Shown here: one piece after another, positions 1-64,000 of the stretch
Numbering within the stretch: the first letter of the stretch is position 1
Layout of the letters: every line of letters begins with the position of its first letter
Assembly: GCF_000695095.2 (NCBI RefSeq)
Contig: NZ_CP011454.1
Coordinates: 3,038,001 to 3,102,000 of the forward strand
Direction: 5' to 3'
DNA from: Gemmatimonas phototrophica
GTDB lineage: Bacteria > Gemmatimonadota > Gemmatimonadetes > Gemmatimonadales > Gemmatimonadaceae
Length of the DNA: 64,000 bases
The notes under the pieces: model-generated
What the model saw: the letters and a program-made list of their open reading frames with translations, nothing else
Told to the model about the DNA's origin: nothing
Database searches by the model: none
Made by a program: the position numbers and the translations under genes

Positions 1-2
1 TC

Positions 3-593
3 CTAACCTACCCCCGGCGTCCCCTCATGGGCAAGCGCCACCAGAGAATCTGTAACTTGTTGTGTGGTAAGAGTTTCCACATCAACAACGTAATCGGCCC
101 TATTATAGAGGGCGGCTCGGGCCTCCCACAGGCTCCGCATTTTGGCCTCCGGATCCGCTTGCTGCAACAAGGGCCGAACAATCCGGGACCGCGAGATACG
201 ACGCATGGCGGCTTCGGGGGATACCCGAAGGTGCACAATTCGTCCCGGCGGCCTCAGCAATTCTATGACACCAGCGTTCGTCACCCAACCGCCACCAGGT
301 GCCAGAACCATTGGCGGCGCGGCAGCGAGCTCCCGGGTGAGTGCGACCTCGAGGGCCCGGAACGCCGCCTCGCCCTGTTCCGCAAAAAAGCGGGCCACCG
401 AGCGCCCGGTACGCAGTTCTATCTCCGTATCGAAGTCCAGGAACGGGCGCCCCAACCGCTTGGCCACCGCACGCCCCATGGTGGACTTCCCGGCGCCGGG
501 AAGCCCCACCAGCACCAGGTGCCCGTCAAACTGTGTCGTGGAAGAGGTCATGGGGGAGGCGTGAGTTTTCGGCACGATGTGCCGCGTGCCCAT
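3..593 (-). CDS. aroK: Shikimate kinase
   Basis: Phosphorylates shikimate with ATP in the cytosolic shikimate pathway. A Walker A motif GLPGAGKST lies at residues 30-38. An acidic pair in LDFDTEIE (about 51-58), the shikimate-binding PGGG loop (98-101) and an Arg-rich lid (SRSRIVRP) follow, all in the order usual for the family. The product is 196 aa; the usual length of about 175 suggests that the inner ATG at 551 (MTSSTTQF) may be the real start. It lies 8 bases after aroC on the same strand, so the two consecutive pathway enzymes are probably co-transcribed. The gene is complete, its stop codon sitting at the left edge of the window. Confidence 0.95.
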   Translation of the reverse strand: MGTRHIVPKTHASPMTSSTTQFDGHLVLVGLPGAGKSTMGRAVAKRLGRPFLDFDTEIELRTGRSVARFFAEQGEAAFRALEVALTRELAAAPPMVLAPGGGWVTNAGVIELLRPPGRIVHLRVSPEAAMRRISRSRIVRPLLQQADPEAKMRSLWEARAALYNRADYVVDVETLTTQQVTDSLVALAHEGTPGVG

Positions 594-601
594 GTCCGCG
601 G

Positions 602-1798
602 CTAACGGTCCACGCGTTCGTCGAGGCGCGCCAGATAAGCGTTGAGATTCCGCTGCGTTTCCGGCAGCGAGTCGCCACCAAACTTTTCCAGAAGTGCGTT
701 CGCCAGAACAAAGGCAGCCATGGATTCGGCGATTACGCCCATGGCCGGGACGGCGGTGACATCGCTGCGCTCCGCGACCGCCTGTGCGGCCTGGCCGGTG
801 GCCATATCCACGGTCCCGAGCGGGCGCATGAGGGTGGAAATGGGCTTCATGGCCACCCGAATCACCAACTCCTCCCCGGTGGTCATCCCCCCCTCCGTGC
901 CGCCGGCCCGATTGGTGCGCCGACGCACGTGACCAGCCCGGGTACGCCCTGGAGCCGCTTCAATTTCGTCGTGCACCTCGGCACCGGTACGACGGGCCGT
1001 TTCAAAGCCCAACCCCACCTCAACGCCCTTAACGGCGGGAATGGAGAGCATGGCCTGCCCCAGCCGTCCGTCAATGCGCGTATCCCATGACACGTGCGAT
1101 CCAAGGCCTACCGGCAGGCCGGTCACCACCACTTCGCAGATTCCGCCCAGCGTGTTCCCCTCTTTCTTGGCGGCGTCGATGCGCTCAATCATGCGCGCCT
1201 CGGCCTGTGCATCGAGCGTGCGCAATGGCGACGCGTCGGAGGCCGCATTGAGATCCTCCGGCAACACATCGGGGCGCGCCGCGTCGATGCCACCCAGGTG
1301 CACCAGGTGGGATCCGATCCGTACACCGACCTCGCGCAGCAGCACCTTGCAGATCGCACCCGCTGCCACGCGCGCGGTGGTTTCGCGGGCCGAGGCCCGC
1401 TCGAGGATGTCGCGGGCGTCGCTGCGATCGTACTTGAGGAGGCCTGTGAGGTCGGCATGCCCGGGGCGCACTCGCGTCACATGGCGCTTGCGCAGCCCGT
1501 CAGTGTCGGCCTCGCGGGGCGCCGGGTCCATGATCTCCATCCAGTTCTTCCAGTCGCTGTTGCGGACCAGCATGGAGATGGGGGAGCCAAGGGTTTCGCC
1601 GGCGCGAACACCAGAGAGAAACTCAATGCGATCGGTTTCGATCTGCATCCGACGCCCGCGTCCGTATCCCTGCTGACGGCGCGCGAGTTCGGTATTGACG
1701 TCGTCGGCCAGCAACGGCACACCGGCCGGCATTCCTTCCAGTAACGACACGAGCGCGGGACCATGCGACTCGCCGGCAGTGGTAAATCTGAGGGGCAT
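602..1798 (-). CDS. aroC: Chorismate synthase
   Basis: Converts 5-enolpyruvylshikimate-3-phosphate to chorismate using reduced FMN. The 398 aa product starts MPLRFTTAGESHG, the N-terminal family signature. It also carries the RRQQGYGRGRRM region and a C-terminal RPLGTVDMATGQ stretch, both typical of AroC. Length matches the long bacterial form. It is the first gene of an aroC-aroK pair, and a strong hairpin at 1877-1918 separates it from the upstream lipoprotein gene, so it probably has its own promoter in 1799-1876. The identification is secure. Confidence 0.97.
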   Translation of the reverse strand: MPLRFTTAGESHGPALVSLLEGMPAGVPLLADDVNTELARRQQGYGRGRRMQIETDRIEFLSGVRAGETLGSPISMLVRNSDWKNWMEIMDPAPREADTDGLRKRHVTRVRPGHADLTGLLKYDRSDARDILERASARETTARVAAGAICKVLLREVGVRIGSHLVHLGGIDAARPDVLPEDLNAASDASPLRTLDAQAEARMIERIDAAKKEGNTLGGICEVVVTGLPVGLGSHVSWDTRIDGRLGQAMLSIPAVKGVEVGLGFETARRTGAEVHDEIEAAPGRTRAGHVRRRTNRAGGTEGGMTTGEELVIRVAMKPISTLMRPLGTVDMATGQAAQAVAERSDVTAVPAMGVIAESMAAFVLANALLEKFGGDSLPETQRNLNAYLARLDERVDR

Positions 1799-1876
1799 GA
1801 GAGCAACCTACCCGGCCCCACCTGAAATCGGGAGTTGTTGAGACTGGAGACGTGGACGGTGAGAGCGAGAGGGGGG

Positions 1877-1918
1877 AAACAACGAGGGCCCCGGACTAGT
1901 CCGGGGCCCTCGTTGTTT
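1877..1918 (-). terminator. Strong intrinsic terminator-like hairpin
   Basis: A perfect 19-bp inverted repeat (arms 1877-1895 and 1900-1918) with a CTAG loop sits 13 bases past the stop codon of the lipoprotein gene. Because the outer stem is A/T-rich on both sides, U runs are available in either direction. It separates the pil/lipoprotein transcript from aroC. Confidence 0.85.
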
Positions 1919-1931
1919 TCAAGATCGACGT

Positions 1932-4322
1932 TTACTGGCAGGTGGTCGTGAAGTTGTCCGGCAGTGCAACCAGCGTCACACCGCGGATGGTCGCCCCCAC
2001 GAGCACGAGCTGACCGTTCGGGCGAACCGTGGCGCGCACCGGCCCAACGATCGGATCACGAATGGGGATCGTGGCGATCTTGCGATAGCAATACGTGTCG
2101 AACACGTCGATGACCGGCTCGCTCGACGCCACGAAGGCGAGGCGCGTGCGCAGCGGGGTCGAATTCGCCCCCGAGTTCAGCGGGTGGAAGTCCAGCCCAC
2201 CACCACTCGGCCGGCTCTGCAGAATACCCTGCAGTCGGAGCGAGTTGTCGAACAGGTAGGTGGAGTCACCCTTCACCGCATTCAGCTCACCATCAAAGTT
2301 GATCCCGACGCCCTGGACACGGGCGAAGGTATTGGCGATGAAGTCCGACACGTCCACCGGGCGCGAGACACCGCGATCGATGACGGGCAGCGGCGGCGTG
2401 GTCTCGAATCCGCGGGTGACATCGTACGTCATGGCGCGGCTGCCGAGTACCGGGCCACCTTCCCCGAAGACGGCGCGACGGAAGTTGCCCGAGTTGCGGA
2501 CGAACGTGGTGTCGCGGAACGCCAGCTGATCGAGGCGGACGACGATGGAGTAGTTGTACGAACCGTTATCCGTGGTGACCGTCTGGCGAGCCGGCAGCAG
2601 AATGGAGTCGGCCCCCACCCCACCAGCGGCAAAGCGCTCGATCTCCAGCGTGTCCGCGCGATTCTGAGACTGGCCGATTGCCTGTTCGAAGAAGAAGTGC
2701 GAAGACTTCTTGTTCAGGTTCTCCCAGCGAATCGTGCCCTGATTCGGGAAGGGCGTGCTCTGTCCAGGCGTTGGCGTTGTCGAGTACACGATGACCACAT
2801 CGCCGCACGCCGAACCCGGGCTGACCGGTCCACTACAGGTTGAGGCGATGTACTGCGGGCGATCGCTGAAGTCGTAGATCGTGCGCTGCGTGATGACCTG
2901 ATCGGTATTCGCGGCCCGGGTGCTCGTGATCGAGTACACCATGATATTGGGCAGCGGATAGCGATACACTTCGCGGCCGGTAGGACCGGCGTTGAGGTTC
3001 ACGTAGCTGACGTTGGTACCACCGGAGTTCGCCACGAGCAGCGTGTCACCCATGACGCCATCACGATTCCGGGGCCAGGCCGAGATACCCCAGGGGCGCG
3101 AGCCCACGGCGATGGGGGCGCGGAAGGTGGAGTCGGCCAGGTTGAACACCTCGAGCCAGTTGCGCTCGATGTTCGAGAGATACAGCCGGTCCGTGCGTGG
3201 CACATACAGTGCGTCGGCGATCTGACCGCCGCCCGGAAGCGGATTGGTGTAGCCGGCCACCACCTGTACCGTATCCGCACGCAGGGCGCCGGAGCCGAAG
3301 CGGGCCAGATCACGACGACCATTGGCGTTGCGGGCGAAGCCGGCGACCGTGACTGGCGTTGGGAAGGCCGTTACCGGGATGCGCGATCGGAACGTGCGCA
3401 CCAGCGTGGAAAACGCTCCCGTGGAAGTCACAGAGTCGGCCACCAGGAGTTGCCCGGTGAGCGTACGGACCTCGTACCCAATCGTGGCGATACCAACCGG
3501 GTCGGTCGCCTCAACGAACACCGTATCGCTGACTTCGACACGCGGCGACACGCCGGTACGGACCACCGGAATGGTGTTCGCATTGGCCGGGCTCTGCACC
3601 GCGTAGGCGACCGTGGTGCCCAGCACGCGCTGGTTGAGCGAGTCCGTGACGAACGGCGTGACATTGATGGTCGCACCGCGCACCGTGTCCGGAATGGTGA
3701 GCGTATCGAGCACCGACAAGGAATCACGCAGCGGCGAGTTGTACGTGAGCGAGTCACGGAAGCTGTACGCGCCGCTGATCTGGTAGCCGATGGTCCGGAC
3801 CTTGTAGCGGGCCTTGCCGGACAACGACAGCACGAGCGCCTTGCCGCTCACAACCGGTGAGTTGGCGACCGGACTGGTGATGATGGCTTGCGGCGGCTCA
3901 AGGTTGCCCACCGTCAGGGCCACCAACGCCGTGTCGGACTGATTGCCAGCACCGTCCGTGGCCACCGTACGGGCGCTGACCGTGGCACCGATGGGCGCGT
4001 TGCCCGGCACCTTCACGTTGACCGCCATCGTGATGGAGGTCACGGCGCTGGTCATCACGGTGTCGTACTGCGCCGTGATCCCGCCCGCCAGCAGCAGGCG
4101 AACGCGCTTGAGGCCGATGTTGTCGGTCGCGTTGATGGTCACCGACAGCAGTGTGTCAGCCACCGGATTGCCCTTGGCGATCGAGACCCGTGGCTTCACG
4201 GTATCGGCAAAGGGCGGATCGATGACCTCGTCACCGTCGCAAGCACCGAGGGCCACGGCCGCCACGAGGGCGGCCAGACCCGCGCGCAGGCGCGGCCGGG
4301 GTGCGGAGTAGAATGAGAACAT
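1932..4322 (-). CDS. Ig-like / propeller-like surface lipoprotein at the end of the pil operon
   Basis: A 796 aa product with a lipoprotein signal (lipobox LGAC, lipidated Cys near residue 28) and an acidic linker. The N-terminal half looks like repeated Ig-type beta-sandwich modules: 'DTVKPRVSIAKG', 'TINATDNIGLKRVRL' and later 'VEATDPVGIATIGYEV' repeat the same theme. The C-terminal half has strand-rich stretches resembling a beta-propeller (LYVPRTDRLYLSN, DTLLVANSGGTNVSYVNL). I do not recognise a named family. It begins 21 bases after pilQ on the same strand with no terminator between, so it is probably the last gene of the pil operon. A role at the pilus exit pore or cell surface is inferred from position only. 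Confidence 0.8.
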   Translation of the reverse strand: MFSFYSAPRPRLRAGLAALVAAVALGACDGDEVIDPPFADTVKPRVSIAKGNPVADTLLSVTINATDNIGLKRVRLLLAGGITAQYDTVMTSAVTSITMAVNVKVPGNAPIGATVSARTVATDGAGNQSDTALVALTVGNLEPPQAIITSPVANSPVVSGKALVLSLSGKARYKVRTIGYQISGAYSFRDSLTYNSPLRDSLSVLDTLTIPDTVRGATINVTPFVTDSLNQRVLGTTVAYAVQSPANANTIPVVRTGVSPRVEVSDTVFVEATDPVGIATIGYEVRTLTGQLLVADSVTSTGAFSTLVRTFRSRIPVTAFPTPVTVAGFARNANGRRDLARFGSGALRADTVQVVAGYTNPLPGGGQIADALYVPRTDRLYLSNIERNWLEVFNLADSTFRAPIAVGSRPWGISAWPRNRDGVMGDTLLVANSGGTNVSYVNLNAGPTGREVYRYPLPNIMVYSITSTRAANTDQVITQRTIYDFSDRPQYIASTCSGPVSPGSACGDVVIVYSTTPTPGQSTPFPNQGTIRWENLNKKSSHFFFEQAIGQSQNRADTLEIERFAAGGVGADSILLPARQTVTTDNGSYNYSIVVRLDQLAFRDTTFVRNSGNFRRAVFGEGGPVLGSRAMTYDVTRGFETTPPLPVIDRGVSRPVDVSDFIANTFARVQGVGINFDGELNAVKGDSTYLFDNSLRLQGILQSRPSGGGLDFHPLNSGANSTPLRTRLAFVASSEPVIDVFDTYCYRKIATIPIRDPIVGPVRATVRPNGQLVLVGATIRGVTLVALPDNFTTTCQ

Positions 4323-4343
4323 GAGTGATTTATCCTCGTCGCC

Positions 4344-6569
4344 TTAGCGGCCTGGGGGCGGCGTGACGCCTTCGTCCAGGATGTGGGGCGTGACCAGGAT
4401 GAGGAGGTCGCGCTTGGTCTCGTTCTTGGAGTTCTGCGAGAAGAGCCGGCCGACGAACGGCAGATTCATGAGCACCGGGATGCCGCTCCGGAAGCGCGTG
4501 GTTTCGGTTACCGTGAGTCCGCCAATCACGGCCGCCTCACCATCCGCCACGAGCACCTGCGATTCGGCGCGCTGCCGGTTGAAGATGACGCCCACATCCG
4601 TCTGAGAGATTTCCGCGCTGGAATTCTCCGCCTTGATGTTCATGAGCACCATCTTGTTGTTCGTGATCTGGGGCGTCACCGAGAGCTTGATACCGGCTTC
4701 TTCCTTGGACACGGCGGCCCGGGGGAAGAAGGCGGCCGCATTGGGCGCCTGGGCGCCGGCTCCACCGCCGGCACCACCGCCACCACCGCCACCGCCACCC
4801 TGCGCGCCCTGTCCACCGGCGTCGATCACTCGGATCGGGATTTCCTGACCGACGAAGATCTCAGCGCTCCGGTTGTTCAGGATCGTGATGCTGGGCTCCG
4901 ACTGCACATCCGCCAGGGACGTGGTCTGCAGCGCGTTGAGGAACGCGGTCAACTGATAGCGACCGAGTGCCGTGCTGTAGATCAGGTTGAGGGCGTTGGG
5001 CTTGATGGCATTGTTGGCGTTGGCAATACCAGCGATGGCGTTACCGCCGAGGGCGATGCGCGCCGGGCCCTGGAAGGGCGCTCCGCCACCCGTCGCGTCA
5101 GGCACCCCGTCGCCGTCCGTATCAATGGCGGTCAGCGTGGCCGGATCGGTACGCGGAACCAGCTGCTGGAAGAACTGCTTGTTGCCGGTGCCGAGGTCGT
5201 AGGCGAGACCGATATCCTGAATGCCGGTGCGATTCACGAACACGATCTTCGCCTTGATGGCCACCTGCGGCGTGCGCACATCGAGCTGCTGAATGCGCGA
5301 CACGATTTCCGGCAGGCGCGAGGGGACTTCCGTGATGATCAGCTTGTTGGTGGCGCTATCCGACGCCACCGAGCCACGCACCACGCACCCCTGCCCGCCC
5401 ATCTGCTGCTGATTACCCTGCGAACCGCCACCAGACTGATTCATCGGCATGCCGAGATCGCGGCCCGTAGCCATGGTGCTGAGTCCCGTGCAATCCCGGG
5501 CGAGCAGCGCCTGCACCGTATTGCGGAGCACGGCGGCCTTGGCGTAGTTGATGTCTACGATCTGGGTGACCAGCGGCTCGAGCGCCTGGTTGGACGCCAG
5601 GTTCCGGTAGCTATCCACCGAGATGATCCCGCTGGCGTCTTCCGTGGCGGCCAGTCCCTGCGACTGCAGGATGGCCTGCAGGGCGACGTCCCACGGCTTG
5701 TCGGCGATATCGGCGGTGACCGTGCCGTCCACATCCTTGCCCACGACGATGGTGCGTCCCGAGAAGGTGGCGAAGGCCGCAATCACGTCGCGGATGCTGG
5801 TGCCATCATACGACACCGTGATGCGGGGCTTCTGCTGCTGACGACGCGCGGCCGAGATGGACGCTTCCGACGCGGGGGTCCGCGGGGTGAGCATGCCTTC
5901 GGAGTTCACGTCAATCTTTGGCGCCTCCACCTTGGCCGGTTCCGCCTTGAGCGGCTCCGACTTGGCGACGTCAATCCGGACCGGTTCACTGATCGCGGCC
6001 GGCGCCGCGTCCGGCTTGCGCGCGGAATCGGCGGGAGCGGCGGTCGCAGGAACGGCAACCGGTGATTCGAGGCGACCCGTGGCGACGGCCGTCACGTTCG
6101 TGGACGCGCGGCCAGTCCCCCAGCGGGCAAACTGTGCCGACGGCGCTTCGATATTGATGCGCACACTGTTCCCGTCACGCTCGACGGTATACTTGTGGGC
6201 CGCATCGAGGTCAATCACGAGACGCGCCGTGTCGGCCCGGAACTGCGAGAGGCGGACATTGCGAACCGCTCCGCGCGCCTTGCCATCGTAGTTGGACGGG
6301 ATGGCCAGATTGGCGCCGCCCAGGTCCACCACGATGCGGGTGGGATTGCTGAGCGTGAAGTGGTTCAGCGTGACCGCGGCATCTACGTCGAGCACGATGG
6401 CGGTGCCATTTGGTGCCGGCGCTACTTCAATGGCGCGTACGCGACCACGGATCACCGCGTCGTCATTGGTGATGGCCGTAGCGGCCGAGGGGGCAGTGTG
6501 TGGCGCGGGAGTGGGCGCAGTGCCCACCAGCATCGCGGCCATCACCGCAACGGTCGTCGGTCCCATCAT
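4344..6569 (-). CDS. pilQ: Type IV pilus secretin PilQ
   Basis: Outer-membrane secretin through which the type IV pilus passes. The 741 aa protein has an N-terminal signal sequence, an AMIN domain (about residues 35-145, peptidoglycan-binding type) and a Pro/Ala/Lys-rich linker. A secretin/TonB short N-terminal (STN) domain follows (about 245-315), then N-domain repeats (LIITEVPSRLPEIVSRIQ). The C-terminal secretin domain carries VGQEIPIRV and LVADGEAAVIGGL and ends LLILVTPHIL. Two low-complexity inserts are visible: a Gln/Gly/Asn loop near 390 and a long glycine run near 595. The start overlaps the pilP stop by 4 bases (ATGA). Confidence 0.95.
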   Translation of the reverse strand: MMGPTTVAVMAAMLVGTAPTPAPHTAPSAATAITNDDAVIRGRVRAIEVAPAPNGTAIVLDVDAAVTLNHFTLSNPTRIVVDLGGANLAIPSNYDGKARGAVRNVRLSQFRADTARLVIDLDAAHKYTVERDGNSVRINIEAPSAQFARWGTGRASTNVTAVATGRLESPVAVPATAAPADSARKPDAAPAAISEPVRIDVAKSEPLKAEPAKVEAPKIDVNSEGMLTPRTPASEASISAARRQQQKPRITVSYDGTSIRDVIAAFATFSGRTIVVGKDVDGTVTADIADKPWDVALQAILQSQGLAATEDASGIISVDSYRNLASNQALEPLVTQIVDINYAKAAVLRNTVQALLARDCTGLSTMATGRDLGMPMNQSGGGSQGNQQQMGGQGCVVRGSVASDSATNKLIITEVPSRLPEIVSRIQQLDVRTPQVAIKAKIVFVNRTGIQDIGLAYDLGTGNKQFFQQLVPRTDPATLTAIDTDGDGVPDATGGGAPFQGPARIALGGNAIAGIANANNAIKPNALNLIYSTALGRYQLTAFLNALQTTSLADVQSEPSITILNNRSAEIFVGQEIPIRVIDAGGQGAQGGGGGGGGGAGGGAGAQAPNAAAFFPRAAVSKEEAGIKLSVTPQITNNKMVLMNIKAENSSAEISQTDVGVIFNRQRAESQVLVADGEAAVIGGLTVTETTRFRSGIPVLMNLPFVGRLFSQNSKNETKRDLLILVTPHILDEGVTPPPGR

Positions 6570-7075
6570 GGATTCCTCACTTTCGTCGTGTCGCTGCTCA
6601 GCGGCAGCGTCTCCTGCCGATTGAATCCGAATTCCTCGATTGTGAACTGCACCGCCTTCTGGCGGATCCCACTCACGCGCAACCGCCCCAACTGCTGGCC
6701 GACCCGCACGCGATACTGTGTTTTGGAGTACGTGTCGCGCAGAATCGCCACCGAGTTGTTGCCGGCGGGATCAAACGCCACCGCCGTGAGGCGCAAGTCG
6801 CTCAAGAGCGGGCGGACATCGCTGCTGGACATGAGCGACTTGTACGGGTCGCGACGGCCACCACCGCTGTACGCAAAGGCTTCGCGCTGAATGGTGATTT
6901 CGGACGGCGTCGTCACTTTCTTGCTCTCGGCTTTTGCGGCCGGGGCAATGGGTGCACTGACGGTACCGGCCGACTCGCCGCGCACCGTACGCGCCGGCGT
7001 CTGGGCCTGCGCCACCTGGACACCCGCGAGGCTGCTCGCCATCACGACTGTGAGGAACCGCGTGAACCGGGTCAT
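6566..7075 (-). CDS. pilP: Type IV pilus assembly protein PilP-like
   Basis: A 169 aa periplasmic protein with a Sec signal (cleavage probably after AQAQ, near residue 25). The family's GRRDPY motif sits near residue 78. A compact beta domain follows (LRLTAVAFD, YRVRVGQQLG, GIRQKAVQFTIEE), matching the PilP fold that links PilNO to the secretin. Classical PilP is a lipoprotein, but no lipobox Cys is visible here, so it would be soluble or anchored by an uncleaved signal. It overlaps pilO by 4 bases (ATGA) and pilQ by 4 bases, indicating translational coupling. Confidence 0.87.
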   Translation of the reverse strand: MTRFTRFLTVVMASSLAGVQVAQAQTPARTVRGESAGTVSAPIAPAAKAESKKVTTPSEITIQREAFAYSGGGRRDPYKSLMSSSDVRPLLSDLRLTAVAFDPAGNNSVAILRDTYSKTQYRVRVGQQLGRLRVSGIRQKAVQFTIEEFGFNRQETLPLSSDTTKVRNP

Positions 7076-7689
7076 GACGACCGCTCCTTCGAGCGCGGCG
7101 CGGGCGCCGTCTTCTCGACGTAGGTCTGCAGGGTGATGGTCGCGGCCAGCGATCCCTTTTCCGACGTGCGCACCTGGCCGCGCTGGACATTGGACGAACC
7201 GGCCATGATGGAGAAGTTCACCGGCGCCACAATACGCGGGAGCGATCCCACGTTGGCGAGGAACTCGCCGAACTGGTGATAGCCACCGATGATGGTGACA
7301 GTATAGCGATAGGTATCGAAGCGCTCGCCCACGATGACCGGCTCGGGGACCACGCCGCCAACATCGAGACCGGCCCGACGTGCCGCCGTGCTGACTTCCT
7401 CGAGCAGCGCCGGAACTTCGTTGCCGGTGGGCACCAGGCGGCGCATGACTGTCAGCGCCGAGCGATTCTGCGCAGCCTGTGAACGCAGCTCTTCGATGCT
7501 GCCACTGGCGAACTCGCGCGCCGCCTTCTGGTTGGCGTCCTCGAGTTCGGCCACGTGCGTTTCATCGAGCAGCAGCTGTTCGTTCTTGGACGCATACGGA
7601 TACATCCAGTACATGACCGCCAAGGCGATCGCCGAGAAGCCGATCAACAGCTTGACCTGATCTCGCTGGGAGGTAGGAAGGAGAGCCAT
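7072..7689 (-). CDS. pilO: Type IV pilus inner-membrane protein PilO
   Basis: Inner-membrane alignment protein that pairs with PilN. I chose the ATG at 7689 (MALLPTSQRDQVKL), 8 bases after pilN; a longer reading frame to 7764 would overlap pilN. The product is 205 aa: a single membrane helix (about residues 12-31), a coiled-coil stretch (LLDETHVAELEDANQKAA), and a ferredoxin-like periplasmic domain (YRYTVTIIGGYHQFGEFL). That order matches PilO. It is coupled to pilP by ATGA. Confidence 0.9.
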   Translation of the reverse strand: MALLPTSQRDQVKLLIGFSAIALAVMYWMYPYASKNEQLLLDETHVAELEDANQKAAREFASGSIEELRSQAAQNRSALTVMRRLVPTGNEVPALLEEVSTAARRAGLDVGGVVPEPVIVGERFDTYRYTVTIIGGYHQFGEFLANVGSLPRIVAPVNFSIMAGSSNVQRGQVRTSEKGSLAATITLQTYVEKTAPAPRSKERSS

Positions 7690-7696
7690 GGCGTAC

Positions 7697-8461
7697 TCAG
7701 CGAACAGGGACGACGAGTGGGGTCGTGCGAACGACACCCGGGGGCGGTACTTCGAATTCGGCACTCAGTTCGAACTGCGTCACATCTTTGCCATCCACAA
7801 TGACGATCTCCGACTTGGCGAGTGTGACTTTCTGGATGAACGGCGAGCTTTCGAGCTGGCGCATGAACATCGTGAGGGCCTGGATATCGACCGTCTGGCC
7901 CACCACCCGGAATCCGAGCGGCGGATGCACATTGATCGTGTCCGCGGCCGCGGCTTCCGCGGCCTTCTTCTTGGCTGCGGCACCGGCGGCACCGACCGGT
8001 TCCGCAGCCGCCACGGTGTCAACGCCCGGCGGCAACGGAGCCTTGGTGGTCTGCTCCATGATGGTCAGCCACGTGTACGCCGGCAGCGCGCGACTTACTT
8101 CATCGAGGATGTGCGCCCAGTTGTAGCGGTTGTCATCGATGGTGCGGATGATCTGCAACTGGCGGATCACGGAGTCACGTTCGGCGGTGAGCTTCCGGCG
8201 TGCGGAGAGCACCTTGGCGTAGCGCGTCGAATCGCGGACCGCGCGCTCCATACGGCCTTCCACTTCCGTGGCGCGTGCACTCTGCGCGGTGAAGAGCAGA
8301 CCGACGGTGGCGACGGCCACCACCACGGAGGCGGCAGCACCGAGGAGCCAGGGGTCCCGGATGTTCGAGCCGATCGCCCCGAAAGCGCCCGCAAGCGCGA
8401 AGCCGCCCGACGAACTCTTTCCCTTCTTCGAACCGGGCAGGAGGTTGATTTGCAGCATCAT
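7697..8461 (-). CDS. pilN: Type IV pilus inner-membrane protein PilN
   Basis: A 254 aa protein opening with the family's short cytoplasmic INLLPG motif (residues 5-10), which docks into PilM. An insert of about 25 residues precedes one membrane helix (about 38-60) and a long helical segment. A periplasmic domain follows (YNWAHILDEVSRALP, TWLTIMEQTT). An Ala/Lys-rich low-complexity insert lies near residues 155-175. It sits between pilM and pilO in the standard order. The second Met, at 8458, is an equally possible start. Confidence 0.92.
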   Translation of the reverse strand: MMLQINLLPGSKKGKSSSGGFALAGAFGAIGSNIRDPWLLGAAASVVVAVATVGLLFTAQSARATEVEGRMERAVRDSTRYAKVLSARRKLTAERDSVIRQLQIIRTIDDNRYNWAHILDEVSRALPAYTWLTIMEQTTKAPLPPGVDTVAAAEPVGAAGAAAKKKAAEAAAADTINVHPPLGFRVVGQTVDIQALTMFMRQLESSPFIQKVTLAKSEIVIVDGKDVTQFELSAEFEVPPPGVVRTTPLVVPVR

Positions 8462-8480
8462 AGGTCGTTTCCTCGGGCGC

Positions 8481-9554
8481 TCAGGCGACGGCGCGAAGCG
8501 CGAGTCCCACCGGCAGCATCAGCAGCGGAGCGACTTCGTCGGTGGACAGGAACTCGAACGCGCCTTCGCGTACGGCCAGCTTGGCCAACGCATTGGCCGG
8601 CTGCACCGGAATGCGCAACCGATCGGACAGCCAGGGCAACAGTCCCGGCACGCGGGCCCCACCGCCGCACGCGTAGACGGCGCGGATGGTGCCGAAGTTG
8701 CGCTGGGAGGTGGACAGGAACGTGGCGGCCCGTTCCATCCCGATGGCGATTTCTTCGCCACGCATGGACACCACGCCGTCGAGCATGGGGTGACGGTCGT
8801 AGCCGCGCAGAAGATCTTCGGCGTCTTCGGCGCTCATGCCGTTCTCACGCTGCAGATCCTCACGGAAGCGGCGCGTGCCCACGCCGAGGTCGCGGGTCAG
8901 GATCGGCACACCTTCGTCGAGGATATTCAGGTTGGTGGCTTCGTTCCCGATGTTGAGCAGCGCAATCGTGCCGGTCAGTGCCTCGGGATAGTTGGCCTCG
9001 AATGCGTTGTGCAATGCAAAGGCGTCCACATCGATGACGGCTGGCGATGCCCCCGCCTCGGTCAGCAACGATTGCTTGGCTTCCACCAGATCGCGCTTGG
9101 CCGCCACGAGCAGCACGCTCATGTCGAGGCCGTCGCCGTCCGGATCGAGCACCTGGAAATCGAGTTCGACGGAGTCCATGTCGAAGGGCACGTGCTGCTC
9201 GGCTTCCCACCGCATGAGCTCACGCGCCTGCTGTTCCTTGACCCGCTCCATCTGAATCTTCTTGACGATGACATCGCGCCCGCCGACGGCGGCCACGATG
9301 TTCTTGGTTTTGGCCCCCGTTGCCGCAATGGTCTGGCGGATGGCATCGGCCACGATCCCGTGGTCCATGACTTCACCTTCAACGATTGCCGTGTCGTTGA
9401 GCGGGGTGATCACGACTTTCGCCAACTCGGGAACGGGGCCACTGTGGTCAATGACCACGGCCTTGACGAGCCCGGATCCAACATCGAGCCCGATAGTGAG
9501 TTTCTTCCGGCCGAAGAGCGCCATGGGACGGGGGGGTTGCACAGTGGTTTGCAT
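8481..9554 (-). CDS. pilM: Type IV pilus assembly ATPase-fold protein PilM
   Basis: Cytoplasmic actin-fold protein that binds the PilN N-terminus. The 357 aa product has the actin-like phosphate 1 motif LTIGLDVGSGLVKAVV and 'AAVGGRDVIVKKI'. A second phosphate motif (IALLNIGNEATNL) and the adenosine-binding CGGGARVPGL follow. Two starts are possible: ATG 9554 (MQTTVQPP) or ATG 9524 (MALFGRKK), the second resembling typical PilM N-termini. It is the first gene of pilMNOPQ. The preceding 190 bases (9555-9747) must hold the operon promoter, but I see no convincing sigma-54 element there. Confidence 0.94.
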   Translation of the reverse strand: MQTTVQPPRPMALFGRKKLTIGLDVGSGLVKAVVIDHSGPVPELAKVVITPLNDTAIVEGEVMDHGIVADAIRQTIAATGAKTKNIVAAVGGRDVIVKKIQMERVKEQQARELMRWEAEQHVPFDMDSVELDFQVLDPDGDGLDMSVLLVAAKRDLVEAKQSLLTEAGASPAVIDVDAFALHNAFEANYPEALTGTIALLNIGNEATNLNILDEGVPILTRDLGVGTRRFREDLQRENGMSAEDAEDLLRGYDRHPMLDGVVSMRGEEIAIGMERAATFLSTSQRNFGTIRAVYACGGGARVPGLLPWLSDRLRIPVQPANALAKLAVREGAFEFLSTDEVAPLLMLPVGLALRAVA

Positions 9555-9747
9555 TGTTCGTCCCGTGCCGATCGGCGGATCACGGGACAGATTGACCTGC
9601 CGAAAATCGGCGTGTCACCCTTGAAACGACCCGAGCCTCACGAGGTAACGCTCTCCGTAGGGCGTATGGCGGGTACGGGGGCCTACTTCGTGATAGTGGA
9701 GGCCCATGAACCGGCGACATCCGGTCGGCCCTTTTGACCGTTCGCAC

Positions 9748-10776
9748 CTATGGCGCGAGGGGTTGCCAGAGTGAAAACGGCGTAACGCGAGGACGGGCGA
9801 CGGTCGCCAGGGCCATTTGCACGGCGCATCGATCGAAGAAGATCCGGGTCTGGGTACCGAGGTGGGCGTGCCCTGTTACAGGGTCGGCACTCATGGCCGC
9901 TCCCTGTAGCTGCCATTGGGCGGCACGCGCGTCGATGTTCCCCCGGACAATCAGCAACCCTTCGATGGTCACGTTTCCGCGCAGCTCGAGGTCACCATCA
10001 ATGACCAATAGCCCGCGCCATTGGGTAGGACCGTCCACGATGACCGGATGACCGGAGAGCCATAGCGCCTGCCATCCGTTTCTCTCGGGCAGGGGAGCGG
10101 GTGACGGGCCCCACGTCACGTGTTCCGCGCGAGCCCCCAGTGCGGGAAGGAGTATGGCCGCACTGTCCGCCACACGGCGCGCGGTCGTGTCGGGGAGCGG
10201 CGCCCCCGGCCAGTGGCCTGGCGGATCTCCAACGACCGCGAGGGCAGCCACAGCAGGTGTGCTCGCCGTATCGCGCGTCATGCCACAGGCACTCGTTGGC
10301 GTAGGGGTATCAGTGCCGGACAGCAGAGTGCCTTCGCCCCCGGAGACTTGCCCCGGCACGGCCAGCACGGCCCGCACGGGAACAGCGGGTGTGTGCAGCC
10401 AGACCGCGCGTATCAGCTCGCGCCGAATGCCGGACCAGCGGGCATTGCCCGCCATCTCATGACGGGTGTGCAGCCACGCCACGAAAGGGTGCGGACGACT
10501 CCAGGTGACGGTGACCGATTGTCCGAGCTGAGTAGTAACAGACCGCTGTACCTCGTGATGCAGCGGCCGCTGCCAGAGTGAATCATCGTCCCACTGCGCC
10601 AAGGCCATCGCTTCGGCCTCCTCTATGGCATTGGCTGCCGCGTCGCCACGCCCAGCGAGCGCGACGGCGCGCGCGTGATGCCACCCTTCGCTGGCGAGCG
10701 AGAAAACGAGCAGGCCAGCCGCGGCCAGTGCGATGAGGACAAAGGGAAGGACATACCCACGCGACGGCCGTTTCAT
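9748..10776 (-). CDS. PilX/GspK-like minor pilin
   Basis: A 342 aa protein beginning with a type III-like pilin leader: SRG followed by YVLPFVLIALAAAGLLV. Position +5 after the predicted cleavage site is Phe, not Glu. Loss of Glu5 is known for the tip pseudopilins GspK and PilX, and the large size also fits GspK/PilX. The C-terminal region has a strand-rich segment (LLVIDGDLELRGNVTIEG) reminiscent of PilX_N/beta-helix proteins. It is coupled to the upstream PilW-like gene by an ATGA overlap. Family assignment is inferred from the leader and context; sequence identity to named families could not be tested. Confidence 0.78.
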   Translation of the reverse strand: MKRPSRGYVLPFVLIALAAAGLLVFSLASEGWHHARAVALAGRGDAAANAIEEAEAMALAQWDDDSLWQRPLHHEVQRSVTTQLGQSVTVTWSRPHPFVAWLHTRHEMAGNARWSGIRRELIRAVWLHTPAVPVRAVLAVPGQVSGGEGTLLSGTDTPTPTSACGMTRDTASTPAVAALAVVGDPPGHWPGAPLPDTTARRVADSAAILLPALGARAEHVTWGPSPAPLPERNGWQALWLSGHPVIVDGPTQWRGLLVIDGDLELRGNVTIEGLLIVRGNIDARAAQWQLQGAAMSADPVTGHAHLGTQTRIFFDRCAVQMALATVARPRVTPFSLWQPLAP

Positions 10777-11690
10777 GGAAGTGTGCGTCCCGGCGCGGAG
10801 GCCCTGAGCGCTATGGAGACTGAGGCGCTGTCACTTCGCCCCCCGTTGTACTGGCCCATGCGGCGAGGCATGCGGACGGTAAGATCGAGGCCGGCGATTG
10901 TGCGGGCGACACTGTCCTGAAGCGGTACGGGGGTCGCGACGGCTGCGCCGTTCGCGGAATGCGCCCGCAGCATCAGGCCGCCGCCCATCGGTGACGACAG
11001 GGGGCCAACGACAGGCTGCAAGCCATCCCACCCCGCGCCATCGCGACTGCGACGCCCCAGCCACCACGTCGAACCGCTCCGATAGTGCTCGAAGCGCACC
11101 TCGCGCGTCAGCAGCAGTGGGGTCCCAATGCCGGGTTCGATCAGGGAGTCGGCCAACTGCAGGCGCCATCGACGAACGGTGTGTTGTCCCATGCCGCATG
11201 AAGCGGGGGGCAGTACCTGTGGTGGGGCAGCCACCTGACGCGCGACAGCCTGTGGTGCGTCGCCGGGGACGTGAGTTGTTCGCCACCCCCGGAGCTGGTC
11301 GCCAGCCCGAATGGTGCTGACCCATCCACTGGGGGAACCGGCAGGCGTGGCCACTACCACCTCGGCAACACTGCCGCCGCACACCTCGAGGACTCCCAGA
11401 TGACCGTGAAATTCGAGAAGTGTATCGGTGACCGTGACCAGATCGCGCCCGTCGAGCGGCGCCAGCTCGGTGGCAACCACCAACACCGCGTGGCGCAACG
11501 CACTGGCATTTGACAGCATGGAGTCCTGCGCCCGAGCCGTCCTCGCCACGCGGATCAGGATGGCGGTGGCGGCCACCGCCGCGAGGAGCGCCAGGGGCAA
11601 GGCGACGAGCAATTCGATCAGAGAGGTACCACGGCATCCACGCCTGGGCGGCCGGCGCTCCCGACGCACCGGAGGAGAGGAGGGAGTCAT
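10773..11690 (-). CDS. PilW-like minor pilin
   Basis: I chose the ATG at 11690 because it overlaps the previous stop in an ATGA and places the leader correctly; the open frame runs further upstream without support. The 305 aa product has a basic leader (VRRERRPPRRGCRG) and then TSLIELLVALPLALLA, with Glu at +5 and a long hydrophobic helix, the hallmarks of a type IV (pseudo)pilin. The remainder is a large beta-rich domain like PilW/GspJ. It lies between PilV-like and PilX-like genes, the order expected for a minor-pilin operon priming pilus assembly. Confidence 0.82.
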   Translation of the reverse strand: MTPSSPPVRRERRPPRRGCRGTSLIELLVALPLALLAAVAATAILIRVARTARAQDSMLSNASALRHAVLVVATELAPLDGRDLVTVTDTLLEFHGHLGVLEVCGGSVAEVVVATPAGSPSGWVSTIRAGDQLRGWRTTHVPGDAPQAVARQVAAPPQVLPPASCGMGQHTVRRWRLQLADSLIEPGIGTPLLLTREVRFEHYRSGSTWWLGRRSRDGAGWDGLQPVVGPLSSPMGGGLMLRAHSANGAAVATPVPLQDSVARTIAGLDLTVRMPRRMGQYNGGRSDSASVSIALRASAPGRTLP

Positions 11691-12076
11691 TCGCACCATC
11701 CGGCAATGCTGGCCCCGTGCGTGTATCGGCGCCCTCCTCCCCAGCCACTCGAACGCCAGTCGGCCGTTACGGCAAGGGCATGCAATCCGCTCGCATTCGT
11801 GGCGCTGGCCAGCAGAACCGTTCGTGGCCCGATGTCGCGGCGCCACATGCCGCCAATCGCGAGACATGGGGCCCGCAGCAGCGGGACCCGCAGTCGGGCA
11901 CTTTCGCGCAGCACCAGATCACGTTGGCGTGCATTGTCCACGACCTGTGCGGAGGTGTTCGCAAGCAGCAGCACCAGGCTGCTGGCCCCTGATACCAACA
12001 GCAGCGAAACGAGGCATTCCACCAGCGCACGCCCTGAGCGCCCGCGGACCTTCTGTGAGGTGACATTGATTGGCAT
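11687..12076 (-). CDS. PilV-like minor pilin
   Basis: A 129 aa protein with a short basic leader. A cleavage-type site SG/RALVE gives Glu at +5, then the hydrophobic stretch CLVSLLLVSGASSLVLLL. This matches PilV/GspI-type minor pilins in size and leader, although the +1 residue is Arg rather than Phe or Met, which is unusual. It heads the three-gene minor-pilin operon (11687-12076, 10773-11690, 9748-10776), all joined by 4-base overlaps. Function is inferred from leader plus operon. Confidence 0.75.
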   Translation of the reverse strand: MPINVTSQKVRGRSGRALVECLVSLLLVSGASSLVLLLANTSAQVVDNARQRDLVLRESARLRVPLLRAPCLAIGGMWRRDIGPRTVLLASATNASGLHALAVTADWRSSGWGGGRRYTHGASIAGWCE

Positions 12077-12133
12077 GGCGCCACGTTACATCACCCTCGG
12101 CGAACCTCCATCACCAGAATCGTGCGCGTGGGA

Positions 12134-13333
12134 TCAATTCACCGCCGGCGAGGACTCGGGCGTCACGGCGCGCAGCCCACTGCCATGCAATGGCAACAGA
12201 ATCACAAACGCAGCGCCCCCTTCGCGCGCCCGCTGCACCCAGATCGTGCCACCAAGATTTTCAATGGTGCTGGCGACGATCGCGAGCCCAAGCCCGGTGC
12301 CCTTCCCCGGTTGCTTGGTGGAGAAAAACGGCTCGAAAATGCGTTCGGCGTCTTCGGGCGCCACACCGGTCCCCGAGTCGGCCATGACCACCTGCAGAAA
12401 CGTCGGGGGCGACTCCGGACGCGCCAGCCACGCCAGCGCGCGCTTGCTCGGGCGATGGGCCCATTTCTGGGGGAACGGGTCGGTACGACGCTTCTCGACA
12501 CTGTCGCCGAACGACGCGTCGTTGATGCGCGACCGGATCACGATGTCGCCTTCACGATCCATCGCGTCCACCGCGTTGAGCATGAGGTTCACAAACACCT
12601 GCTCAAGATCGTGCCGTTCCGCGTACACCACGCCCGTCGGGGCCTCCAGTTCACGCGAAACCTTGAACCGGCGGGTAATCCCCTGATCGGCAAGCAACCG
12701 CAGGACATCCTCAATCACCTCATCCACCACGATGGGCTTGGGAGTGAGACGGCGGGGGCGCGCATAATCGAGCAGGCCACGCATGATCCGATCGATGCGT
12801 GTGATCTCGCGTTCAAGGGCGTCGATAGGCTCCGTTGTCCCCGCGACATCCTTGGTGCGCATGCGCAGCACATGCGCGTAGTTCGCAATGGCCGATACGG
12901 GGTTCCCGATTTCATGGGAGATGCCCGCGGCAATCCGTCCCATGGTGGCGAGCTTTTCCACGCGCATGCGGGACTGCGTGGCGGCGGCCATCTGCTCCGT
13001 CATGCGATTGATGCTCGACGCGAGCATGTTGAATTCGGCGGTGGTGGCCGGTGGCACCATGTTGGTGGCGTCTCCGCGCGCCATGGCATCGGCGGCGGCC
13101 ACACAATGTTCCAGCGGCACCTCGATCAGCTCACCAACCTGACGTTGCAGGATACTGGCGGAGAGCAGCGCCACCAGAAAGACCAGCAGCACCACGATGG
13201 GCCACCGTACCGTTGCCGGCAACTGCTCGGTAAACCACATGGTGGTAATGATCGCAACGATCAGCCCCGCGCTGGCCGCGATCAATACGCGTTGCAGGCG
13301 GTCATGGATGCTTGGAAGGTTGGTGTCAGGCAC
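12134..13333 (-). CDS. Sensor histidine kinase (HAMP-HisKA-HATPase)
   Basis: A 399 aa membrane kinase. Two membrane helices (about residues 15-33 and 42-60) flank only a few periplasmic residues. A HAMP-like linker follows, then a HisKA domain with H-box GISHEIGNPVSA. The ATPase domain has N-box NLMLNAVDAM, G1 DSGTGVAPED and G2 GKGTGLGLAI. An insert of about 35 residues rich in Arg/Pro/Trp (SVEKRRTDPFPQKW onward) sits between N and G1. No response regulator is adjacent, so it is an orphan kinase, encoded between the minor pilins and the major pilins. A link to pilus control is inference from position. Confidence 0.9.
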   Translation of the reverse strand: MPDTNLPSIHDRLQRVLIAASAGLIVAIITTMWFTEQLPATVRWPIVVLLVFLVALLSASILQRQVGELIEVPLEHCVAAADAMARGDATNMVPPATTAEFNMLASSINRMTEQMAAATQSRMRVEKLATMGRIAAGISHEIGNPVSAIANYAHVLRMRTKDVAGTTEPIDALEREITRIDRIMRGLLDYARPRRLTPKPIVVDEVIEDVLRLLADQGITRRFKVSRELEAPTGVVYAERHDLEQVFVNLMLNAVDAMDREGDIVIRSRINDASFGDSVEKRRTDPFPQKWAHRPSKRALAWLARPESPPTFLQVVMADSGTGVAPEDAERIFEPFFSTKQPGKGTGLGLAIVASTIENLGGTIWVQRAREGGAAFVILLPLHGSGLRAVTPESSPAVN

Positions 13334-13413
13334 TCGGGGAGGATGCGGTGCGCGACGCCGAAGAGCAACTGTTTTCTCACCGGCCCCGCATCTTCCGACC
13401 TACGGGAAACGGT

Positions 13414-13443
13414 GAAGGGGTCGGGCAATCGCCCGACCCCTTC
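13414..13443 (-). terminator. Hairpin downstream of pilin copy A
   Basis: A perfect 13-bp stem (13414-13426 with 13431-13443, 4-base loop) begins about 30 bases past the stop codon of pilin copy A. It is followed only by a short T run (GTTT) on the minus strand, so it is either a modest terminator or a 3' stabilising hairpin on the pilin mRNA. Confidence 0.7.
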
Positions 13444-13474
13444 GGTCATTATGCAGCGGAGTTGCGGCGACTGC

Positions 13475-13852
13475 TTAGCGGCAGGTCGCGCCGCCCGGCT
13501 CGCCTTCGGCCAGACCGGCGGGCGTCGAGGCACCGACGCCGATCACGCAGCTGGAACCCGCGGCGTTGGCATGCGCGGCGGAAGCCGCCCAGCCCGTGGC
13601 CGTCTGCGCCGTCATCGAGAGCGTCACGCCGGACGAACCGGTCGGCGCCGTGTAGCCAACATAGGTGTTGTTGTCCGAGAAGAACGCTTCGGCCGAGGAG
13701 ACCATGTTCTTGAGGTCCGACTTCATGGCCGTGATGTACGCCTTCTTCTTCGTATCAGCGAACTTCGGGATCGCGATCGCGGCCAGGATGCCGATGATCA
13801 CGACAACAATGAGGAGTTCGATGAGGGTGAAACCCTTGCGCGTCTTGTTCAT
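13475..13852 (-). CDS. pilA: Major type IV pilin, copy A
   Basis: Type IVa pilin subunit. I chose ATG 13852, preceded by GGAG at 7 bases (ACTGGAGAACACT). The 125 aa prepilin has a 7-residue basic leader MNKTRKG and the mature start FTLIELLIVVVIIGILAA, with Glu5 and the assembly helix. The C-terminal domain carries two Cys (SSCVIG and ATCR) that can form the D-region disulfide. The coding sequence appears identical base for base to copy B (14212-14589). A sigma-54-type promoter lies 63 bases upstream. It is expected to be processed by a PilD peptidase not found in this window. Confidence 0.96.
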   Translation of the reverse strand: MNKTRKGFTLIELLIVVVIIGILAAIAIPKFADTKKKAYITAMKSDLKNMVSSAEAFFSDNNTYVGYTAPTGSSGVTLSMTAQTATGWAASAAHANAAGSSCVIGVGASTPAGLAEGEPGGATCR

Positions 13853-13914
13853 AGTGTTCTCCAGTGGGGGGATTTTCGTCCGAGCCATCCTGGCTCTCGA
13901 CACCCCAACCAATG

Positions 13915-13929
13915 GCAATGCGCGTACCA
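13915..13929 (-). promoter_or_regulatory. Sigma-54 promoter of pilin copy A
   Basis: On the minus strand the sequence TGGTACGCGCATTGC matches the -24/-12 consensus TGGCAC-N5-TTGC: the GG and GC elements have the correct 10-base gap, and only one -24 base (T for C) differs. It lies 63 bases upstream of the pilin start codon, so the 5' leader would be about 50 bases. PilR, encoded 1.4 kb away, is the expected activator. Spacing and sequence are seen; activity is inferred. Confidence 0.8.
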
Positions 13930-14141
13930 CACCGCGAGACACATTCTAAAATATTATATTTCAATGTTTTAGCCATTTTTCCAGCTGACGCAATCGCTCC
14001 AATGGCTTGGTGTTCTGCAAAGGTTATTGCAGGGTGCAAGAGGACGCTGGTCCGCCTCCGTCCGGGACCCCGCAACCGCCGGGACCACGGCGATCGTGGC
14101 AGTGCCGTGGGTACTCGGAGTGGCCGGGGTGGTAAAGGCAA

Positions 14142-14167
14142 AGGGGCCGAGCTTTCGCCCGACCCCT
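14142..14167 (-). terminator. Hairpin terminator downstream of pilin copy B
   Basis: An 11-bp stem (14142-14152 with 14157-14167) pairs completely if two G-U pairs are allowed, with a 4-base loop. On the minus strand it is followed by TTGCCTTTA. It sits 44 bases past the stop of pilin copy B, separating its transcript from that of copy A. Confidence 0.65.
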
Positions 14168-14211
14168 CCCCCCAAATTGTGTTGCGTGGGCCTTGTTTCA
14201 GCGCTGCGCGC

Positions 14212-14589
14212 TTAGCGGCAGGTCGCGCCGCCCGGCTCGCCTTCGGCCAGACCGGCGGGCGTCGAGGCACCGACGCCGATCACGCAGCTGGAACCCGCGG
14301 CGTTGGCATGCGCGGCGGAAGCCGCCCAGCCCGTGGCCGTCTGCGCCGTCATCGAGAGCGTCACGCCGGACGAACCGGTCGGCGCCGTGTAGCCAACATA
14401 GGTGTTGTTGTCCGAGAAGAACGCTTCGGCCGAGGAGACCATGTTCTTGAGGTCCGACTTCATGGCCGTGATGTACGCCTTCTTCTTCGTATCAGCGAAC
14501 TTCGGGATCGCGATCGCGGCCAGGATGCCGATGATCACGACAACAATGAGGAGTTCGATGAGGGTGAAACCCTTGCGCGTCTTGTTCAT
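14212..14589 (-). CDS. pilA: Major type IV pilin, copy B (identical duplicate)
   Basis: The same 125 aa prepilin as copy A: leader MNKTRKG, mature FTLIELL start with Glu5, and two C-terminal Cys. I chose ATG 14589, preceded by ACTGGAGAAGATT (GGAG ribosome site). By reading both copies I see no base difference across the 378-base coding region. The shared stretch runs from about 20 bases upstream of the ATG (with two changes next to it) to the base after the stop. It has its own sigma-54 promoter 71 bases upstream and its own terminator hairpin. Perfect identity implies very recent duplication or ongoing gene conversion. Confidence 0.96.
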   Translation of the reverse strand: MNKTRKGFTLIELLIVVVIIGILAAIAIPKFADTKKKAYITAMKSDLKNMVSSAEAFFSDNNTYVGYTAPTGSSGVTLSMTAQTATGWAASAAHANAAGSSCVIGVGASTPAGLAEGEPGGATCR

Positions 14590-14659
14590 AATCTTCTCCA
14601 GTGGGGGTTGTCCGAGTGAGGCGCCGGTAGTGGCGGGCTGCTCGACGACATCGCTTAAG

Positions 14660-14674
14660 GCAATGGCCTTGCCA
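14660..14674 (-). promoter_or_regulatory. Sigma-54 promoter of pilin copy B
   Basis: The minus strand reads TGGCAAGGCCATTGC, a good match to TGGCAC-N5-TTGC with the invariant GG and GC correctly spaced. It is 71 bases upstream of the start codon, close to the 63 bases seen for copy A, even though the surrounding sequences are unrelated. The element is partly palindromic (GGCAA/TTGCC), so a dyad for a repressor or activator is an alternative reading. Confidence 0.8.
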
Positions 14675-14861
14675 CGACGGAGACCCCAATAAAAGTCGTT
14701 GCAGGACAACGAGTTACACCATTTCACTGCGCGCATCATCATTTTGATTCCGCCGCGTCCTGCGACAAATCGTGCAGCACGCGGCACTGCCGTATTCCCG
14801 TGATCAGTATGCCCGTGCCGGCAGTGTAACGGCGCCCGTCTTTCTGTGACGGGGATACAAA

Positions 14862-14891
14862 AACCGCTGTGCCATTACTGGCACAGCGGTT
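14862..14891 (-). terminator. Terminator with the stop codon of pilin 3 in its loop
   Basis: A perfect 13-bp inverted repeat (14862-14874 with 14879-14891) has the loop GTAA, which contains the TAA stop of the third pilin gene. On the minus strand the stem is followed by TTTTTGTATCC, a standard intrinsic terminator tail. The last four codons of the gene therefore form the ascending stem arm. Confidence 0.88.
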
Positions 14892-15237
14892 CGGCGTTCG
14901 CTCCGCCACCGGAGCTGATGGCGCAGGTATATCCCGGGATGGCCGTGTGGGTGGCAGTTGCGGTCCACCCTGTTGCCGTGCCGGTGAAGGTCAGTGTGAT
15001 GCCGGCCGATCCCTGTGGAGGCGTAATGTTCGCGTAGCTGTTTTCGGAACTGAATCGCGTTTCGGCAATCATGGCCAGATTGTGCAGGTCCGACTTCATG
15101 GCGGCGATATAAGCGCGCCGCTTGGAGTCCCCGAATTTTGCAATGGCTATAGTGGCCAGGACCGCAATAATGACGACCACTGCCAACAACTCAATAATGG
15201 TAAATCCCCGGCGTCGGGCGCTCACAACATAGGACAT
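14875..15237 (-). CDS. Third type IV pilin-like protein
   Basis: A 120 aa prepilin. Its leader MSYVVSARRRG is followed by FTIIELLAVVVIIAVLATIAI, with Glu5 and the usual N-terminal helix. Like PilA it has 'KSDLHNLAMIAETRFSSENSYA', aligning with 'KSDLKNMVSSAEAFFSDNNTY', and two C-terminal Cys. It is therefore a diverged paralogue of the duplicated pilin. The start shares its A with the stop of the upstream NtrC-family gene (TGATG), so it is translated as the third gene of a kinase-regulator-pilin operon and ends in its own terminator. Whether it is a structural or a minor pilin cannot be told. Confidence 0.92.
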   Translation of the reverse strand: MSYVVSARRRGFTIIELLAVVVIIAVLATIAIAKFGDSKRRAYIAAMKSDLHNLAMIAETRFSSENSYANITPPQGSAGITLTFTGTATGWTATATHTAIPGYTCAISSGGGANAEPLCQ

Positions 15238-16619
15238 CAGGCGTCTCCGTAGCGCGCCAATTTGCGGTAAAGGGTGGACGGATCAATTCCCAGCATGTCG
15301 GCGGCGCGACTCTTGTTTCCTCCCTCATTCTGGAGCACCCACTGAATATACGCGCGCTCGATCGCTTCCAGCGTTGGTGTCACCGGTGTCCGCTCGCTGA
15401 CCAACGGCTCGGCGCGGCGCGCAGTCACCCGCTCGGGCAGGGCCTCTACGCGGATGGTGTCGCCGGCCGACAGAATCACGGCGCGTTCCAAGGCATTCTC
15501 GAGTTCACGCACATTGCCCGGCCAGGCGTAGGCCATCAACGCGTCAAGGGTCTCGTCGGCAAGCACCTTGGGAGCCTCATGACGTGCCAGTGCGGAGCGC
15601 GCGAGGAAACTCTCCGCCAACAACGGAATGTCGTCCGTACGTTGCCGCAGGGGTGGCAGGTGCACCGCAATCACATTCAGGCGATAAAAGAGGTCCGCAC
15701 GGAATGCCCCCCGCTTGATCTCCTCTTCCAGATCGCGGTTGGTGGCGGCAAGCACGCGAGTATTGACGGCGATGGACTCCGTGGCCCCAACCGGGATGAC
15801 TTCGCGCTGCTGCAGTACCCGCAGCAGTTTCACCTGGGTGGATGGCGTCGTTTCGCCGATTTCGTCCAGGAAGAAGGTGCCATCCGCCGACGCGGCAAAG
15901 AGCCCGGTCTTGTCCTTCACGGCACCGGTAAAGGAGCCTTTCACGTGCCCGAACAGTTCACTTTCCAGCAGTGATTCCGGAAGGGCGCCACAGTTGATGG
16001 AGAGAAAGCTGTGATCCACGCGCGCACTGAGATCGTGGATATAGCGAGCAATGACTTCCTTACCCGTACCCGATTCACCGGTGATGAGGACCGTGGAATC
16101 GGTGGGGGCCACCGTTTCCGCCAGCCGCAGGACCTCGACCCAGCTTTTGCTGCGCCCAATGGGCCGGCTGGCATCGCTCTTGTCGCGGCGGCGGATCTCC
16201 TGCTTGAGGGAGTGGTTCTCTACTCGCAACCGCCGGTGTTCGGCGGCACGGCGGAGAATGGCCACCAGTTCGTCGTTCCGAAACGGCTTCTGGATGTAAT
16301 AGAACGCCCCTTCGTTCACCGCCTGCATGGCCGACTGCAACGTGGCCTGCGCCGTCATCAGAATGACCGGCAGATCAGGATCCACCTGCCGGGCATGGCT
16401 CAACAGCTGCACGCCCGTGATGTCGGGCATGCGCACGTCGGTCAGCACGATGTCCGGGCGCAATTCATCAATCTTTTCGATGCCCTGTTTCCCCCCGTGC
16501 GCCGTGTACGGGATGAATCCTTCGGTCTTGAGCAGAATGCGGAGCGACTCGAGAATCCCCGATTCGTCGTCAACAATGAGCACGCGGGGCGCGCCCTCGT
16601 GTACAGATGCTACGGTCAC
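15237..16619 (-). CDS. pilR: NtrC-family sigma-54 response regulator (PilR)
   Basis: A 460 aa activator of sigma-54 promoters. It has a receiver domain (about residues 10-125) with phospho-Asp in DIVLTDVRMP and the conserved Lys in YYIQKPF. The AAA+ domain (about 150-380) has Walker A GESGTGKE and Walker B TFFLDEIGE. A Fis-type HTH follows at the C-terminus (NKSRAADMLGIDPSTLYRKL). The sigma-54 contact loop reads GSFTGA where GAFTGA is usual. It overlaps the upstream kinase by 4 bases (ATGA) and the pilin-like gene by 1. Two sigma-54-type pilin promoters lie nearby, which supports the PilR name. Confidence 0.93.
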   Translation of the reverse strand: MTVASVHEGAPRVLIVDDESGILESLRILLKTEGFIPYTAHGGKQGIEKIDELRPDIVLTDVRMPDITGVQLLSHARQVDPDLPVILMTAQATLQSAMQAVNEGAFYYIQKPFRNDELVAILRRAAEHRRLRVENHSLKQEIRRRDKSDASRPIGRSKSWVEVLRLAETVAPTDSTVLITGESGTGKEVIARYIHDLSARVDHSFLSINCGALPESLLESELFGHVKGSFTGAVKDKTGLFAASADGTFFLDEIGETTPSTQVKLLRVLQQREVIPVGATESIAVNTRVLAATNRDLEEEIKRGAFRADLFYRLNVIAVHLPPLRQRTDDIPLLAESFLARSALARHEAPKVLADETLDALMAYAWPGNVRELENALERAVILSAGDTIRVEALPERVTARRAEPLVSERTPVTPTLEAIERAYIQWVLQNEGGNKSRAADMLGIDPSTLYRKLARYGDA

Positions 16620-18355
16620 GCGATGACTCCAGACGGGTTGGAACTGATGGCCGGGGATACGGGCGGCGTAGCCGGCGTTACGGGGAGCACCACGGAGAAC
16701 CGGGTGCCTTTGGGAAGTCGGTCAACCAGCACGACACCGCGATGCGCTTCCACGGCCCGGTGGACGACGGGGAGCCCCAAGCCGGTGCCCCCGACTTTGC
16801 CGCTCACAAATGGTTCGAACAGTCGATCCTTGAGCTCTTCGGGAATGCCAGGACCATCGTCCGTTACGGTGATCGCTACCAGCGCCCCCGTCACCGCGAC
16901 GGAGGAGCCATCCACGCCTTCCGGCGCTCGGCGATCCACTTCCACAAACACATGTCCCTCGGTGCCCACCGCCTGAATGGCGTTGAGCACGAGGTTGAAC
17001 ACCGCACGGTGCAACAGATCTTCGTCGCCCATGAGTCGGGGCAGGTCGGAGGCAACATCGACCTGGACCTGCACACCAGGACCGCGATCTGGGTGGGCCG
17101 CCGCCAGCATGGCCGCCGTATGCGTCAACGCTCCCACATCCAGCGACTCAAGCCGCATGACCCGCGTACGGGCAAAGTCCAGAAAATCGGCCAAGAGGCG
17201 ACTCAAACGATCGGCTTCCCGTACGATGAGGCCGTGCAGGATCGCTTCGTCGTCGTCTTCCCCAGCAGGTGCCGGGGCGTACCGACGGGCCAGCTGTTCG
17301 GTGGCGCTGCGAATGGACGCCAGCGGATTGCGGATCTCGTGAGCCAGTGACGCGCTGAGTTCCGCCACCGCCTGGAGCCGTTCCGCCCGGATATGCAGCG
17401 CCTGAATGCGCTTGCTGTCGGAAATGTCCTGAAAGATCGCCGTGGCGGTGACGCTGCCATCTGGTCGCGTACCATCGGCAACGGTCGTCGTCACGCCAAT
17501 CTCGAACTCCTCGCCATTGCGTCGGATGATCCCTTCGGCACGCGTGGTACGGATGCCGTCACGGGCGCTGCGCTCTAACAGGTCTGCCAGTTGCGGGGAG
17601 ACCTGAATCAGCGTGGGCAGCAGCGGCTTACCGGTAAATGCTCGCAGTTCGAGCCCCAGCAACTCCGTGGCCGCCGGATTGGCGTACAGCAGGCGCCCTT
17701 GCGCATCAACGGTCAGAATGCCCGAACGAATGGTCCGGAGGATCTCCGCTGCCTCCAACTGCACTTTGACCAGTTGGGCAGCCAGTGCCTCGCGCCCGGT
17801 GCCAGCCTGACGCAGCCGCAGGGCCAGATAGCCGGATCCTACCGCGACCACGGCAAAAACGGAGAGCTGCACCCCGACCCCAGCAAATGGGGTGCCTGTC
17901 CCAGGGCGTAGCCAGAGGACATCCAGCGAGTACAGCACGCACGCCGAGGCTGCCACAACAAGCCCGCCCCGGAAGGGGAGGAGGAGCGAGGCGCTGGCAA
18001 TCACCAGGATGTACAAGGCCGCAAACTGGGAGCTCCACCCGCCGGTGATGTGCACCACGGCGGTAACCAGCAGGAGGTCCAGCGCACACTGGCCGGCATA
18101 AAACGCGACCCCCAATGGGCGGCGCCGTTCGAACTCGGCGTAGAGGGCCGACACCACCGTGGCGAGCGTGGCCATGGCAAAGGCGAGCGTCGCCACCAGA
18201 GTATCCGCCGGAGCCGCCTGATTCCAAACGAAGACCGCGGCCACCAGGATCGCACACGCCAGAACAACACGCGCGAGCCACACCCAGCGGAGCATCCGCC
18301 GGGGCTCGAGCATCTCCTGAATGGGGTCCTGCGGAAACGCGGGGGTATATCGCAC
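16616..18355 (-). CDS. pilS: Membrane sensor histidine kinase (PilS-like)
   Basis: A 579 aa kinase with about six N-terminal membrane helices (residues 25-185), as in PilS. A short coiled region and a PAS domain follow (about 200-310; ILTVDAQGRLLYANPAA). The HisKA H-box is LAHEIRNPLASI. The ATPase domain has N-box NLVLNAIQAV, G1 DDGPGIPEEL and G2 GGTGLGLPV. It sits directly upstream of pilR with a 4-base overlap, so the pair should be co-translated. The listed start is a GTG; ATG 18313 (MLEPRRML) is an alternative because no strong ribosome site favours either. Confidence 0.9.
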   Translation of the reverse strand: MRYTPAFPQDPIQEMLEPRRMLRWVWLARVVLACAILVAAVFVWNQAAPADTLVATLAFAMATLATVVSALYAEFERRRPLGVAFYAGQCALDLLLVTAVVHITGGWSSQFAALYILVIASASLLLPFRGGLVVAASACVLYSLDVLWLRPGTGTPFAGVGVQLSVFAVVAVGSGYLALRLRQAGTGREALAAQLVKVQLEAAEILRTIRSGILTVDAQGRLLYANPAATELLGLELRAFTGKPLLPTLIQVSPQLADLLERSARDGIRTTRAEGIIRRNGEEFEIGVTTTVADGTRPDGSVTATAIFQDISDSKRIQALHIRAERLQAVAELSASLAHEIRNPLASIRSATEQLARRYAPAPAGEDDDEAILHGLIVREADRLSRLLADFLDFARTRVMRLESLDVGALTHTAAMLAAAHPDRGPGVQVQVDVASDLPRLMGDEDLLHRAVFNLVLNAIQAVGTEGHVFVEVDRRAPEGVDGSSVAVTGALVAITVTDDGPGIPEELKDRLFEPFVSGKVGGTGLGLPVVHRAVEAHRGVVLVDRLPKGTRFSVVLPVTPATPPVSPAISSNPSGVIA

Positions 18356-18377
18356 GCGGAAAAGGAGACCAGAGTCG

Positions 18378-18424
18378 TGCAGATTGCAACAGGGCCAAGC
18401 GCCCTTTAGGTATTGCAGATTGCA
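18378..18424. repeat. Direct repeat in the pilS / CNNM divergent promoter region
   Basis: The 11-mer TGCAGATTGCA occurs at 18378-18388 and again at 18414-18424, 36 bases apart start to start. Each copy has dyad arms TGCA/TGCA. It lies in the 110-base gap between divergently transcribed pilS and the CNNM gene, a good place for paired operator sites. No binding protein can be named. Confidence 0.5.
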
Positions 18425-18465
18425 CTACCCTGACGAATCAGCCGTCCGCCCGTTTCCTTTGGGTC

Positions 18466-19827
18466 ATGCTTGTTGAAACCCCGTTGTCCTCCGAACCCGA
18501 GCTGACCGCCGCCACCATTGTGGTCCGGCTCCTGTTCGTGCTGTTCCTGGTATTGCTCAATGCGTTCTTCGTGGCCGCCGAGTTTGCGCTGGTGGCCGTG
18601 CGCCGCAGCCGCATTGACCAAATGGCGGCCGAAGGTGACCGCAGTGCCGTGGTGGTGCAGAAGGCCCTGTCCCAGCTGGACCGGTACATCTCCGGAACCC
18701 AGCTTGGCATTACGCTGGCGTCGCTGGCTCTGGGCTGGATTGGTGAGCCGGCGGTGGCGGTGGTCGTGGACAAGGTGCTGGCACAGGTCGGCATTGCCCC
18801 GGCCCCGGGAGCCGTACACACCGGCGCCGGCATTGCCATGGCCTTTCTCGTCATCACCTTCCTCCACATCGTGCTGGGGGAGCTGGCGCCCAAGTCCATT
18901 GCCTTGGCCAAGCCTGAGTCGGTGAGCCGTTGGGTGGTGCGCCCACTCATGCTCTTTTCACGCGTCATGTCGCCGTTCATTGCCATGCTGAACGGCACCG
19001 CCAATCGCATGTTGCGGGTCGTTGGCGTTGAGCCGGTATCCGAAGGCGAGCACGTTCACAGCCCGGAAGAATTGCGGCTGCTGGTCATGCAGGCGCGAGC
19101 ACACGGCACGCTGGACGAATCCGACTCGGCGATGCTGGCCGGCGTGTTTGACTTTCACAACAAGCGGGCCGTGGATGTCATGCGCCCCCGCACGGATATG
19201 GTGGCGATTGCCGAAGACGTGGAGCTCGAGGAACTGATCGAGACGCTGCGACGCGAACGCTATTCACGGTATCCGGTGTATCGAGAGACGGCCGACGATA
19301 TTGTCGGGGTGTTTCTGGCCAAGGATTTCTGGTTGGCCGAACATCCGGAAACGTTTTTGTTGCGCGAACACCTGCGCGAACCCCTGTTCGTCCCGGCGAC
19401 TCGCGGAGCGGAGCGGGTATTGGATGACTTGCGCCGGACGCGGGCCCATCTGGCCGTGGTACTCGATGAATACGGCGGAACGGCCGGCATCGTGACCATG
19501 GAGGATCTGGTCGAAGAAGTTGTGGGCGACATTGCCGACGAGTACGATCCGCTGTCGCGGGATGCTCTCTTGTTTGACGGCGTGCTCGAGCTGGCCGGAT
19601 CGATGTCGCTGGTGGATGTGCGTTCCGATCACAAACTGCCCATTCCGGAGGGCGACTGGAGCACGCTGGGCGGGTACGCCTTTGCGGCATTAGGGCGATT
19701 ACCGCGGGTTGGTGATCGTGTGACGTATCCCGGCGGCGAACTGGAAGTCGTGGCCATGGACGGCCGTCGGGTAGCGGCGCTCCGCGTGCACCGTCGCGCG
19801 GACACGGCAATCGCGGGGCATTCATGA
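18466..19827 (+). CDS. CNNM/CorC-family transporter with CBS domains
   Basis: A 453 aa inner-membrane protein of the hemolysin C/CorC (YfjD/YhdP) type. The N-terminal CNNM (DUF21) domain spans about residues 10-190, with FFVAAEFALVAVRRSR, SLALGWIGEPAVA and HIVLGELAPKSIAL. A CBS pair follows (about 210-335; VMRPRTDMVAI, VVLDEYGGTAGIVTMEDL), then a C-terminal CorC/HlyC domain. The family is linked to Mg2+/Co2+ or Na+ transport. I chose ATG 18466, because a longer frame upstream is antisense to pilS. It leads an operon with the methyltransferase and ArfB genes, coupled by ATGA. Confidence 0.93.
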   Translation: MLVETPLSSEPELTAATIVVRLLFVLFLVLLNAFFVAAEFALVAVRRSRIDQMAAEGDRSAVVVQKALSQLDRYISGTQLGITLASLALGWIGEPAVAVVVDKVLAQVGIAPAPGAVHTGAGIAMAFLVITFLHIVLGELAPKSIALAKPESVSRWVVRPLMLFSRVMSPFIAMLNGTANRMLRVVGVEPVSEGEHVHSPEELRLLVMQARAHGTLDESDSAMLAGVFDFHNKRAVDVMRPRTDMVAIAEDVELEELIETLRRERYSRYPVYRETADDIVGVFLAKDFWLAEHPETFLLREHLREPLFVPATRGAERVLDDLRRTRAHLAVVLDEYGGTAGIVTMEDLVEEVVGDIADEYDPLSRDALLFDGVLELAGSMSLVDVRSDHKLPIPEGDWSTLGGYAFAALGRLPRVGDRVTYPGGELEVVAMDGRRVAALRVHRRADTAIAGHS

Positions 19828-20645
19828 TGCCGTTGGTACGATGCCGCCGCTGGCCAACGCGGTGGGTAGCCGTCGTCGCGCTGACGGGCTTGGCGGCCTG
19901 CGGTGCGTCGGCCGAACGTATCGCGCGCAACGATGGGACGGCGGCAGTAGCGATGGGACAGGACACCGTGGGGCCAGCCGCCCCCGACGGCGCACCGGCG
20001 AGTGCCTTTCCTGAGCCGAAGCGCGACGTGGCGGACATTGTCGCGCCACGATGGACCGATGAAGATGCCCGGGATGATGCCGGCGAATTCAACACGGTGG
20101 TCAAGCTGGCCGGTATTCGTGCCGGTCAGGCGGTGGCCGATATAGGCGCCGGCGACGGCTACTACGTAGCGCGACTGTCGCCACTGGTTGGTGCGAGCGG
20201 CGTGGTGTACGGACAGGATATCGTGCCGGACTACCTGGGCTTGCTGCAGCGCCGGGTGCGTCGCGACGGTTTGCGAAACGTGCGCGTGGTGCTGGGCGAG
20301 GCGCACGATCCGCGCCTGCCGGCCGGCAGCGTGGACGTTGCCATCATGATTCATATGTACCACGAGATTACGCAGCCCTTTGCGTTGCTCTGGAACCTCG
20401 CCACGGCCATGCGCCCCGGTGGCACACTGGTCATACTCGACCTTGAGCGTCCCACGTTCGGACACGGGACGCCGCCTTCGTTGCTTCGCTGTGAACTGGA
20501 GCGGGTCGGCTACACGCAACTCACATTCACCCGGACGGGCCCGGAAGAATACGTTGCCATCTACTCAGCGCCCGACAGTTCAGCACGCCCCACGCCTGCC
20601 GCGCTGTCGGCGTCGCTGGCGGACACCCCGTGTCGCACGTCATGA
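19824..20645 (+). CDS. Class I SAM-methyltransferase-like lipoprotein
   Basis: A 273 aa protein with a Rossmann methyltransferase core. Motif I is VADIGAGDGYYVARL and an acidic motif II region is VVYGQDI. Motif IV is VDVAIMIHMYHEI, followed by MRPGGTLVILDLERP. The N-terminus, however, is a lipoprotein signal (basic start, WVAVVALTGLAAC lipobox, Cys near residue 28) followed by a disordered Asp/Pro/Ala linker, which would place it outside the cytosol, where SAM is not expected. Predicted exported methyltransferases of this kind exist, but I know no characterised function. The start overlaps the CNNM gene by 4 bases. Confidence 0.85.
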   Translation: MMPLVRCRRWPTRWVAVVALTGLAACGASAERIARNDGTAAVAMGQDTVGPAAPDGAPASAFPEPKRDVADIVAPRWTDEDARDDAGEFNTVVKLAGIRAGQAVADIGAGDGYYVARLSPLVGASGVVYGQDIVPDYLGLLQRRVRRDGLRNVRVVLGEAHDPRLPAGSVDVAIMIHMYHEITQPFALLWNLATAMRPGGTLVILDLERPTFGHGTPPSLLRCELERVGYTQLTFTRTGPEEYVAIYSAPDSSARPTPAALSASLADTPCRTS

Positions 20646-21079
20646 CTGCGTCCGACGAAGTGCTGGAGGTTGCTCCGGGAGTACAGATCCCCTTGGCGGA
20701 GCTACAGATCACGGCGATTTCGGGTGGCGGCCCGGGCGGTCAGCACGTGAACAAGAGCGCCACGCGCATTGCCGTGCAGTGGAACCTGCGCACCACGCGC
20801 GCCTTGCGTGATGATCAGCGGGCGTGGGTCCTCGACAAGCTGTCGTCGCGACTGGATACCGACGGCGCGCTCCGGATTGTGGCCGGCGAATACCGGAGCC
20901 AGCAGCAGAACCGCCGGGCCGCACTGGAGCGACTGCAGCAACTGGTGGCCCGCGCCCTCATTGTGCCACGGGCGCGGAAGGCCACCAGACCAACGCGTGG
21001 TTCCGTTCTGGATCGACTGACGTCAAAGAAACAGCGATCGGCAACCAAACAGCAGCGGCGCCGGCCTCAGGACGACTGA
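20642..21079 (+). CDS. arfB: Peptidyl-tRNA hydrolase ArfB / YaeJ (ribosome rescue)
   Basis: A 145 aa release-factor-like protein that frees peptides from stalled ribosomes. The catalytic GGQ motif is present as SGGGPGGQHVNKSATRI, followed by the family's 'RIVAGEYRSQQQNR' segment. The C-terminal tail is Lys/Arg-rich (SKKQRSATKQQRRRP), as needed to enter the mRNA channel of an empty ribosome. I prefer ATG 20642, which overlaps the methyltransferase stop (ATGA), over the ATG at 20630 that adds four residues. It lacks the stop-codon recognition domains of RF1 and RF2, consistent with ArfB. Confidence 0.92.
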   Translation: MTASDEVLEVAPGVQIPLAELQITAISGGGPGGQHVNKSATRIAVQWNLRTTRALRDDQRAWVLDKLSSRLDTDGALRIVAGEYRSQQQNRRAALERLQQLVARALIVPRARKATRPTRGSVLDRLTSKKQRSATKQQRRRPQDD

Positions 21080-21092
21080 TCCGCCTCTCGTC

Positions 21093-21812
21093 TCAGAACG
21101 CGATGAAGTTGACGCCAATGTAGTACGTGATGAAATCGGCGCGCCCGCGGACCGGCACGGGGGTGGCATTGCTTTCGTAGGCCTGCTTCACGCGATCCGC
21201 CGTCAGGTAGCGGACGTCATCATGGCGCAGGAATCGCGCCCCGAGGTCCAGCCGTACGGGGGTATTGCCATTGGATACCCTGAAATAGCCACCCACGGCA
21301 CCGCCGTACGCCCAGACGGCGTCGCTGGAATTGGTGGTGCTGGCAAACGGATCGGCATTCTGCGAGCCCTCAACCGAGCTCTCCGTCCAGAAGACCGAGA
21401 AGCCACCGAGAGCTGTGGCATACGGGGTGAACACCCCGGTGGGACCGAGCAACTGCGGGCCCACCACCACGGTGGCAATATTGCTGGTGGTCCGCAGGTC
21501 GAGCTGAATGAGCCCACCAGTTCCGGCCAACGGAATACGCCGCCGGTTGTTGGCGTACGAGATGAACGAGAAATCGCCCCGCAGGTTGAGGATCTTATTG
21601 TCGTCGAGGGCGCCGAGGATATACCCCCCCAGCCCGAAGCCATTGTTGGTATTGGCGGCGAAGTCCCCTTTGGGCTCGGTCACCTGGAGATGAATGCCAA
21701 CCGACCCCCGACCGGACGGGCGATTCACGGGACCGGCATCCTGGGCCACGAGGGCCGCAGGAAGACTCATGACGGTTGCCGCCGCAGCGGCCAGCAGAAG
21801 TGAAGTACGCAT
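21093..21812 (-). CDS. Outer-membrane beta-barrel-like protein
   Basis: A 239 aa protein with a Sec signal peptide (MRTSLLLAAAAATVMSLP...VAQ, cleavage near residue 23). Amphipathic strands with alternating aromatic residues follow (GSVGIHLQVTEPKGDF, GFGLGGYILGAL), ending in ITYYIGVNFIAF. The C-terminal aromatic residue is the usual signal for outer-membrane barrel insertion. An eight-strand OmpA/OmpW-like barrel is plausible. The gene converges with arfB, 13 bases apart. Substrate or role is unknown. Confidence 0.8.
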   Translation of the reverse strand: MRTSLLLAAAAATVMSLPAALVAQDAGPVNRPSGRGSVGIHLQVTEPKGDFAANTNNGFGLGGYILGALDDNKILNLRGDFSFISYANNRRRIPLAGTGGLIQLDLRTTSNIATVVVGPQLLGPTGVFTPYATALGGFSVFWTESSVEGSQNADPFASTTNSSDAVWAYGGAVGGYFRVSNGNTPVRLDLGARFLRHDDVRYLTADRVKQAYESNATPVPVRGRADFITYYIGVNFIAF

Positions 21813-21931
21813 ACTGAGCTATACGCCGTAGCTCCCGGAAGGTGTCACCGCTATTGTCTCCAGTACGTCGCGGCAAGCTTAGCGGGCGGGCACCTTGAAT
21901 CCCGACCGAAGTCTTCGTATTTGTTCGGCTT

Positions 21932-22369
21932 ATGCTCAGGAACCTGTCGCGCCCGTTGTTCTGGGGAATCGTGCTCGCCATTGGCGTGCTCGTCGCGGCG
22001 TGGCGTCCCCTGGAGGCCCAGGGAGAAACGCGGTCCGGGCAGGTGCAACTCCAGGCCGCGGTGCTGGTCCCGCTGGTACTGCCCGGAGAAGCCCCGGCGA
22101 CGCTGAGCTCATGGCAGCACACCGACCACTGCCCGGCCCATCTCTCCGCCCTGGGAGCCCGTCATCATCGCGGGCCGTCGTGGCATCGTGGCACCGGGCG
22201 TCGCTCGCAGCGCGGATGCAGCGACCTGCTATTGTCACCATCCCGTGCGGGAAGCATTCCCGCCACTGACCCGTTGTATTTGCAGCGAACGGCGTGGCAC
22301 CTCGTGCCCCGCCCGCCGGTACATGGTACGGGTCAGCTTGCGGCTCCGCCGCGCGCGCCCCCGCGCTGA
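21932..22369 (+). CDS. Small exported His-rich protein upstream of an ABC exporter
   Basis: A 145 aa open frame with high G/C at third codon positions. Its N-terminus looks like a signal peptide: basic start MLRNLSRP, hydrophobic FWGIVLAIGVLVAAW, then LEAQ. The mature part is rich in His, Arg and Pro (HHRGPSWHRGTGRRS) and contains two Cys. I do not recognise it. It is the only gene between the divergent barrel protein and the ABC/HlyD/TolC system, 130 bases upstream on the same strand, so it could be a partner or substrate. A competing antisense frame covers the same bases, which keeps confidence moderate. Confidence 0.45.
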   Translation: MLRNLSRPLFWGIVLAIGVLVAAWRPLEAQGETRSGQVQLQAAVLVPLVLPGEAPATLSSWQHTDHCPAHLSALGARHHRGPSWHRGTGRRSQRGCSDLLLSPSRAGSIPATDPLYLQRTAWHLVPRPPVHGTGQLAAPPRAPPR

Positions 22370-22499
22370 ACTGAAGAACCGCTGGACACCGTTTCGGGTC
22401 CCATGGCGCCGCGCTCCGCGGGCCGTGTGCTCCGAGGCACGCGTTCGCTCCTTCCAGAGAGCGTGTGCCCTGCTCTTCCTCAGTCCTTGAATTGCACGC

Positions 22500-24737
22500 A
22501 TGTCGGCTCAATCAACCCGCGTTAATCAACTCATCTCTGAATCGCTCGGACTGGATGTCGAGCAGTCACGCTGGCGCGCGTTGACGCGTCAGGTTTCGGC
22601 TCAGGATCCGCTGTCCGAACGCCTGCGTTCCATTGGGGGCGCCGTTGATATCGGCTATCTCGACCGGTCGCTGTCGCCGGCCGAGATCCGCTCGGCGATT
22701 GATCAGAAGCAGTTGCCCCTCGTGCTGCTGTGCAGCAATGGTGAGGATGCCATTGTGTTGCGTAGCGGTGAGGGGAAGATCGGCGTCACGGCGCACGTGG
22801 TCACGCGCGACGGTACCGAGACGGTGGTCGCAGATACCCCTGACCAGCTCACCGAAGAGGTCGTGCGTCGCCTGGGGCATGCGTCGAACATTCCGGCGTT
22901 GGCGCCCATGGCGTTACGGTCGGCCACCGCGGCCCGTGGTGACGGGGCGCCGCACAGCCCGATCGGCCTGGCGCACGATCATCATGGGGATGAGCATCGC
23001 TCCCCGGTCGATCGGACCTTCGCGCTCATGGCGCGCGAGAAGCGGGAGATTCTCACGGTCTTCTTCTACGCGACTCTGGCCGGTGGGTTGAGTCTCATTC
23101 TGCCGCTCGCCGTTGGCGGCATTGTCCAGCTGGTGCAGGGGCGCCTGTTTCTGCAACCCGTAGTCGTTCTGATTTCGTTTGTGGTGCTGGGAACGATTGT
23201 GGCGGGCGTGCTGCAGATCGGCATTCTCAAGGTGGTGGAGCGCATCCAGCAGCGTGTCTTCGCACGCATGGCGCTCGAGTTTGCCTTTCGCGTGCCGCGC
23301 ATGAAGTACTCGGCATCGTTGGAGCAGAATCTGCCGGAGCAGATGAATCGACTGTTTGAAGCCGTTGCCATTCAAAAGGGCGTGCAGAAGCTGCTAATCG
23401 ATGTGCCCACGGCGCTGCTGACGGTCATGTTCGGCCTCATTCTGCTCACCGTGTACAGCCCGTGGTTCTCGCTGTTTGCCGTGGCGGTGCTCTTCATCCT
23501 GTATCTGATCATCCGCTGGACGGGCCCGGAAGGGCTGCAGACGTCGATTGTGGAGTCGAAGTACAAGTACAAGGCCGTGCACTGGCTCGAGGAGATTGCC
23601 CGCGCGTTTCATGCCTTCAAGTACGCCGGCGATTCAACGCTGCCGGTGGAGCGCATGGATGACGTGATCACGGGCTATTTGAAGTACCGCAAAAAACACT
23701 TCGCCGTGCTGGTGAAGCAGACCATTGCGCTCATTGGCTTCAAGACCTTCATCACCGCCGCGGTGCTGATCATCGGGGCCACGCTGGTGCAGACCAACCG
23801 TCTGCTGCTGGGGCAATTCGTGGCCGCCGAAGTGGTTATCGTGACCGTGCTGGCGGGCGTGGAAAAGCTGATCACCAGCCTGGCCACGGTGTATGATGTC
23901 CTCACCTCCGTCGACAAATCCGGGCACGTGGCGGATCTGCCGTTGGAAGGGCGTGGCGGGCTGGCCCCGCTGCACACCCCAGGCACGGGCGTGTCCATTG
24001 AGACCCGTGATCTGTCGTACCGTTATCCGGGAGCCGCCACGACCATCGTGAATGGCGTGACGCTGCGCATTCTGCCGGGCGAGCGGGTGGGGATCATGGG
24101 CGTGGATGGTTCCGGGCGGAGTACGCTGCTCAAACTGCTGGCCGGTTTGGTGGACGACTACGACGGCACGATCCGTTTCGATGGCATCACGCTGCGTGAC
24201 ATTGACCGTCCGGCGTTGCGGTCCCGTATCGGCCAGATGTTGTCATGGACCGATCTGTTTGATGGCACGATTGAAGAAAACGTGAGCGTGGGCCGCGCCC
24301 ATATCACGCCGCGGGACGTGCAGGAGGCGCTCGAGGACCTGCAGCTTACCGACGAAATTCAGCATCTGCCGCAGGGCATTCAGACCGAGCTGACGAACAG
24401 TGCGCGCAACCTCCCGGCGCATCTGGCCAACAAGCTGCTGGTGGCGCAGGGCATCGTGGGCAAACCCCGACTGGTCGTCTTCGACGATTTCTTCCAGAAC
24501 CTCGATGCCGCGTCGCGCTCGCTCATCATTCGTCTGCTGACGAATCGCGAACGCCCCTGGACGGTCCTGGCCGTGTCGCACGACCCGATGCTGCTGTCCG
24601 CATTTGACCGGGTGATTGTGGTGCACGAAGGCCAGGTGGTGCGCGAAGGGCGCTTTGAAGCCCTGCGCAGCGATCCCATCTGCCAGATGCTCATGCACGA
24701 TTTTGTGCACGAATCCCCCAAGACCAGCGGAGACTGA
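22500..24737 (+). CDS. Type I-like ABC exporter with a non-canonical ATPase domain
   Basis: A 745 aa half-transporter. Residues about 1-130 form a domain where C39 peptidase-like domains normally sit, but I see no Cys-His pair, so it would be inactive. The membrane domain spans about 180-470. The ATPase domain (about 495-735) keeps the Q-loop (GQMLSW) and H-loop (SHD, His694). Its key motifs are altered. Walker A is GVDGSGRST, with Arg540 for the essential Lys. The LSGGQ signature is replaced by NLPAHLANKL (637-646). Walker B ends DD (662-663), so the catalytic Glu is Asp. It is followed at 3 bases by an HlyD-type and then a TolC-type gene. Confidence 0.9.
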   Translation: MSAQSTRVNQLISESLGLDVEQSRWRALTRQVSAQDPLSERLRSIGGAVDIGYLDRSLSPAEIRSAIDQKQLPLVLLCSNGEDAIVLRSGEGKIGVTAHVVTRDGTETVVADTPDQLTEEVVRRLGHASNIPALAPMALRSATAARGDGAPHSPIGLAHDHHGDEHRSPVDRTFALMAREKREILTVFFYATLAGGLSLILPLAVGGIVQLVQGRLFLQPVVVLISFVVLGTIVAGVLQIGILKVVERIQQRVFARMALEFAFRVPRMKYSASLEQNLPEQMNRLFEAVAIQKGVQKLLIDVPTALLTVMFGLILLTVYSPWFSLFAVAVLFILYLIIRWTGPEGLQTSIVESKYKYKAVHWLEEIARAFHAFKYAGDSTLPVERMDDVITGYLKYRKKHFAVLVKQTIALIGFKTFITAAVLIIGATLVQTNRLLLGQFVAAEVVIVTVLAGVEKLITSLATVYDVLTSVDKSGHVADLPLEGRGGLAPLHTPGTGVSIETRDLSYRYPGAATTIVNGVTLRILPGERVGIMGVDGSGRSTLLKLLAGLVDDYDGTIRFDGITLRDIDRPALRSRIGQMLSWTDLFDGTIEENVSVGRAHITPRDVQEALEDLQLTDEIQHLPQGIQTELTNSARNLPAHLANKLLVAQGIVGKPRLVVFDDFFQNLDAASRSLIIRLLTNRERPWTVLAVSHDPMLLSAFDRVIVVHEGQVVREGRFEALRSDPICQMLMHDFVHESPKTSGD

Positions 24738-24740
24738 CCC

Positions 24741-26087
24741 ATGGCCACCTCCGATATCGATATCGAACGCGAGCTCAAGAACCTTCCGCTCGAAACCACC
24801 ACGTTGCTCGGCAAAGCCGACAGCGGCCGGATTGTGTCACGGTGGCTCATTGGCATCATCGTCGTCCTCGTGCTCATCCTGTTCCTGCCGTGGCAGCAGA
24901 ACGTGCAGGGCACAGGGAACATCACGGCGCTCAGTCCGTCCGACCGTCCGCAGCAGTTGCAAACCCGGATCGATGGTCGGATTGAGGCGTGGTATGTGGC
25001 CGAAGGGCAGTACGTCAAAAAGGGCGACTCCATCGTCCTCATTTCGGAAATCAAGGAGGAGTACCTCAATCCGAATGTGCTGTCGCTGACACAGCAGCAG
25101 CAGGATGCCAAGCAGAGCGCCATTGGCGAGAAGCTCAACAAGGCCACGGCGCTGGAGCAGCTGATTACGCAGTTGGAGCAGCAGCGCGAATTCAAGCTGC
25201 AACAGACGCGCAACAAGCTGCTGCAGTATCAGGCGGAAGTCCGGCAGGCGACCCTTGAGGACTCGGTGGCGCGGGATCAGTTGCGCCGTCGCGAGCGGCT
25301 CTTCCGGGATACGCTGGGATTGGTCTCGGTGAACGACCTGCAGACGTTTCAGGTGCGCGTGCAGTCCGCGGCCGCCAAGCTGGTCGAGAAGCAGCAGATG
25401 CTGGCCATTACCCAGACGGACATCGAAAGCATTCCGGCCGAATACGGTGAAAAAATTGCCAAGGCGAGTTCGGATCGGGCTGCCACACTCTCCGAGGTCA
25501 GTGAAGGGCGTTCGGAGGTGGCGAAACTGAAGGACAAGGTCGGGTCGATCACCATTCGCAACGGGTTCTACGTGATCAAGGCCCCACAGGATGGCTATGT
25601 GGTGCGGGCCACGCGTGCCGGCCAGGGCGAAATCGTGAAGTCGGGAGAGCCCATTGTCACGGTGCAGCCTGCCCGTCCCAGCAAGGCGGTCGAGTTGTAC
25701 GTGCGCCCGATGGACGTGGCGCTGCTCAAGCCGGGTCGCCATGTCCGCGTATTCTTTGACGGCTGGCCAGCGCTTCAGATCTCCGGGTGGCCGCAGGTGG
25801 CGGTTGGCACCTTTGGTGCGCAGGTGGCCGTCATCGACCAGTTCCCGAGTTCCGACGGTCGTTTCCGCGTCTTGCTGGTGCCGGACACGACCCATGATGA
25901 GCCGTGGCCGGCGCAATTGCGTCTTGGCACCGGTGCGGAAGGGTGGGCCATGTTGGACAACGTGACGGTGGGTTGGGAAATCTGGCGTCAGTTGAATGGC
26001 TTCCCGCTGTCGATCAAGCCGGGGGATGCGTTGCCGGGCGAAGCGGTGGCGGGTGACAAGGGCAAGGGTGATGGAGGGAAGAAGTGA
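24741..26087 (+). CDS. HlyD-family membrane fusion protein
   Basis: A 448 aa periplasmic adaptor. It has a short cytoplasmic N-terminus and one membrane helix (about residues 33-50, GIIVVLVLILFLPW). The lipoyl/barrel-sandwich half-motif is IDGRIEAWYVAEGQYVKKGD. A long alpha-helical hairpin rich in Gln/Glu/Lys follows (about 110-270). The second lipoyl half is FYVIKAPQDGYVVRA, and a beta-barrel domain completes the fold. A Lys/Gly-rich tail ends the protein. It should bridge the ABC subunit and the outer-membrane channel of this operon. It begins 3 bases after the ABC stop and overlaps the next gene by 4 bases. Confidence 0.93.
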   Translation: MATSDIDIERELKNLPLETTTLLGKADSGRIVSRWLIGIIVVLVLILFLPWQQNVQGTGNITALSPSDRPQQLQTRIDGRIEAWYVAEGQYVKKGDSIVLISEIKEEYLNPNVLSLTQQQQDAKQSAIGEKLNKATALEQLITQLEQQREFKLQQTRNKLLQYQAEVRQATLEDSVARDQLRRRERLFRDTLGLVSVNDLQTFQVRVQSAAAKLVEKQQMLAITQTDIESIPAEYGEKIAKASSDRAATLSEVSEGRSEVAKLKDKVGSITIRNGFYVIKAPQDGYVVRATRAGQGEIVKSGEPIVTVQPARPSKAVELYVRPMDVALLKPGRHVRVFFDGWPALQISGWPQVAVGTFGAQVAVIDQFPSSDGRFRVLLVPDTTHDEPWPAQLRLGTGAEGWAMLDNVTVGWEIWRQLNGFPLSIKPGDALPGEAVAGDKGKGDGGKK

Positions 26088-27583
26088 TGAGGCGGCTTGT
26101 CTACGCCGCCTTCCTTCCGCCACTGCTTCTTCTCGATGTTCGCCCCCTGCCGGGTCAGGGTACGCCCCCGCGCGATAGTGCGCGGCTGCGCACCAGCGCC
26201 CTCGTCGGGACCGTGGTGGACACGGTCGGGATGCCGTTTCCCTTTCCCGCGTTCGTTGATGTGGTGCTGGCCAATCATCCGGTAGCCGCTCAGGCTCGCC
26301 TGGTGGCCGAACAGGCGCGGGCGGAATTGCGACAGGCGTGGGGGGCCTTTGACCCCAAGCTGGTGGCAACGTGGGATCAGAAGCGCTTTGGCGGCACCGA
26401 GTACTTCAAGTACTTCGATGCGGAGATGAAGATTCCGCTTCCCATCGGGGCCGATGTGACGCTCGCCTTCGATCGTACGATGGGCCGCTATTTCAATCCG
26501 GATCGTCGCACCACCGGCAACGGCACCTTTTCGGCAGGGATCTCGCTGCCGCTGGGCCAACGCATCATTACCGATGAACGGCGGACGGCGCTGCAACAGG
26601 CTCGGGCAGCCCGAGACGCCGGTGACGCCGAGCGCATCGGGATTCTGAACAAACTCCTGTTTTCGGCGGCCAAAGACTACGGCGTCTGGTACGAAACGTG
26701 GCGACGTCGGGCAATCGCTCAGGAAGGGGAGGCGCTCGCGGACTTCCGGCTCCAGGCCGTACGACAGCGGGTGGCCAACGGCGAAAGTGCGCCAATCGAT
26801 ACCATCGAAGCGCTGCTGGAGCTGCAGCGTCGCCAGGTGACCCGCTACGAGACCGATGCCTCGTTTTACGTGTCGACGCTGAACCTCACGGCGTATGTGT
26901 GGGACAGCGAGGGTCGGCCAGCGGCCCTGCCCGGAGATGCCAAACCGGTGCTGGACGGTGTAGGACGTGGCGGGCTCGACTCCACCCGTCTTGATGCCCT
27001 GATCGACGTTGCCACCCGCCGCAATCCGGACCTGCTCAAGGTGCAGGCCAAGGTGAAGCAGGCGGAGGCGGAGCGTCTGCTGGCCACGCAAGGCATGATT
27101 CCGCTGGCCGAAGCCAAACTGGCCGGCTTGGCGGAGCGCGGTGGTGACGACGCATTCTTTGACCGTTCACGTCTGGACAACAACTACAAGGCGGGGTTGT
27201 CGGTCAGCACGCCGTTGTTGTTCCTCAAGGAAACCGGAAAATTTGCGGCCACCGGGGCAAAACTCGAGTTCCAGCAATACGAGCGCGATCGTTTGCGGCG
27301 GGACATCGAGTTTGATGCGCGGGCGGCCATTTTCGACCTCGCCAATCTGGAGCGGCTGCTGGAGCGCCAGTCGGCGAACGTACGCAATGCGCGTCTCTTG
27401 CGGGATGCTGAGCAGATCCGGTTTGAGAACGGCGAAAGCACCCTGCTGATTCTGAATCTGCGGGAGCGCCTGGTGCTGGACGAGGCCGGCAAGCTGGCGG
27501 CGCTCGAGGGGAAGGTTGCGGCGGCCCGGGGGGCTCTGGCATTGGCAACCGGCGACCGAACGCTCCTGACAATTCCGCGCTAA
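26084..27583 (+). CDS. TolC-family outer-membrane efflux protein
   Basis: A 499 aa outer-membrane channel protein. A signal peptide (LVYAAFLPPLLLLDVRPLPGQG) is followed by the duplicated TolC pattern. Each half has 'FPAFVDVVLANHPVAAQARLV'-type helices: the first near residues 45-75 and the second near 305-345 (DVATRRNPDLLKVQAKVKQAE). Long helices follow each, plus 'GLSVSTPLLFLKE' strand-like segments. It is the third gene of the exporter operon, overlapping the HlyD gene by ATGA. That completes an ABC-adaptor-channel set for one-step export across both membranes. Confidence 0.92.
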   Translation: MMRRLVYAAFLPPLLLLDVRPLPGQGTPPRDSARLRTSALVGTVVDTVGMPFPFPAFVDVVLANHPVAAQARLVAEQARAELRQAWGAFDPKLVATWDQKRFGGTEYFKYFDAEMKIPLPIGADVTLAFDRTMGRYFNPDRRTTGNGTFSAGISLPLGQRIITDERRTALQQARAARDAGDAERIGILNKLLFSAAKDYGVWYETWRRRAIAQEGEALADFRLQAVRQRVANGESAPIDTIEALLELQRRQVTRYETDASFYVSTLNLTAYVWDSEGRPAALPGDAKPVLDGVGRGGLDSTRLDALIDVATRRNPDLLKVQAKVKQAEAERLLATQGMIPLAEAKLAGLAERGGDDAFFDRSRLDNNYKAGLSVSTPLLFLKETGKFAATGAKLEFQQYERDRLRRDIEFDARAAIFDLANLERLLERQSANVRNARLLRDAEQIRFENGESTLLILNLRERLVLDEAGKLAALEGKVAAARGALALATGDRTLLTIPR

Positions 27584-27593
27584 GTTTATCCGT

Positions 27594-27914
27594 ATGGCTG
27601 ACAAGTATTTTGACGAAGACCCCGAGTTCTCCGGCGAACTCGATGAAGACTTCAACGACGACGCGTTACTCGATGACGACGAGGATGACGAGGCGGACGG
27701 CGACGGCGTGGCCGATCTGTCCGGCCTCGTCCACTGTCCGTATTGTGGCGAGTCGGTAGAGATCTCCCTCGACCCCGGATCCGGGGCCAACCAACAGTAC
27801 ATCGAAGACTGTCAGGTGTGCTGCCGACCGTGGCTGGTGTCGGTGAGCTATGACGAGGATGGGACGGCCCATGTCTTTGTGGACGCCAGCGACGACCACG
27901 ATAGCGATGACTGA
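27594..27914 (+). CDS. CPXCG motif cysteine-rich protein
   Basis: A small 106 aa acidic protein. Residues 1-45 are Asp/Glu-rich and probably disordered. A compact zinc-ribbon-like core follows with CPYCGE and then EDCQVCCRPW, the hallmark of the CPXCG cysteine-rich family (Pfam Cys_rich_CPXG). The C-terminus is a short acidic tail. Function is unknown for the family; metal binding by the four or five Cys is expected. It follows the TolC gene by 10 bases and overlaps the CHAD-CYTH gene by 8, so it may be read from the same transcript. Confidence 0.87.
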   Translation: MADKYFDEDPEFSGELDEDFNDDALLDDDEDDEADGDGVADLSGLVHCPYCGESVEISLDPGSGANQQYIEDCQVCCRPWLVSVSYDEDGTAHVFVDASDDHDSDD

Positions 27915-29376
27915 TCCGCGCACTCCTACGGCAGACGACGTACGCCGTCTGCTTGGAGAGGCGCTCCGTCGTCCGGCCCAGGAAGGCGCACGGCTGATGG
28001 CGCTGCACTGGCTGCACCAACTGGTGGCGGCGCGGGAGTTGTGGGAGGCCTCGCAACGGAATCCGGCGAGCGATGTGCGCGGACGTGAGGTTGAGACGCG
28101 CGACGTAACCAGCGACGCTCTGCACAAGGCGCGCGTGGCGTTGCGTCGTTTGCGCGCAACCTTGCGTGAGAACGACCGCGTGCTGGATGGCGCGGTGGAT
28201 CGACGGTTGTTGCGGGCGCTCAGCCGCCTGGGCCAGGCCACCAATGCTGTACGTGATGCCGATGTGCAGCGCGCGTGGCTGGAAACCGAGGAAGAGCGGC
28301 TTCCTGAAGGCGCGCGTGACGAAGCGCGGCGCCTGCGGGCGTGGCTGGACGAGCGTACATCGCACGCCACCGAAGATGTGGGCGGCGCGTTTGCCGCCTA
28401 TCTCGATCCCATCGAAGATCGGTTGTTTGCCCGGCTCGGCAGCTATCAGCTGCAGCGACGTGTGGGTGTGGAATCCACCCCCATGCCGTTCGCGCGACAC
28501 CTCGCCACGCGCGTTGGGCGCGCCGAGAACCGCCTGCGGCGGGACATTGGACGCATCACGGATGTCTCGTCGCAGGACGCGATGCACGGCGTGCGTATTC
28601 GCCTCAAGCGTCAGCGAGCCTTGCTTGCGCCGTTTGCCCGCTCACGCCCGGCCATTGGGGCCTGGTTTGATCTGGCCACGCGAGGGCAGGATGTGCTGGG
28701 AGCCATTCGGGACGCCGACCTGCTGGCGCGCCGCGCCCGAAAGGCCGGATTGCACGTGCTCGGTCAGGCCCTTGCGGACAATGTGCTCGCGCACTTTGCC
28801 GTGTTTCAGCAGGACTGGTGTGAACGACTGGATGACGTAATGCGCACCATGGAGGCGGCGGTCAACAGTCTGCGGGGCGAAGGGATGCCCATGTCGTCCA
28901 ACGGCCTGCCCATGGAGATTGAACGCAAGTTTCTATTGCGCAGCTGTCCGCCGGCGGCCCGCACCGTCCCCCCTATACGCATTGAACAGGGGTGGATCCC
29001 GGGACAGGCACTACGCGAACGGTTGCGCCGTAGCACAGCGCCCGATGGCAGTGTGACCTGCTGGCGAACGGTAAAGCTGGGGCCTGCCGAGGCACGGGTC
29101 GAGGTGGAAGAGGTTACGCCTCCGGAGATCTTTGATGCCATGTGGGGAATCACGCGGAGCGCTCGAGTACGCAAGGATCGTTATGTGGTGCCTCACGGTG
29201 CGCACACCTGGGAGATCGACGTTTTCCTCGACCGGGACCTCGTGCTCGCCGAAGTGGAGCTTGGTGATGTGCACGAAGCCATCACGTTGCCACCGTGGCT
29301 CGCCCCGTATCTGGAGCGCGATGTGACAGGCGAACCGGCCTACTTCAATGCAGTCCTCGCCCGCCCCGAGTCATAA
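27907..29376 (+). CDS. CHAD-CYTH fusion protein (reversed domain order)
   Basis: A 489 aa protein. Residues about 10-325 are an Arg/His-rich all-helical CHAD domain, visible as two repeats each with a conserved basic helix: 'ALHKARVALRRLRATLR' and 'AMHGVRIRLKRQRALL'. Residues 336-489 are a CYTH triphosphate tunnel domain with the signature MEIERKFLL and alternating charged strands (VEVEEVTPPE, WEIDVFLD, AEVELGDV). CHAD domains bind polyphosphate, and CYTH enzymes hydrolyse or cyclise triphosphates. In the fusions I know, CYTH precedes CHAD, so the order here is reversed. I chose ATG 27907, which overlaps the CPXCG gene. Confidence 0.9.
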   Translation: MTDPRTPTADDVRRLLGEALRRPAQEGARLMALHWLHQLVAARELWEASQRNPASDVRGREVETRDVTSDALHKARVALRRLRATLRENDRVLDGAVDRRLLRALSRLGQATNAVRDADVQRAWLETEEERLPEGARDEARRLRAWLDERTSHATEDVGGAFAAYLDPIEDRLFARLGSYQLQRRVGVESTPMPFARHLATRVGRAENRLRRDIGRITDVSSQDAMHGVRIRLKRQRALLAPFARSRPAIGAWFDLATRGQDVLGAIRDADLLARRARKAGLHVLGQALADNVLAHFAVFQQDWCERLDDVMRTMEAAVNSLRGEGMPMSSNGLPMEIERKFLLRSCPPAARTVPPIRIEQGWIPGQALRERLRRSTAPDGSVTCWRTVKLGPAEARVEVEEVTPPEIFDAMWGITRSARVRKDRYVVPHGAHTWEIDVFLDRDLVLAEVELGDVHEAITLPPWLAPYLERDVTGEPAYFNAVLARPES

Positions 29377-29383
29377 CGTGAGT

Positions 29384-30592
29384 ATGCTCGTTTCACTGGC
29401 GCCATTGCGCGATCGCCGCGAACGCGTGGTGGGGTATGCGGTGAGCGCGCACCCTGAAGCGGTTCGCGGAGAAGTGCTGGGGCCGGACGAAGAAGCGCGC
29501 CAGACGGTGGACATGGTGCCGCAACTGAGTCGCATGGTGGGACGCAGCCTCGTGGTGCCGGTCACCCCCGCCGTGGTGCGCGAAGGGGCGATCACTCGCT
29601 TTGCCTCGGTGGATGCCGTCTGGCTGGTGGCCACGGAGGCGCTGGACGACCCCGTCACCCGACGCGCTGTTGACCGGTTGATCGGAGCGGGGTTCCACTT
29701 TGCTCTGCATGGATATCCGGAAGGCGAACCGCTCCCGCCGTCATTGGCAGGCAGCATCATTGTCCTCGATGCGGCACGGACAGCGCCAGCCGCACTGGAA
29801 GGCCGCATTCGGTCGCTGACTGCCGCCGGGCTCCGGCCTTTGGTGCGGGGCGTTGACGATCGCGTCACCCGTCAGCGTGTGCTGGCTGCCGGCGTGCCGA
29901 TGATTGCAGGAAGACAGCTCACTCGCGGCGCGGCCGTGGCGCCCGATCGCACCACGGAAGACAGCATCCTGCGCGCCATCACGATGCTGGCTGCCTTCAG
30001 TGACGGACGGCCCCCCGATGCCGCCTTCGATGCGTTTGTCCGCGACGACCCGCATGTGGCCGCGTCGCTGCTGAAGGCCATGGCCTCGGCCGCCCTCGGC
30101 GTGCGCGGGCCGCGCAGCGTCTCCCACGCACTGACGATGCTGGGGCGTGATGCCATTATCGAACGGCTGGTGGCCGTAACGGCACGGCTCATTGGCGAAG
30201 CCGCACAGGATCAGGAGTTGGGATTTGCGGCACTGCGGCGGGCCCGCCTGTGCGAGCGCATTGGCACGGCCCTCGATACTGCGCCGCATCCGCGAGCGCG
30301 GGTCGTGGCCGGTTTGCTCTCCACGCTGGAATTTGCGCTCGCCAGCCCCGCCCCCGTGCTGGCCCAGCGCATGGCCCTGCCGCCGCAATTGCGCGACGTG
30401 CTGGATGGACGGGCGCAGCCCCTGGGGCAGTTGCTGGATGTAGTAGACGCCATGGAGTATGGCTGGTGGGATGACATGACCGCCCGCTGCCAGCGCCTGA
30501 GCATTCGCCCCCGCGTGGTGGCGGATGCATGGCTGGACAGCTGGAAAATGGCGCGCGATGAACTCGGGCTGGCCCGTCCAGACTTCACCTAG
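29384..30592 (+). CDS. EAL-like/HDOD domain protein (YuxH type)
   Basis: A 402 aa protein in two parts. The first 180 residues resemble a degenerate EAL domain ('LAPLRDRRERVVGYAV', 'DRLIGAGFHFALHGYPEG'), but no EAL catalytic Glu or metal ligands are visible, so no c-di-GMP hydrolysis is expected. The C-terminal part (about 200-400) is an HDOD-like helical bundle ('DDPHVAASLLKAMASAALG', 'HALTMLGRDAIIERLV'). This architecture is known from YuxH-type signalling proteins of unclear output. I chose ATG 29384, 7 bases after the CHAD-CYTH stop. Confidence 0.82.
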   Translation: MLVSLAPLRDRRERVVGYAVSAHPEAVRGEVLGPDEEARQTVDMVPQLSRMVGRSLVVPVTPAVVREGAITRFASVDAVWLVATEALDDPVTRRAVDRLIGAGFHFALHGYPEGEPLPPSLAGSIIVLDAARTAPAALEGRIRSLTAAGLRPLVRGVDDRVTRQRVLAAGVPMIAGRQLTRGAAVAPDRTTEDSILRAITMLAAFSDGRPPDAAFDAFVRDDPHVAASLLKAMASAALGVRGPRSVSHALTMLGRDAIIERLVAVTARLIGEAAQDQELGFAALRRARLCERIGTALDTAPHPRARVVAGLLSTLEFALASPAPVLAQRMALPPQLRDVLDGRAQPLGQLLDVVDAMEYGWWDDMTARCQRLSIRPRVVADAWLDSWKMARDELGLARPDFT

Positions 30593-30625
30593 CGAAACAG
30601 ACGGGAACAGCGGGTACATTTGGGC

Positions 30626-31075
30626 ATGCCACAATCCGCCCGTGAATATCTGAGGCACCGCTTTCGCGGTGATGCCGACGCGCTCCGCGAGCGCGTGACG
30701 GCGATGCAGCGCGGCAGCAAGCTGCCAGGCCCCGACGCCGCCACGTCACGAAAAATGGCCGATGCCTGTGAGGATGTGGTGACGATGCTGGACAGCGTTG
30801 CCGCGCACGAGGACGCAGCTGCTGAACTGGTGGGGATCGTGGCGCTGGTGCCGCAACTGGAACAGAAGGCACGCGATACGGCCACGTTGCCGCCGGTACG
30901 GGCGGTGTACGCAGGAGCGGCGACACGCATTCGCGAAGTGCAGGATGCCGAGGCGACGGCTAGCCACGCCGACGATGCGCCTGACGCGGACGACGATGCG
31001 TTGGGTGAGGAAAGCGAGGACGACTTCGACGGCGACGCGGACGACTTCATTGATGATGATGACCTCGCGGACTGA
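30626..31075 (+). CDS. Hypothetical protein with acidic tail
   Basis: A 149 aa protein I do not recognise. Residues 1-105 are predicted helical ('SAREYLRHRFRGDADALRER', 'ACEDVVTMLDSVAAHEDAA'). The last 40 residues are almost all Asp, Glu and Ala. It lies 33 bases after the EAL/HDOD gene and overlaps the S4-protein gene by 17 bases, so it belongs to the same transcript. The second Met (30626) is preferred to the frame start at 30620. Confidence 0.72.
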   Translation: MPQSAREYLRHRFRGDADALRERVTAMQRGSKLPGPDAATSRKMADACEDVVTMLDSVAAHEDAAAELVGIVALVPQLEQKARDTATLPPVRAVYAGAATRIREVQDAEATASHADDAPDADDDALGEESEDDFDGDADDFIDDDDLAD

Positions 31076-31469
31076 CGAGGACGCCCCCGGCAAGGTCCGC
31101 GTAGACAAGTGGCTCTGGGCTGCGCGCTTCTTCAAGACGCGCGCGTTGGCGGCCGAGGCGATTGACGGCGGCAAGGTTGATGTGAACGGCGATCGTGCGA
31201 AGCGCGCCAAACAGCTCCAGGTGGGCGACGAGGTTCGGCTGCGGCAGGGGCCGGTGGAATGGGTCGTGATTGTGCGCGACGTGCAGGGGCGTCGCGGGTC
31301 GGCCGAGATTGCGCGTGGGCTGTACGACGAAACCGACGAAGGACGTCGGAAACGCGAAATCGTGACGGAACAGCTGAAGTCGATGCCAACGGCCTTCTCA
31401 CATGGTGACAGCAAGCCCGGCAAACGGGATCGTCGGGCGCTGCGGCGACTGAAAGGGGACGGCGGTTGA
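31059..31469 (+). CDS. hslR: S4-domain RNA-binding protein (Hsp15-like)
   Basis: A 136 aa protein with an N-terminal S4 domain: 'KVRVDKWLWAARFFKTRALA' followed by 'GKVDVNGDRAKRAKQLQVGDEV'. It has a basic C-terminal tail (KPGKRDRRALRRLKGDG). This is the size and layout of Hsp15, which binds 50S subunits with a trapped nascent chain. ATGs at 31053, 31056 and 31059 are all in frame, and all overlap the upstream gene. A functional parallel with ArfB upstream in the window is tempting but not shown. Confidence 0.88.
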   Translation: MTSRTDEDAPGKVRVDKWLWAARFFKTRALAAEAIDGGKVDVNGDRAKRAKQLQVGDEVRLRQGPVEWVVIVRDVQGRRGSAEIARGLYDETDEGRRKREIVTEQLKSMPTAFSHGDSKPGKRDRRALRRLKGDGG

Positions 31470-31636
31470 GTCGCACAGGCGACCCCAGCACTTCATGAAA
31501 GTCGTTTCACAGTGCTAACGCTTCGGTTTTTTCGCGTTACTATGGCTTTGGCAATTAGCCGTTGGACCTAATCGAGCGTTGTTGTGTGCCTCGGCGTATC
31601 GACCGGTCCCGTACCTCCCCTCCCCCTGTTTCTCGT

Positions 31637-32308
31637 ATGCGGATCCTCGTCATCGAAGATGATCGGCTGGTTGCCGATCTGATGCGCCAGGTATTGATGG
31701 ACGATGGGTACGCGGTGGACGTAGCGCCGGCCGCGGAAGATGGCCAGAAGCTCGCCCTCGCGACGCCCTACGACGCCATCGTCCTTGATCTCGAACTGCC
31801 CGATCGCAACGGGTTGTCGGTACTGCAGAACTTGCGTCGCGAAGGCACCACCACCCCCATTGTGGTCGCCACAGCCCACGACACCACGGCGGATGTGGTG
31901 CGCGCCCTGGATGCCGGCGCCGACGATTATCTCCAGAAGCCGTTTGCCAACGAAGTGCTCGCGGCCCGTGTGCGCGCGGCCATTCGTCGTGGTGGTGCAC
32001 GGTCCATGGAGAAAGTGCAGGTTGGGGATCTCACCCTGCACCGCGTGAACCACGAAGTGCAGTGCCAGGGCAAGCCCGTGAACCTCACGGCGCGTCAGTA
32101 TGCGCTGCTGGAGTTCCTGGCCATGCGGGCCGGTGAAACCGTCACCCGCCCCATTCTGCTGGAGCACGTGTGGCACTTGCAGTTTGATCCGGGCTCGAAC
32201 GTCGTGGACGTGCACGTGGCCCAGTTGCGCAAGCGTCTGCGTGAATCGGGGAGCGCCGTGGACATTCGTACGGTGCGCGGCGAAGGCTACGCGCTCGAGG
32301 TCCCCTGA
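31637..32308 (+). CDS. OmpR/PhoB-family response regulator
   Basis: A 223 aa two-component regulator. The receiver domain (1-120) has the acidic pair in VIEDDR, phospho-Asp in AIVLDLELPD, Thr/Ala switch residues (VVATAHDT) and Lys in YLQKPF. The C-terminal winged helix (about 130-220) has 'LTARQYALLEFLAMRAGETVT' and 'VVDVHVAQLRKRLRESG'. I chose ATG 31637 since it begins the receiver fold exactly (MRILVIEDD). No kinase gene is adjacent. The 167-base gap upstream probably carries its promoter. Confidence 0.92.
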   Translation: MRILVIEDDRLVADLMRQVLMDDGYAVDVAPAAEDGQKLALATPYDAIVLDLELPDRNGLSVLQNLRREGTTTPIVVATAHDTTADVVRALDAGADDYLQKPFANEVLAARVRAAIRRGGARSMEKVQVGDLTLHRVNHEVQCQGKPVNLTARQYALLEFLAMRAGETVTRPILLEHVWHLQFDPGSNVVDVHVAQLRKRLRESGSAVDIRTVRGEGYALEVP

Positions 32309-32315
32309 CCAACCC

Positions 32316-32348
32316 GCGCCGTGTCCCCCACGACACGGCGCTATAATT
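32316..32348. terminator. Bidirectional terminator-like hairpin
   Basis: A perfect 10-bp stem (32316-32325 with 32332-32341, loop CCCCAC) followed by TATAATT lies between the convergent response regulator and the small gene on the minus strand. It is well placed to end both transcripts. Confidence 0.65.
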
Positions 32349-32352
32349 CCGG

Positions 32353-32637
32353 TCACGACAGCGCCCGGCGCACGATGTCCTCCATCGTGTCGTCGGGCGT
32401 CGTGGCATGCACGACGTGCGTGCCTGTGCTGTGCGAGGGAAGCGCCGCCAACGTCTGCATGGCCTCGCGGTAGCGCCCAGCCTCTGCCCCGGCAATCACA
32501 ACGGCGGCAGGTGAATGCGCGAGGCACTTGGCCAGTTCAGCCTGCCGACTGGCCATGCGCACGTCCACGTCGTGCACGCGCAGCGCCGCCGCAACGGCGG
32601 TGCGCCACACACGATTGGTGGAGTAGACAACAATCAT
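32353..32637 (-). CDS. Small receiver-like hypothetical protein
   Basis: A 94 aa protein starting MIVVYSTNRVWRTAV. Its strand-helix alternation (DVDVRMASRQAELAKCL, AAVVIAGAE, GTHVVHATTPDD, EDIVRRAL) resembles a response-regulator receiver fold. The position of the phospho-Asp is occupied by Ala/Gly and the acidic pair is missing, so it would be unable to receive phosphate. Its ATG overlaps the stop of the Rid gene (ATGA), which indicates translational coupling. Function unknown; the receiver comparison is a guess from pattern. Confidence 0.65.
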   Translation of the reverse strand: MIVVYSTNRVWRTAVAAALRVHDVDVRMASRQAELAKCLAHSPAAVVIAGAEAGRYREAMQTLAALPSHSTGTHVVHATTPDDTMEDIVRRALS

Positions 32638-33059
32638 GCCGAAGGAATGGCCGCTATGGCGGAGATCTCGACGCGGATGCCACGCAGCTGCGCCCCGACC
32701 ACGGCACGCGTCGGGAATGGTGCACTGAACACGGTGCGGTACACCTGATCGAACGTCCCCCAATCGTTTTCGTCGGCCAGGTAGACCGTGACACTCACGA
32801 CGTCGGTAAGCGAGGCGCCACCGGCGCGCAGAATGCGTTCGAGGTTCGCGAGTGTCACCCGGGTCTGTTCTTCGACGGTCGTCCCTTCAATCTGACCGGT
32901 GGCCGGATTGCGTGGCGTCTGACCGGAAACAAACAGCAGTGACGAATTATTTGCGGTGCGCACGCCGGGAGAGTAGGCTCCCGCAGGCGCTGGGAGCTCC
33001 GGCAATGGGACGGGCGTCCAGTGGCGGGTCGCCGATTCGTGTGATTCGTGGTGTGACAT
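32634..33059 (-). CDS. RidA-family (YjgF) protein
   Basis: A 141 aa protein with the Rid fold: 'PAPAGAYSPGVRTANNSSLLFVSGQ', 'EEQTRVTLANLERILRAGG' and 'VVSVTVYLADENDW'. It ends 'GIRVEISAIAAIP'. RidA hydrolyses reactive imine/enamine products of PLP enzymes. The catalytic Arg of E. coli RidA (in VARLP, residue 105) aligns with a non-Arg position here (VGAQLRG), so it belongs with Rid groups that lack it. It is transcribed away from a PLP enzyme whose start lies 24 bases off, a context that fits imine metabolism. Confidence 0.9.
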   Translation of the reverse strand: MSHHESHESATRHWTPVPLPELPAPAGAYSPGVRTANNSSLLFVSGQTPRNPATGQIEGTTVEEQTRVTLANLERILRAGGASLTDVVSVTVYLADENDWGTFDQVYRTVFSAPFPTRAVVGAQLRGIRVEISAIAAIPSA

Positions 33060-33083
33060 TCTCTGGCAGGCGGAGGTGGGGCG

Positions 33084-34220
33084 GTGGCAACGTATCTCGA
33101 ACAGCTCGAGACGCCGGTTCCGGTCGTGGATCTCGATCGGCTTGCCCACAATCTGGACCGTATGGCGGCATACGCCACCCTGCACGGCCTGCGACTTCGG
33201 CCTCACGTCAAAACCCACAAATCCCCGCGCATCGCGGCCGAGCAGTTGCGGCTGGGAGCGGTCGGCCTTACCTGTGCCACACTCCGGGAAGCCGAGGTCA
33301 TGGCGGAGGTGTGCGACGATCTGTTTGTGGCCTACCCGCCCGTCGGAGCGGCGCGGCTTGAGCGGCTGGCGCGGTTGCCGGCGGAGGTGCAAGTCACGGT
33401 GGCGGCGGATGATGTGCACGCGCTCGATGCGCTGGCGGTGGCCGCCAAACTGGGGCGTCGCACCATTGATGTCATGGTCGAAGCGGACCTCGGTATGCAC
33501 CGGGTGGGCGTAACGTCGCCCGAGAAGGCCGTAGCGATTGCCCGCCATGTGGAACGCTCGTCGTCGCTGCGATTTGCCGGGTTGCAGTTCTACCCCGGGC
33601 ACATTCGCAGTCACGTCAAGGATCAGGATGCCGCCTTGGTGCAGTTGGGGCGCGATATCGCCGTGTACACGGAGGCGCTCACGGATGCCGGCTTGCCTCC
33701 GCGCATCGTGAGCGGTGGCTCCACGCCAGCCGCCTGGCGCATGCACGAGGTACCGGGCGTCAATGAGGTCCGCCCCGGCACGTATGTCTACAATGATCGC
33801 ACCACGGCCCAGATTGGAGCGTGCGACTGGGAAGACTGCGCACTCACTGTGCTGGCCACGGTGGTCAGCATTTCGGTGAAGGGACAGGCGGTGATTGACG
33901 CGGGCACCAAAGCCCTGGGTCGCGAGCCGTTGCGAGCTGAGGGTGACGGCTACGGTGCATTGCTTGATCATCCGGAGGTGGTGGTGTCACGCCTGTCGGA
34001 AGAGCATGGCATTCTCGATCTGTCACAGACGTCGTGGCGTCCGCGCCTGGGAGATCAGGTTCGGGTGATCCCCAACCACGTGTGCATCGTGGTGCATCTC
34101 TTCGACGAGATCTTCGGCGTGCGTGGACATGCGGTGGAAACTCGCTGGCCCGTGGCCGCGCGTGGACGCGCCTCGAATCTCGAACTTGAAACGGCTCCCA
34201 ATCGGCCGCGCGCCGTGTAG
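33084..34220 (+). CDS. D-threonine aldolase / D-serine dehydratase-like PLP enzyme
   Basis: A 378 aa fold-type III PLP enzyme (alanine racemase-like N-terminal barrel). The PLP Lys is in RPHVKTHKSP (about residues 39-48). Further barrel motifs are VMVEADLGMHRVGV and 'GLQFYPGHIRSH'. A phosphate-binding 'SGGSTPAAWR' also follows. Near the C-terminus PNHVC supplies the His-x-Cys pair that binds a metal in D-serine dehydratases; D-threonine aldolases usually have His-x-Asp. The substrate may thus be D-serine, D-threonine or a 3-hydroxy-D-amino acid. The divergent Rid gene would clear the enamine product of a dehydratase. Confidence 0.9.
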   Translation: MATYLEQLETPVPVVDLDRLAHNLDRMAAYATLHGLRLRPHVKTHKSPRIAAEQLRLGAVGLTCATLREAEVMAEVCDDLFVAYPPVGAARLERLARLPAEVQVTVAADDVHALDALAVAAKLGRRTIDVMVEADLGMHRVGVTSPEKAVAIARHVERSSSLRFAGLQFYPGHIRSHVKDQDAALVQLGRDIAVYTEALTDAGLPPRIVSGGSTPAAWRMHEVPGVNEVRPGTYVYNDRTTAQIGACDWEDCALTVLATVVSISVKGQAVIDAGTKALGREPLRAEGDGYGALLDHPEVVVSRLSEEHGILDLSQTSWRPRLGDQVRVIPNHVCIVVHLFDEIFGVRGHAVETRWPVAARGRASNLELETAPNRPRAV

Positions 34221-34237
34221 TCAGCGCACGGCGCGCG

Positions 34238-34708
34238 TCAGTCGCGTGCAATGGGGGCGAGAATGCCGCGGGTGAGCATCAGCAGATCGTCGGCGTGCAA
34301 CGCGAGCTCCAGCCCGCGACGTCCGGCGCTGACGTGAATGCGCTCGTACAGAATGGCGGTCTCGTCGAGCACCACCGGCAGGGGACGCTTTTGTGCCAGG
34401 GGACTGATGCCGCCCACGATGTATCCGGTGGCCCGTTCGGCGGCCTGCTGGTCAGCCATGGTCGTGCGTCGCCCCCCCAGGGCATCGGCCATGGCCTTGA
34501 GATTGAGCATCCCGCTCACCGGTACCACGGCGCAGGCGAGCCCCACCCCGTCCACGTCAACGACGAGCGTTTTGAACACGCTGGACGGATCAAGTTCGAG
34601 GGCGTCGGCCGCCTCGAGCCCGTAGGAGGCCGCCTTGGGGTCGTGCACATAGCTGAGGACGTCGTGCGGGACGCCGGCTTTTTTGACGAGCAGAATGGCG
34701 GGGGTCAC
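34238..34708 (-). CDS. ybaK: YbaK/EbsC-family Cys-tRNA(Pro) deacylase
   Basis: A 156 aa trans-editing enzyme that removes Cys mischarged on tRNA-Pro. The sequence has the family pattern: 'TPAILLVKKAGVPHDVLSY' at the N-terminus, a Lys after VFKTLVV, 'VVPVSGMLNLKAMA' and GYIVGGISPLAQKRPLP near residue 100. It closes 'RGLELALHADDLLMLT'. I chose the GTG at 34708 because it gives the usual N-terminus; the frame stays open upstream into the dinB promoter region. It is divergent from dinB with 35 bases between starts. Confidence 0.9.
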   Translation of the reverse strand: MTPAILLVKKAGVPHDVLSYVHDPKAASYGLEAADALELDPSSVFKTLVVDVDGVGLACAVVPVSGMLNLKAMADALGGRRTTMADQQAAERATGYIVGGISPLAQKRPLPVVLDETAILYERIHVSAGRRGLELALHADDLLMLTRGILAPIARD

Positions 34709-34743
34709 GGCAACACTATGCCACGGGGACTTAGTTTTCCGCC

Positions 34744-36039
34744 ATGACTCCGCCGCGCCGAATTCTGCTCGTGGATGCCGACGCATTCTTTGTGGCGGTC
34801 GCTCGGCAGGAAGACCCTGAAGGGGCGGGCAAGGCCCGGTTGCTCATTGTTGGCGGACGACCGGGCTCACGCGGGGTGGTGTGCAGCGCCTCGTACGAAT
34901 GCCGCACCTTTGGCGTCCGCTCCGCCATGCCGATTTCCCGGGCACTCAAGCTGTGTCCCGACGCGATGTGCGTGCCGGTGCCCCGTGGGGCCTGCAGCGC
35001 ACGCAGCCGGGAAATTCAGGCCGTCCTGGCCCGCTTCGCCCCGGTGGTGCAAGCCTCGAGCATCGACGAGTGGTACTGCGATCTTGGGGGCACCGAGGCG
35101 CTGTACGGGCACGAACCGCTGCGGGCCACGGCTCACCGCATTCGGGATGCGGTGTTCGAGGCGACCGGCCTGCGGGTGTCGATAGGCGGCGGTACCTCGC
35201 GACTGGTGGCAAAGATGGCGGTGGAAGTCGCCAAACCCAAACCCGGTACGACGGCTGACGGGGTGCACTGTGTGGCGGCGGGAGGGGAAGCCGCGTTCCT
35301 CTCCACCTTTCGCCTGGCCGACTTGCCCATGGTGGGCCCCAAGCTTTCCGAAAAGCTGGAGCGCATGGGGCTCGTGCATGTCCGGGAGGCGCAGGCATGG
35401 AGCGAAGCCGCGCTCGTAAGCCGCCTGGGCGATCGCGCCGGCCCCTGGCTCGCGCGGCGCGTACAGGGGGTGGACGACAGTCTGGTCACCCCTCGTGAGC
35501 GCCAAAAGCAGGTGAGTCGTGAGGATACATTTGCCCATGATCTCAATGACGACGGGGTGATTGAGCGCGAACTGCTCCGGTTGGCCGTCCGGGTCAGCGC
35601 CGATCTCCGTCTGCAGGCGCTGCGCGCCCGCACCGTGACCGTCAAAATCAAAGACACGGATTTCCGCACCCGGTCGGCCCAGCGAACCCTCTCAGGCTAC
35701 ATCGAGTCGGAGAAGTCGGTGCTGAAAGCCGCCAGGCCGCTGCTGCGGCAGCTCCGGGGGAAGCGCCGGGTCCCCGTGCGCCTTTTGGGCATTGCCCTGT
35801 CGCACTTTGACGATGAACCGGAAGCAGCCCCCCTGCCCGCCGCCCAGCTTGGACTCTTCGCCCCGCCGCCCCCGGCCCCGGAATCGGCACCGGGGGACGC
35901 GGACCCGGACGAGTCCCCGCGCGACCGGGCCCTGACTCGGGCACTGGATCGCATCCGGAACCGTTATGGCTCTGGGTCAATTCTTCCTGCTCGGCTGGTG
36001 GCACCCGGAGACGATACCGGGCCAAGGGTGGAAGAATAA
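34744..36039 (+). CDS. dinB: DNA polymerase IV (Y family)
   Basis: A 431 aa translesion polymerase. The catalytic acidic residues are in ILLVDADAFF (N-terminal Asp) and ASSIDEWYCDL (Asp-Glu). A fingers region (RTFGVRSAMPISRALKLCP) and helix-hairpin-helix thumb (LPMVGPKLSEKLERMG) follow. The little-finger domain occupies about 250-360. A beta-clamp-binding motif AQLGLF lies in a Pro-rich tail near residue 364. The tail after it, about 65 residues, is longer than usual. Start ATG 34744 gives the standard N-terminus. No LexA-type box was recognised in the 35-base divergent spacer. Confidence 0.95.
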   Translation: MTPPRRILLVDADAFFVAVARQEDPEGAGKARLLIVGGRPGSRGVVCSASYECRTFGVRSAMPISRALKLCPDAMCVPVPRGACSARSREIQAVLARFAPVVQASSIDEWYCDLGGTEALYGHEPLRATAHRIRDAVFEATGLRVSIGGGTSRLVAKMAVEVAKPKPGTTADGVHCVAAGGEAAFLSTFRLADLPMVGPKLSEKLERMGLVHVREAQAWSEAALVSRLGDRAGPWLARRVQGVDDSLVTPRERQKQVSREDTFAHDLNDDGVIERELLRLAVRVSADLRLQALRARTVTVKIKDTDFRTRSAQRTLSGYIESEKSVLKAARPLLRQLRGKRRVPVRLLGIALSHFDDEPEAAPLPAAQLGLFAPPPPAPESAPGDADPDESPRDRALTRALDRIRNRYGSGSILPARLVAPGDDTGPRVEE

Positions 36040-36141
36040 GCCCGGTCCCACTAGGTTCCCCCGCGGTGCGGCAAACGCGTTTCTTTCGCCGCGAGCCGGC
36101 CGTATCGCCGACCGATATTTCTTTCTGCTCAGGGTGTCTTC

Positions 36142-36435
36142 ATGAGTGCTCAGCAGTACGATCCGAACAAGTTGGGCTGGGGCGCGGCCATCGTGACCGT
36201 TGCCATGACGGCAGCGTTGGGCTTTGGCGCGTACACGATCCACAACAACACGTATCGCCACCCGCGCGATCCGATGGCCCAGCAGGTCTACTTCGAGCGC
36301 GATGAAGCCAAGCAGTCGGGTGCCGAGGAGCACGGCCCGGCTGCCGCTGGTGATCACGGCGCCGCCGACGCGGAGCACAAGGAAGCCGCTCCGGCAGCCG
36401 GTGGTGCCGCCGCGCCTGCGGCCGAGAAGCACTAA
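36142..36435 (+). CDS. Small single-pass membrane protein, hypothetical
   Basis: A 97 aa protein with one membrane helix near the N-terminus (LGWGAAIVTVAMTAALGFGAY, about residues 11-31). A short charged segment (HPRDPMAQQVYFERDEA) and an Ala/His/Glu low-complexity tail follow. I do not recognise it. Good third-position G/C, its own upstream gap of 100 bases and a strong terminator directly downstream (36474-36500) make it a convincing single-gene unit. Confidence 0.8.
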   Translation: MSAQQYDPNKLGWGAAIVTVAMTAALGFGAYTIHNNTYRHPRDPMAQQVYFERDEAKQSGAEEHGPAAAGDHGAADAEHKEAAPAAGGAAAPAAEKH

Positions 36436-36473
36436 GCCCGCCCGCTGACGCGCAGGCGTCACGCACAGAGGAG

Positions 36474-36500
36474 CCGCGATCAGACGATCGCGGTTTTTTT
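36474..36500 (+). terminator. Intrinsic terminator
   Basis: An 8-bp perfect stem (36474-36481 with 36486-36493, loop AGAC) is followed by seven T residues on the plus strand. It ends the transcript of the small membrane protein, 39 bases past its stop codon. Confidence 0.92.
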
Positions 36501-36587
36501 GTATCCGGCGCTTTCATTTGTTTGCTCAATGTTTTCGCTCATTACATTCAATTTGTTTATAGCATTGAGATTGTCGATGTTGCGGTC

Positions 36588-37580
36588 ATGATTGAGACGC
36601 TCAAGGCCAACCTGCTTTCGCCGATCCCGCTCGCGTTCGCGCTCGGGATCGTGACCCGCCTCATGCGCAGTGAGTTCTCGCTGCCGAAGGACGTGTATAG
36701 TGCCCTTTCCATTTACCTCCTGTTTGCGCTTGGCCTGAAGGGCGGGGTGGAACTCGCCCACGCGTCCTTCGACAGCATCGTTGCGCCCGCTGGCGTAACG
36801 CTCCTCCTCGGCTGCATTACGCCGCTCAGCACCTATGCGGTCATGCGCTACGTGGGACGCTTCGGCACATCGGACGCCGCCGGTATGGCGGCGCACTACG
36901 GATCGGTCAGCGCAGTGACCTTCATTGCTGCGCAACAGTTCATGCAACGCGTTGGCGCACCCGCCGAAGGGTTCATGCCCACGTTGCTCACCCTGCTCGA
37001 AAGTCCGGGTATTCACATTGCGCTCGCCATTGGCGCCATCCAGCGCAACAAACAACTGCTGGCCCTGGGCGGTGACAAGAACGCCCACGGCTCCGTGCGT
37101 GAGGTCCTTCACGAGGTCCTGACGGGGCGCACCATGGTCCTGCTGGTCGGTGGGCTCGTGGTTGGCTATTTCATGGGTGAATCCGGCTGGAACGCGGTTT
37201 CGCCATTCTTCGAGAGTGGCTTCAAGGGCGCGCTCATGCTCTTCCTGTTGGAGATGGGGATCGTGGCCGGTGATCGACTGGGTGACCTGAAGAAGGTGGG
37301 CCCGTTCCTCCTCGCCTTCGGGATTGTCATGCCACTGCTGCACGGCGCCATCGGTGTCATCCTCGGCGCATGGGCGGGCCTTTCTCCGGGTGGTGCCGCC
37401 GTCCTGGGGACCATGGCCGCCAGCGCGAGTTACATCGCCGCGCCCCCCGCGGTGCGCCTCACGCTCCCGGAAGCCAATCCGACGTACTCGCTGACGGCTG
37501 CACTCGCCATCACCTTTCCATTCAACATCCTCGCCGGCATTCCGATCTACTACAGCATCGCTCAGGCGATCGCGACGTAG
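36588..37580 (+). CDS. sbtA: SbtA-type sodium-dependent bicarbonate transporter
   Basis: A 330 aa integral membrane protein with about ten hydrophobic helices in two inverted halves. Recognisable family segments are 'LSPIPLAFALGIVTRLMRSE', 'YLLFALGLKGGVELA' and 'SVSAVTFIAA'. A cytoplasmic loop after 'LESPGIHIALAIG' and 'TMAASASYIAAPPAVRL' also match. This is the SbtA (DUF897) permease known for Na+/HCO3- symport in cyanobacteria and also present in other bacteria. I chose ATG 36588; a TTG at 36522 would add 22 atypical residues. An SbtB-like gene follows 20 bases later, then a LysR gene. The substrate is inferred from family. Confidence 0.9.
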   Translation: MIETLKANLLSPIPLAFALGIVTRLMRSEFSLPKDVYSALSIYLLFALGLKGGVELAHASFDSIVAPAGVTLLLGCITPLSTYAVMRYVGRFGTSDAAGMAAHYGSVSAVTFIAAQQFMQRVGAPAEGFMPTLLTLLESPGIHIALAIGAIQRNKQLLALGGDKNAHGSVREVLHEVLTGRTMVLLVGGLVVGYFMGESGWNAVSPFFESGFKGALMLFLLEMGIVAGDRLGDLKKVGPFLLAFGIVMPLLHGAIGVILGAWAGLSPGGAAVLGTMAASASYIAAPPAVRLTLPEANPTYSLTAALAITFPFNILAGIPIYYSIAQAIAT

Positions 37581-37600
37581 CCCTCCACGATTTCACCATT

Positions 37601-37912
37601 ATGCTCACGCATTCGTTCAAGCTGGTTACGATCATTGCCGAGCCGGTGCTCGAGCCGCGCATCACCACCGAGCTGCGTCGCCTGGGCGCGACCGGCTTCA
37701 CGGTGGTGGAGGGGCGCGGCCAGGGATCGCGGGCCCTGCACGCGGCGGAAATTCCCGGGATCAACGTCCGCATCGAAACGATCGTCCCGCCCGAGGTGGC
37801 CGATCGCATCGTTGAATACATCTCCAAACAGTACTTCGCGGATTACGAAGTCATCGCCTATCTCTCGGATGTGCAGGTTGTCCGTGGCGAAAAGTACCGT
37901 CGCGCTCCCTGA
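37601..37912 (+). CDS. sbtB: PII-like signalling protein SbtB
   Basis: A 103 aa PII-fold protein: 'KLVTIIAEPVLEPRITTELR', 'GATGFTVVEGRGQGSR' (T-loop region), 'GINVRIETIVPPEVADRIVEYIS' and 'DYEVIAYLSDVQVVRGEKY'. SbtB binds adenine nucleotides, including cAMP, and gates SbtA. The C-terminal CGPxGC redox loop of many cyanobacterial SbtB proteins is absent, since the protein stops after RRAP. Directly downstream of sbtA, so the pair is a functional unit. Confidence 0.92.
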   Translation: MLTHSFKLVTIIAEPVLEPRITTELRRLGATGFTVVEGRGQGSRALHAAEIPGINVRIETIVPPEVADRIVEYISKQYFADYEVIAYLSDVQVVRGEKYRRAP

Positions 37913-37924
37913 ACCGGACCACAG

Positions 37925-38839
37925 ATGACGCAGCTATCGCTCAACACGCTGAATTACCAGCACCTGTTGTACTTCTGGGTGGTGGCGCGCGAGGGAAGCA
38001 TTGCCAAGGCCACAGTGGTATTGCATCTCACGCAGCCTACCATCAGTACGCAGTTGAAGCTGCTGGAGCGCTCCATGGGGGCGGCGCTGTTCGAACGTCG
38101 TGGGCGTCATCTGGTGCTCACCGACACGGGCCACCTGGTCTTTCATTATGCCGATGAGATGTTTCGCACCGGGCGCGAACTCACGGAGGCATTGACGCGT
38201 GGCGACGTGAGACTACCGGCGCGACTGATCGTGGGCATCTCGGATTCACTGCCGAAGCTTACCACGTGGCGTCTGCTTCGCCCTGCCCTTGATGCGGTGC
38301 CGGGACTACACCTCACCTGTCGCATTGATAAAACCGAACGATTGGTGGCCGATCTCGCAGTACATGCCCTTGATGTTGTGCTCGCCGACACCCCCGCCTC
38401 ATCGTCCATTCCCATGACGCTGTACAATCACCTGCTTGGTGAATGTGGCGTGACCGTGTTTGCCACCGAAGCTTTGAGCGCCAAGTACCGACGCCGCTTC
38501 CCGCAGTCGCTGGACGGCGCGCCGTTCATCATGCCGACGTCAAACACCGCCATGCGCCGTTCGCTGGACACCTGGTGTGTGGCCAACAATGTGCGCCCCA
38601 GCATTGTGTGTGAGGCCGAGGACGTCGCGCTCCTGCAAGTCTTCGGGCAGGAGGGGATGGGTCTCTTTGCCGCGCCAAGCGTGGTGGAAGCACAAATCCG
38701 GCGGGCGTACCACGTTCGTGTCGTGGGTCGCCTGCCGGAAGTGAAAGAGCAGTTCTACGCAATCTCGGCAGAACGAAAGCTGGCGCACCCTGCCGTGGTC
38801 GCTCTCAAGGAGGCCGCACAGGCCCGGTTGTTTGGCTAG
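37925..38839 (+). CDS. LysR-family regulator (NhaR-like), linked to sbtAB
   Basis: A 304 aa regulator. The N-terminal winged HTH is clear: 'YFWVVAREGSIAKATVVLHL', 'TQPTISTQLKLLERSMG' and 'LFERRGRHLVLTDTG'. A periplasmic-binding-like effector domain follows (about 92-295). The opening 'LNYQHLLYFWVVAREGS' is characteristic of NhaR-type members, which respond to Na+. It begins 12 bases after sbtB on the same strand, unlike the usual divergent LysR arrangement, so it may autoregulate the operon. A Na+ or inorganic-carbon signal is plausible but unproven. Confidence 0.92.
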   Translation: MTQLSLNTLNYQHLLYFWVVAREGSIAKATVVLHLTQPTISTQLKLLERSMGAALFERRGRHLVLTDTGHLVFHYADEMFRTGRELTEALTRGDVRLPARLIVGISDSLPKLTTWRLLRPALDAVPGLHLTCRIDKTERLVADLAVHALDVVLADTPASSSIPMTLYNHLLGECGVTVFATEALSAKYRRRFPQSLDGAPFIMPTSNTAMRRSLDTWCVANNVRPSIVCEAEDVALLQVFGQEGMGLFAAPSVVEAQIRRAYHVRVVGRLPEVKEQFYAISAERKLAHPAVVALKEAAQARLFG

Positions 38840-38852
38840 AGGCGGAGATGCC

Positions 38853-40478
38853 TCAGAAGGGGACGGTAAACCAGAACTCCGCTCCCTTCCCCACTTCCGA
38901 CTCCACGCCAATTTCCCCTTCGTGCGCCTCCACGATGCCCTTGGCGATATACAGCCCCAACCCTGAGCCAGCGCGCAGCAGCCGAGGGGCCTGCCAATAG
39001 CGCTCAAAAAGGCGTGGCACGTCATCGGGCGCCACGCCGGGGCCGCTGTCGCGCACACTGATCCGCAGCATATCCTCCAACCGCGTGGCCGTCAGCACCA
39101 CTTCTCCCCCGTGCGGCGTGAAGCGCACCGCATTGCCGAGCAGATTGGACAACACCTGCTGCAAGCGGTGCCGATCGGCCAGAATCACGGGCAGATCACT
39201 CTCCACCTGACGGACAAAGCGCAGCGCGGCATCCTCCATCACCGGCTCAAACATGTCGGCGCATTCCTTCAGGATGTCACCGGCCGGCACGCGTCGGCGT
39301 TCCACGCGTAACCGGCCGGCCGAAATGCGCGAGACGTCCTGCAAGTCCTGAATGAGTCCGTCGGCCTGACGGGCGGCGGCGCGCACGGCTTCCACTTCGT
39401 CGCGGGCCATGGGGGCCGCGTCTTCCGGCGCACCGGCATACGGCGGCTCACGCTTGAGTACGGCCCCCGTCAGCATCACGATGGCGTTGACCGGATTTCT
39501 CAGGTCGTGTGAGACGATGGCCAGCATTTCGTCGCGCTCACGCACCGCGCTGCGCGACTGCTGGTACAGTCGCGCGTTCTCCAGCGCCAGCGCGGCCAGA
39601 CCAGCGAACTGATCGGCCACATGCTGTTCTTCAAGCGAGTGGGCTACTCCGGGACGTGTGCGGACGAGATGCAATGCACCAATGGCGCGTCCACCCGCCC
39701 GCAACGGCACGAGGAGTACCGCACTGGCCCCCAGCGACTCTGCGCGCGACCGCGAGGAGGCGTCGGGGAAGTTGGCGCCGAGCCACGCCTTGATATCGGT
39801 AATGCGCTGGGCTTCGGCCTCGTGGGCCACTCGCGCGCTGCTGGCAGCGGTCGGCTCCAGATCCAGCGGCTCGGCAATCTTTGACAGCAGTGCGGCAGTG
39901 TCTTCGTGCCGATGCGGGTCCACGTGGGTTGCTGCCGCGCGACGCATCGCGCCATCGGGCGTAAGCAGTTCCAACAAACTCCACTCCCCGAGCAGCGGTA
40001 CCGGCAACTCGGCAATCGTAGCCATCGTGCTCTCCACGTCGAGCGACGCGGCCAGCACCCACCCAGCCGTCGCGAGGAGCTTCTGTCGCTCTTCACTCTT
40101 GACCCGCTCGCTCACATCGCGAAGGGTCACCATGAACGTGCGCTCGCCTTCCATGGTGACGCGCGCAATGGACGCCTCGGCCGGAAAGGTCTCACCGTTC
40201 TTGCGCAGCCCTGCAATTGGGCGGCGGCTCGCCATCACCCGCGCGTCCAGCTCCCCTTCGGCGAAGGTGCGCATGTGCCCACGATGCACGGCGCGCGAGG
40301 CCATGGGGAGCAGCCGATCGAGTGGTTGCCCGATCATCTCGGGCTCCGTCCACTGAAAAATCTGCTCCGCGCCCCGATTGAAGCGTACAATGCGGAAGTT
40401 GTCATCGAGAGCGATAATTGCATCAGCCGCAATATCGACGATGGCTGCCAGGGCTGCGTGTGAGTGCGTATTCGCCAT
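38853..40478 (-). CDS. PAS-GAF sensor histidine kinase
   Basis: A 541 aa soluble kinase. The PAS domain (about 5-125; IIALDDNFRIVRFNRGAEQIF) is followed by a PAC segment. A GAF domain (about 135-300; 'SLGASAVLLVPLRAGGRAIGAL') comes next. The HisKA H-box is VSHDLRNPVNAI. The ATPase domain has N-box NLLGNAVRFT, G1 DSGPGVAPDD and G2 GSGLGLYIA. No membrane segment is seen, so it senses a cytosolic signal. I chose ATG 40478; an upstream extension overlaps the divergent ATPase start. It converges with the LysR gene and is divergent from the metal ATPase, with no response regulator nearby. Confidence 0.9.
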   Translation of the reverse strand: MANTHSHAALAAIVDIAADAIIALDDNFRIVRFNRGAEQIFQWTEPEMIGQPLDRLLPMASRAVHRGHMRTFAEGELDARVMASRRPIAGLRKNGETFPAEASIARVTMEGERTFMVTLRDVSERVKSEERQKLLATAGWVLAASLDVESTMATIAELPVPLLGEWSLLELLTPDGAMRRAAATHVDPHRHEDTAALLSKIAEPLDLEPTAASSARVAHEAEAQRITDIKAWLGANFPDASSRSRAESLGASAVLLVPLRAGGRAIGALHLVRTRPGVAHSLEEQHVADQFAGLAALALENARLYQQSRSAVRERDEMLAIVSHDLRNPVNAIVMLTGAVLKREPPYAGAPEDAAPMARDEVEAVRAAARQADGLIQDLQDVSRISAGRLRVERRRVPAGDILKECADMFEPVMEDAALRFVRQVESDLPVILADRHRLQQVLSNLLGNAVRFTPHGGEVVLTATRLEDMLRISVRDSGPGVAPDDVPRLFERYWQAPRLLRAGSGLGLYIAKGIVEAHEGEIGVESEVGKGAEFWFTVPF

Positions 40479-40607
40479 AGCTGACAAAACTAATCGGAGA
40501 ATGAGCCGGCCGGTGAGAACCCCATGGCGCACGGGCGACGCGTGTCGTATGGGTACGTATCTGCATGACGCTGCACGGGCGAGACTCCCTGCCCGCTGCC
40601 GTTCGCG

Positions 40608-42488
40608 ATGACTGATGACACCGCAACAACTCACATGCGTTTATCCGGAATACCTGTTCCAATATCCCCCCTTCCGTTCGCAACGCTAGCCTTTCTGTTA
40701 ACAGGAGCGATCGCGCCACTGTTTGTCCCGGCTGATCCGTGGCGTGGGCGCATCTGGCTGCTGGGCTTGATTGTCACTGGACTGCCGGTGGCGTGGCGAA
40801 CATTTCGCGGGATGTTGCGCGGCCAGTTCGCAGCGGATGTCGTGGCCATGCTCGCGATCGTTGGTGCGCTGTTGCTGGAGCAACCATTGGCGGGGCTGGT
40901 GGTCGTGCTCATGCAAACAGGTGGGGAGGCACTCGACGCGTATGCCGTAGCGCGGGCCTCCAATGCGGTCGAGGCGCTGGAGGCGGACGCACCAACCACG
41001 GCGCATCGCGTGGTCGAGGGCCGAGTGACGGACATTGCGGCCGCCATGATCGTTCCGGGTGATGCGTTGCTCATTCGGCCCGGCGAACTGGTGCCGGCCG
41101 ATGGTGTGGTCATTGATGGGACCTCCCATGTGGATACGTCACGACTGACCGGCGAGCCCGTTCCGGTTCGTGTTGCCGCCGGCGCGCGGTTGTTTTCCGG
41201 CAGCATCAATCAGGACGGCGCGATTACGCTGCGCGCCGAACGGCGGTCGCAGGAGAGCCAATACGCGAAGATTGTGGATCTTGTGCGGTCGGCGCAGGCA
41301 TCCAAGAGTCCGCTGCAGCGCACGGCTGATGTGTGGGCCGTGTGGTTTACGCCGCTCACGCTGGTGGCATGTGGTGTGGCGTGGCTGGTCTCACACGACT
41401 GGTCGCGCGTGTTGGCCGTTTTGGTGGTCGCTACACCCTGTCCGCTCATTCTGGCCGCACCGGTGGCCATCATTGGGGGCATCAATCGCGCTGCCAAGCG
41501 TGGCATCATTGTCCGTCATGGTGGTGCATTGGAAGGGCTCGCCAAGGTAGATACGGCCGTGTTCGATAAAACCGGAACGCTGACCGTTGGCAAACCGCGC
41601 ATTGCGCACATTGTGGTGGAACACAACGGGGCTGTGCTTGACCTGCTGGGAAAAGCAGCCGCCGTGGAACAAGGATCAGGACATTTGCTGGCCCGCGTCA
41701 TTGTCGCGGAGGCGGAGGAGCGTGGCGCGCCACTCATGAACGCGACGGAGCTGCAGGAATCGGCGGGGCGTGGTATCCGGGGCCGCGTGCAGGGCGAGAC
41801 TGTTTTTGTCGGGGCGCCCGACTATGTGCGGGAGGCGCTGCTGGAGTTGTCACCAGTGACCGCCGGTGTGCTGTCGCGCATGGAGCATGACGGCACAGGA
41901 TTACGTGCGTATGTCGGGACGGACGGTGGCGCGGTGGCCCGCATTGAGTTTGCCGATCAGTTACGTCCGGAGTTGGCGCCCATGTTTGCGGAACTCCGTG
42001 CCCTGGGCATTGCCGATCTGCATCTGCTCTCCGGTGACAAGGCCGACAATGTACGCACCATTGCCGAAGCCGTGGGCATCACGCAGTACGCTGGCGACTT
42101 GAAGGCGCAGGACAAGGTGACGCGTGTGACCGCGCTGGAAAAGGCCGGCCGCACGGTAATGATGGTGGGTGACGGCACCAACGATGCGCCGTCATTATCC
42201 ACCGCAACCGTGGGAGTGGCGCTGGCGGGGCACGGCGGCGGTGTTGTTGCGGAAGCAGCCGATGTGGTGCTGCTGGTTGACGATCCATCGCGCATTCCCG
42301 AAGCCGTGCGCATTGGCCGTCGGTCGCTGCGCATTGCGCGGCAATCGATTGGTGTTGGGTTGGGACTTTCCTTGGTTGGGATGGCCTTTGCCGCCGCCGG
42401 GCAGCTCACGCCAGTAGCCGGCGCCATCATTCAGGAAGCCATCGATGTTGCCGTGATCCTGAATGCGTTGCGGGCCGCGCGCGCCTGA
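40608..42488 (+). CDS. Heavy-metal P1B-type ATPase with TPCP motif
   Basis: A 626 aa cation pump. It has TGEPVP in the actuator domain, the transmembrane metal-site motif TPCPL (276-280), phosphorylation motif DKTGT (Asp320) and MVGDGTNDAPSL in the hinge. No N-terminal HMA domain or Cys cluster is visible. The membrane motif is TPC rather than CPC, and the nucleotide-domain HP motif is replaced by GSGHLLA. A subfamily with these two changes exists, but its metal is uncertain; Co, Ni, Fe or Zn are options. It is divergent from the PAS-GAF kinase across 129 bases, where its regulation presumably lies. Confidence 0.9.
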   Translation: MTDDTATTHMRLSGIPVPISPLPFATLAFLLTGAIAPLFVPADPWRGRIWLLGLIVTGLPVAWRTFRGMLRGQFAADVVAMLAIVGALLLEQPLAGLVVVLMQTGGEALDAYAVARASNAVEALEADAPTTAHRVVEGRVTDIAAAMIVPGDALLIRPGELVPADGVVIDGTSHVDTSRLTGEPVPVRVAAGARLFSGSINQDGAITLRAERRSQESQYAKIVDLVRSAQASKSPLQRTADVWAVWFTPLTLVACGVAWLVSHDWSRVLAVLVVATPCPLILAAPVAIIGGINRAAKRGIIVRHGGALEGLAKVDTAVFDKTGTLTVGKPRIAHIVVEHNGAVLDLLGKAAAVEQGSGHLLARVIVAEAEERGAPLMNATELQESAGRGIRGRVQGETVFVGAPDYVREALLELSPVTAGVLSRMEHDGTGLRAYVGTDGGAVARIEFADQLRPELAPMFAELRALGIADLHLLSGDKADNVRTIAEAVGITQYAGDLKAQDKVTRVTALEKAGRTVMMVGDGTNDAPSLSTATVGVALAGHGGGVVAEAADVVLLVDDPSRIPEAVRIGRRSLRIARQSIGVGLGLSLVGMAFAAAGQLTPVAGAIIQEAIDVAVILNALRAARA

Positions 42489-42711
42489 CTGACGCGCGCG
42501 AGTGCATGATGCGGGTGCGCATGGTGTGACACGGGACACGCGATTCGTCGCGCCCGCATGATATTCCAATCAGAATCATTACACTGGTGGCACACGTCAC
42601 CAGAAATGCCCTCTGGCTGTGTTGCGTGCTGTCACGAAACCCCGTCAAGCAAGTGAATGCGGACTGCGAAGCAGCGGAACGCATCACGGCTTTTGCAGAT
42701 GGGTTGCTACT
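42489..42711. other. Promoter region upstream of protease 1 (223 bases)
   Basis: No gene is supported. A relatively A/T-rich patch (about 42555-42590, ATATTCCAATCAGAATCATTA) may contain the promoter of protease 1. The end of the P-type ATPase gene is not followed by an obvious terminator hairpin with T run. Confidence 0.4.
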
Positions 42712-44223
42712 ATGCGTTCGTTCTTCCGTCCTGCTGTTGTTGTATCGCTGGTCATGGGTTCACTGACCGCGTGTACGGATAGTCCTCCCGCCGTGACCGC
42801 ACCGGACGTGGAGCTGGCCTCACAGGCCATCGCAGCCGCCTCGAGCAACTCGGCGGTCGATGTCATTGTCACCTTTGACGACAGCGAAGGCGATCCCGTT
42901 GGCCGCGCGCGCGCGTTGATGAATCAAGTGGGCGGCACGCCCCGCTTTACCTACAGTCATGCACTCAAGGGGTTTGCTGCGCGTATGTCGCCGCAGGCGT
43001 TGGAGAACATCAAGCGCGCCAAAGGGATCAAGCACATTGAACTGGATGCGCAAGCGAAGGGCATGACCACCGTCGTTGCGCGCTCGTGGGGGCAGGACCG
43101 GTTGGACCAGCGGGTGCTGCCGCTCGACAAGAGCTACAGCTTTACCGCCAACGGCACCGGCGTGCGCGTCTACATTCTCGACACGGGCATTCTGCCCACG
43201 CACCAGGAATTCAGCGGGCGGTTGTTGCCCGGCTTCTCGGCGTTTGGGGACAACAACACCAGCGATTGCCACGGCCACGGGACGCACGTCGCCGGCACGG
43301 CAGCGGGCGCCACGGTGGGCGTGGCCCCCGGGGCGCAGGTGGTGCCGGTGCGCGTGCTCGATTGCACCGCCTACGGATCGTGGAGCGGCATCATTGCCGG
43401 CATTGACTGGGTGACCAGCCAGAAGAACAACAACAAGAGCATCCCCATGGTCGCCAACATGAGCATTGGCGGTGGCGTGAGCAGCTCGGTGAACGATGCC
43501 GTGACGCGCTCCATTCTGGCCGGGGTGGTCTATGCGGTGTCGGCTGGCAACAAGAACGTGGATGCCTGCACGCAGTCGCCGGCGGCCACCCCCAATGCGC
43601 TCACGGTGGGCGGTACCGAGAGCACCGATGCCAAAGCCAGCTGGAGCAATTGGGGCAAGTGCGTGGACCTCTTTGCGCCGGGGGGCAACATCTACTCGGC
43701 GTACTACACCGGCAGCGCCAACTATGCCGCCATGAGTGGCACCTCCATGGCCTCGCCGCATGTGGCCGGCGTGGCGGCGCTCATTCTGAGCACTTATCCC
43801 GCGTATACGCCGTTGCAGGTGCGCAGCTCGATGGTGAATGGCGCCACGGCCAACGTGGTCACGGGGGCCGGGACCGGGTCGCCCAATGTGTTGCTGTCGT
43901 CGCTCTTTGGGGTGAGCACCGTGCCAACGGATACGGTGACCACAACGCCAAAGGACACCACCACCACAGTGACTCCCGCGCCTCTGGCTACGCCCACTTT
44001 GTCGGTGAGCCGTCAGGTGACGAAGAACAGCAATACGGCGCGGTTGTCGTGGGGAAGTGTGACGGGGAGCAGCGCCGAGATTTGGCGGAACGGGGCGAAG
44101 TATCTGGTAACGGCCAATGACGGCAGCCAGAACGACAGCAAACTGGCGCGCGGGAGCTACAGCTACAAAGTGTGCAACGTGGGTGGCACGGTCTGTTCCC
44201 CAGCTGTGACGGTCACCTTCTAA
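42712..44223 (+). CDS. Subtilisin-like (S8) serine protease lipoprotein 1
   Basis: A 503 aa exported protease. The lipobox LTAC gives a lipidated Cys21. An I9-type inhibitor prodomain follows (about 48-117; VDVIVTFDDSEGDP). The S8 domain has Asp157 in YILDTG, His189 in HGHGTHVAGT, Asn280 in SAGNKN and Ser345 in GTSMASPH. A Thr-rich linker (about 405-425) leads to an Fn3-like domain ('TARLSWGSVTGSSAEIWRNG') with two Cys. The organisation resembles proteinase K/aqualysin relatives. I chose ATG 42712. A paralogue with a nearly identical catalytic domain follows in tandem. Confidence 0.95.
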   Translation: MRSFFRPAVVVSLVMGSLTACTDSPPAVTAPDVELASQAIAAASSNSAVDVIVTFDDSEGDPVGRARALMNQVGGTPRFTYSHALKGFAARMSPQALENIKRAKGIKHIELDAQAKGMTTVVARSWGQDRLDQRVLPLDKSYSFTANGTGVRVYILDTGILPTHQEFSGRLLPGFSAFGDNNTSDCHGHGTHVAGTAAGATVGVAPGAQVVPVRVLDCTAYGSWSGIIAGIDWVTSQKNNNKSIPMVANMSIGGGVSSSVNDAVTRSILAGVVYAVSAGNKNVDACTQSPAATPNALTVGGTESTDAKASWSNWGKCVDLFAPGGNIYSAYYTGSANYAAMSGTSMASPHVAGVAALILSTYPAYTPLQVRSSMVNGATANVVTGAGTGSPNVLLSSLFGVSTVPTDTVTTTPKDTTTTVTPAPLATPTLSVSRQVTKNSNTARLSWGSVTGSSAEIWRNGAKYLVTANDGSQNDSKLARGSYSYKVCNVGGTVCSPAVTVTF

Positions 44224-44429
44224 CCGAACGTCACCACGACGGCCAAAGTGTGACACAGCGCACGTCATTCTCCGGTGAGAATGGCGTGCGCTTCATGATG
44301 TGTTACAGCTTTGGCAACGTTCTGTCCACACGGCAAAACGGTCGTGGCGATTGGTGACCCATGCCCGTCTTGAAGGCGAATGCAGGCCGCATCCAGCGGC
44401 TGCACCTCGCCCTTCATGACGGGTACCCG
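44224..44429. other. Spacer between the two proteases with an inverted repeat
   Basis: No gene is supported in these 206 bases. They contain a 15-bp inverted repeat with one G-U type mismatch (44258-44272 with 44277-44291, loop CGGT), starting 35 bases after the first protease stop. It lacks a T run, so it may be a weak terminator or an operator for the second gene. The promoter of the second protease should lie between it and 44430. Confidence 0.5.
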
Positions 44430-45962
44430 ATGCGCTCTTCCCTTCGTTCAGTCGCTTTGGCCACGCTGGCTGCCATGTCGCTCGTCGCATGTGCGGACGA
44501 CCGCTCACCCATTACGGCTCCCGAAGCCGAAGTGATTGGCCTGCCGTCGGCGGCCGCGGCGTCAGACAATGGTGCGGTGGATGTGATTGTGACCTTTGAA
44601 GACAGCGAAGGCGACCCCACGGGTCGCGCGCGCGCCCTCATGAATCAACTGGGCGGCAATTCGAAGCACACGTACACCCATGCGCTGAAGGGGTTCTCGG
44701 CGCGCATGTCTCCCAAGGCGCTGGAGAATCTCAAGCGCGCCAAGGGGATCAAGCGTATTGAAATGGATGGGCAGGCGAAGGGCATGGGTACCATGGCCGC
44801 GCGCTCGTGGGGGCAGGACCGGTTGGACCAGCGGGTGCTGCCGCTCGACAAGAGCTACAGCTTTACTGCCAACGGCAGCGGCGTGCGCGTCTACATTCTC
44901 GACACGGGCATTCTGCCCACGCACCAGGAATTCAGCGGGCGGTTGTTGCCCGGCTTCTCGGCGTTTGGCGACAACAACACCAGCGATTGCCACGGCCACG
45001 GGACGCACGTCGCCGGCACGGCAGCGGGCGCCACGGTGGGCGTGGCCCCCGGGGCGCAGGTGGTGCCGGTGCGCGTGCTCGATTGCACCGCCTACGGATC
45101 GTGGAGCGGCATCATTGCCGGCATTGACTGGGTGACTAGCCAGAAGAACAACAACAAGAGCATCCCCATGGTCGCCAACATGAGCATTGGCGGTGGCGTG
45201 AGCAGCTCGGTGAACGATGCCGTGACGCGCTCCATTCAGGCCGGGGTGGTCTATGCGGTGTCGGCTGGCAACAAGAACGTGGATGCCTGTACGCAGTCGC
45301 CGGCGGCCACGCCCAATGCGCTCACGGTGGGCGGTACCGAGAGCACCGATGCGAAGGCCAGCTGGAGTAACTGGGGCAAGTGCGTGGACCTCTTTGCGCC
45401 GGGGGGCAACATCTACTCGGCGTACTACACCGGCAGCGCCAACTACGCCGCCATGAGCGGTACCTCCATGGCGTCGCCGCATGTGGCCGGCGTGGCGGCG
45501 CTCATTCTGAGCACCTACCCCGCTTACACGCCGTCCCAGGTACGCAGCTCCATGGTGAATGGCGCCACGGCCAACGTGGTCACGGGGGCCGGGACCGGAT
45601 CGCCGAATGTGTTGTTGTCGAACCTCTTTGCCGCGACGACGGTACCGGCCGACACCACCTCGACAACGTCCACGACCACTACCACTACCACCACCACCAC
45701 CACCACGCCGACCCCGACCCCGGTGGCCACGCCCACCCTGTCGGTGAGCAAGCAGGTGAGCAAGAACAGCAACACGGCGCGCTTGTCGTGGGGAAGTGTC
45801 ACGGGGAGCAGCGCCGAGATCTGGCGGAACGGGGCGAAGTACCTGGTGACCGCCAACGACGGCAGCCAGAACGACAGCAGGCTGGCTCGCGGGAGCTATG
45901 GCTACAAGGTGTGCAACGTGGGTGGCACGGTGTGTTCGCCAACGGTCACCGTGTCGTTCTAA
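44430..45962 (+). CDS. Subtilisin-like (S8) serine protease lipoprotein 2
   Basis: A 510 aa tandem paralogue of the preceding gene, with the same layout: lipobox LVAC (Cys21), I9 prodomain, S8 catalytic domain with YILDTG, HGHGTHVAGT and GTSMASPH, Thr-rich linker and Fn3-like end. From RSWGQDRLDQ onward the catalytic domain matches protease 1 almost residue for residue. At DNA level it is nearly identical, while the signal and prodomain have diverged clearly. The linker has expanded into a run of about 12 Thr plus TPTP, encoded by repeated ACC/ACT codons (about 45660-45720). A bidirectional terminator follows. Confidence 0.95.
   Translation: MRSSLRSVALATLAAMSLVACADDRSPITAPEAEVIGLPSAAAASDNGAVDVIVTFEDSEGDPTGRARALMNQLGGNSKHTYTHALKGFSARMSPKALENLKRAKGIKRIEMDGQAKGMGTMAARSWGQDRLDQRVLPLDKSYSFTANGSGVRVYILDTGILPTHQEFSGRLLPGFSAFGDNNTSDCHGHGTHVAGTAAGATVGVAPGAQVVPVRVLDCTAYGSWSGIIAGIDWVTSQKNNNKSIPMVANMSIGGGVSSSVNDAVTRSIQAGVVYAVSAGNKNVDACTQSPAATPNALTVGGTESTDAKASWSNWGKCVDLFAPGGNIYSAYYTGSANYAAMSGTSMASPHVAGVAALILSTYPAYTPSQVRSSMVNGATANVVTGAGTGSPNVLLSNLFAATTVPADTTSTTSTTTTTTTTTTTTPTPTPVATPTLSVSKQVSKNSNTARLSWGSVTGSSAEIWRNGAKYLVTANDGSQNDSRLARGSYGYKVCNVGGTVCSPTVTVSF
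45658..45722 (+). repeat. Thr-codon microsatellite in the protease 2 linker
   Basis: A low-complexity tract of ACC, ACT and ACG codons encodes the Thr-rich linker between the catalytic and Fn3-like domains. Protease 1 has a shorter, more mixed version. Such tracts are prone to slippage, and changes in units of three would alter linker length without frameshift. Confidence 0.75.
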
Positions 45963-45980
45963 AGCTGGCCACGAAAGACA

Positions 45981-46022
45981 AAACCGCCCCGGTGCACGAT
46001 GCACCGGGGCGGTTTGTTTTGT
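45981..46022. terminator. Bidirectional terminator
   Basis: A perfect 15-bp stem (45983-45997 with 46001-46015, 3-base loop) is flanked by AAAA on the left and TTGTTTT on the right, so it works on both strands. It lies between the convergent protease 2 and PEP-CTERM genes. Confidence 0.9.
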
Positions 46023-46037
46023 GCGGCGAAGGAGCGC

Positions 46038-46706
46038 TCAGCTGACGCGCTTGCGGCGACGCGAAACGAAGCCAAGGCCGAGCAGACCCGCGCCCATGAG
46101 GGCGTAGGTGGAGGGCTCGGGGACGACGGTGCCAGTGCCGCCACCGCCACAGTCGCGAACGCACTGCTCACCCGTTGCGGTATACAGGTTCACGTGCGAG
46201 TAGCCCGGGTTTCCCGGAGCCGTGCCCTGCCAGTTGAGCGCGGCCTTGGTCTGATTCGTCCAGTTGTACAGGTAGAAGCTGTGGAAGTTGGCCTGCTTCA
46301 CCCCGATGACGAACAGGCCGGTCAGCTGCCCTTCAAAGTCAATGAAGTCGTTGCCGCTGGCCGTGTACGGATCGGAGTTGAACCAGCCGTCGTTGCCGTC
46401 ATCGGACTTGCCGACCAGCTGCCAGTTGCCCAGCCAGCTGCCACCAAATCCATTGAGCGCGCCGGTCGCGCCAACTTCGCCGGTGTTATTGCCGTTGATG
46501 TTGCCGCTAAACGGCCCCTGGCAGCCAAGGTACCCGGTGAAGGACACCATTTGGGTGGCATCGGCACAAGACGCGGTCTGCGTGTTGTTGGATGGCGCGG
46601 GAGGCTGCTTGTTGTCTTTCTCCTTGTCCTTGTCCTTGTCGGCCATGGCAACGGACGGGGAGACGAGGAGCATAGCGGCGAGCAGCGCGGCAGATTTGAA
46701 GTTCAT
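46038..46706 (-). CDS. PEP-CTERM sorting-signal protein 1
   Basis: A 222 aa exported protein. The signal peptide (NFKSAALLAAMLLVSPSVAMA) is followed by a Lys/Asp-rich stretch (DKDKDKEKDNK). A beta-rich domain with several Cys and many Asn/Gly residues follows. The C-terminal PEP-CTERM signal is complete: VVPEPST, then the hydrophobic helix YALMGAGLLGLGFV and the basic end SRRRKR. Exosortase cleaves after this motif in exopolysaccharide-producing bacteria; no exosortase is in this window. I chose ATG 46706. A similar protein lies upstream on the same strand. Confidence 0.92.
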   Translation of the reverse strand: MNFKSAALLAAMLLVSPSVAMADKDKDKEKDNKQPPAPSNNTQTASCADATQMVSFTGYLGCQGPFSGNINGNNTGEVGATGALNGFGGSWLGNWQLVGKSDDGNDGWFNSDPYTASGNDFIDFEGQLTGLFVIGVKQANFHSFYLYNWTNQTKAALNWQGTAPGNPGYSHVNLYTATGEQCVRDCGGGGTGTVVPEPSTYALMGAGLLGLGFVSRRRKRVS

Positions 46707-46913
46707 GAGCAAGTACCGGTGATATGAATGAAGCAATCAGTGAACAGTATATCACATTTCATGCCAAGATAAAGCTTACATCATGTGGAATAGATCATTT
46801 CACAGCTGGCACAAAAGCGCCCTTTTTGAGCGGCATTGCCTCACTTCTGTGATTGTTTGCACGCGTAGTGTTGAGCGATAGCCACAAGCCTGGAGGCAAG
46901 GCTGCCACACGCA

Positions 46914-46950
46914 AAAAGCCCCGCCGTCGAAAATCGACGGCGGGGCTTTT
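46914..46950. terminator. Terminator downstream of PEP-CTERM protein 2
   Basis: A perfect 17-bp stem (46914-46930 with 46934-46950, AAA loop) with A-rich and T-rich outer ends, 17 bases past the stop of the PEP-CTERM 2 gene on the minus strand. Confidence 0.9.
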
Positions 46951-46967
46951 GTTGATTCAGGAGCGAA

Positions 46968-47675
46968 TCAGGCGTTCTTGCGACGACGGCGCGAGACGAA
47001 GCCGAGTCCGAGCAGGCCAGCCGCCATCAGGGCGTAGGTCGAAGGCTCGGGGACGACCACGCATGGGCCTGCTCCGCACTGACCATCACCGCCGCCGCAC
47101 TCCGGAAGCTGCGAGCCAGGCTGACAAACCGTCGTCTTATAGACGGCGACGTTGGAGAAACCACCGCGCCACGACTCATTTAGCAGCAACGTCGAAACGT
47201 TGAGGTTGTTGAATTTGAAGAAGACAGTGCCGTATCCGTTGCCGTTTCCGAAAAGCGTCTTGAAGTTCTCGTTTCCGCCGCCCCAGTGAATCCCGATGAC
47301 AGTTTCACCCGCGAGCGGAATGATTCCCGTGATCAGTCCATTTGCGCCAAGGGCGCTTGCTGACTGCACCAAGTTCGGAAGATAATCAGGAGCCGGATAA
47401 CCCAACTGAATCATCGCCGACTTAAAGTCGTCGGTCGGATTGCCAGAGTTGTTGTCGTTGCCGCCCCAAATTCCTGAGCAGCTAGAAAACGCGGCGTTCG
47501 AGAAAAACGGCGCAGCAGCCCAATTGTACGACCCGCTGAAGCCATCGTTGATCATCTGACACGACGGACTGGACGGGTTCAGCACTGAAAAAGGCGCCGC
47601 CGGTGGCGGATCGGCTTTCACAGCTGACAGCGGGATCGTCACGGCCGCCAAGAGCGCAACAAGGGTTTTCTTCAT
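46968..47675 (-). CDS. PEP-CTERM sorting-signal protein 2
   Basis: A 235 aa exported protein with a Sec signal (KKTLVALLAAVTIPLSAVKA). A beta-rich, Asn/Gly/Ser-rich body follows ('HWGGGNENFKTLFGNGNGYG', 'FFKFNNLNVSTLLLNESWRGGFSNVAVYK'). A Cys/Gly cluster precedes the C-terminal signal VVPEPST-YALMAAGLLGLGFV-SRRRRK, which is almost the same as in PEP-CTERM 1 although the bodies differ. Function unknown; proteins of this class are usually released into or anchored at the extracellular matrix. Its terminator separates it from the other PEP-CTERM gene. Confidence 0.92.
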   Translation of the reverse strand: MKKTLVALLAAVTIPLSAVKADPPPAAPFSVLNPSSPSCQMINDGFSGSYNWAAAPFFSNAAFSSCSGIWGGNDNNSGNPTDDFKSAMIQLGYPAPDYLPNLVQSASALGANGLITGIIPLAGETVIGIHWGGGNENFKTLFGNGNGYGTVFFKFNNLNVSTLLLNESWRGGFSNVAVYKTTVCQPGSQLPECGGGDGQCGAGPCVVVPEPSTYALMAAGLLGLGFVSRRRRKNA

Positions 47676-48021
47676 AGTCAGGAACCCACGGTGGTGGTAA
47701 TTGGGTGTTCGGTTCTCTCCACAACATAGATATCAATATGCGTGCCGAGAACACCTTGCGGCCGTGGCAAATCCCAATGCCACGACCGCCGCATAAACTA
47801 TTGAAAAACAACATCTTACATTCATAATGCTGTCATCATGAAGTCAACTACATAGTTGAGCGCACCCGCCTGTCGCACATCTGCAACACTGTGTATGCTC
47901 CCTGCCCCAGCACCTGTCTGAACCGACCTGGCGAACGGCCGGAAAACAACACGGGCCCGACGCTCGCCGGGCCCGCTTGCCTCCTCCACATCGCCCGCCA
48001 AGCGGGCCGTACCCGAACCGC
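47676..48021. other. Intergenic region (346 bases) upstream of PEP-CTERM 2
   Basis: No gene is supported. The left part should carry the PEP-CTERM 2 promoter. It contains the dyad GTGGCA-N8-TGCCAC at about 47765-47784, a possible operator. The right part holds the terminator of the diguanylate cyclase gene (47942-47975). The A/T-rich stretch at about 47795-47850 has no recognisable element. Confidence 0.55.
47942..47975 (-). terminator. Terminator of the diguanylate cyclase gene
   Basis: On the minus strand a G/C-rich hairpin (47952-47975, arms CGGGCCC/GGGCCCG) is followed by TGTTGTTTTC. It lies 46 bases beyond the stop codon of the GGDEF gene. Confidence 0.8.
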
Positions 48022-49218
48022 CTACGCGGTACGCTGCAGCAGACTCTCCGCCACACACACCCGCTCCCGGCCGTTTTGCTTGGCCTTGTAGAGCGCCTTG
48101 TCCGACCGCGCCACCCACTCCTCCACCTCCTCGTGGATCTCGAGCTGCGCCACCCCCACCGACGCCCCCACCGAGAACTCCATGCTGGGGTGCGGCGCGG
48201 GCATCATGCTTAGCTGCTCCTGCAACCGCTTCGCCAACGTCTGCGCCATCTTCCAGTCGGTGTTGTGCAGAATGGCCGCAAACTCGTCGCCCCCCAACCG
48301 GCACAGCACGTCGCTCTGACGCAGGAAGGTCTTGCCCAGCGCCTTGCCCAGGTTCTGGATGGCTACGTCGCCCGACTGATGGCCGTACATGTCGTTCACC
48401 ATCTTGAGCTTGTCCATGTCGATCATGAGCAGCACCACGGGCTGACGGCCCAGTGAGAACATCTGCAGCGCCCGCTGCGCCATGACGTCGAACAGCTTGC
48501 GGTTCCCCAGCCCCGTCAACACGTCGGTCGTACTCTCGCGACGCGCTTCCTCCAGCTGCTTGCCCAGACGGTCCAGCTTGCCGGCGAGGGTGACGTACTG
48601 CTCCTGCTGCTGCTCGCGCCGCACTTGCAGCGCCCCTTCAATGGCCAGCACCGCCCCCAGCACTTCCGACTTGATGGAGCCGGTCTGCATGCGCTTGAGC
48701 GCGTTCTTCGCCCGCTCCATCTGCTGCTCGGTGGTCCCGTCGGTGGTCTGATCCACCTTCACGGCGTTGTGCACCGTCTCCACACACGCCCAGAGCGCGT
48801 CCCGCAGCTCGTTGATGGACGATTCCACGTACCGATGTTCTTCGCGGCGCTGCTCCGTAATCGTGCGCACCACGCCATCCCAGTCCCGTTCGTGCACCCC
48901 CACCGACCCCTGCCCGTGCTCGTCCAGCGAGTAGCCCAGCGTGGCATGCCGATGCCACTTGGACAGTTCGCGCGAGATTTCCTCGCCTGATCGATCAGGG
49001 AGATCGATGGGGTATCGCGACAGGGCCGTGATCACGCCGCCAAGCGCATCGAGCACCAGCCCAAGGCTGTCCTCGGCGGAGGTCAGGGCCGCGCTGGCCG
49101 TGGGACTTTGAGCTCCGGCGCCACCCGGGATGGCCTTCAGCACTGGGGAGCCGTTCGCGCCGTTCGAACTACCTCGTTCGGACGAGGGGCGTGACTCTGT
49201 GAGCTTCTTGAAGAACAT
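48022..49218 (-). CDS. GGDEF diguanylate cyclase
   Basis: A 398 aa soluble enzyme making c-di-GMP. Residues about 40-230 form a helical, partly coiled-coil N-terminal region without a recognisable sensor fold ('RREQQQEQYVTLAGKLDRLG'). The GGDEF domain (about 235-395) has DVLTGLGNRKLF, MIDMDKLKMVND and the intact active-site loop RLGGDEFAAIL. No inhibitory RxxD site was seen just ahead of it. I chose ATG 49218 (MFFKKLTESR). It has no operon partner. Confidence 0.93.
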   Translation of the reverse strand: MFFKKLTESRPSSERGSSNGANGSPVLKAIPGGAGAQSPTASAALTSAEDSLGLVLDALGGVITALSRYPIDLPDRSGEEISRELSKWHRHATLGYSLDEHGQGSVGVHERDWDGVVRTITEQRREEHRYVESSINELRDALWACVETVHNAVKVDQTTDGTTEQQMERAKNALKRMQTGSIKSEVLGAVLAIEGALQVRREQQQEQYVTLAGKLDRLGKQLEEARRESTTDVLTGLGNRKLFDVMAQRALQMFSLGRQPVVLLMIDMDKLKMVNDMYGHQSGDVAIQNLGKALGKTFLRQSDVLCRLGGDEFAAILHNTDWKMAQTLAKRLQEQLSMMPAPHPSMEFSVGASVGVAQLEIHEEVEEWVARSDKALYKAKQNGRERVCVAESLLQRTA

Positions 49219-49307
49219 TGGTCTGGTGAAGGGTTCACAATGTTCTTCGGCAGCACACCCGCTGTGGTTTAGCATTTGCTCAATACTTTCACACCAACTG
49301 TTACACG

Positions 49308-49335
49308 GAGGACACCGGATTCATCCGGTGCCCTC
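49308..49335 (-). terminator. Hairpin downstream of the acyl-CoA dehydrogenase gene
   Basis: Arms 49308-49319 and 49324-49335 pair with one mismatch. It sits 41 bases past the stop on the minus strand and has no clear T run, so it is only a possible terminator or mRNA-end hairpin. Confidence 0.5.
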
Positions 49336-49375
49336 TGGTCATTCCCTCACGGTGCGATTTGGTGACCCGCCGGCG

Positions 49376-51166
49376 TCAGAACTCGTCTGCTGCAAAGGCC
49401 ATAATGGGCGCACTGCCCGCCTGAATGGCGGTCAGCAGCGTTGCGGTCTCCGGCAGCAATCGGCCGAAGTAGAAGCGCGCCGTCTTGAGCTTGGCCTGAT
49501 GGAAGCGGGCGTCGCCCTCCCCCGCCGCCAGCTTGGCCTGAGACACGGTGGCCATACGCAGCCACTGCCATCCCACCGCCACGTAGCCCATAAGCTGCAG
49601 ATACTCGGTAGCCGCCGCGCCCACTTCGTCGGCGTTGGCAAAGCCTTTTTCGGCCAGCAGCATGGTGGCCTTCTGCAATTGATACAGCGAGGCGCCCAAG
49701 GCCTTGGCGTAGTCCTCCAATCCCTCCACCGATGCCGCGGTATCCACGTCGGCTTTGACCAGTTCGAAGAAGCGGCGCACCAGCCGTCCGCCTTCCATGG
49801 GCAACTTGCGCCCCACCAGATCCAGCGCCTGCACGGCATTCGTGCCTTCGTAGATCTGGGCAATGCGCGCATCACGCACGTACTGCTCGATGCCGTATTC
49901 CTTGATGTAGCCGTGTCCGCCCAGCGTCTGCAGCGCAATGTTGGCGTTGTCAAACCCCTTGTCCGTAAGGAACGCCTTGATCACCGGCGTCATGAGCGCC
50001 ACCAGATCTTCGGCCTCCTGACGCACCGCCGGGTCGGGGTGGCGATGCTCCAGATCAATGCGAATGCCCACTGCGTACGCGAGCGCGCGCATGCCTTCGT
50101 TGAGCGCCTTGATACGCAGCAGTCCCTTGCGCACATCGGGATGCACCAGAATGGGATCGGCCGGCCCCGACGGGTTTTTGGGCCCGGTGAGTGAGCGTCC
50201 CTGCAGACGGTCCTTCGCGTAGGCCAGCGCATTCTGATAGGCCACCTCCGACAAGCCGAGCCCCTGCAATCCCACCGCCAGGCGCGCACCGTTCATCATC
50301 ACGAACATGGCGCGCATGCCTTTGTGCGGCTCTCCCACCATCCAGCCGGTGGCATTGTCAAAGTTGAGCACGCAGGTGGCCGACGCCTTGATGCCCATTT
50401 TGTGCTCGACGCTGCCGCACGTCACACCGTTGGCGGCACCCACGCCGCCGTCGGCGGTGGGCAGGAACTTGGGGACAAGGAACAGCGAAATACCCTTGGT
50501 GCCGCTGGGCGCGTCAGGCAGCTTGGCCAACACCAGGTGCACGATGTTTTCCGTGAGGTCGTGCTCGCCGGCCGAAATGAAGATCTTCTGCCCGGTTATG
50601 GCATAGCTGCCATCGGCAGCAGGCACCGCCTTTGTGGAAATGATCCCCAGATCCGTCCCCGCATGCGCCTCGGTGAGGCACATGGTGCCGCCCCACGATC
50701 CATCAATCAGCTTGGGGAGAAAGCGTTCCTTGAGCTCGTCGGTGCCGTGACTCATGAGCGCGCTGTACGCGCCGTGAGAGAGCCCCGGATACATGGAGAA
50801 GGAGAGGTTGGCCGAACAGAGCATCTCCTCCATGACAAAGCGCACCATCTCAGGGAGTCCGGTCCCGCCGTACTTGGGTTCGGCGCTGATCGCGGTCCAC
50901 CCGTCGGCGGTATAGCGCTGGTACGCCTCCTTGAACCCGGATGGCGTTTTCACTTCACCATTCACCAGCGCAATGCCTTCCGCATCACCGCTCTGGTTGA
51001 TGGGAAACAACACCTCCTCGCAGAACTTGGCCCCACCGGCGAGCACTTCGTCGATCATCTCGGGGGTGGCGTCTTCAAAACCAGGCAGCGCAGCAAGCTG
51101 GCCGATATTGTGCACGTCGTTCAGCAGATACCGGATGTCGTCGAGCGGAGCGTTGTAGGCAGGCAT
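49376..51166 (-). CDS. Acyl-CoA dehydrogenase
   Basis: A 596 aa FAD-dependent enzyme catalysing the first step of fatty-acid beta-oxidation. An N-terminal helical region ('DIRYLLNDVHNIGQLAALPGF') typical of the long-form acyl-CoA dehydrogenases precedes the core. The core has CLTEAHAGTDLG, KIFISAGEHDL and the C-terminal FAD-binding helix motifs 'TLGGHGYIKEYGIEQYVRDARI' and 'IYEGTNAVQALDLVGRKL'. The Glu in YEGTN is the catalytic-base position of the usual family. A C-terminal extension ends the protein. Chain-length preference cannot be read. ATG 51166 is chosen; a GTG-started extension overlaps the divergent sppA region. Confidence 0.94.
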   Translation of the reverse strand: MPAYNAPLDDIRYLLNDVHNIGQLAALPGFEDATPEMIDEVLAGGAKFCEEVLFPINQSGDAEGIALVNGEVKTPSGFKEAYQRYTADGWTAISAEPKYGGTGLPEMVRFVMEEMLCSANLSFSMYPGLSHGAYSALMSHGTDELKERFLPKLIDGSWGGTMCLTEAHAGTDLGIISTKAVPAADGSYAITGQKIFISAGEHDLTENIVHLVLAKLPDAPSGTKGISLFLVPKFLPTADGGVGAANGVTCGSVEHKMGIKASATCVLNFDNATGWMVGEPHKGMRAMFVMMNGARLAVGLQGLGLSEVAYQNALAYAKDRLQGRSLTGPKNPSGPADPILVHPDVRKGLLRIKALNEGMRALAYAVGIRIDLEHRHPDPAVRQEAEDLVALMTPVIKAFLTDKGFDNANIALQTLGGHGYIKEYGIEQYVRDARIAQIYEGTNAVQALDLVGRKLPMEGGRLVRRFFELVKADVDTAASVEGLEDYAKALGASLYQLQKATMLLAEKGFANADEVGAAATEYLQLMGYVAVGWQWLRMATVSQAKLAAGEGDARFHQAKLKTARFYFGRLLPETATLLTAIQAGSAPIMAFAADEF

Positions 51167-51341
51167 GGGCAAGGGCTCGGGTGGGGTGAATCTCCAAGCT
51201 GTGGCCCGGACCGTGCGGCGGCAAGGGTATTTTGCGACGGTCGCGTCATGTTTTGGCCGCGGGCCGGGAGGCTCGGAACCGAACACGACCGCCCGCCGTA
51301 TCGATTATTGTCTCTTCATCCCCAATGGAGTAACCACAGTC

Positions 51342-53228
51342 ATGAAGCAGTTTTTCGCGGCGCTGGCAGCGAACCTGGTCACCATTGCCGTCTGTGTGGT
51401 GGCCGGTGTCCTCCTCATCATTGGCATAGCGGCCTCGGCCGGCTCCCGCCCCGCCACGGAAGTGCGGCAGGGCTCCGTGCTGGTCGTAGACCTCGAACGT
51501 CCCTTGTCCGACCAACCCGCCAAGGCCGAGCAGCGGTCGTTCTTTGACGAGGCCTTGTCTGCCGGGCGCGACGCGCTGCCGTTGCGGTCGGCGTTGGTGG
51601 CCATCAAGGCCGCCGCCGAAGATGACCGGATCAGTGGCATTCTGCTGCGCGGCGCGGTGGCGAGTGATGGCACGCGCTCCGGTTACGCCGCCCTGCGGGA
51701 ATTCCGACAGGCGCTGACCGCGTTTGCGGCCAAGAAGAAGCCCGTGCACGCGTATCTCGTGAACCCCGATGCGGCCACCTACTATGTAGCGTCGGCGGCG
51801 AGCCAGATCACGCTCGATCCGTTCGGCTCATTGTTGCTCCCCGGGCTGGCGTCGGAACAGCTGTTTCTGAGCGGGATGTTTGAGAAGTACGGCATTGGGA
51901 TGCAGGTGAGCCGCGTAGGCAAGTTCAAGGCGGCCGTGGAACCGTACACCCGCACCAACATGAGCCCGGAAAACCGCCAGCAGGTGGAGAGTTTCCTGGG
52001 CGATTTATGGAGCGAGGTGAAGAGCGGTATCGCGCAGAGCCGCGGTGTGGATACGGTGTCGCTGCAAACGATTGTTGATGGACAGGGGATTATTCTGCCC
52101 GCCGACGCGCTCTCGGCGAAGCTGGTGGACCGTGTGGCGTACTTCGATGTGGTGCTGAACGATCTGCAGAAGCTGGCGGGGACGGACAAGAGCGCTGGCA
52201 AGTCGGGTGGCAAAGACAGCACCCGCGCCGCCGAACTGGCCCAGTTGCTCGACCTGCCGTCGCTGCCGCAAATCACGCTTGATGCCTACGCGCCAGTCGC
52301 CATGGCCAAGGACCGCATGATTGGCGCGAGCCAGGCCGTGGCGGTGGTCTACGCCGAAGGGGACATCGTGGATGGCGAAGGTGGCGACGGGCAGATTGGC
52401 GGCACGGCGCTGTCGCGCGAACTGCGCAAGCTGCGTACAACCGCTTCGGTCAAGGCGGTCGTGTTGCGTGTGAACAGCCCGGGGGGCAGCGCCATTGCAT
52501 CGGAGCAGATTCAGCGCGAACTCACTCTCATTGCCAAGTCGAAGCCCGTGGTGGTGTCGATGGGTTCGCTGGCGGCCAGTGGTGGTTATTGGATCAGCAC
52601 CGCGGCCGCGCGGATTTTCGCGGAGCCCAACACGATTACCGGTTCCATTGGCGTGTTCTCGCTGGTGCCCAACATCAAGACACTCGCGAACAGGCAGGGG
52701 ATCACGTTCGATACCGTGAAGACCGGCCGGTACGCCGATATTTTCACGCTGTCGCGCCCGCGCACCGAGGCGGAGCTGGCGGTGCTGCAGCGCGGCACCG
52801 ATGCCGTGTACGACGCGTTCCTGCAGCGCGTGTCCACCGCCCGCACGTTGTCGCTCGATTCGGTACGGATCATTGCCGAAGGACGCGTGTGGTCGGGGAC
52901 GCAGGCGCTGCGCATTGGCCTGGTGGACTCACTGGGCGGGCTTGATGCTGCGCTCAAGGCCGCGGCGTCATTGGCCAAGCTCACGGGCGACTATGAGGTG
53001 CGGGAGTATCCGCGAGTGAAGTCGGCCACGGAGCGCATTACGGAGCTGCTGGAAAACAAGCCGGCGCCGGTGGCGGCGCGGGCAGAGGCGGCGCTGCAGC
53101 AGTTGCAGGCACGCGGCGCTGCGGCCGATCTGGCGCGCGCGGTGACGCAGGAGCTCACGATGCTCATGTCGTACAACGATCCGCGCGGCGTGTATGCGCG
53201 CCTGCCGTACATTTTGCGGGTGCGGTAA
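51342..53228 (+). CDS. sppA: Signal peptide peptidase SppA, 67K type
   Basis: A 628 aa membrane-anchored peptidase that degrades cleaved signal peptides. It has an N-terminal membrane helix (ANLVTIAVCVVAGVLLIIGIA) and two S49 domains. The catalytic Lys lies in the first domain (SRVGKFKAAVEPYTR) and the nucleophile Ser in the second (VVVSMGSLAASGGYWIS). Together with 'LRVNSPGGSAIASEQI' and 'ITGSIGVFSLVPN' these match the tandem-domain 67K form. I chose ATG 51342 over a longer frame antisense to the acyl-CoA dehydrogenase start. A long palindrome follows the stop. Confidence 0.95.
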   Translation: MKQFFAALAANLVTIAVCVVAGVLLIIGIAASAGSRPATEVRQGSVLVVDLERPLSDQPAKAEQRSFFDEALSAGRDALPLRSALVAIKAAAEDDRISGILLRGAVASDGTRSGYAALREFRQALTAFAAKKKPVHAYLVNPDAATYYVASAASQITLDPFGSLLLPGLASEQLFLSGMFEKYGIGMQVSRVGKFKAAVEPYTRTNMSPENRQQVESFLGDLWSEVKSGIAQSRGVDTVSLQTIVDGQGIILPADALSAKLVDRVAYFDVVLNDLQKLAGTDKSAGKSGGKDSTRAAELAQLLDLPSLPQITLDAYAPVAMAKDRMIGASQAVAVVYAEGDIVDGEGGDGQIGGTALSRELRKLRTTASVKAVVLRVNSPGGSAIASEQIQRELTLIAKSKPVVVSMGSLAASGGYWISTAAARIFAEPNTITGSIGVFSLVPNIKTLANRQGITFDTVKTGRYADIFTLSRPRTEAELAVLQRGTDAVYDAFLQRVSTARTLSLDSVRIIAEGRVWSGTQALRIGLVDSLGGLDAALKAAASLAKLTGDYEVREYPRVKSATERITELLENKPAPVAARAEAALQQLQARGAAADLARAVTQELTMLMSYNDPRGVYARLPYILRVR

Positions 53229-53245
53229 CTGCCACTGCAGAGAAA

Positions 53246-53341
53246 GCACCACGGATAAAAACTGATGGGTCACGGATGGAACACGGATCAATCATGTTTT
53301 CCGTGTTCCTTCTGTGACCCATCAGTTTTTGTCCGTGGTGC
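53246..53341. repeat. Long imperfect palindrome (42-base arms)
   Basis: Arms 53246-53287 and 53300-53341 are reverse complements with only three mismatches, around a 12-base loop. The arm is built from repeats of CACGGAT (three per arm), with GCACCACGGAT at the outer edge and TGATGGGTCACGGAT inside. Partial pairing continues outward (CTGCAGAGAAA with TTTCTGCAG). It starts 18 bases after the sppA stop, between convergent genes. It could be a mobile REP/MITE-like element, a bidirectional terminator, or both. Confidence 0.85.
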
Positions 53342-53408
53342 TGTTGGCAGTTTCTGCAGTTTCCGCGTTTCGCAGTACGCTCAAGGACGCCGAAACGTCC
53401 GCGGCGAC

Positions 53409-53786
53409 TCAGCTCTCGATGACCGGCGTGGTCCAGGCACCAGGAGTCACTTTGCGGGCGGCCTCGAGCCGATGGCCCTGCGCCTCCCAATCGGCCAGCT
53501 CGGCGCGCGCGCGCGCGAGATGGGCCGCGGCCTTGGCGATGCACGGTACGATGCCACGGGCCTGCACGTCGGCCAACGCCCACTCAGCGGCCCCCACACG
53601 AGCCCGGTTGATGGCCAGCTGCTCAACACAACGGGTGGCGTGAAAGCGGCTCCACGCCGCCATGGGGCGGTCGTCGTCGATACCGTACCAGGCCCAAATG
53701 CCGTCGTTGACCGGGACCGAATCCACGAGGATCAGATCGATGTCGTCGGGGATGGACACCGTGGCGTCCGAACTGTGCATGTTCAT
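53409..53786 (-). CDS. Hypothetical small protein
   Basis: A 125 aa soluble protein I do not recognise. The first 55 residues are acidic (SIPDDIDLILVDSVPVNDG) with a Trp-rich patch (IWAWYGIDDDRPMAAW). The rest is helical and Ala-rich (AAHLARARAELADWEAQGHR). Third codon positions are strongly G/C, which supports coding on this strand. It converges with sppA across the palindrome and has its start 135 bases from the divergent secreted protein gene. Confidence 0.7.
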   Translation of the reverse strand: MNMHSSDATVSIPDDIDLILVDSVPVNDGIWAWYGIDDDRPMAAWSRFHATRCVEQLAINRARVGAAEWALADVQARGIVPCIAKAAAHLARARAELADWEAQGHRLEAARKVTPGAWTTPVIES

Positions 53787-53921
53787 GGGGAGTCACCAAA
53801 AGGGTGGACGGAAGGCATTGCCGCTGGCAGGAATCGTCAAGTGCAGTGATCCTGTGCGCTCTGACACTAACTCAAGCCGGTGCGTGTGCACCATGGTTCC
53901 CACGGCGTCTACATTCCGAAG

Positions 53922-54977
53922 ATGCCTATCCGACTCACACCGGCCCGCACGCTTGCGGCGCTGACCATTCTGCTCGGGCCAGCCGCGACACCTATGCTGC
54001 CACTCCGGGCACAGGCTGGCCCGCGCCCCAAGGTGACCAGTGCGCCGACCACCAAGGCCGCCGCCAAAGGCACCGCCGCCGCCGATACCACCGCCAAGTC
54101 CGCTTATCCCACGGGCGGGACATCTGCCGCCGCGCGTGCGCTGGCGGGAAAACCCACTCCCGTATGGCCTGTGCCGGGCCCCTCTCCACTCCCCGGGAGC
54201 GTGCTGCCGGCCTCGCGCATCATTGCGTACTATGGCAATCCCTTCTCCAAGCGCATGGGTGTGCTGGGCGAGTACCCCAAGCCGGAGATGCTGCAGCGCC
54301 TAGACCGTGAAGTGGCGGCGTGGCGCAAGGCCGACCCGTCAACGCCGGTGCAGCCGGCATTGCACCTCATTACCACCGTGGCTCAGGGAGATGCGGGGAA
54401 GGACGGCAAGTACCGCATGCGCCACGGTGATGCCCTGACGGAGAAGGTGTATGGCTGGGCGAAGGAACGGAACGCCCTGCTCTTTTTGGATGTGCAGGTG
54501 GGGTTGAGCACCATTCAGGAAGAGCTGCCACGCCTGGAAGCGTGGTTGTCCAAACCCGATGTGCACTTTGGCATGGACCCCGAATTCTCCATGAAGGACG
54601 GCACCAAGCCGGGGCGAAAGATTGGCAGCTATGACGCGGCCGATGTGAACTGGGTCATTGACCAGCTGGCACGCATCGTGACCGCCAACAAACTGCCGCC
54701 GAAGATTCTGGTGGTGCATCGGTTCACGAAGCCGATGCTGACGAATGCCACGAAGATCAAGCGCGATCCGCGGGTGCAGGTGGTCATCCACATGGACGGC
54801 TGGGGGCCGCCAAGTCTCAAGCGCGATTCGTACGCGGCGTATGTGTACGCGGAGCCCGTGCAGTTTGCCGGATTCAAGTTGTTCTACAAGAACGATCGCA
54901 AGTACGGCGGGCCCCTCATGACGCCGACACAGCTGTTGGCGCTCACGCCGAAGCCGTTGTACATCCAGTATCAGTAG
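53922..54977 (+). CDS. Secreted hypothetical protein
   Basis: A 351 aa exported protein. The signal peptide (ARTLAALTILLGPAATPMLPLRAQA) is followed by a disordered Ala/Thr/Pro/Lys linker to about residue 80. A mixed alpha/beta domain follows ('RIIAYYGNPFSKRMGVLGEY', 'ALLFLDVQVGLSTIQEELP', 'VHFGMDPEFSM', 'ILVVHRFTKPML', 'VQVVIHMDGWG'). The order of strands with Asp, His and Glu at strand ends suggests a TIM-barrel, possibly glycoside-hydrolase-like. That is a pattern guess, as no family signature is seen. I chose ATG 53922 for the signal peptide. Confidence 0.75.
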   Translation: MPIRLTPARTLAALTILLGPAATPMLPLRAQAGPRPKVTSAPTTKAAAKGTAAADTTAKSAYPTGGTSAAARALAGKPTPVWPVPGPSPLPGSVLPASRIIAYYGNPFSKRMGVLGEYPKPEMLQRLDREVAAWRKADPSTPVQPALHLITTVAQGDAGKDGKYRMRHGDALTEKVYGWAKERNALLFLDVQVGLSTIQEELPRLEAWLSKPDVHFGMDPEFSMKDGTKPGRKIGSYDAADVNWVIDQLARIVTANKLPPKILVVHRFTKPMLTNATKIKRDPRVQVVIHMDGWGPPSLKRDSYAAYVYAEPVQFAGFKLFYKNDRKYGGPLMTPTQLLALTPKPLYIQYQ

Positions 54978-55035
54978 AATGGGTGTTCGGCGACTCGGTT
55001 TGAACTGCTAGAGGGCACACCGCCGTTCAACCGCC

Positions 55036-57243
55036 TCACTCCCACGACAGCGACATCAGGAACGACACGCGTCGCGGCAGTCCCGGTTCGAAGTAGCGAT
55101 TGCGTGTGGCATTGACCACGAGGCTCGACGCGTAGCGCCGATCAAAGGCGTTCTCCAGCGATACCGTGGGCTGCATTCGCACACCGCCCACGGCGGGGAC
55201 ATCGTACCCGGCACGCCAGTTCCACACGCTGTAGCCGGCCCCGTAAATGGTACCGGCATCATTGGCACTGGCCCGAGAGGCCGCCGTGTATTCCACCGTG
55301 CTCCAGAGGCCGCGCGCGCGCAGCGTGCTGAAGGCTTGCAGATACTGTTCCGGCACACCGGGAATGCGCTTGCCCGCGAATGACACGGTGCCAACATCGT
55401 AGCGATCAAAGCGGAATTTGGACCAGGTGTAGGCGGCGCCAATATCTACGGCACGCCACTCACCGCGCACACTGGTTTCGGCTCCAGTGCGCGTGGAGCG
55501 GCCGGCATTGCGGAAGGCGCGGCGTCCGGGCTGATTGGGCACGTCGAACGGCACCAGCTCATCCAGCACCGCCGCGCGAAAGAGCGCGACATCAGCGCGT
55601 ATATGCTGCCAGAGCACGGCCTGCGTTCCGATCTCCACCGTACGCGTCCGCTGCGGCTCGAGCTGCGCATTCAATCCTGCCGCGCCATCCGCCTGGTTGG
55701 TGAGTTCCGTGACCGTGGGCGTTTCGAACGCCGTGGACAGATTGGCATAAAGCGACCAGAGCGGCCGTGCCCGCCAGGTGAGTCCCAGCATCGGACTCAC
55801 CGCGCCCAGCGTTCGATTGCCGGAGTCGTTGAGATTGGTGGCCGTGATGAAGCGATCCGTGACACGAAACGCCACCTGGTCGTAGCGCAGTGCGGCGCTG
55901 GCAAAGAGTCCGTGCGGCGCTTCCACTTCGACGCGCCCGTAACCGCCCACACTAGACGCCCGTTCCTGCTGTTCCAGACGGGTGGCTCCGCGCTCGACAC
56001 GCGACACCGGGCATTGCACGGTGGGCGGCGCACTGGGCGCGACGGCGGCACAATTCTCGAAGTTGGAGCGCTCATCGGCTTGCGCCTGGGCGTCCACACC
56101 AGCGCCGAGTCGAACGGGCCACGGAGTGTTGGGCAGCCGCCAGGCTCCATGTACGCCACCACCAACCACCTGCCGATCCACCGCCACAATGGCAAACGGC
56201 AGCGGATTGTCGAGGGTACGCGTCGCCCCAAACAGTGAGGCACGCAGGGTACCACCCGCGACATCGCGTTCGGCCAGCAGCGCCACCTGCGACTGGCGAG
56301 CCGCCTTGCGGGAGCGACGCGTGATATTCAGCGAATCCGGGAGGCGAGGATCACGCGACAGCTCGGCGGCTGTGAGTGCGCCGGTATTCTCGGCCCGCGG
56401 GGCATCGTAGTGCGTGCCCTGCACTTCCCAGCGGGTACCCGCAATCGTTGCCAACCCACGCGCAAAAAGACTGGACGCATCAAGACGCGACCAGGTGCGC
56501 GGCCCATTCCCGGCGGTACGAGTGGCCGACAGCAGCCACGCCGCCCGCTGCCAGCGGCCGGTGGTATCGGCCTGTGTTCCGGAGAGCTGGGCATTGGCGC
56601 GCTGCAAGCCGCCGCCATCCCACAGACGCAGCTGCGCACTCAACGGGGCCGATGATGGTGCGCGTGAGCGCATGTTGATCACGCCGCCAGCCGCATTGCC
56701 ATAGAGTGCGGCGGCGGTGCCACGCACCACATCCACCTGCTCCACCGTTTCGAGGTCCAGCCAATCGGTGGGGGTCTGTCCATCGGGGAGCGACAGCGGG
56801 ACGCCATCACGCAATACACGGACGCCACGCACACCAAAGGCCGAGCGCGCACCGAATCCGCGAAGGGCGATACGCTGGTCCTGCGAGGGATTGGCCCGAT
56901 CCTGCACCTGCACACCGGGCACCCCCAGCAGTAAATCACTCACGCCCGTGCGGCGCAGGGCAGGCCGTGCCGACAACGGTGCGGTAGACACCGCGAAGGG
57001 CAGTTCAAACGGCGAGCGAGCGGCGTCGCGGGTTACGCTGACGTTGACCGCCTGGAGATTCTGCGCGGCCCGCGCTTTCGCGGAATCGGCTGCCGACTGA
57101 GGTGTGGTTTGCTGGGCGTGCAGCGACGGGGTGAGCGCACCGGCCAGCAGCCCCATTTGTACCAGCGAGCGGACGCCGGCAGCGATCACGGCGAGGAGTG
57201 GACGACAGACGCGTCCGGATGCGGAGGCAGGATTTTGAAGCAC
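55036..57243 (-). CDS. TonB-dependent outer-membrane receptor
   Basis: A 735 aa receptor if started at GTG 57243; ATG 57156 is the alternative, and no clear ribosome site decides between them. A signal peptide ends near LHAQ. The plug domain (about 70-185) has 'DLLLGVPGVQVQDRANPSQ', 'IALRGFGARSAFGVRGVRVL' and 'VDVVRGTAAALYGNAAGGVI'. The 22-strand barrel follows, and the chain ends FLMSLSWE. A C-terminal Glu in place of an aromatic residue is unusual. Family resemblance is to siderophore and iron-complex receptors; the ligand is not readable. No TonB box was identified with confidence. Confidence 0.92.
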   Translation of the reverse strand: MLQNPASASGRVCRPLLAVIAAGVRSLVQMGLLAGALTPSLHAQQTTPQSAADSAKARAAQNLQAVNVSVTRDAARSPFELPFAVSTAPLSARPALRRTGVSDLLLGVPGVQVQDRANPSQDQRIALRGFGARSAFGVRGVRVLRDGVPLSLPDGQTPTDWLDLETVEQVDVVRGTAAALYGNAAGGVINMRSRAPSSAPLSAQLRLWDGGGLQRANAQLSGTQADTTGRWQRAAWLLSATRTAGNGPRTWSRLDASSLFARGLATIAGTRWEVQGTHYDAPRAENTGALTAAELSRDPRLPDSLNITRRSRKAARQSQVALLAERDVAGGTLRASLFGATRTLDNPLPFAIVAVDRQVVGGGVHGAWRLPNTPWPVRLGAGVDAQAQADERSNFENCAAVAPSAPPTVQCPVSRVERGATRLEQQERASSVGGYGRVEVEAPHGLFASAALRYDQVAFRVTDRFITATNLNDSGNRTLGAVSPMLGLTWRARPLWSLYANLSTAFETPTVTELTNQADGAAGLNAQLEPQRTRTVEIGTQAVLWQHIRADVALFRAAVLDELVPFDVPNQPGRRAFRNAGRSTRTGAETSVRGEWRAVDIGAAYTWSKFRFDRYDVGTVSFAGKRIPGVPEQYLQAFSTLRARGLWSTVEYTAASRASANDAGTIYGAGYSVWNWRAGYDVPAVGGVRMQPTVSLENAFDRRYASSLVVNATRNRYFEPGLPRRVSFLMSLSWE

Positions 57244-57307
57244 CCTGCGATCTATCGTGTGGGGAGGAGGGAGGGAATCCCTTGGCCTCAATTCCCGCAG
57301 CCGGGCG

Positions 57308-57931
57308 TCACTTCGTGTCGGTGGAGCAGCTGGGTTTCCGATCGAGCGGGCTGTCGTCGAACAGCTCTCCGGTGCGCGAACAAATGATGCCGGTGTTGGT
57401 ATCGCGCACCGACATGAACCAGTGCGAGCGGGACGCATTGGATTCCACCACGCGCTGCTCCGTTGGCAGGGTCATCCCGCGGGCGCGGAGTTCGGGCCAG
57501 GTGGCAAAGCGCTGGTTGAGAATGCGGAAGGCCGACTGCTGGGCATAGACCTTGGTCAGCGTTCCTGACACGGCGGTTCGGCTGCGGTCGGCCGTCATGC
57601 TGCCGCTGACCTTGAGACTCGCAATGGCAATGGTGAGCATAACGAACACCACGACCAGACTGGTAACCAGCACATGGTCACGCTCGGCGCGCGACACGGA
57701 GGCGCTGACCGGCGGTGAGGTGTAGTCAGCGGTACCAGCCATCCGGGCGCGCTGCGCACCAGCTTGCCGTGAGGGTTTTCCCGTTGCGTACAGTGCCCGT
57801 CCGCCCATCATGGAAGGGTCCTCCGGTTTGGCGGCCGCCGGCGACGGTGGCATCCACCCCGCCGGGCGCTGCGCGGCGCGAAACTTGTCGGCCGCCAACG
57901 TAGAGGGACGGCGCAGCGGAGAAGAGGACAT
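57308..57931 (-). CDS. Hypothetical single-pass protein with pilin-like C-terminus
   Basis: A 207 aa protein. About 85 disordered residues rich in Pro, Ala and Arg precede one membrane helix (VLVTSLVVVFVMLTIAIASLKV, about 87-108). A small outer domain follows ('YAQQSAFRILNQRFATWPEL', 'RSHWFMSVRDTNTGIICSRTGELFDDSPLDRKPSCS'). The two-Cys ending and the 'W-x-D-T-x-T-G-I-x-C' pattern recall type IV pilin C-terminal domains, but no prepilin leader is present. The position upstream of the TonB receptor on the same strand may be coincidental. Function unknown. Confidence 0.7.
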   Translation of the reverse strand: MSSSPLRRPSTLAADKFRAAQRPAGWMPPSPAAAKPEDPSMMGGRALYATGKPSRQAGAQRARMAGTADYTSPPVSASVSRAERDHVLVTSLVVVFVMLTIAIASLKVSGSMTADRSRTAVSGTLTKVYAQQSAFRILNQRFATWPELRARGMTLPTEQRVVESNASRSHWFMSVRDTNTGIICSRTGELFDDSPLDRKPSCSTDTK

Positions 57932-58081
57932 GGCATCATGTTACGGAATGGACGATTACCACGACATAGCGGCATCGGCATTCCTGTCACAACGTGAGCA
58001 TTAATCCAAACATTTCTGTGACAAGCCGCTCGTCACCACCAGCCACGATTCACCCACACCGTTCGGTGTAAATTTCCTCCC

Positions 58082-59524
58082 ATGTTCTTCCGCCAACTGT
58101 ACGACCAAGCACTCGCTCAGGCGAGCTACCTGATTGGCTGCCAGGCCACGGGTGAAGCCATCGTCATCGATCCACTCCGCGACCCGGCGCCGTACCTCGA
58201 AGTTGCGCGCGCCGAAGGGCTCCGGATCACGCATATCACGGAGACGCACATCCACGCGGATTTCGTGTCGGGCGCCCGTGAACTGCGTGCCGCCACGGGA
58301 GCGCAGCTGTTCCTCTCGGCAGAAGGTGGTCCGGATTGGCAGTACGCCTTTGCTGCCGCCGACGGAGCCACCCTGCTGCGCGACGGGGATCGGATCATGG
58401 TGGGGAACATCCGCCTGGATGTGATGCATACGCCGGGGCACACACCGGAGCATCTATCGTTTGTGGTGACGGATACCCCCCGCGGCGCCGGTGCCATGGG
58501 GGTCCTCACGGGAGATTTTGTATTTGTCGGCGATGTGGGGCGTCCGGATCTGCTGGAGAAGGCGGCAAAGGTCGCCAATACCATGGAAGCCGGGGCGCAC
58601 ACGTTGTTTGCGTCGGTGCAGCGCTTCCGATCGCTGCCGGACTATCTCCAGGTGTGGCCGGGGCATGGCGCGGGGTCCGCGTGCGGCAAGGCGCTGGGGG
58701 CGGTGCCCTCCAGTACGGTGGGATACGAGAAGCTGGCCAATTGGGGGGTAGGGACCACCAACGAAGACGATTTCGTGCGCATGGTGCTGGAGGGGCAGCC
58801 GGAGCCGCCGCGCTATTTCGCCGAGATGAAGCGCATCAATCGTGACGGAGCGCCTGTACTGGGTGCCTTGGCCCCGTTGCCGCGACTGTCGGCCAGTGCC
58901 GTGCGTGCGCAGCTGGGACAGCCCGCGGTGTGGCACATTGATGTGCGCAGTGCGGCCGCGTTTGCGGCGCAGCATCTGCCTGGCAGCTTGAGTGTGGCCT
59001 ACAGCAAGTCATTCAGTACCTGGGTGGGGTCACTGGTGCCGTATACGGCCGACATTGTGCTGCTGGCCCCGGCCGACGGCGAGGCCCTGGTGGAGCGGGC
59101 GCGTCATGATCTGTTCCACATTGGCATGGACCGGGTGATCGGCTGGGCAGTGGTTGATGATGTGCTGGCCGAGTATGTGGGCCACGGTGGTGTGCCGGGG
59201 CAGATCAAGCAGCGCACGGCGGCTGAGCTGGCGGCGCTGGGTGAGGGGCAGGCCGTGCTCGACGTGCGCGGGCGGAGCGAATGGGCCGCTGGCCACATTC
59301 CGCACGCGCGCCATATCCCTCTGGGGGAATTGCCGGAGCGTCTGGCGGAGCTCCCGGCGGCCCCGCTGGTAGTGCAGTGTCAGTCGGGGGCACGGTCGGC
59401 GATTGCGACCAGCCTGCTGCATCGACTTGGCCGCCGCGACGCCGTAAATCTGCAGGGAGGCTACGCAGGGTGGCAGGCCAACGGTTTGCCCACCAGTCTT
59501 TCAAGTGATCTCGTCAACGTCTGA
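58082..59524 (+). CDS. MBL-fold hydrolase with two rhodanese domains
   Basis: A 480 aa sulfur-metabolism protein of the persulfide dioxygenase (ETHE1-like)/rhodanese fusion type. The metallo-beta-lactamase part (about 1-240) has the metal ligands in THIHADF, the His in HTPGHTPEHLSF and the Asp in TGDFVFVGDVGRPD, typical of the ETHE1 group. A first rhodanese domain (about 265-370) lacks an active-site Cys. The second (about 375-475) has the active loop QCQSGARS with Cys433. It probably oxidises or transfers glutathione-persulfide sulfur. Single gene, with 198 non-coding bases downstream in which I see nothing definite. Confidence 0.9.
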   Translation: MFFRQLYDQALAQASYLIGCQATGEAIVIDPLRDPAPYLEVARAEGLRITHITETHIHADFVSGARELRAATGAQLFLSAEGGPDWQYAFAAADGATLLRDGDRIMVGNIRLDVMHTPGHTPEHLSFVVTDTPRGAGAMGVLTGDFVFVGDVGRPDLLEKAAKVANTMEAGAHTLFASVQRFRSLPDYLQVWPGHGAGSACGKALGAVPSSTVGYEKLANWGVGTTNEDDFVRMVLEGQPEPPRYFAEMKRINRDGAPVLGALAPLPRLSASAVRAQLGQPAVWHIDVRSAAAFAAQHLPGSLSVAYSKSFSTWVGSLVPYTADIVLLAPADGEALVERARHDLFHIGMDRVIGWAVVDDVLAEYVGHGGVPGQIKQRTAAELAALGEGQAVLDVRGRSEWAAGHIPHARHIPLGELPERLAELPAAPLVVQCQSGARSAIATSLLHRLGRRDAVNLQGGYAGWQANGLPTSLSSDLVNV

Positions 59525-59722
59525 TCCCGAATGAGATGACGCTGAAGTGACGCTGATGACTAATCATGTCCGTGCCGGGTGTCACCGGCCCCACACTAAG
59601 AGTGGGCACTGCAGCTGACTGGCAGTTGACTGAGTGATTGGTTGCAATGAATTCGTCCACACCGGCATCGGCGTAATGAGCAACGCCGAGCCGGGATGGT
59701 ACTGGCGCCAGTGGTGCGGAGG

Positions 59723-60367
59723 TTACTGCAGGCGAGTGGCGATCAGATGCTGCAGCAGCTCACTGGCCGTGCCGCGCTGGCGGGTGCTTCCCACGCGAAT
59801 AGCGTCCACGCAGGCAAGCATTTTGTGAAGACGACCGTCGCGTGCGGCCACCTTGGTGACGCCATTGAATAGGGGGACCAGCGTTTCGCCGCGGGCCGGG
59901 CCGCCTTCCATGGGCCACACCAGCGAACGGATGGGCTCACCGTCGCCGAACACCGTGGCGATCTCCGGGTGGGCCCCCGCGGTGGGGAGCCCCGTGCGTT
60001 CAGGACCGTGCACGGCCGGAAACGCGTACCGCGCGCCGTACACCAGAAACTCATGCAACGAGCTGTCGAGCACCGTGCGACTGCCGGCCCCGCAAATCCC
60101 GGCGTGCTGCAAACGGGCGACGGAGCGGTGCACGGCGCTCGTACTGGTCGCCAGTGCCAAGGCGAGGGGCTCGTACCGATCCTCCGGCACAAGCACGAGT
60201 CGAAGCGCAACCGCGATGTCGAACGGCCGGAGCGATGGTTGTGATGGCACGAGGGTCTGGGCAATAGTTGGAAAGACCAGCGGACACGTCAGTGTACGCG
60301 TTCCATTCCGGAATGTGATGTAGCTCAACAGCAAGTTCGTCCCCATAAACAAGCATACGATACCCAT
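59723..60367 (-). CDS. HTH-type regulator-like hypothetical protein
   Basis: A 214 aa protein. Residues about 45-90 resemble a winged or simple helix-turn-helix ('AVALRLVLVPEDRYEPLALAL', 'TSTSAVHRSVARLQHAGI'). The rest (YGARYAFPAVHG, GEPIRSLVWPMEGG) is unfamiliar but resembles predicted transcriptional regulators. The first 25 residues are encoded by lower-G/C sequence and include a hydrophobic patch (IVCLFMGTNLLLSYI), so the real start may be internal. It is divergent from the histidine kinase/argJ unit over about 100 A/T-rich bases, which probably hold both promoters. Confidence 0.65.
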   Translation of the reverse strand: MGIVCLFMGTNLLLSYITFRNGTRTLTCPLVFPTIAQTLVPSQPSLRPFDIAVALRLVLVPEDRYEPLALALATSTSAVHRSVARLQHAGICGAGSRTVLDSSLHEFLVYGARYAFPAVHGPERTGLPTAGAHPEIATVFGDGEPIRSLVWPMEGGPARGETLVPLFNGVTKVAARDGRLHKMLACVDAIRVGSTRQRGTASELLQHLIATRLQ

Positions 60368-60468
60368 ATTTATCCATTCACAACTCTATTTTAGCGTTTC
60401 AGACCATATCAGTTAAAGAGAACTTAATAAAGCAATAGGACGGAGAAGTTCGGAATTCCTCCCTGCGA

Positions 60469-61641
60469 GTGGGACGGCACACGTTCTGCACGCCGGTGGT
60501 CACCATGGCCCCACCAATCCCTCTGAGGTCGGCGTGTCGGTTCCGCGCCATTTTTGTGTCCGCGCTGCAAGGACAGCTGCTTCTTGATGTGAACGGCACT
60601 TGCCTGGAAGTGAACCCCGCCGCCTTGCAGGTCGTGGGGGCCAAAGCGGCTGATGTCATTGATGTTCCGCTCCCTCTGGCCCCGTGGTTCACCGGGCTCC
60701 CCGACGCCCAGCGCTCGGTCGCACACCACCTGGGGGCAGCCAGCACCGGCAACGCCGTACGCTTTGAAACCGAAACCCATCTTCTGGATGGCCGCATTGG
60801 GCTGCTGGAGGTGAGCATCACCCCCGCCTCGTATGCCGATGGTGCAGTCGGCACGCTGCTGTGCGAGATGCGCGATGTCACCGAGCGGCGGCGTTCCGAA
60901 GATGCGCTCCGGGAGATCGGGGCCCTGACTACCATTGGCCGGCTCTCGGCGCGCGTCGCCCATGAAATCAACAATCCCCTGGCGGGCATTCAGAATGCCT
61001 TTCTGCTGCTCGCCGATGCCGTGCCGCAGAGCCACCCGCACTATCTCTTTCTGCAGGCGATCGACGACGAGATCCAGCGCATCGCGCGCGTAACCCGTTC
61101 GCTGTACGAGACCTATCAGTTTGAAGCGCCGCCCGATGCGCCCAGCAATCTTGCGCTGGCGGTCAAGGACGCGGTGGCGTTCCTGGATCAGGTGAACCGT
61201 CGTCGCGCGGTGCGCATTACCACCGAACTGCGCGGCGCCCCGGCGCTGGTCCCGGTGCCCGACGCGCTGTTGCGGCAGACCTTGTACAATCTGGTGCAGA
61301 ATGCGGTGGAAGCCTCACCGGTCGGGGGCGAAGTGCGGTTGTCGATCACCACCGAGGACGATCACTGCGTCATTCGGGTCGAGGATGATGGGATGCGTGT
61401 CCCGGATCATCTGCGCGACCTCATTTTTCAGCCGATGTCCGGTGAGCGTCACGCCAACCTGCGCACCGGGAGCATGGGCATTGGGCTCTCCCTGGTTCAT
61501 CAATCGGTGCAGGCGATTGGCGGTACCGTCACGTTGCTCAACAGCACGGGGCACGGGGCCACCTTCGTGGTGCGGCTGCCCATGACGTCGGTGCTCCAGC
61601 CGTTGGAACTGGCGCGCACCGCTGCAGGCTTCCAGCTTTGA
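60469..61641 (+). CDS. PAS sensor histidine kinase upstream of argJ
   Basis: A 390 aa soluble kinase. The PAS domain (about 25-135; LLLDVNGTCLEVNPAALQVV) is followed by HisKA with H-box ARVAHEINNPLAG. The ATPase domain has N-box NLVQNAVEAS, a degenerate G1 (DDGMRVPDHL, where the second Gly of DxGxG is Arg) and an intact G2 (GSMGIGLSLV). The G1 change may reduce ATP binding. The start is uncertain: GTG 60469 or ATG 60505. It ends 3 bases before argJ and is probably co-transcribed with it, an unusual partnership. No response regulator is adjacent. Confidence 0.88.
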   Translation: MGRHTFCTPVVTMAPPIPLRSACRFRAIFVSALQGQLLLDVNGTCLEVNPAALQVVGAKAADVIDVPLPLAPWFTGLPDAQRSVAHHLGAASTGNAVRFETETHLLDGRIGLLEVSITPASYADGAVGTLLCEMRDVTERRRSEDALREIGALTTIGRLSARVAHEINNPLAGIQNAFLLLADAVPQSHPHYLFLQAIDDEIQRIARVTRSLYETYQFEAPPDAPSNLALAVKDAVAFLDQVNRRRAVRITTELRGAPALVPVPDALLRQTLYNLVQNAVEASPVGGEVRLSITTEDDHCVIRVEDDGMRVPDHLRDLIFQPMSGERHANLRTGSMGIGLSLVHQSVQAIGGTVTLLNSTGHGATFVVRLPMTSVLQPLELARTAAGFQL

Positions 61642-61644
61642 GGG

Positions 61645-62823
61645 ATGTCCGACACCTCCCTTTTTCATGCCACGCCGGTTTTCCCGCGCGGCTTCCGCTG
61701 CGCCAGCCGCAACGTGGGGCTCAAGCCCAGCGCCCGCGATCTCACGCTCTTTGCCAGTGACGTGGACGCCGCCGCGGCGGCCGTGTTTACCCGCAATCAT
61801 TTCCCCGGGGCGCCCATCATTCTTGGGCGGGAGACGATCAAGGGGGGTGTGCTGCGTGCCGTGATTGCCAACAGCAAGGTGAGCAACGTGGCAACCGGCG
61901 CGCGCGGCGTGGAGAATGCCCGCCGCATGGCCACGGCGGCGGCGGCCGAACTGGGAACGTCGGCCGATCGGATACTGGTGAGTTCGACCGGGGTGATCGG
62001 CGTTCAGCTCCCGATTGAAAAGATCGAGGCCGGCGTGGTCGGCATGACGGCCGAACTTCAGGGCGATCCCATGGTGGGCGCCGAAGGCATCATGACGACC
62101 GACACGCACCCTAAGGCGCTTTCCGCCAGCGTGGGCCCGGCGACCATCACCTGGGTCGCCAAGGGGTCGGGGATGATCGAGCCCAACATGGCCACCATGC
62201 TGTCCTACATCTTCACCGATGCGGCCTTTGATGCCGCCACGCTCGATCGCCTGCTTCGCGCGGCCGTGGCCCCCTCGTTCAACATGCTGTCGGTCGACAC
62301 GGACACCAGCACGTCGGACACCTGTGCCCTGCTGGCGAACGGATTGGCCGGCGCCGTGGACGAAACGGAATTTCTGCGTGTCCTGATTGCCGGCTGCACC
62401 CGCATGACGCAGATCCTCGCCCGCGATGGCGAGGGGGCGGAACATCTCATCCGGGTCGAGGTGACGGGAGCCCTGACGGCACAGGAAGCACATGTGGTGG
62501 CCAAGTCCATTGTGAACTCACCGTTGGTGAAAACGATGGTTCATGGCGCCGACCCCAATGTGGGGCGCCTGCTGATGGCCGTGGGCAAGTGTTTCGACTG
62601 TACCATTCGCCCCGACACCACCGACGCCTGGATCAACGGCTTTCAGGTGGTAGGCCACGGCGAACGACTGGCCTTCGACGACGCCGTGGTGCGCACCACC
62701 CTGTCGCAGGAAGTGGTGGTGCTGCGCGTGGCGTTGGGGGTCGGGAGCGGCGACGCCATCGCCTACGGCTGTGACTTCACCAAGGGGTACATCGAGGAGA
62801 ATGCCTCGTACTACTCGTCGTAA
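61645..62823 (+). CDS. argJ: Glutamate N-acetyltransferase / ornithine acetyltransferase
   Basis: A 392 aa arginine-biosynthesis enzyme. It moves acetyl from N-acetylornithine to glutamate, and the bifunctional form also uses acetyl-CoA. The autocleavage motif KGSGMIEPNMATML is present, where the Thr in MATML becomes the new N-terminal nucleophile. Other family segments are 'TTDTHPKALS', 'SVDTDTSTSDTC' and 'GADPNVGRLLMAVGK'. The protein ends YGCDFTKGYIEENASYYSS, the usual ArgJ C-terminus. No other arg genes are in the window. A hairpin overlaps the stop codon. Confidence 0.96.
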   Translation: MSDTSLFHATPVFPRGFRCASRNVGLKPSARDLTLFASDVDAAAAAVFTRNHFPGAPIILGRETIKGGVLRAVIANSKVSNVATGARGVENARRMATAAAAELGTSADRILVSSTGVIGVQLPIEKIEAGVVGMTAELQGDPMVGAEGIMTTDTHPKALSASVGPATITWVAKGSGMIEPNMATMLSYIFTDAAFDAATLDRLLRAAVAPSFNMLSVDTDTSTSDTCALLANGLAGAVDETEFLRVLIAGCTRMTQILARDGEGAEHLIRVEVTGALTAQEAHVVAKSIVNSPLVKTMVHGADPNVGRLLMAVGKCFDCTIRPDTTDAWINGFQVVGHGERLAFDDAVVRTTLSQEVVVLRVALGVGSGDAIAYGCDFTKGYIEENASYYSS

Positions 62824-62840
62824 GGACGAGGAGTACGAGG
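62804..62840. terminator. Hairpin spanning the argJ stop codon
   Basis: A 16-bp stem with one mismatch (62804-62819 with 62825-62840) has the loop GTAAG, which contains the TAA stop of argJ. There is no T run. It lies between convergent argJ and the CheB/CheR-like gene, whose stop is 9 bases further on. Confidence 0.65.
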
Positions 62841-62848
62841 TACCGGCA

Positions 62849-64000
62849 CTACTCCGGAATCGCCGGCAGGTTGCCAAGATTGAGCTCCGCCACCTCGGCC
62901 ACCCACTCGGTGAGTTGCTCTAGTTTGACGGCTTGGGCCGTGATGTCGAAATGCTGGACGAGGGCCCCCCGCGGGGAGATGTCGGCGAGGGCCGTGGCCT
63001 GCAGCAGAAAGAACCGACGCTTGTCTGGTGAGTGGCACGGGTACTGCAACTCGAAGCGCTCGCGCTTTCCGGCCAGTAATTCCCGCAGCCCGCGTCCCAC
63101 TGCTTGCGCCATGGGATCATCGACCGACGCGTTGCAGATCGCGACGTAGTTCAAGCCAATCCCCGATACCAGTGCCGGCGCGGCATCGTTGGCCTGCGCG
63201 TAGCGGGTCCATTCGGCATTGGTCTGCACGATGGTGCCATCGGGGCCCAGCACGGCGAGCGACGAGGGGATGGAGTCGAGGATATGCTGCAATCGCTCTT
63301 CGCCCCGCTTCACCTCGGTCACATCGATGACGCTGACAATGACGCCGTGCGGCCCCGCCTCGCCCGTGAGATACGGCAGCACCTTGATGTGCAGGTGCGA
63401 GCCATCCGGCGCCTGCACCTCATGTGATTCCGGGACGGACCCGACCATGACGCGACGGCACATGCCCACGATATCCACGCCGGGAACTTTGGCGGCGATA
63501 TGCTCCAGCGGCCGCCCGATATCCTGCGGCATCACGTTGAGCAACCGCAGCGCCGCATCGGTGAACTTGCGAATGCGCAACGAGGAGTCCACGAACAGCG
63601 TGCCAACGCCGGTGGTGCGCAGCAGGTTCTCGATATCGTTATTCAGGCTGATGAGCTCGGCGATCTTTTCCTGATACTCGGCGTTGACCGTCTGCAACTC
63701 CTCGTTCACCGACTGCAGTTCTTCGTTGGTACTCTGCAACTCCTCATTGGAGGCCAGCAACTCTTCATTGGTCGCCTGCAACTCCTCGTTGGAGGTTTCC
63801 AATTCTTCAATCGTGGCCTGCAGATTCTCCTTGGTGTATTGCAGCTCGTGCTCCAGCTGCGACAACCGGAGCGACGATGAGTCGTCGGCGGCAAATCGAT
63901 CGGCCACGCCACCATCGAGCGGTTTGGGACCGCTCTCAAAGAAGATCACATAGGTCCGCTGCCGATCAGGGCCGATATCCAGTGGCCGGACATGCAGGCG
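62849..64000 (-). CDS. CheB/CheR-type hybrid, C-terminal part (runs off the window)
   Basis: Partial: the frame stays open through base 64000, so the N-terminus lies beyond the window. About 384 residues are visible. They include a VIFFESG segment and a long coiled coil built on repeats of EELQ(A/S)(T/V)N (about 30-85 of the visible part). A PAS domain follows ('NNDIENLLRTTGVGTLFVDSSLRIRKF') and then a second PAS domain ('HILDSIPSSLAVLGPDGTIV'). This tail is characteristic of CheB-CheR fusion proteins carrying methylesterase and methyltransferase domains upstream, but those domains are outside the window. No kinase domain follows; the protein ends after the second PAS. Confidence 0.85.
   Translation of the reverse strand, partial: RLHVRPLDIGPDRQRTYVIFFESGPKPLDGGVADRFAADDSSSLRLSQLEHELQYTKENLQATIEELETSNEELQATNEELLASNEELQSTNEELQSVNEELQTVNAEYQEKIAELISLNNDIENLLRTTGVGTLFVDSSLRIRKFTDAALRLLNVMPQDIGRPLEHIAAKVPGVDIVGMCRRVMVGSVPESHEVQAPDGSHLHIKVLPYLTGEAGPHGVIVSVIDVTEVKRGEERLQHILDSIPSSLAVLGPDGTIVQTNAEWTRYAQANDAAPALVSGIGLNYVAICNASVDDPMAQAVGRGLRELLAGKRERFELQYPCHSPDKRRFFLLQATALADISPRGALVQHFDITAQAVKLEQLTEWVAEVAELNLGNLPAIPE

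Follow-up and report, generated by a model that had tools for sequence, protein, structure and literature searches.

Our analysis supports the existence of a distinct and widely distributed exporter lineage, in which an ABC-type subunit is built into one machine with an HlyD-family adaptor and a TolC-family channel. As judged by comparing the sequences, the motifs for ATP hydrolysis have been lost in the lineage of Gemmatimonas phototrophica and the whole nucleotide-binding domain (NBD) in some of its relatives, with the transmembrane domain (TMD), HlyD, and TolC being selected as a unit. We hold it moderately likely that the operon keeps the tripartite architecture of type I secretion, that its inner-membrane subunit is now a pseudo-ATPase, and that the core would work independently of its own ATP hydrolysis.

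The operon lies in a window of 64,000 nucleotides (the whole stretch of DNA analyzed), which corresponds to positions 3038001 to 3102000 of the complete 4.72-Mb genome. Three genes follow each other on the + strand: that of the inner-membrane exporter subunit, encoding 745 amino acids (22500 to 24737; 947 bits with the family HMM), that of an HlyD-family periplasmic adaptor of 448 amino acids (24741 to 26087; Pfam HlyD_3), and that of a TolC/OEP-family outer-membrane channel (26084 to 27583; Pfam OEP), which starts at either GTG 26084 or ATG 26087. Given the 3-nt gap between the ABC and HlyD genes and the overlap between the HlyD and TolC genes, the operon is tightly coupled, and an earlier note made from the letters of this DNA was right to describe both partners as complete.

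The three-gene architecture recalls HlyB-HlyD-TolC, as does the order of a C39-like N terminus, a type I exporter TMD, and an NBD within the subunit. The full-length model is of moderate quality (pLDDT 76, pTM 0.58); of the PDB entries, HlyB in the HlyB/D complex matches it best over the whole length (8dck, 750 alignment columns). The N-terminal domain (aa 1 to 140; 22500 to 22919) escapes detection as C39 by sequence, including Pfam, and was recognized from its AlphaFold model (pLDDT 93); the best PDB match of the model is 3b79, a C39-like domain from an ABC protein involved in toxin secretion (probability 1.00, TM 0.58/0.64, E 1.1e-3). Its helix 1 lacks the catalytic Cys, which makes the previously proposed inactive peptidase-like N terminus right in kind. 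HlyB carries a comparable C39-like domain (PMC8277102), and this domain is missing from most members of the family in other phyla. The TMD (aa 168 to 480; 23001 to 23939), also correctly called beforehand, scores above the Pfam ABC_membrane cut-off and has type I exporter fold matches that include HlyB and MsbA.

In the NBD (aa 498 to 725; 23991 to 24674; Pfam ABC_tran, 59.5 bits), the fold is kept and the catalytic motifs are lost. The modeled domain aligns to the NBD of TAP1 with a Z of 28.1 and an rmsd of 2.2 over 246 amino acids. By motif alignment, Arg540 replaces the Walker A Lys (GVDGSGRST; 24099 to 24125), the former signature region reads NLPAHLANKLLVAQ (aa 637 to 650; 24408 to 24449), with NLPAHL instead of LSGGQ, and Asp663 replaces the catalytic Glu of Walker B (LVVFDDFF; 24471 to 24494). 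The earlier note had read these three changes correctly, as well as the intact H-loop (AVSHD with His694; 24570 to 24584), where some close relatives have Asn. It erred on the Q-loop, which it considered intact: in the region IGQMLSWTDLF (24228 to 24260), which leads into a family-conserved LFDGTIEEN, Ser582 occupies the column held by Gln in ordinary exporters, and Gln579 lies three residues before it.

The window protein therefore has a type I exporter TMD, a C39-like N terminus, and co-encoded HlyD and TolC, and it lacks a catalytically competent NBD with Walker A Lys, LSGGQ, and catalytic Glu. It also stays below the cut-offs of the curated models for LssB (184.9 versus 693.1), HlyB (150.8 versus 725.55), and PrtD (153.8 versus 510.15). 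Because the ATPase feature is absent and these cut-offs are failed, we do not count it among the canonical type I secretion ABC transporters. Unlike HlyB-HlyD-TolC, moreover, the system has lost the Q-loop Gln along with the other motifs, has many relatives devoid of an NBD, and showed no adjacent cargo.

A profile built from 17 relatives separates the family sharply, with members scoring 538 to 939 bits and other ABC proteins at most 224 in ten relative genomes. Members occur in 35 of 298 Gemmatimonadota, 45 of 198 Nitrospirota, 10 of 297 Acidobacteriota, 16 of 201 Armatimonadota, and 75 of 296 Bacteroidota genomes, counts that take in a few fragmentary or membrane-domain-only matches at 310 to 360 bits, with some of the genomes being MAGs and the phylum labels other than Gemmatimonadota derived from the seed loci. 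HlyD and TolC genes, expected always next to the ABC gene, accompany it in 51 of the 53 loci with long flanks. Clustering of the open reading frames flanking these 53 loci returned only the three operon genes across all phyla, with neither a conserved cargo gene nor a conserved second ABC gene. In Riemerella, one fabG was the only gene flanking the operon that is common to other Bacteroidota loci.

The ATPase motifs of non-identical family proteins differ from phylum to phylum. In Acidobacteriota and Armatimonadota, the Walker A Lys and an S-x-G-Q signature are found in 26/26 proteins and the Asp-Glu pair in 25. Bacteroidota keep the Lys (36/36), have mostly lost the signature, and show the Walker B Asp-Glu in 20 only. 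Nitrospirota have no canonical signature (0/31) and have lost both the catalytic Glu and the H-loop His in 31/31; the Lys persists in 29/31, and the P-loop glycines are absent in most. Just 1 of the 48 Gemmatimonadota proteins has the Lys, which is elsewhere R, Q, E, S, or T depending on the member, and none of the 48 has a canonical signature. The NLPAH-like version is confined to the genus of the window. Since the replacements vary between genera, there is no new conserved motif, which rules out a fixed alternative ATP-binding motif as well as the idea that the Arg, the NLPAH-type motif, and the double Asp would be conserved among homologs. Related transporters with altered motifs do exist in other phyla, as the earlier note had stated, and of the proposed distinct conserved class, the separate, widespread lineage with HlyD and TolC stands and the shared alternative motif falls.

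In a tree of the TMD columns only, the canonical members branch off near the base, with the degenerate groups nested inside; as the tree came from a quick search with long outgroup branches, its root is less certain than its inner groups. Members without an NBD are nested within a Bacteroidota clade (support of 98 to 99) and, separately, within Nitrospirota. On these sequences, the pattern is one of ATPase motifs lost repeatedly until the whole NBD is gone.

The survey revealed proteins that end after the membrane domain in four Bacteroidota genomes and one Nitrospirota genome. The census was extended beyond this sparse survey to two Bacteroidota orders. In the first, 15 of 148 genomes carry such genes (16 in total), and in the second, 46 of 151 do (47 in total), as judged by open frames of 333 to 374 amino acids. 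HlyD directly adjoins the gene in all 35 Bacteroidota loci inspected, and no NBD remnant was detected at any of the 35. Several of these genes sit on megabase contigs, which makes assembly error an implausible cause. A further Nitrospirota candidate (G465/L236) was left out of the count, as a frame break had placed its NBD in another frame. Among 20 close pairs of NBD-less genes, the median dN/dS is 0.028. Low values at this level in genes that stand beside HlyD suggest that hydrolysis by the protein's own NBD is very probably dispensable, with TMD, HlyD, and TolC forming the selected core. Our search of the open-access literature turned up no account of ABC exporters that naturally lack an NBD and are coupled to HlyD and TolC.

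Selection on the Gemmatimonas operon was estimated by the Nei-Gojobori method in close pairs of that genus. The TMD is the most constrained part (dN/dS of 0 to 0.03) and the C39-like domain the least (0.13 to 0.29), with values of 0.02 to 0.08 for HlyD, 0.02 to 0.06 for TolC, and 0.04 to 0.13 for the NBD. Values this low in every part place the operon under strong selection. In ordinary exporters, the NBD/TMD divergence ratio is 0.69 and the NBD is the more conserved in 98% of pairs, versus a ratio of 1.28 in both degenerate Gemmatimonadota (NBD more conserved in 6% of pairs) and Bacteroidota without Asp-Glu (0%), which reverses the usual order, in which the NBD is the more constrained of the two. 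Canonical family members have a ratio of 0.93 (73%), and Nitrospirota are intermediate at 1.07.

These data suggest that the export machine is probably driven by something besides its own ATPase, and we infer different energetics, as had been surmised from the window alone. In the functional core, a homodimer of the TMD would very likely dock to HlyD and TolC, and the retained NBD could serve as a folded docking or gating element, perhaps binding nucleotide. In the mechanism that leads our list, which we put forward tentatively and by analogy, the TMD dimer would act as a secondary exporter coupled to protons or sodium, with Glu444 in predicted transmembrane helix 6 (23829 to 23831) as the coupling residue. 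Comparison with relatives showed an acidic residue at this position in all 81 degenerate proteins (80 Glu, 1 Asp), Glu in 36/36 distinct NBD-less proteins (35 from Bacteroidota and one from Nitrospirota), and Glu in 15 of 25 canonical members, the rest having Gln; outgroups and ordinary exporters have no acidic residue there and mostly V, I, or F. As Glu is found in canonical members too, including those of Acidobacteriota, it may be ancestral, not an adaptation. In one line of experiments, the membrane domains of LmrA and MsbA without their NBDs carried out proton-coupled transport, and proton-dependent transport by LmrA needs Glu314 in helix 6 (PMC2704374, PMC6155054, PMC4979069). The family resembles these engineered proteins in that its type I exporter membrane domain lacks a working NBD and, for LmrA, carries an acidic residue in helix 6; Glu444 is a candidate coupling residue whose likeness to Glu314 extends to the helix and does not imply the same place. 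Whereas LmrA-MD and MsbA-MD are drug exporters truncated in the laboratory, the NBD-less relatives occur naturally and are conserved, and they are coupled to HlyD and TolC.

The complex of TMD, HlyD, and TolC might instead be a passive or structural conduit, in which the former ABC subunit would organize adaptor and duct as an inner-membrane platform and another pump or a gradient would drive the substrate. Such a role, which we think unlikely, would fit the existence of NBD-less members and the RND pump that adjoins the NBD-less operon at two Bacteroidota loci. This adjacency is limited to a few related Bacteroidota, with none near the window, and is no general rule; furthermore, the extreme conservation of the TMD helices argues against a passive part. 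Another point for a conduit is an HlyD-type module of a different kind, described at HlyD/TolC-type loci with secondary SecA_DEAD proteins, where no ABC transporter was found (PMC4452313). Those loci resemble ours in having type I secretion-related genes with no working ABC ATPase. They differ in that the window operon keeps an ABC TMD and has no SecA_DEAD gene.

The NBD of the window protein has also kept its P-loop glycines and the A-loop Tyr in addition to the H-loop, which makes residual ATP binding plausible from its sequence. With the fold retained as well, and with a dN/dS showing that the domain is not a free relic, one could picture a facilitator gated by ATP or an ATPase with a very low rate. 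We regard this as decidedly unlikely, however, since the Walker A Lys, the Q-loop Gln, the signature, and the catalytic Glu have been lost together and homologs do without the NBD altogether.

A competent NBD might possibly be supplied in trans, by a canonical ABC half-transporter encoded elsewhere that would form with the degenerate subunit a heterodimer with one degenerate site. Pairs of this type are common, e.g., TAP, TM287/288, and TmrAB, the TmrB subunit of the latter having Asp where the catalytic Glu would be expected (PMC7756269, PMC8277102), and the window protein resembles one subunit of such pairs in its Asp or in other motif changes. The genome also has seven further ABC_membrane matches from which a partner could be drawn. 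Unlike in those systems, in which a canonical half is the partner, no partner is co-encoded, and the window gene appears to act alone: we found no family paralog elsewhere in the genome, the operon has no conserved second ABC gene, the tandem pairs of several Nitrospirota are degenerate in both genes, and in NBD-less members the NBD of a partner would be left unpaired. At one locus (L045), TolC is followed by an ABC gene that is not conserved elsewhere and that, with its canonical motifs, resembles an ordinary exporter. We consequently give this arrangement little credence. Decay of the gene, to which the loss of catalytic motifs might point, has next to no chance of being correct and is refuted by reading frames that are intact in some 20 genomes of the genus, by the conserved operon, and by purifying selection on every part. 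Nor are the changes due to chance, since all Gemmatimonas relatives that we examined have altered motifs, in agreement with the initial view that the gene is not decayed.

ATP hydrolysis is the defining trait of ABC exporters. In the literature that we surveyed, transport by ABC membrane domains on ion gradients only has so far been a matter of truncated LmrA and MsbA, and the NBD-less members of this family amount to the natural form of that truncation, present in many species, very strongly selected, and with the duct attached. It is conceivable, though we advance it with reserve, that these proteins make up a natural class of exporters spanning the envelope, in which an ABC TMD has come off ATP through repeated ATPase loss and feeds an HlyD-TolC duct by ion coupling. 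A degenerate member is publicly annotated as "ABC transporter ATP-binding protein," and many such genes are thus probably misnamed in genomes. From canonical via degenerate to NBD-less, the members form a series on which the power source of transport and the contribution of the NBD can be tested.

Three genes near the operon in the window are conserved as its neighbors only within Gemmatimonadota. One encodes a 239-amino-acid protein (21093-21812, reverse strand) that has no Pfam match and resembles an outer-membrane beta-barrel. The other two encode a CPXCG zinc-ribbon protein (27594-27914, forward strand) and, downstream of the operon, a 508-amino-acid product (27850-29376, forward strand).

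Degenerate family genes also occur in tandem. In a Nitrospira MAG (L049), HlyD and TolC come first and are followed by the gene pair (6001-7668 and about 7770-9455), an arrangement of two family genes resembled by the pairs at the Nitrospirota loci L146-L158. These Nitrospirota tandem genes have kept the Lys, yet their P-loops are ruined, and genomes carrying a pair frequently have a third family copy at a separate genomic site. At another locus, L236 (G465; 4983-7478 and 6526-7269), the first of two tandem family genes is split by a frame break separating the membrane domain from the nucleotide-binding domain (NBD), reflecting either a true frameshift or an assembly error.

In Riemerella, the ABC-HlyD-TolC operon region (L293, NZ_CP081930.1 88410-101312) lies in a record labeled as a plasmid; the operon is surrounded by the housekeeping genes for thymidine kinase, murF-alr, murB and rsmI, and the record may be a mislabeled piece of chromosome.

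Relatives lacking the NBD have neighbors of their own. In a Nitrospirota genome (L237), such a gene is immediately followed by DabA and a DabB-like proton-antiporter subunit, associated with inorganic carbon uptake (997-7210). In related Bacteroidota, an RND efflux pump adjoins the NBD-less operon (L234, 8763-14224; L235, 10062-14337), that of L234 being fused with an outer-membrane efflux domain and accompanied by a CusB-like adaptor; a functional link between pump and operon at these two loci is possible.
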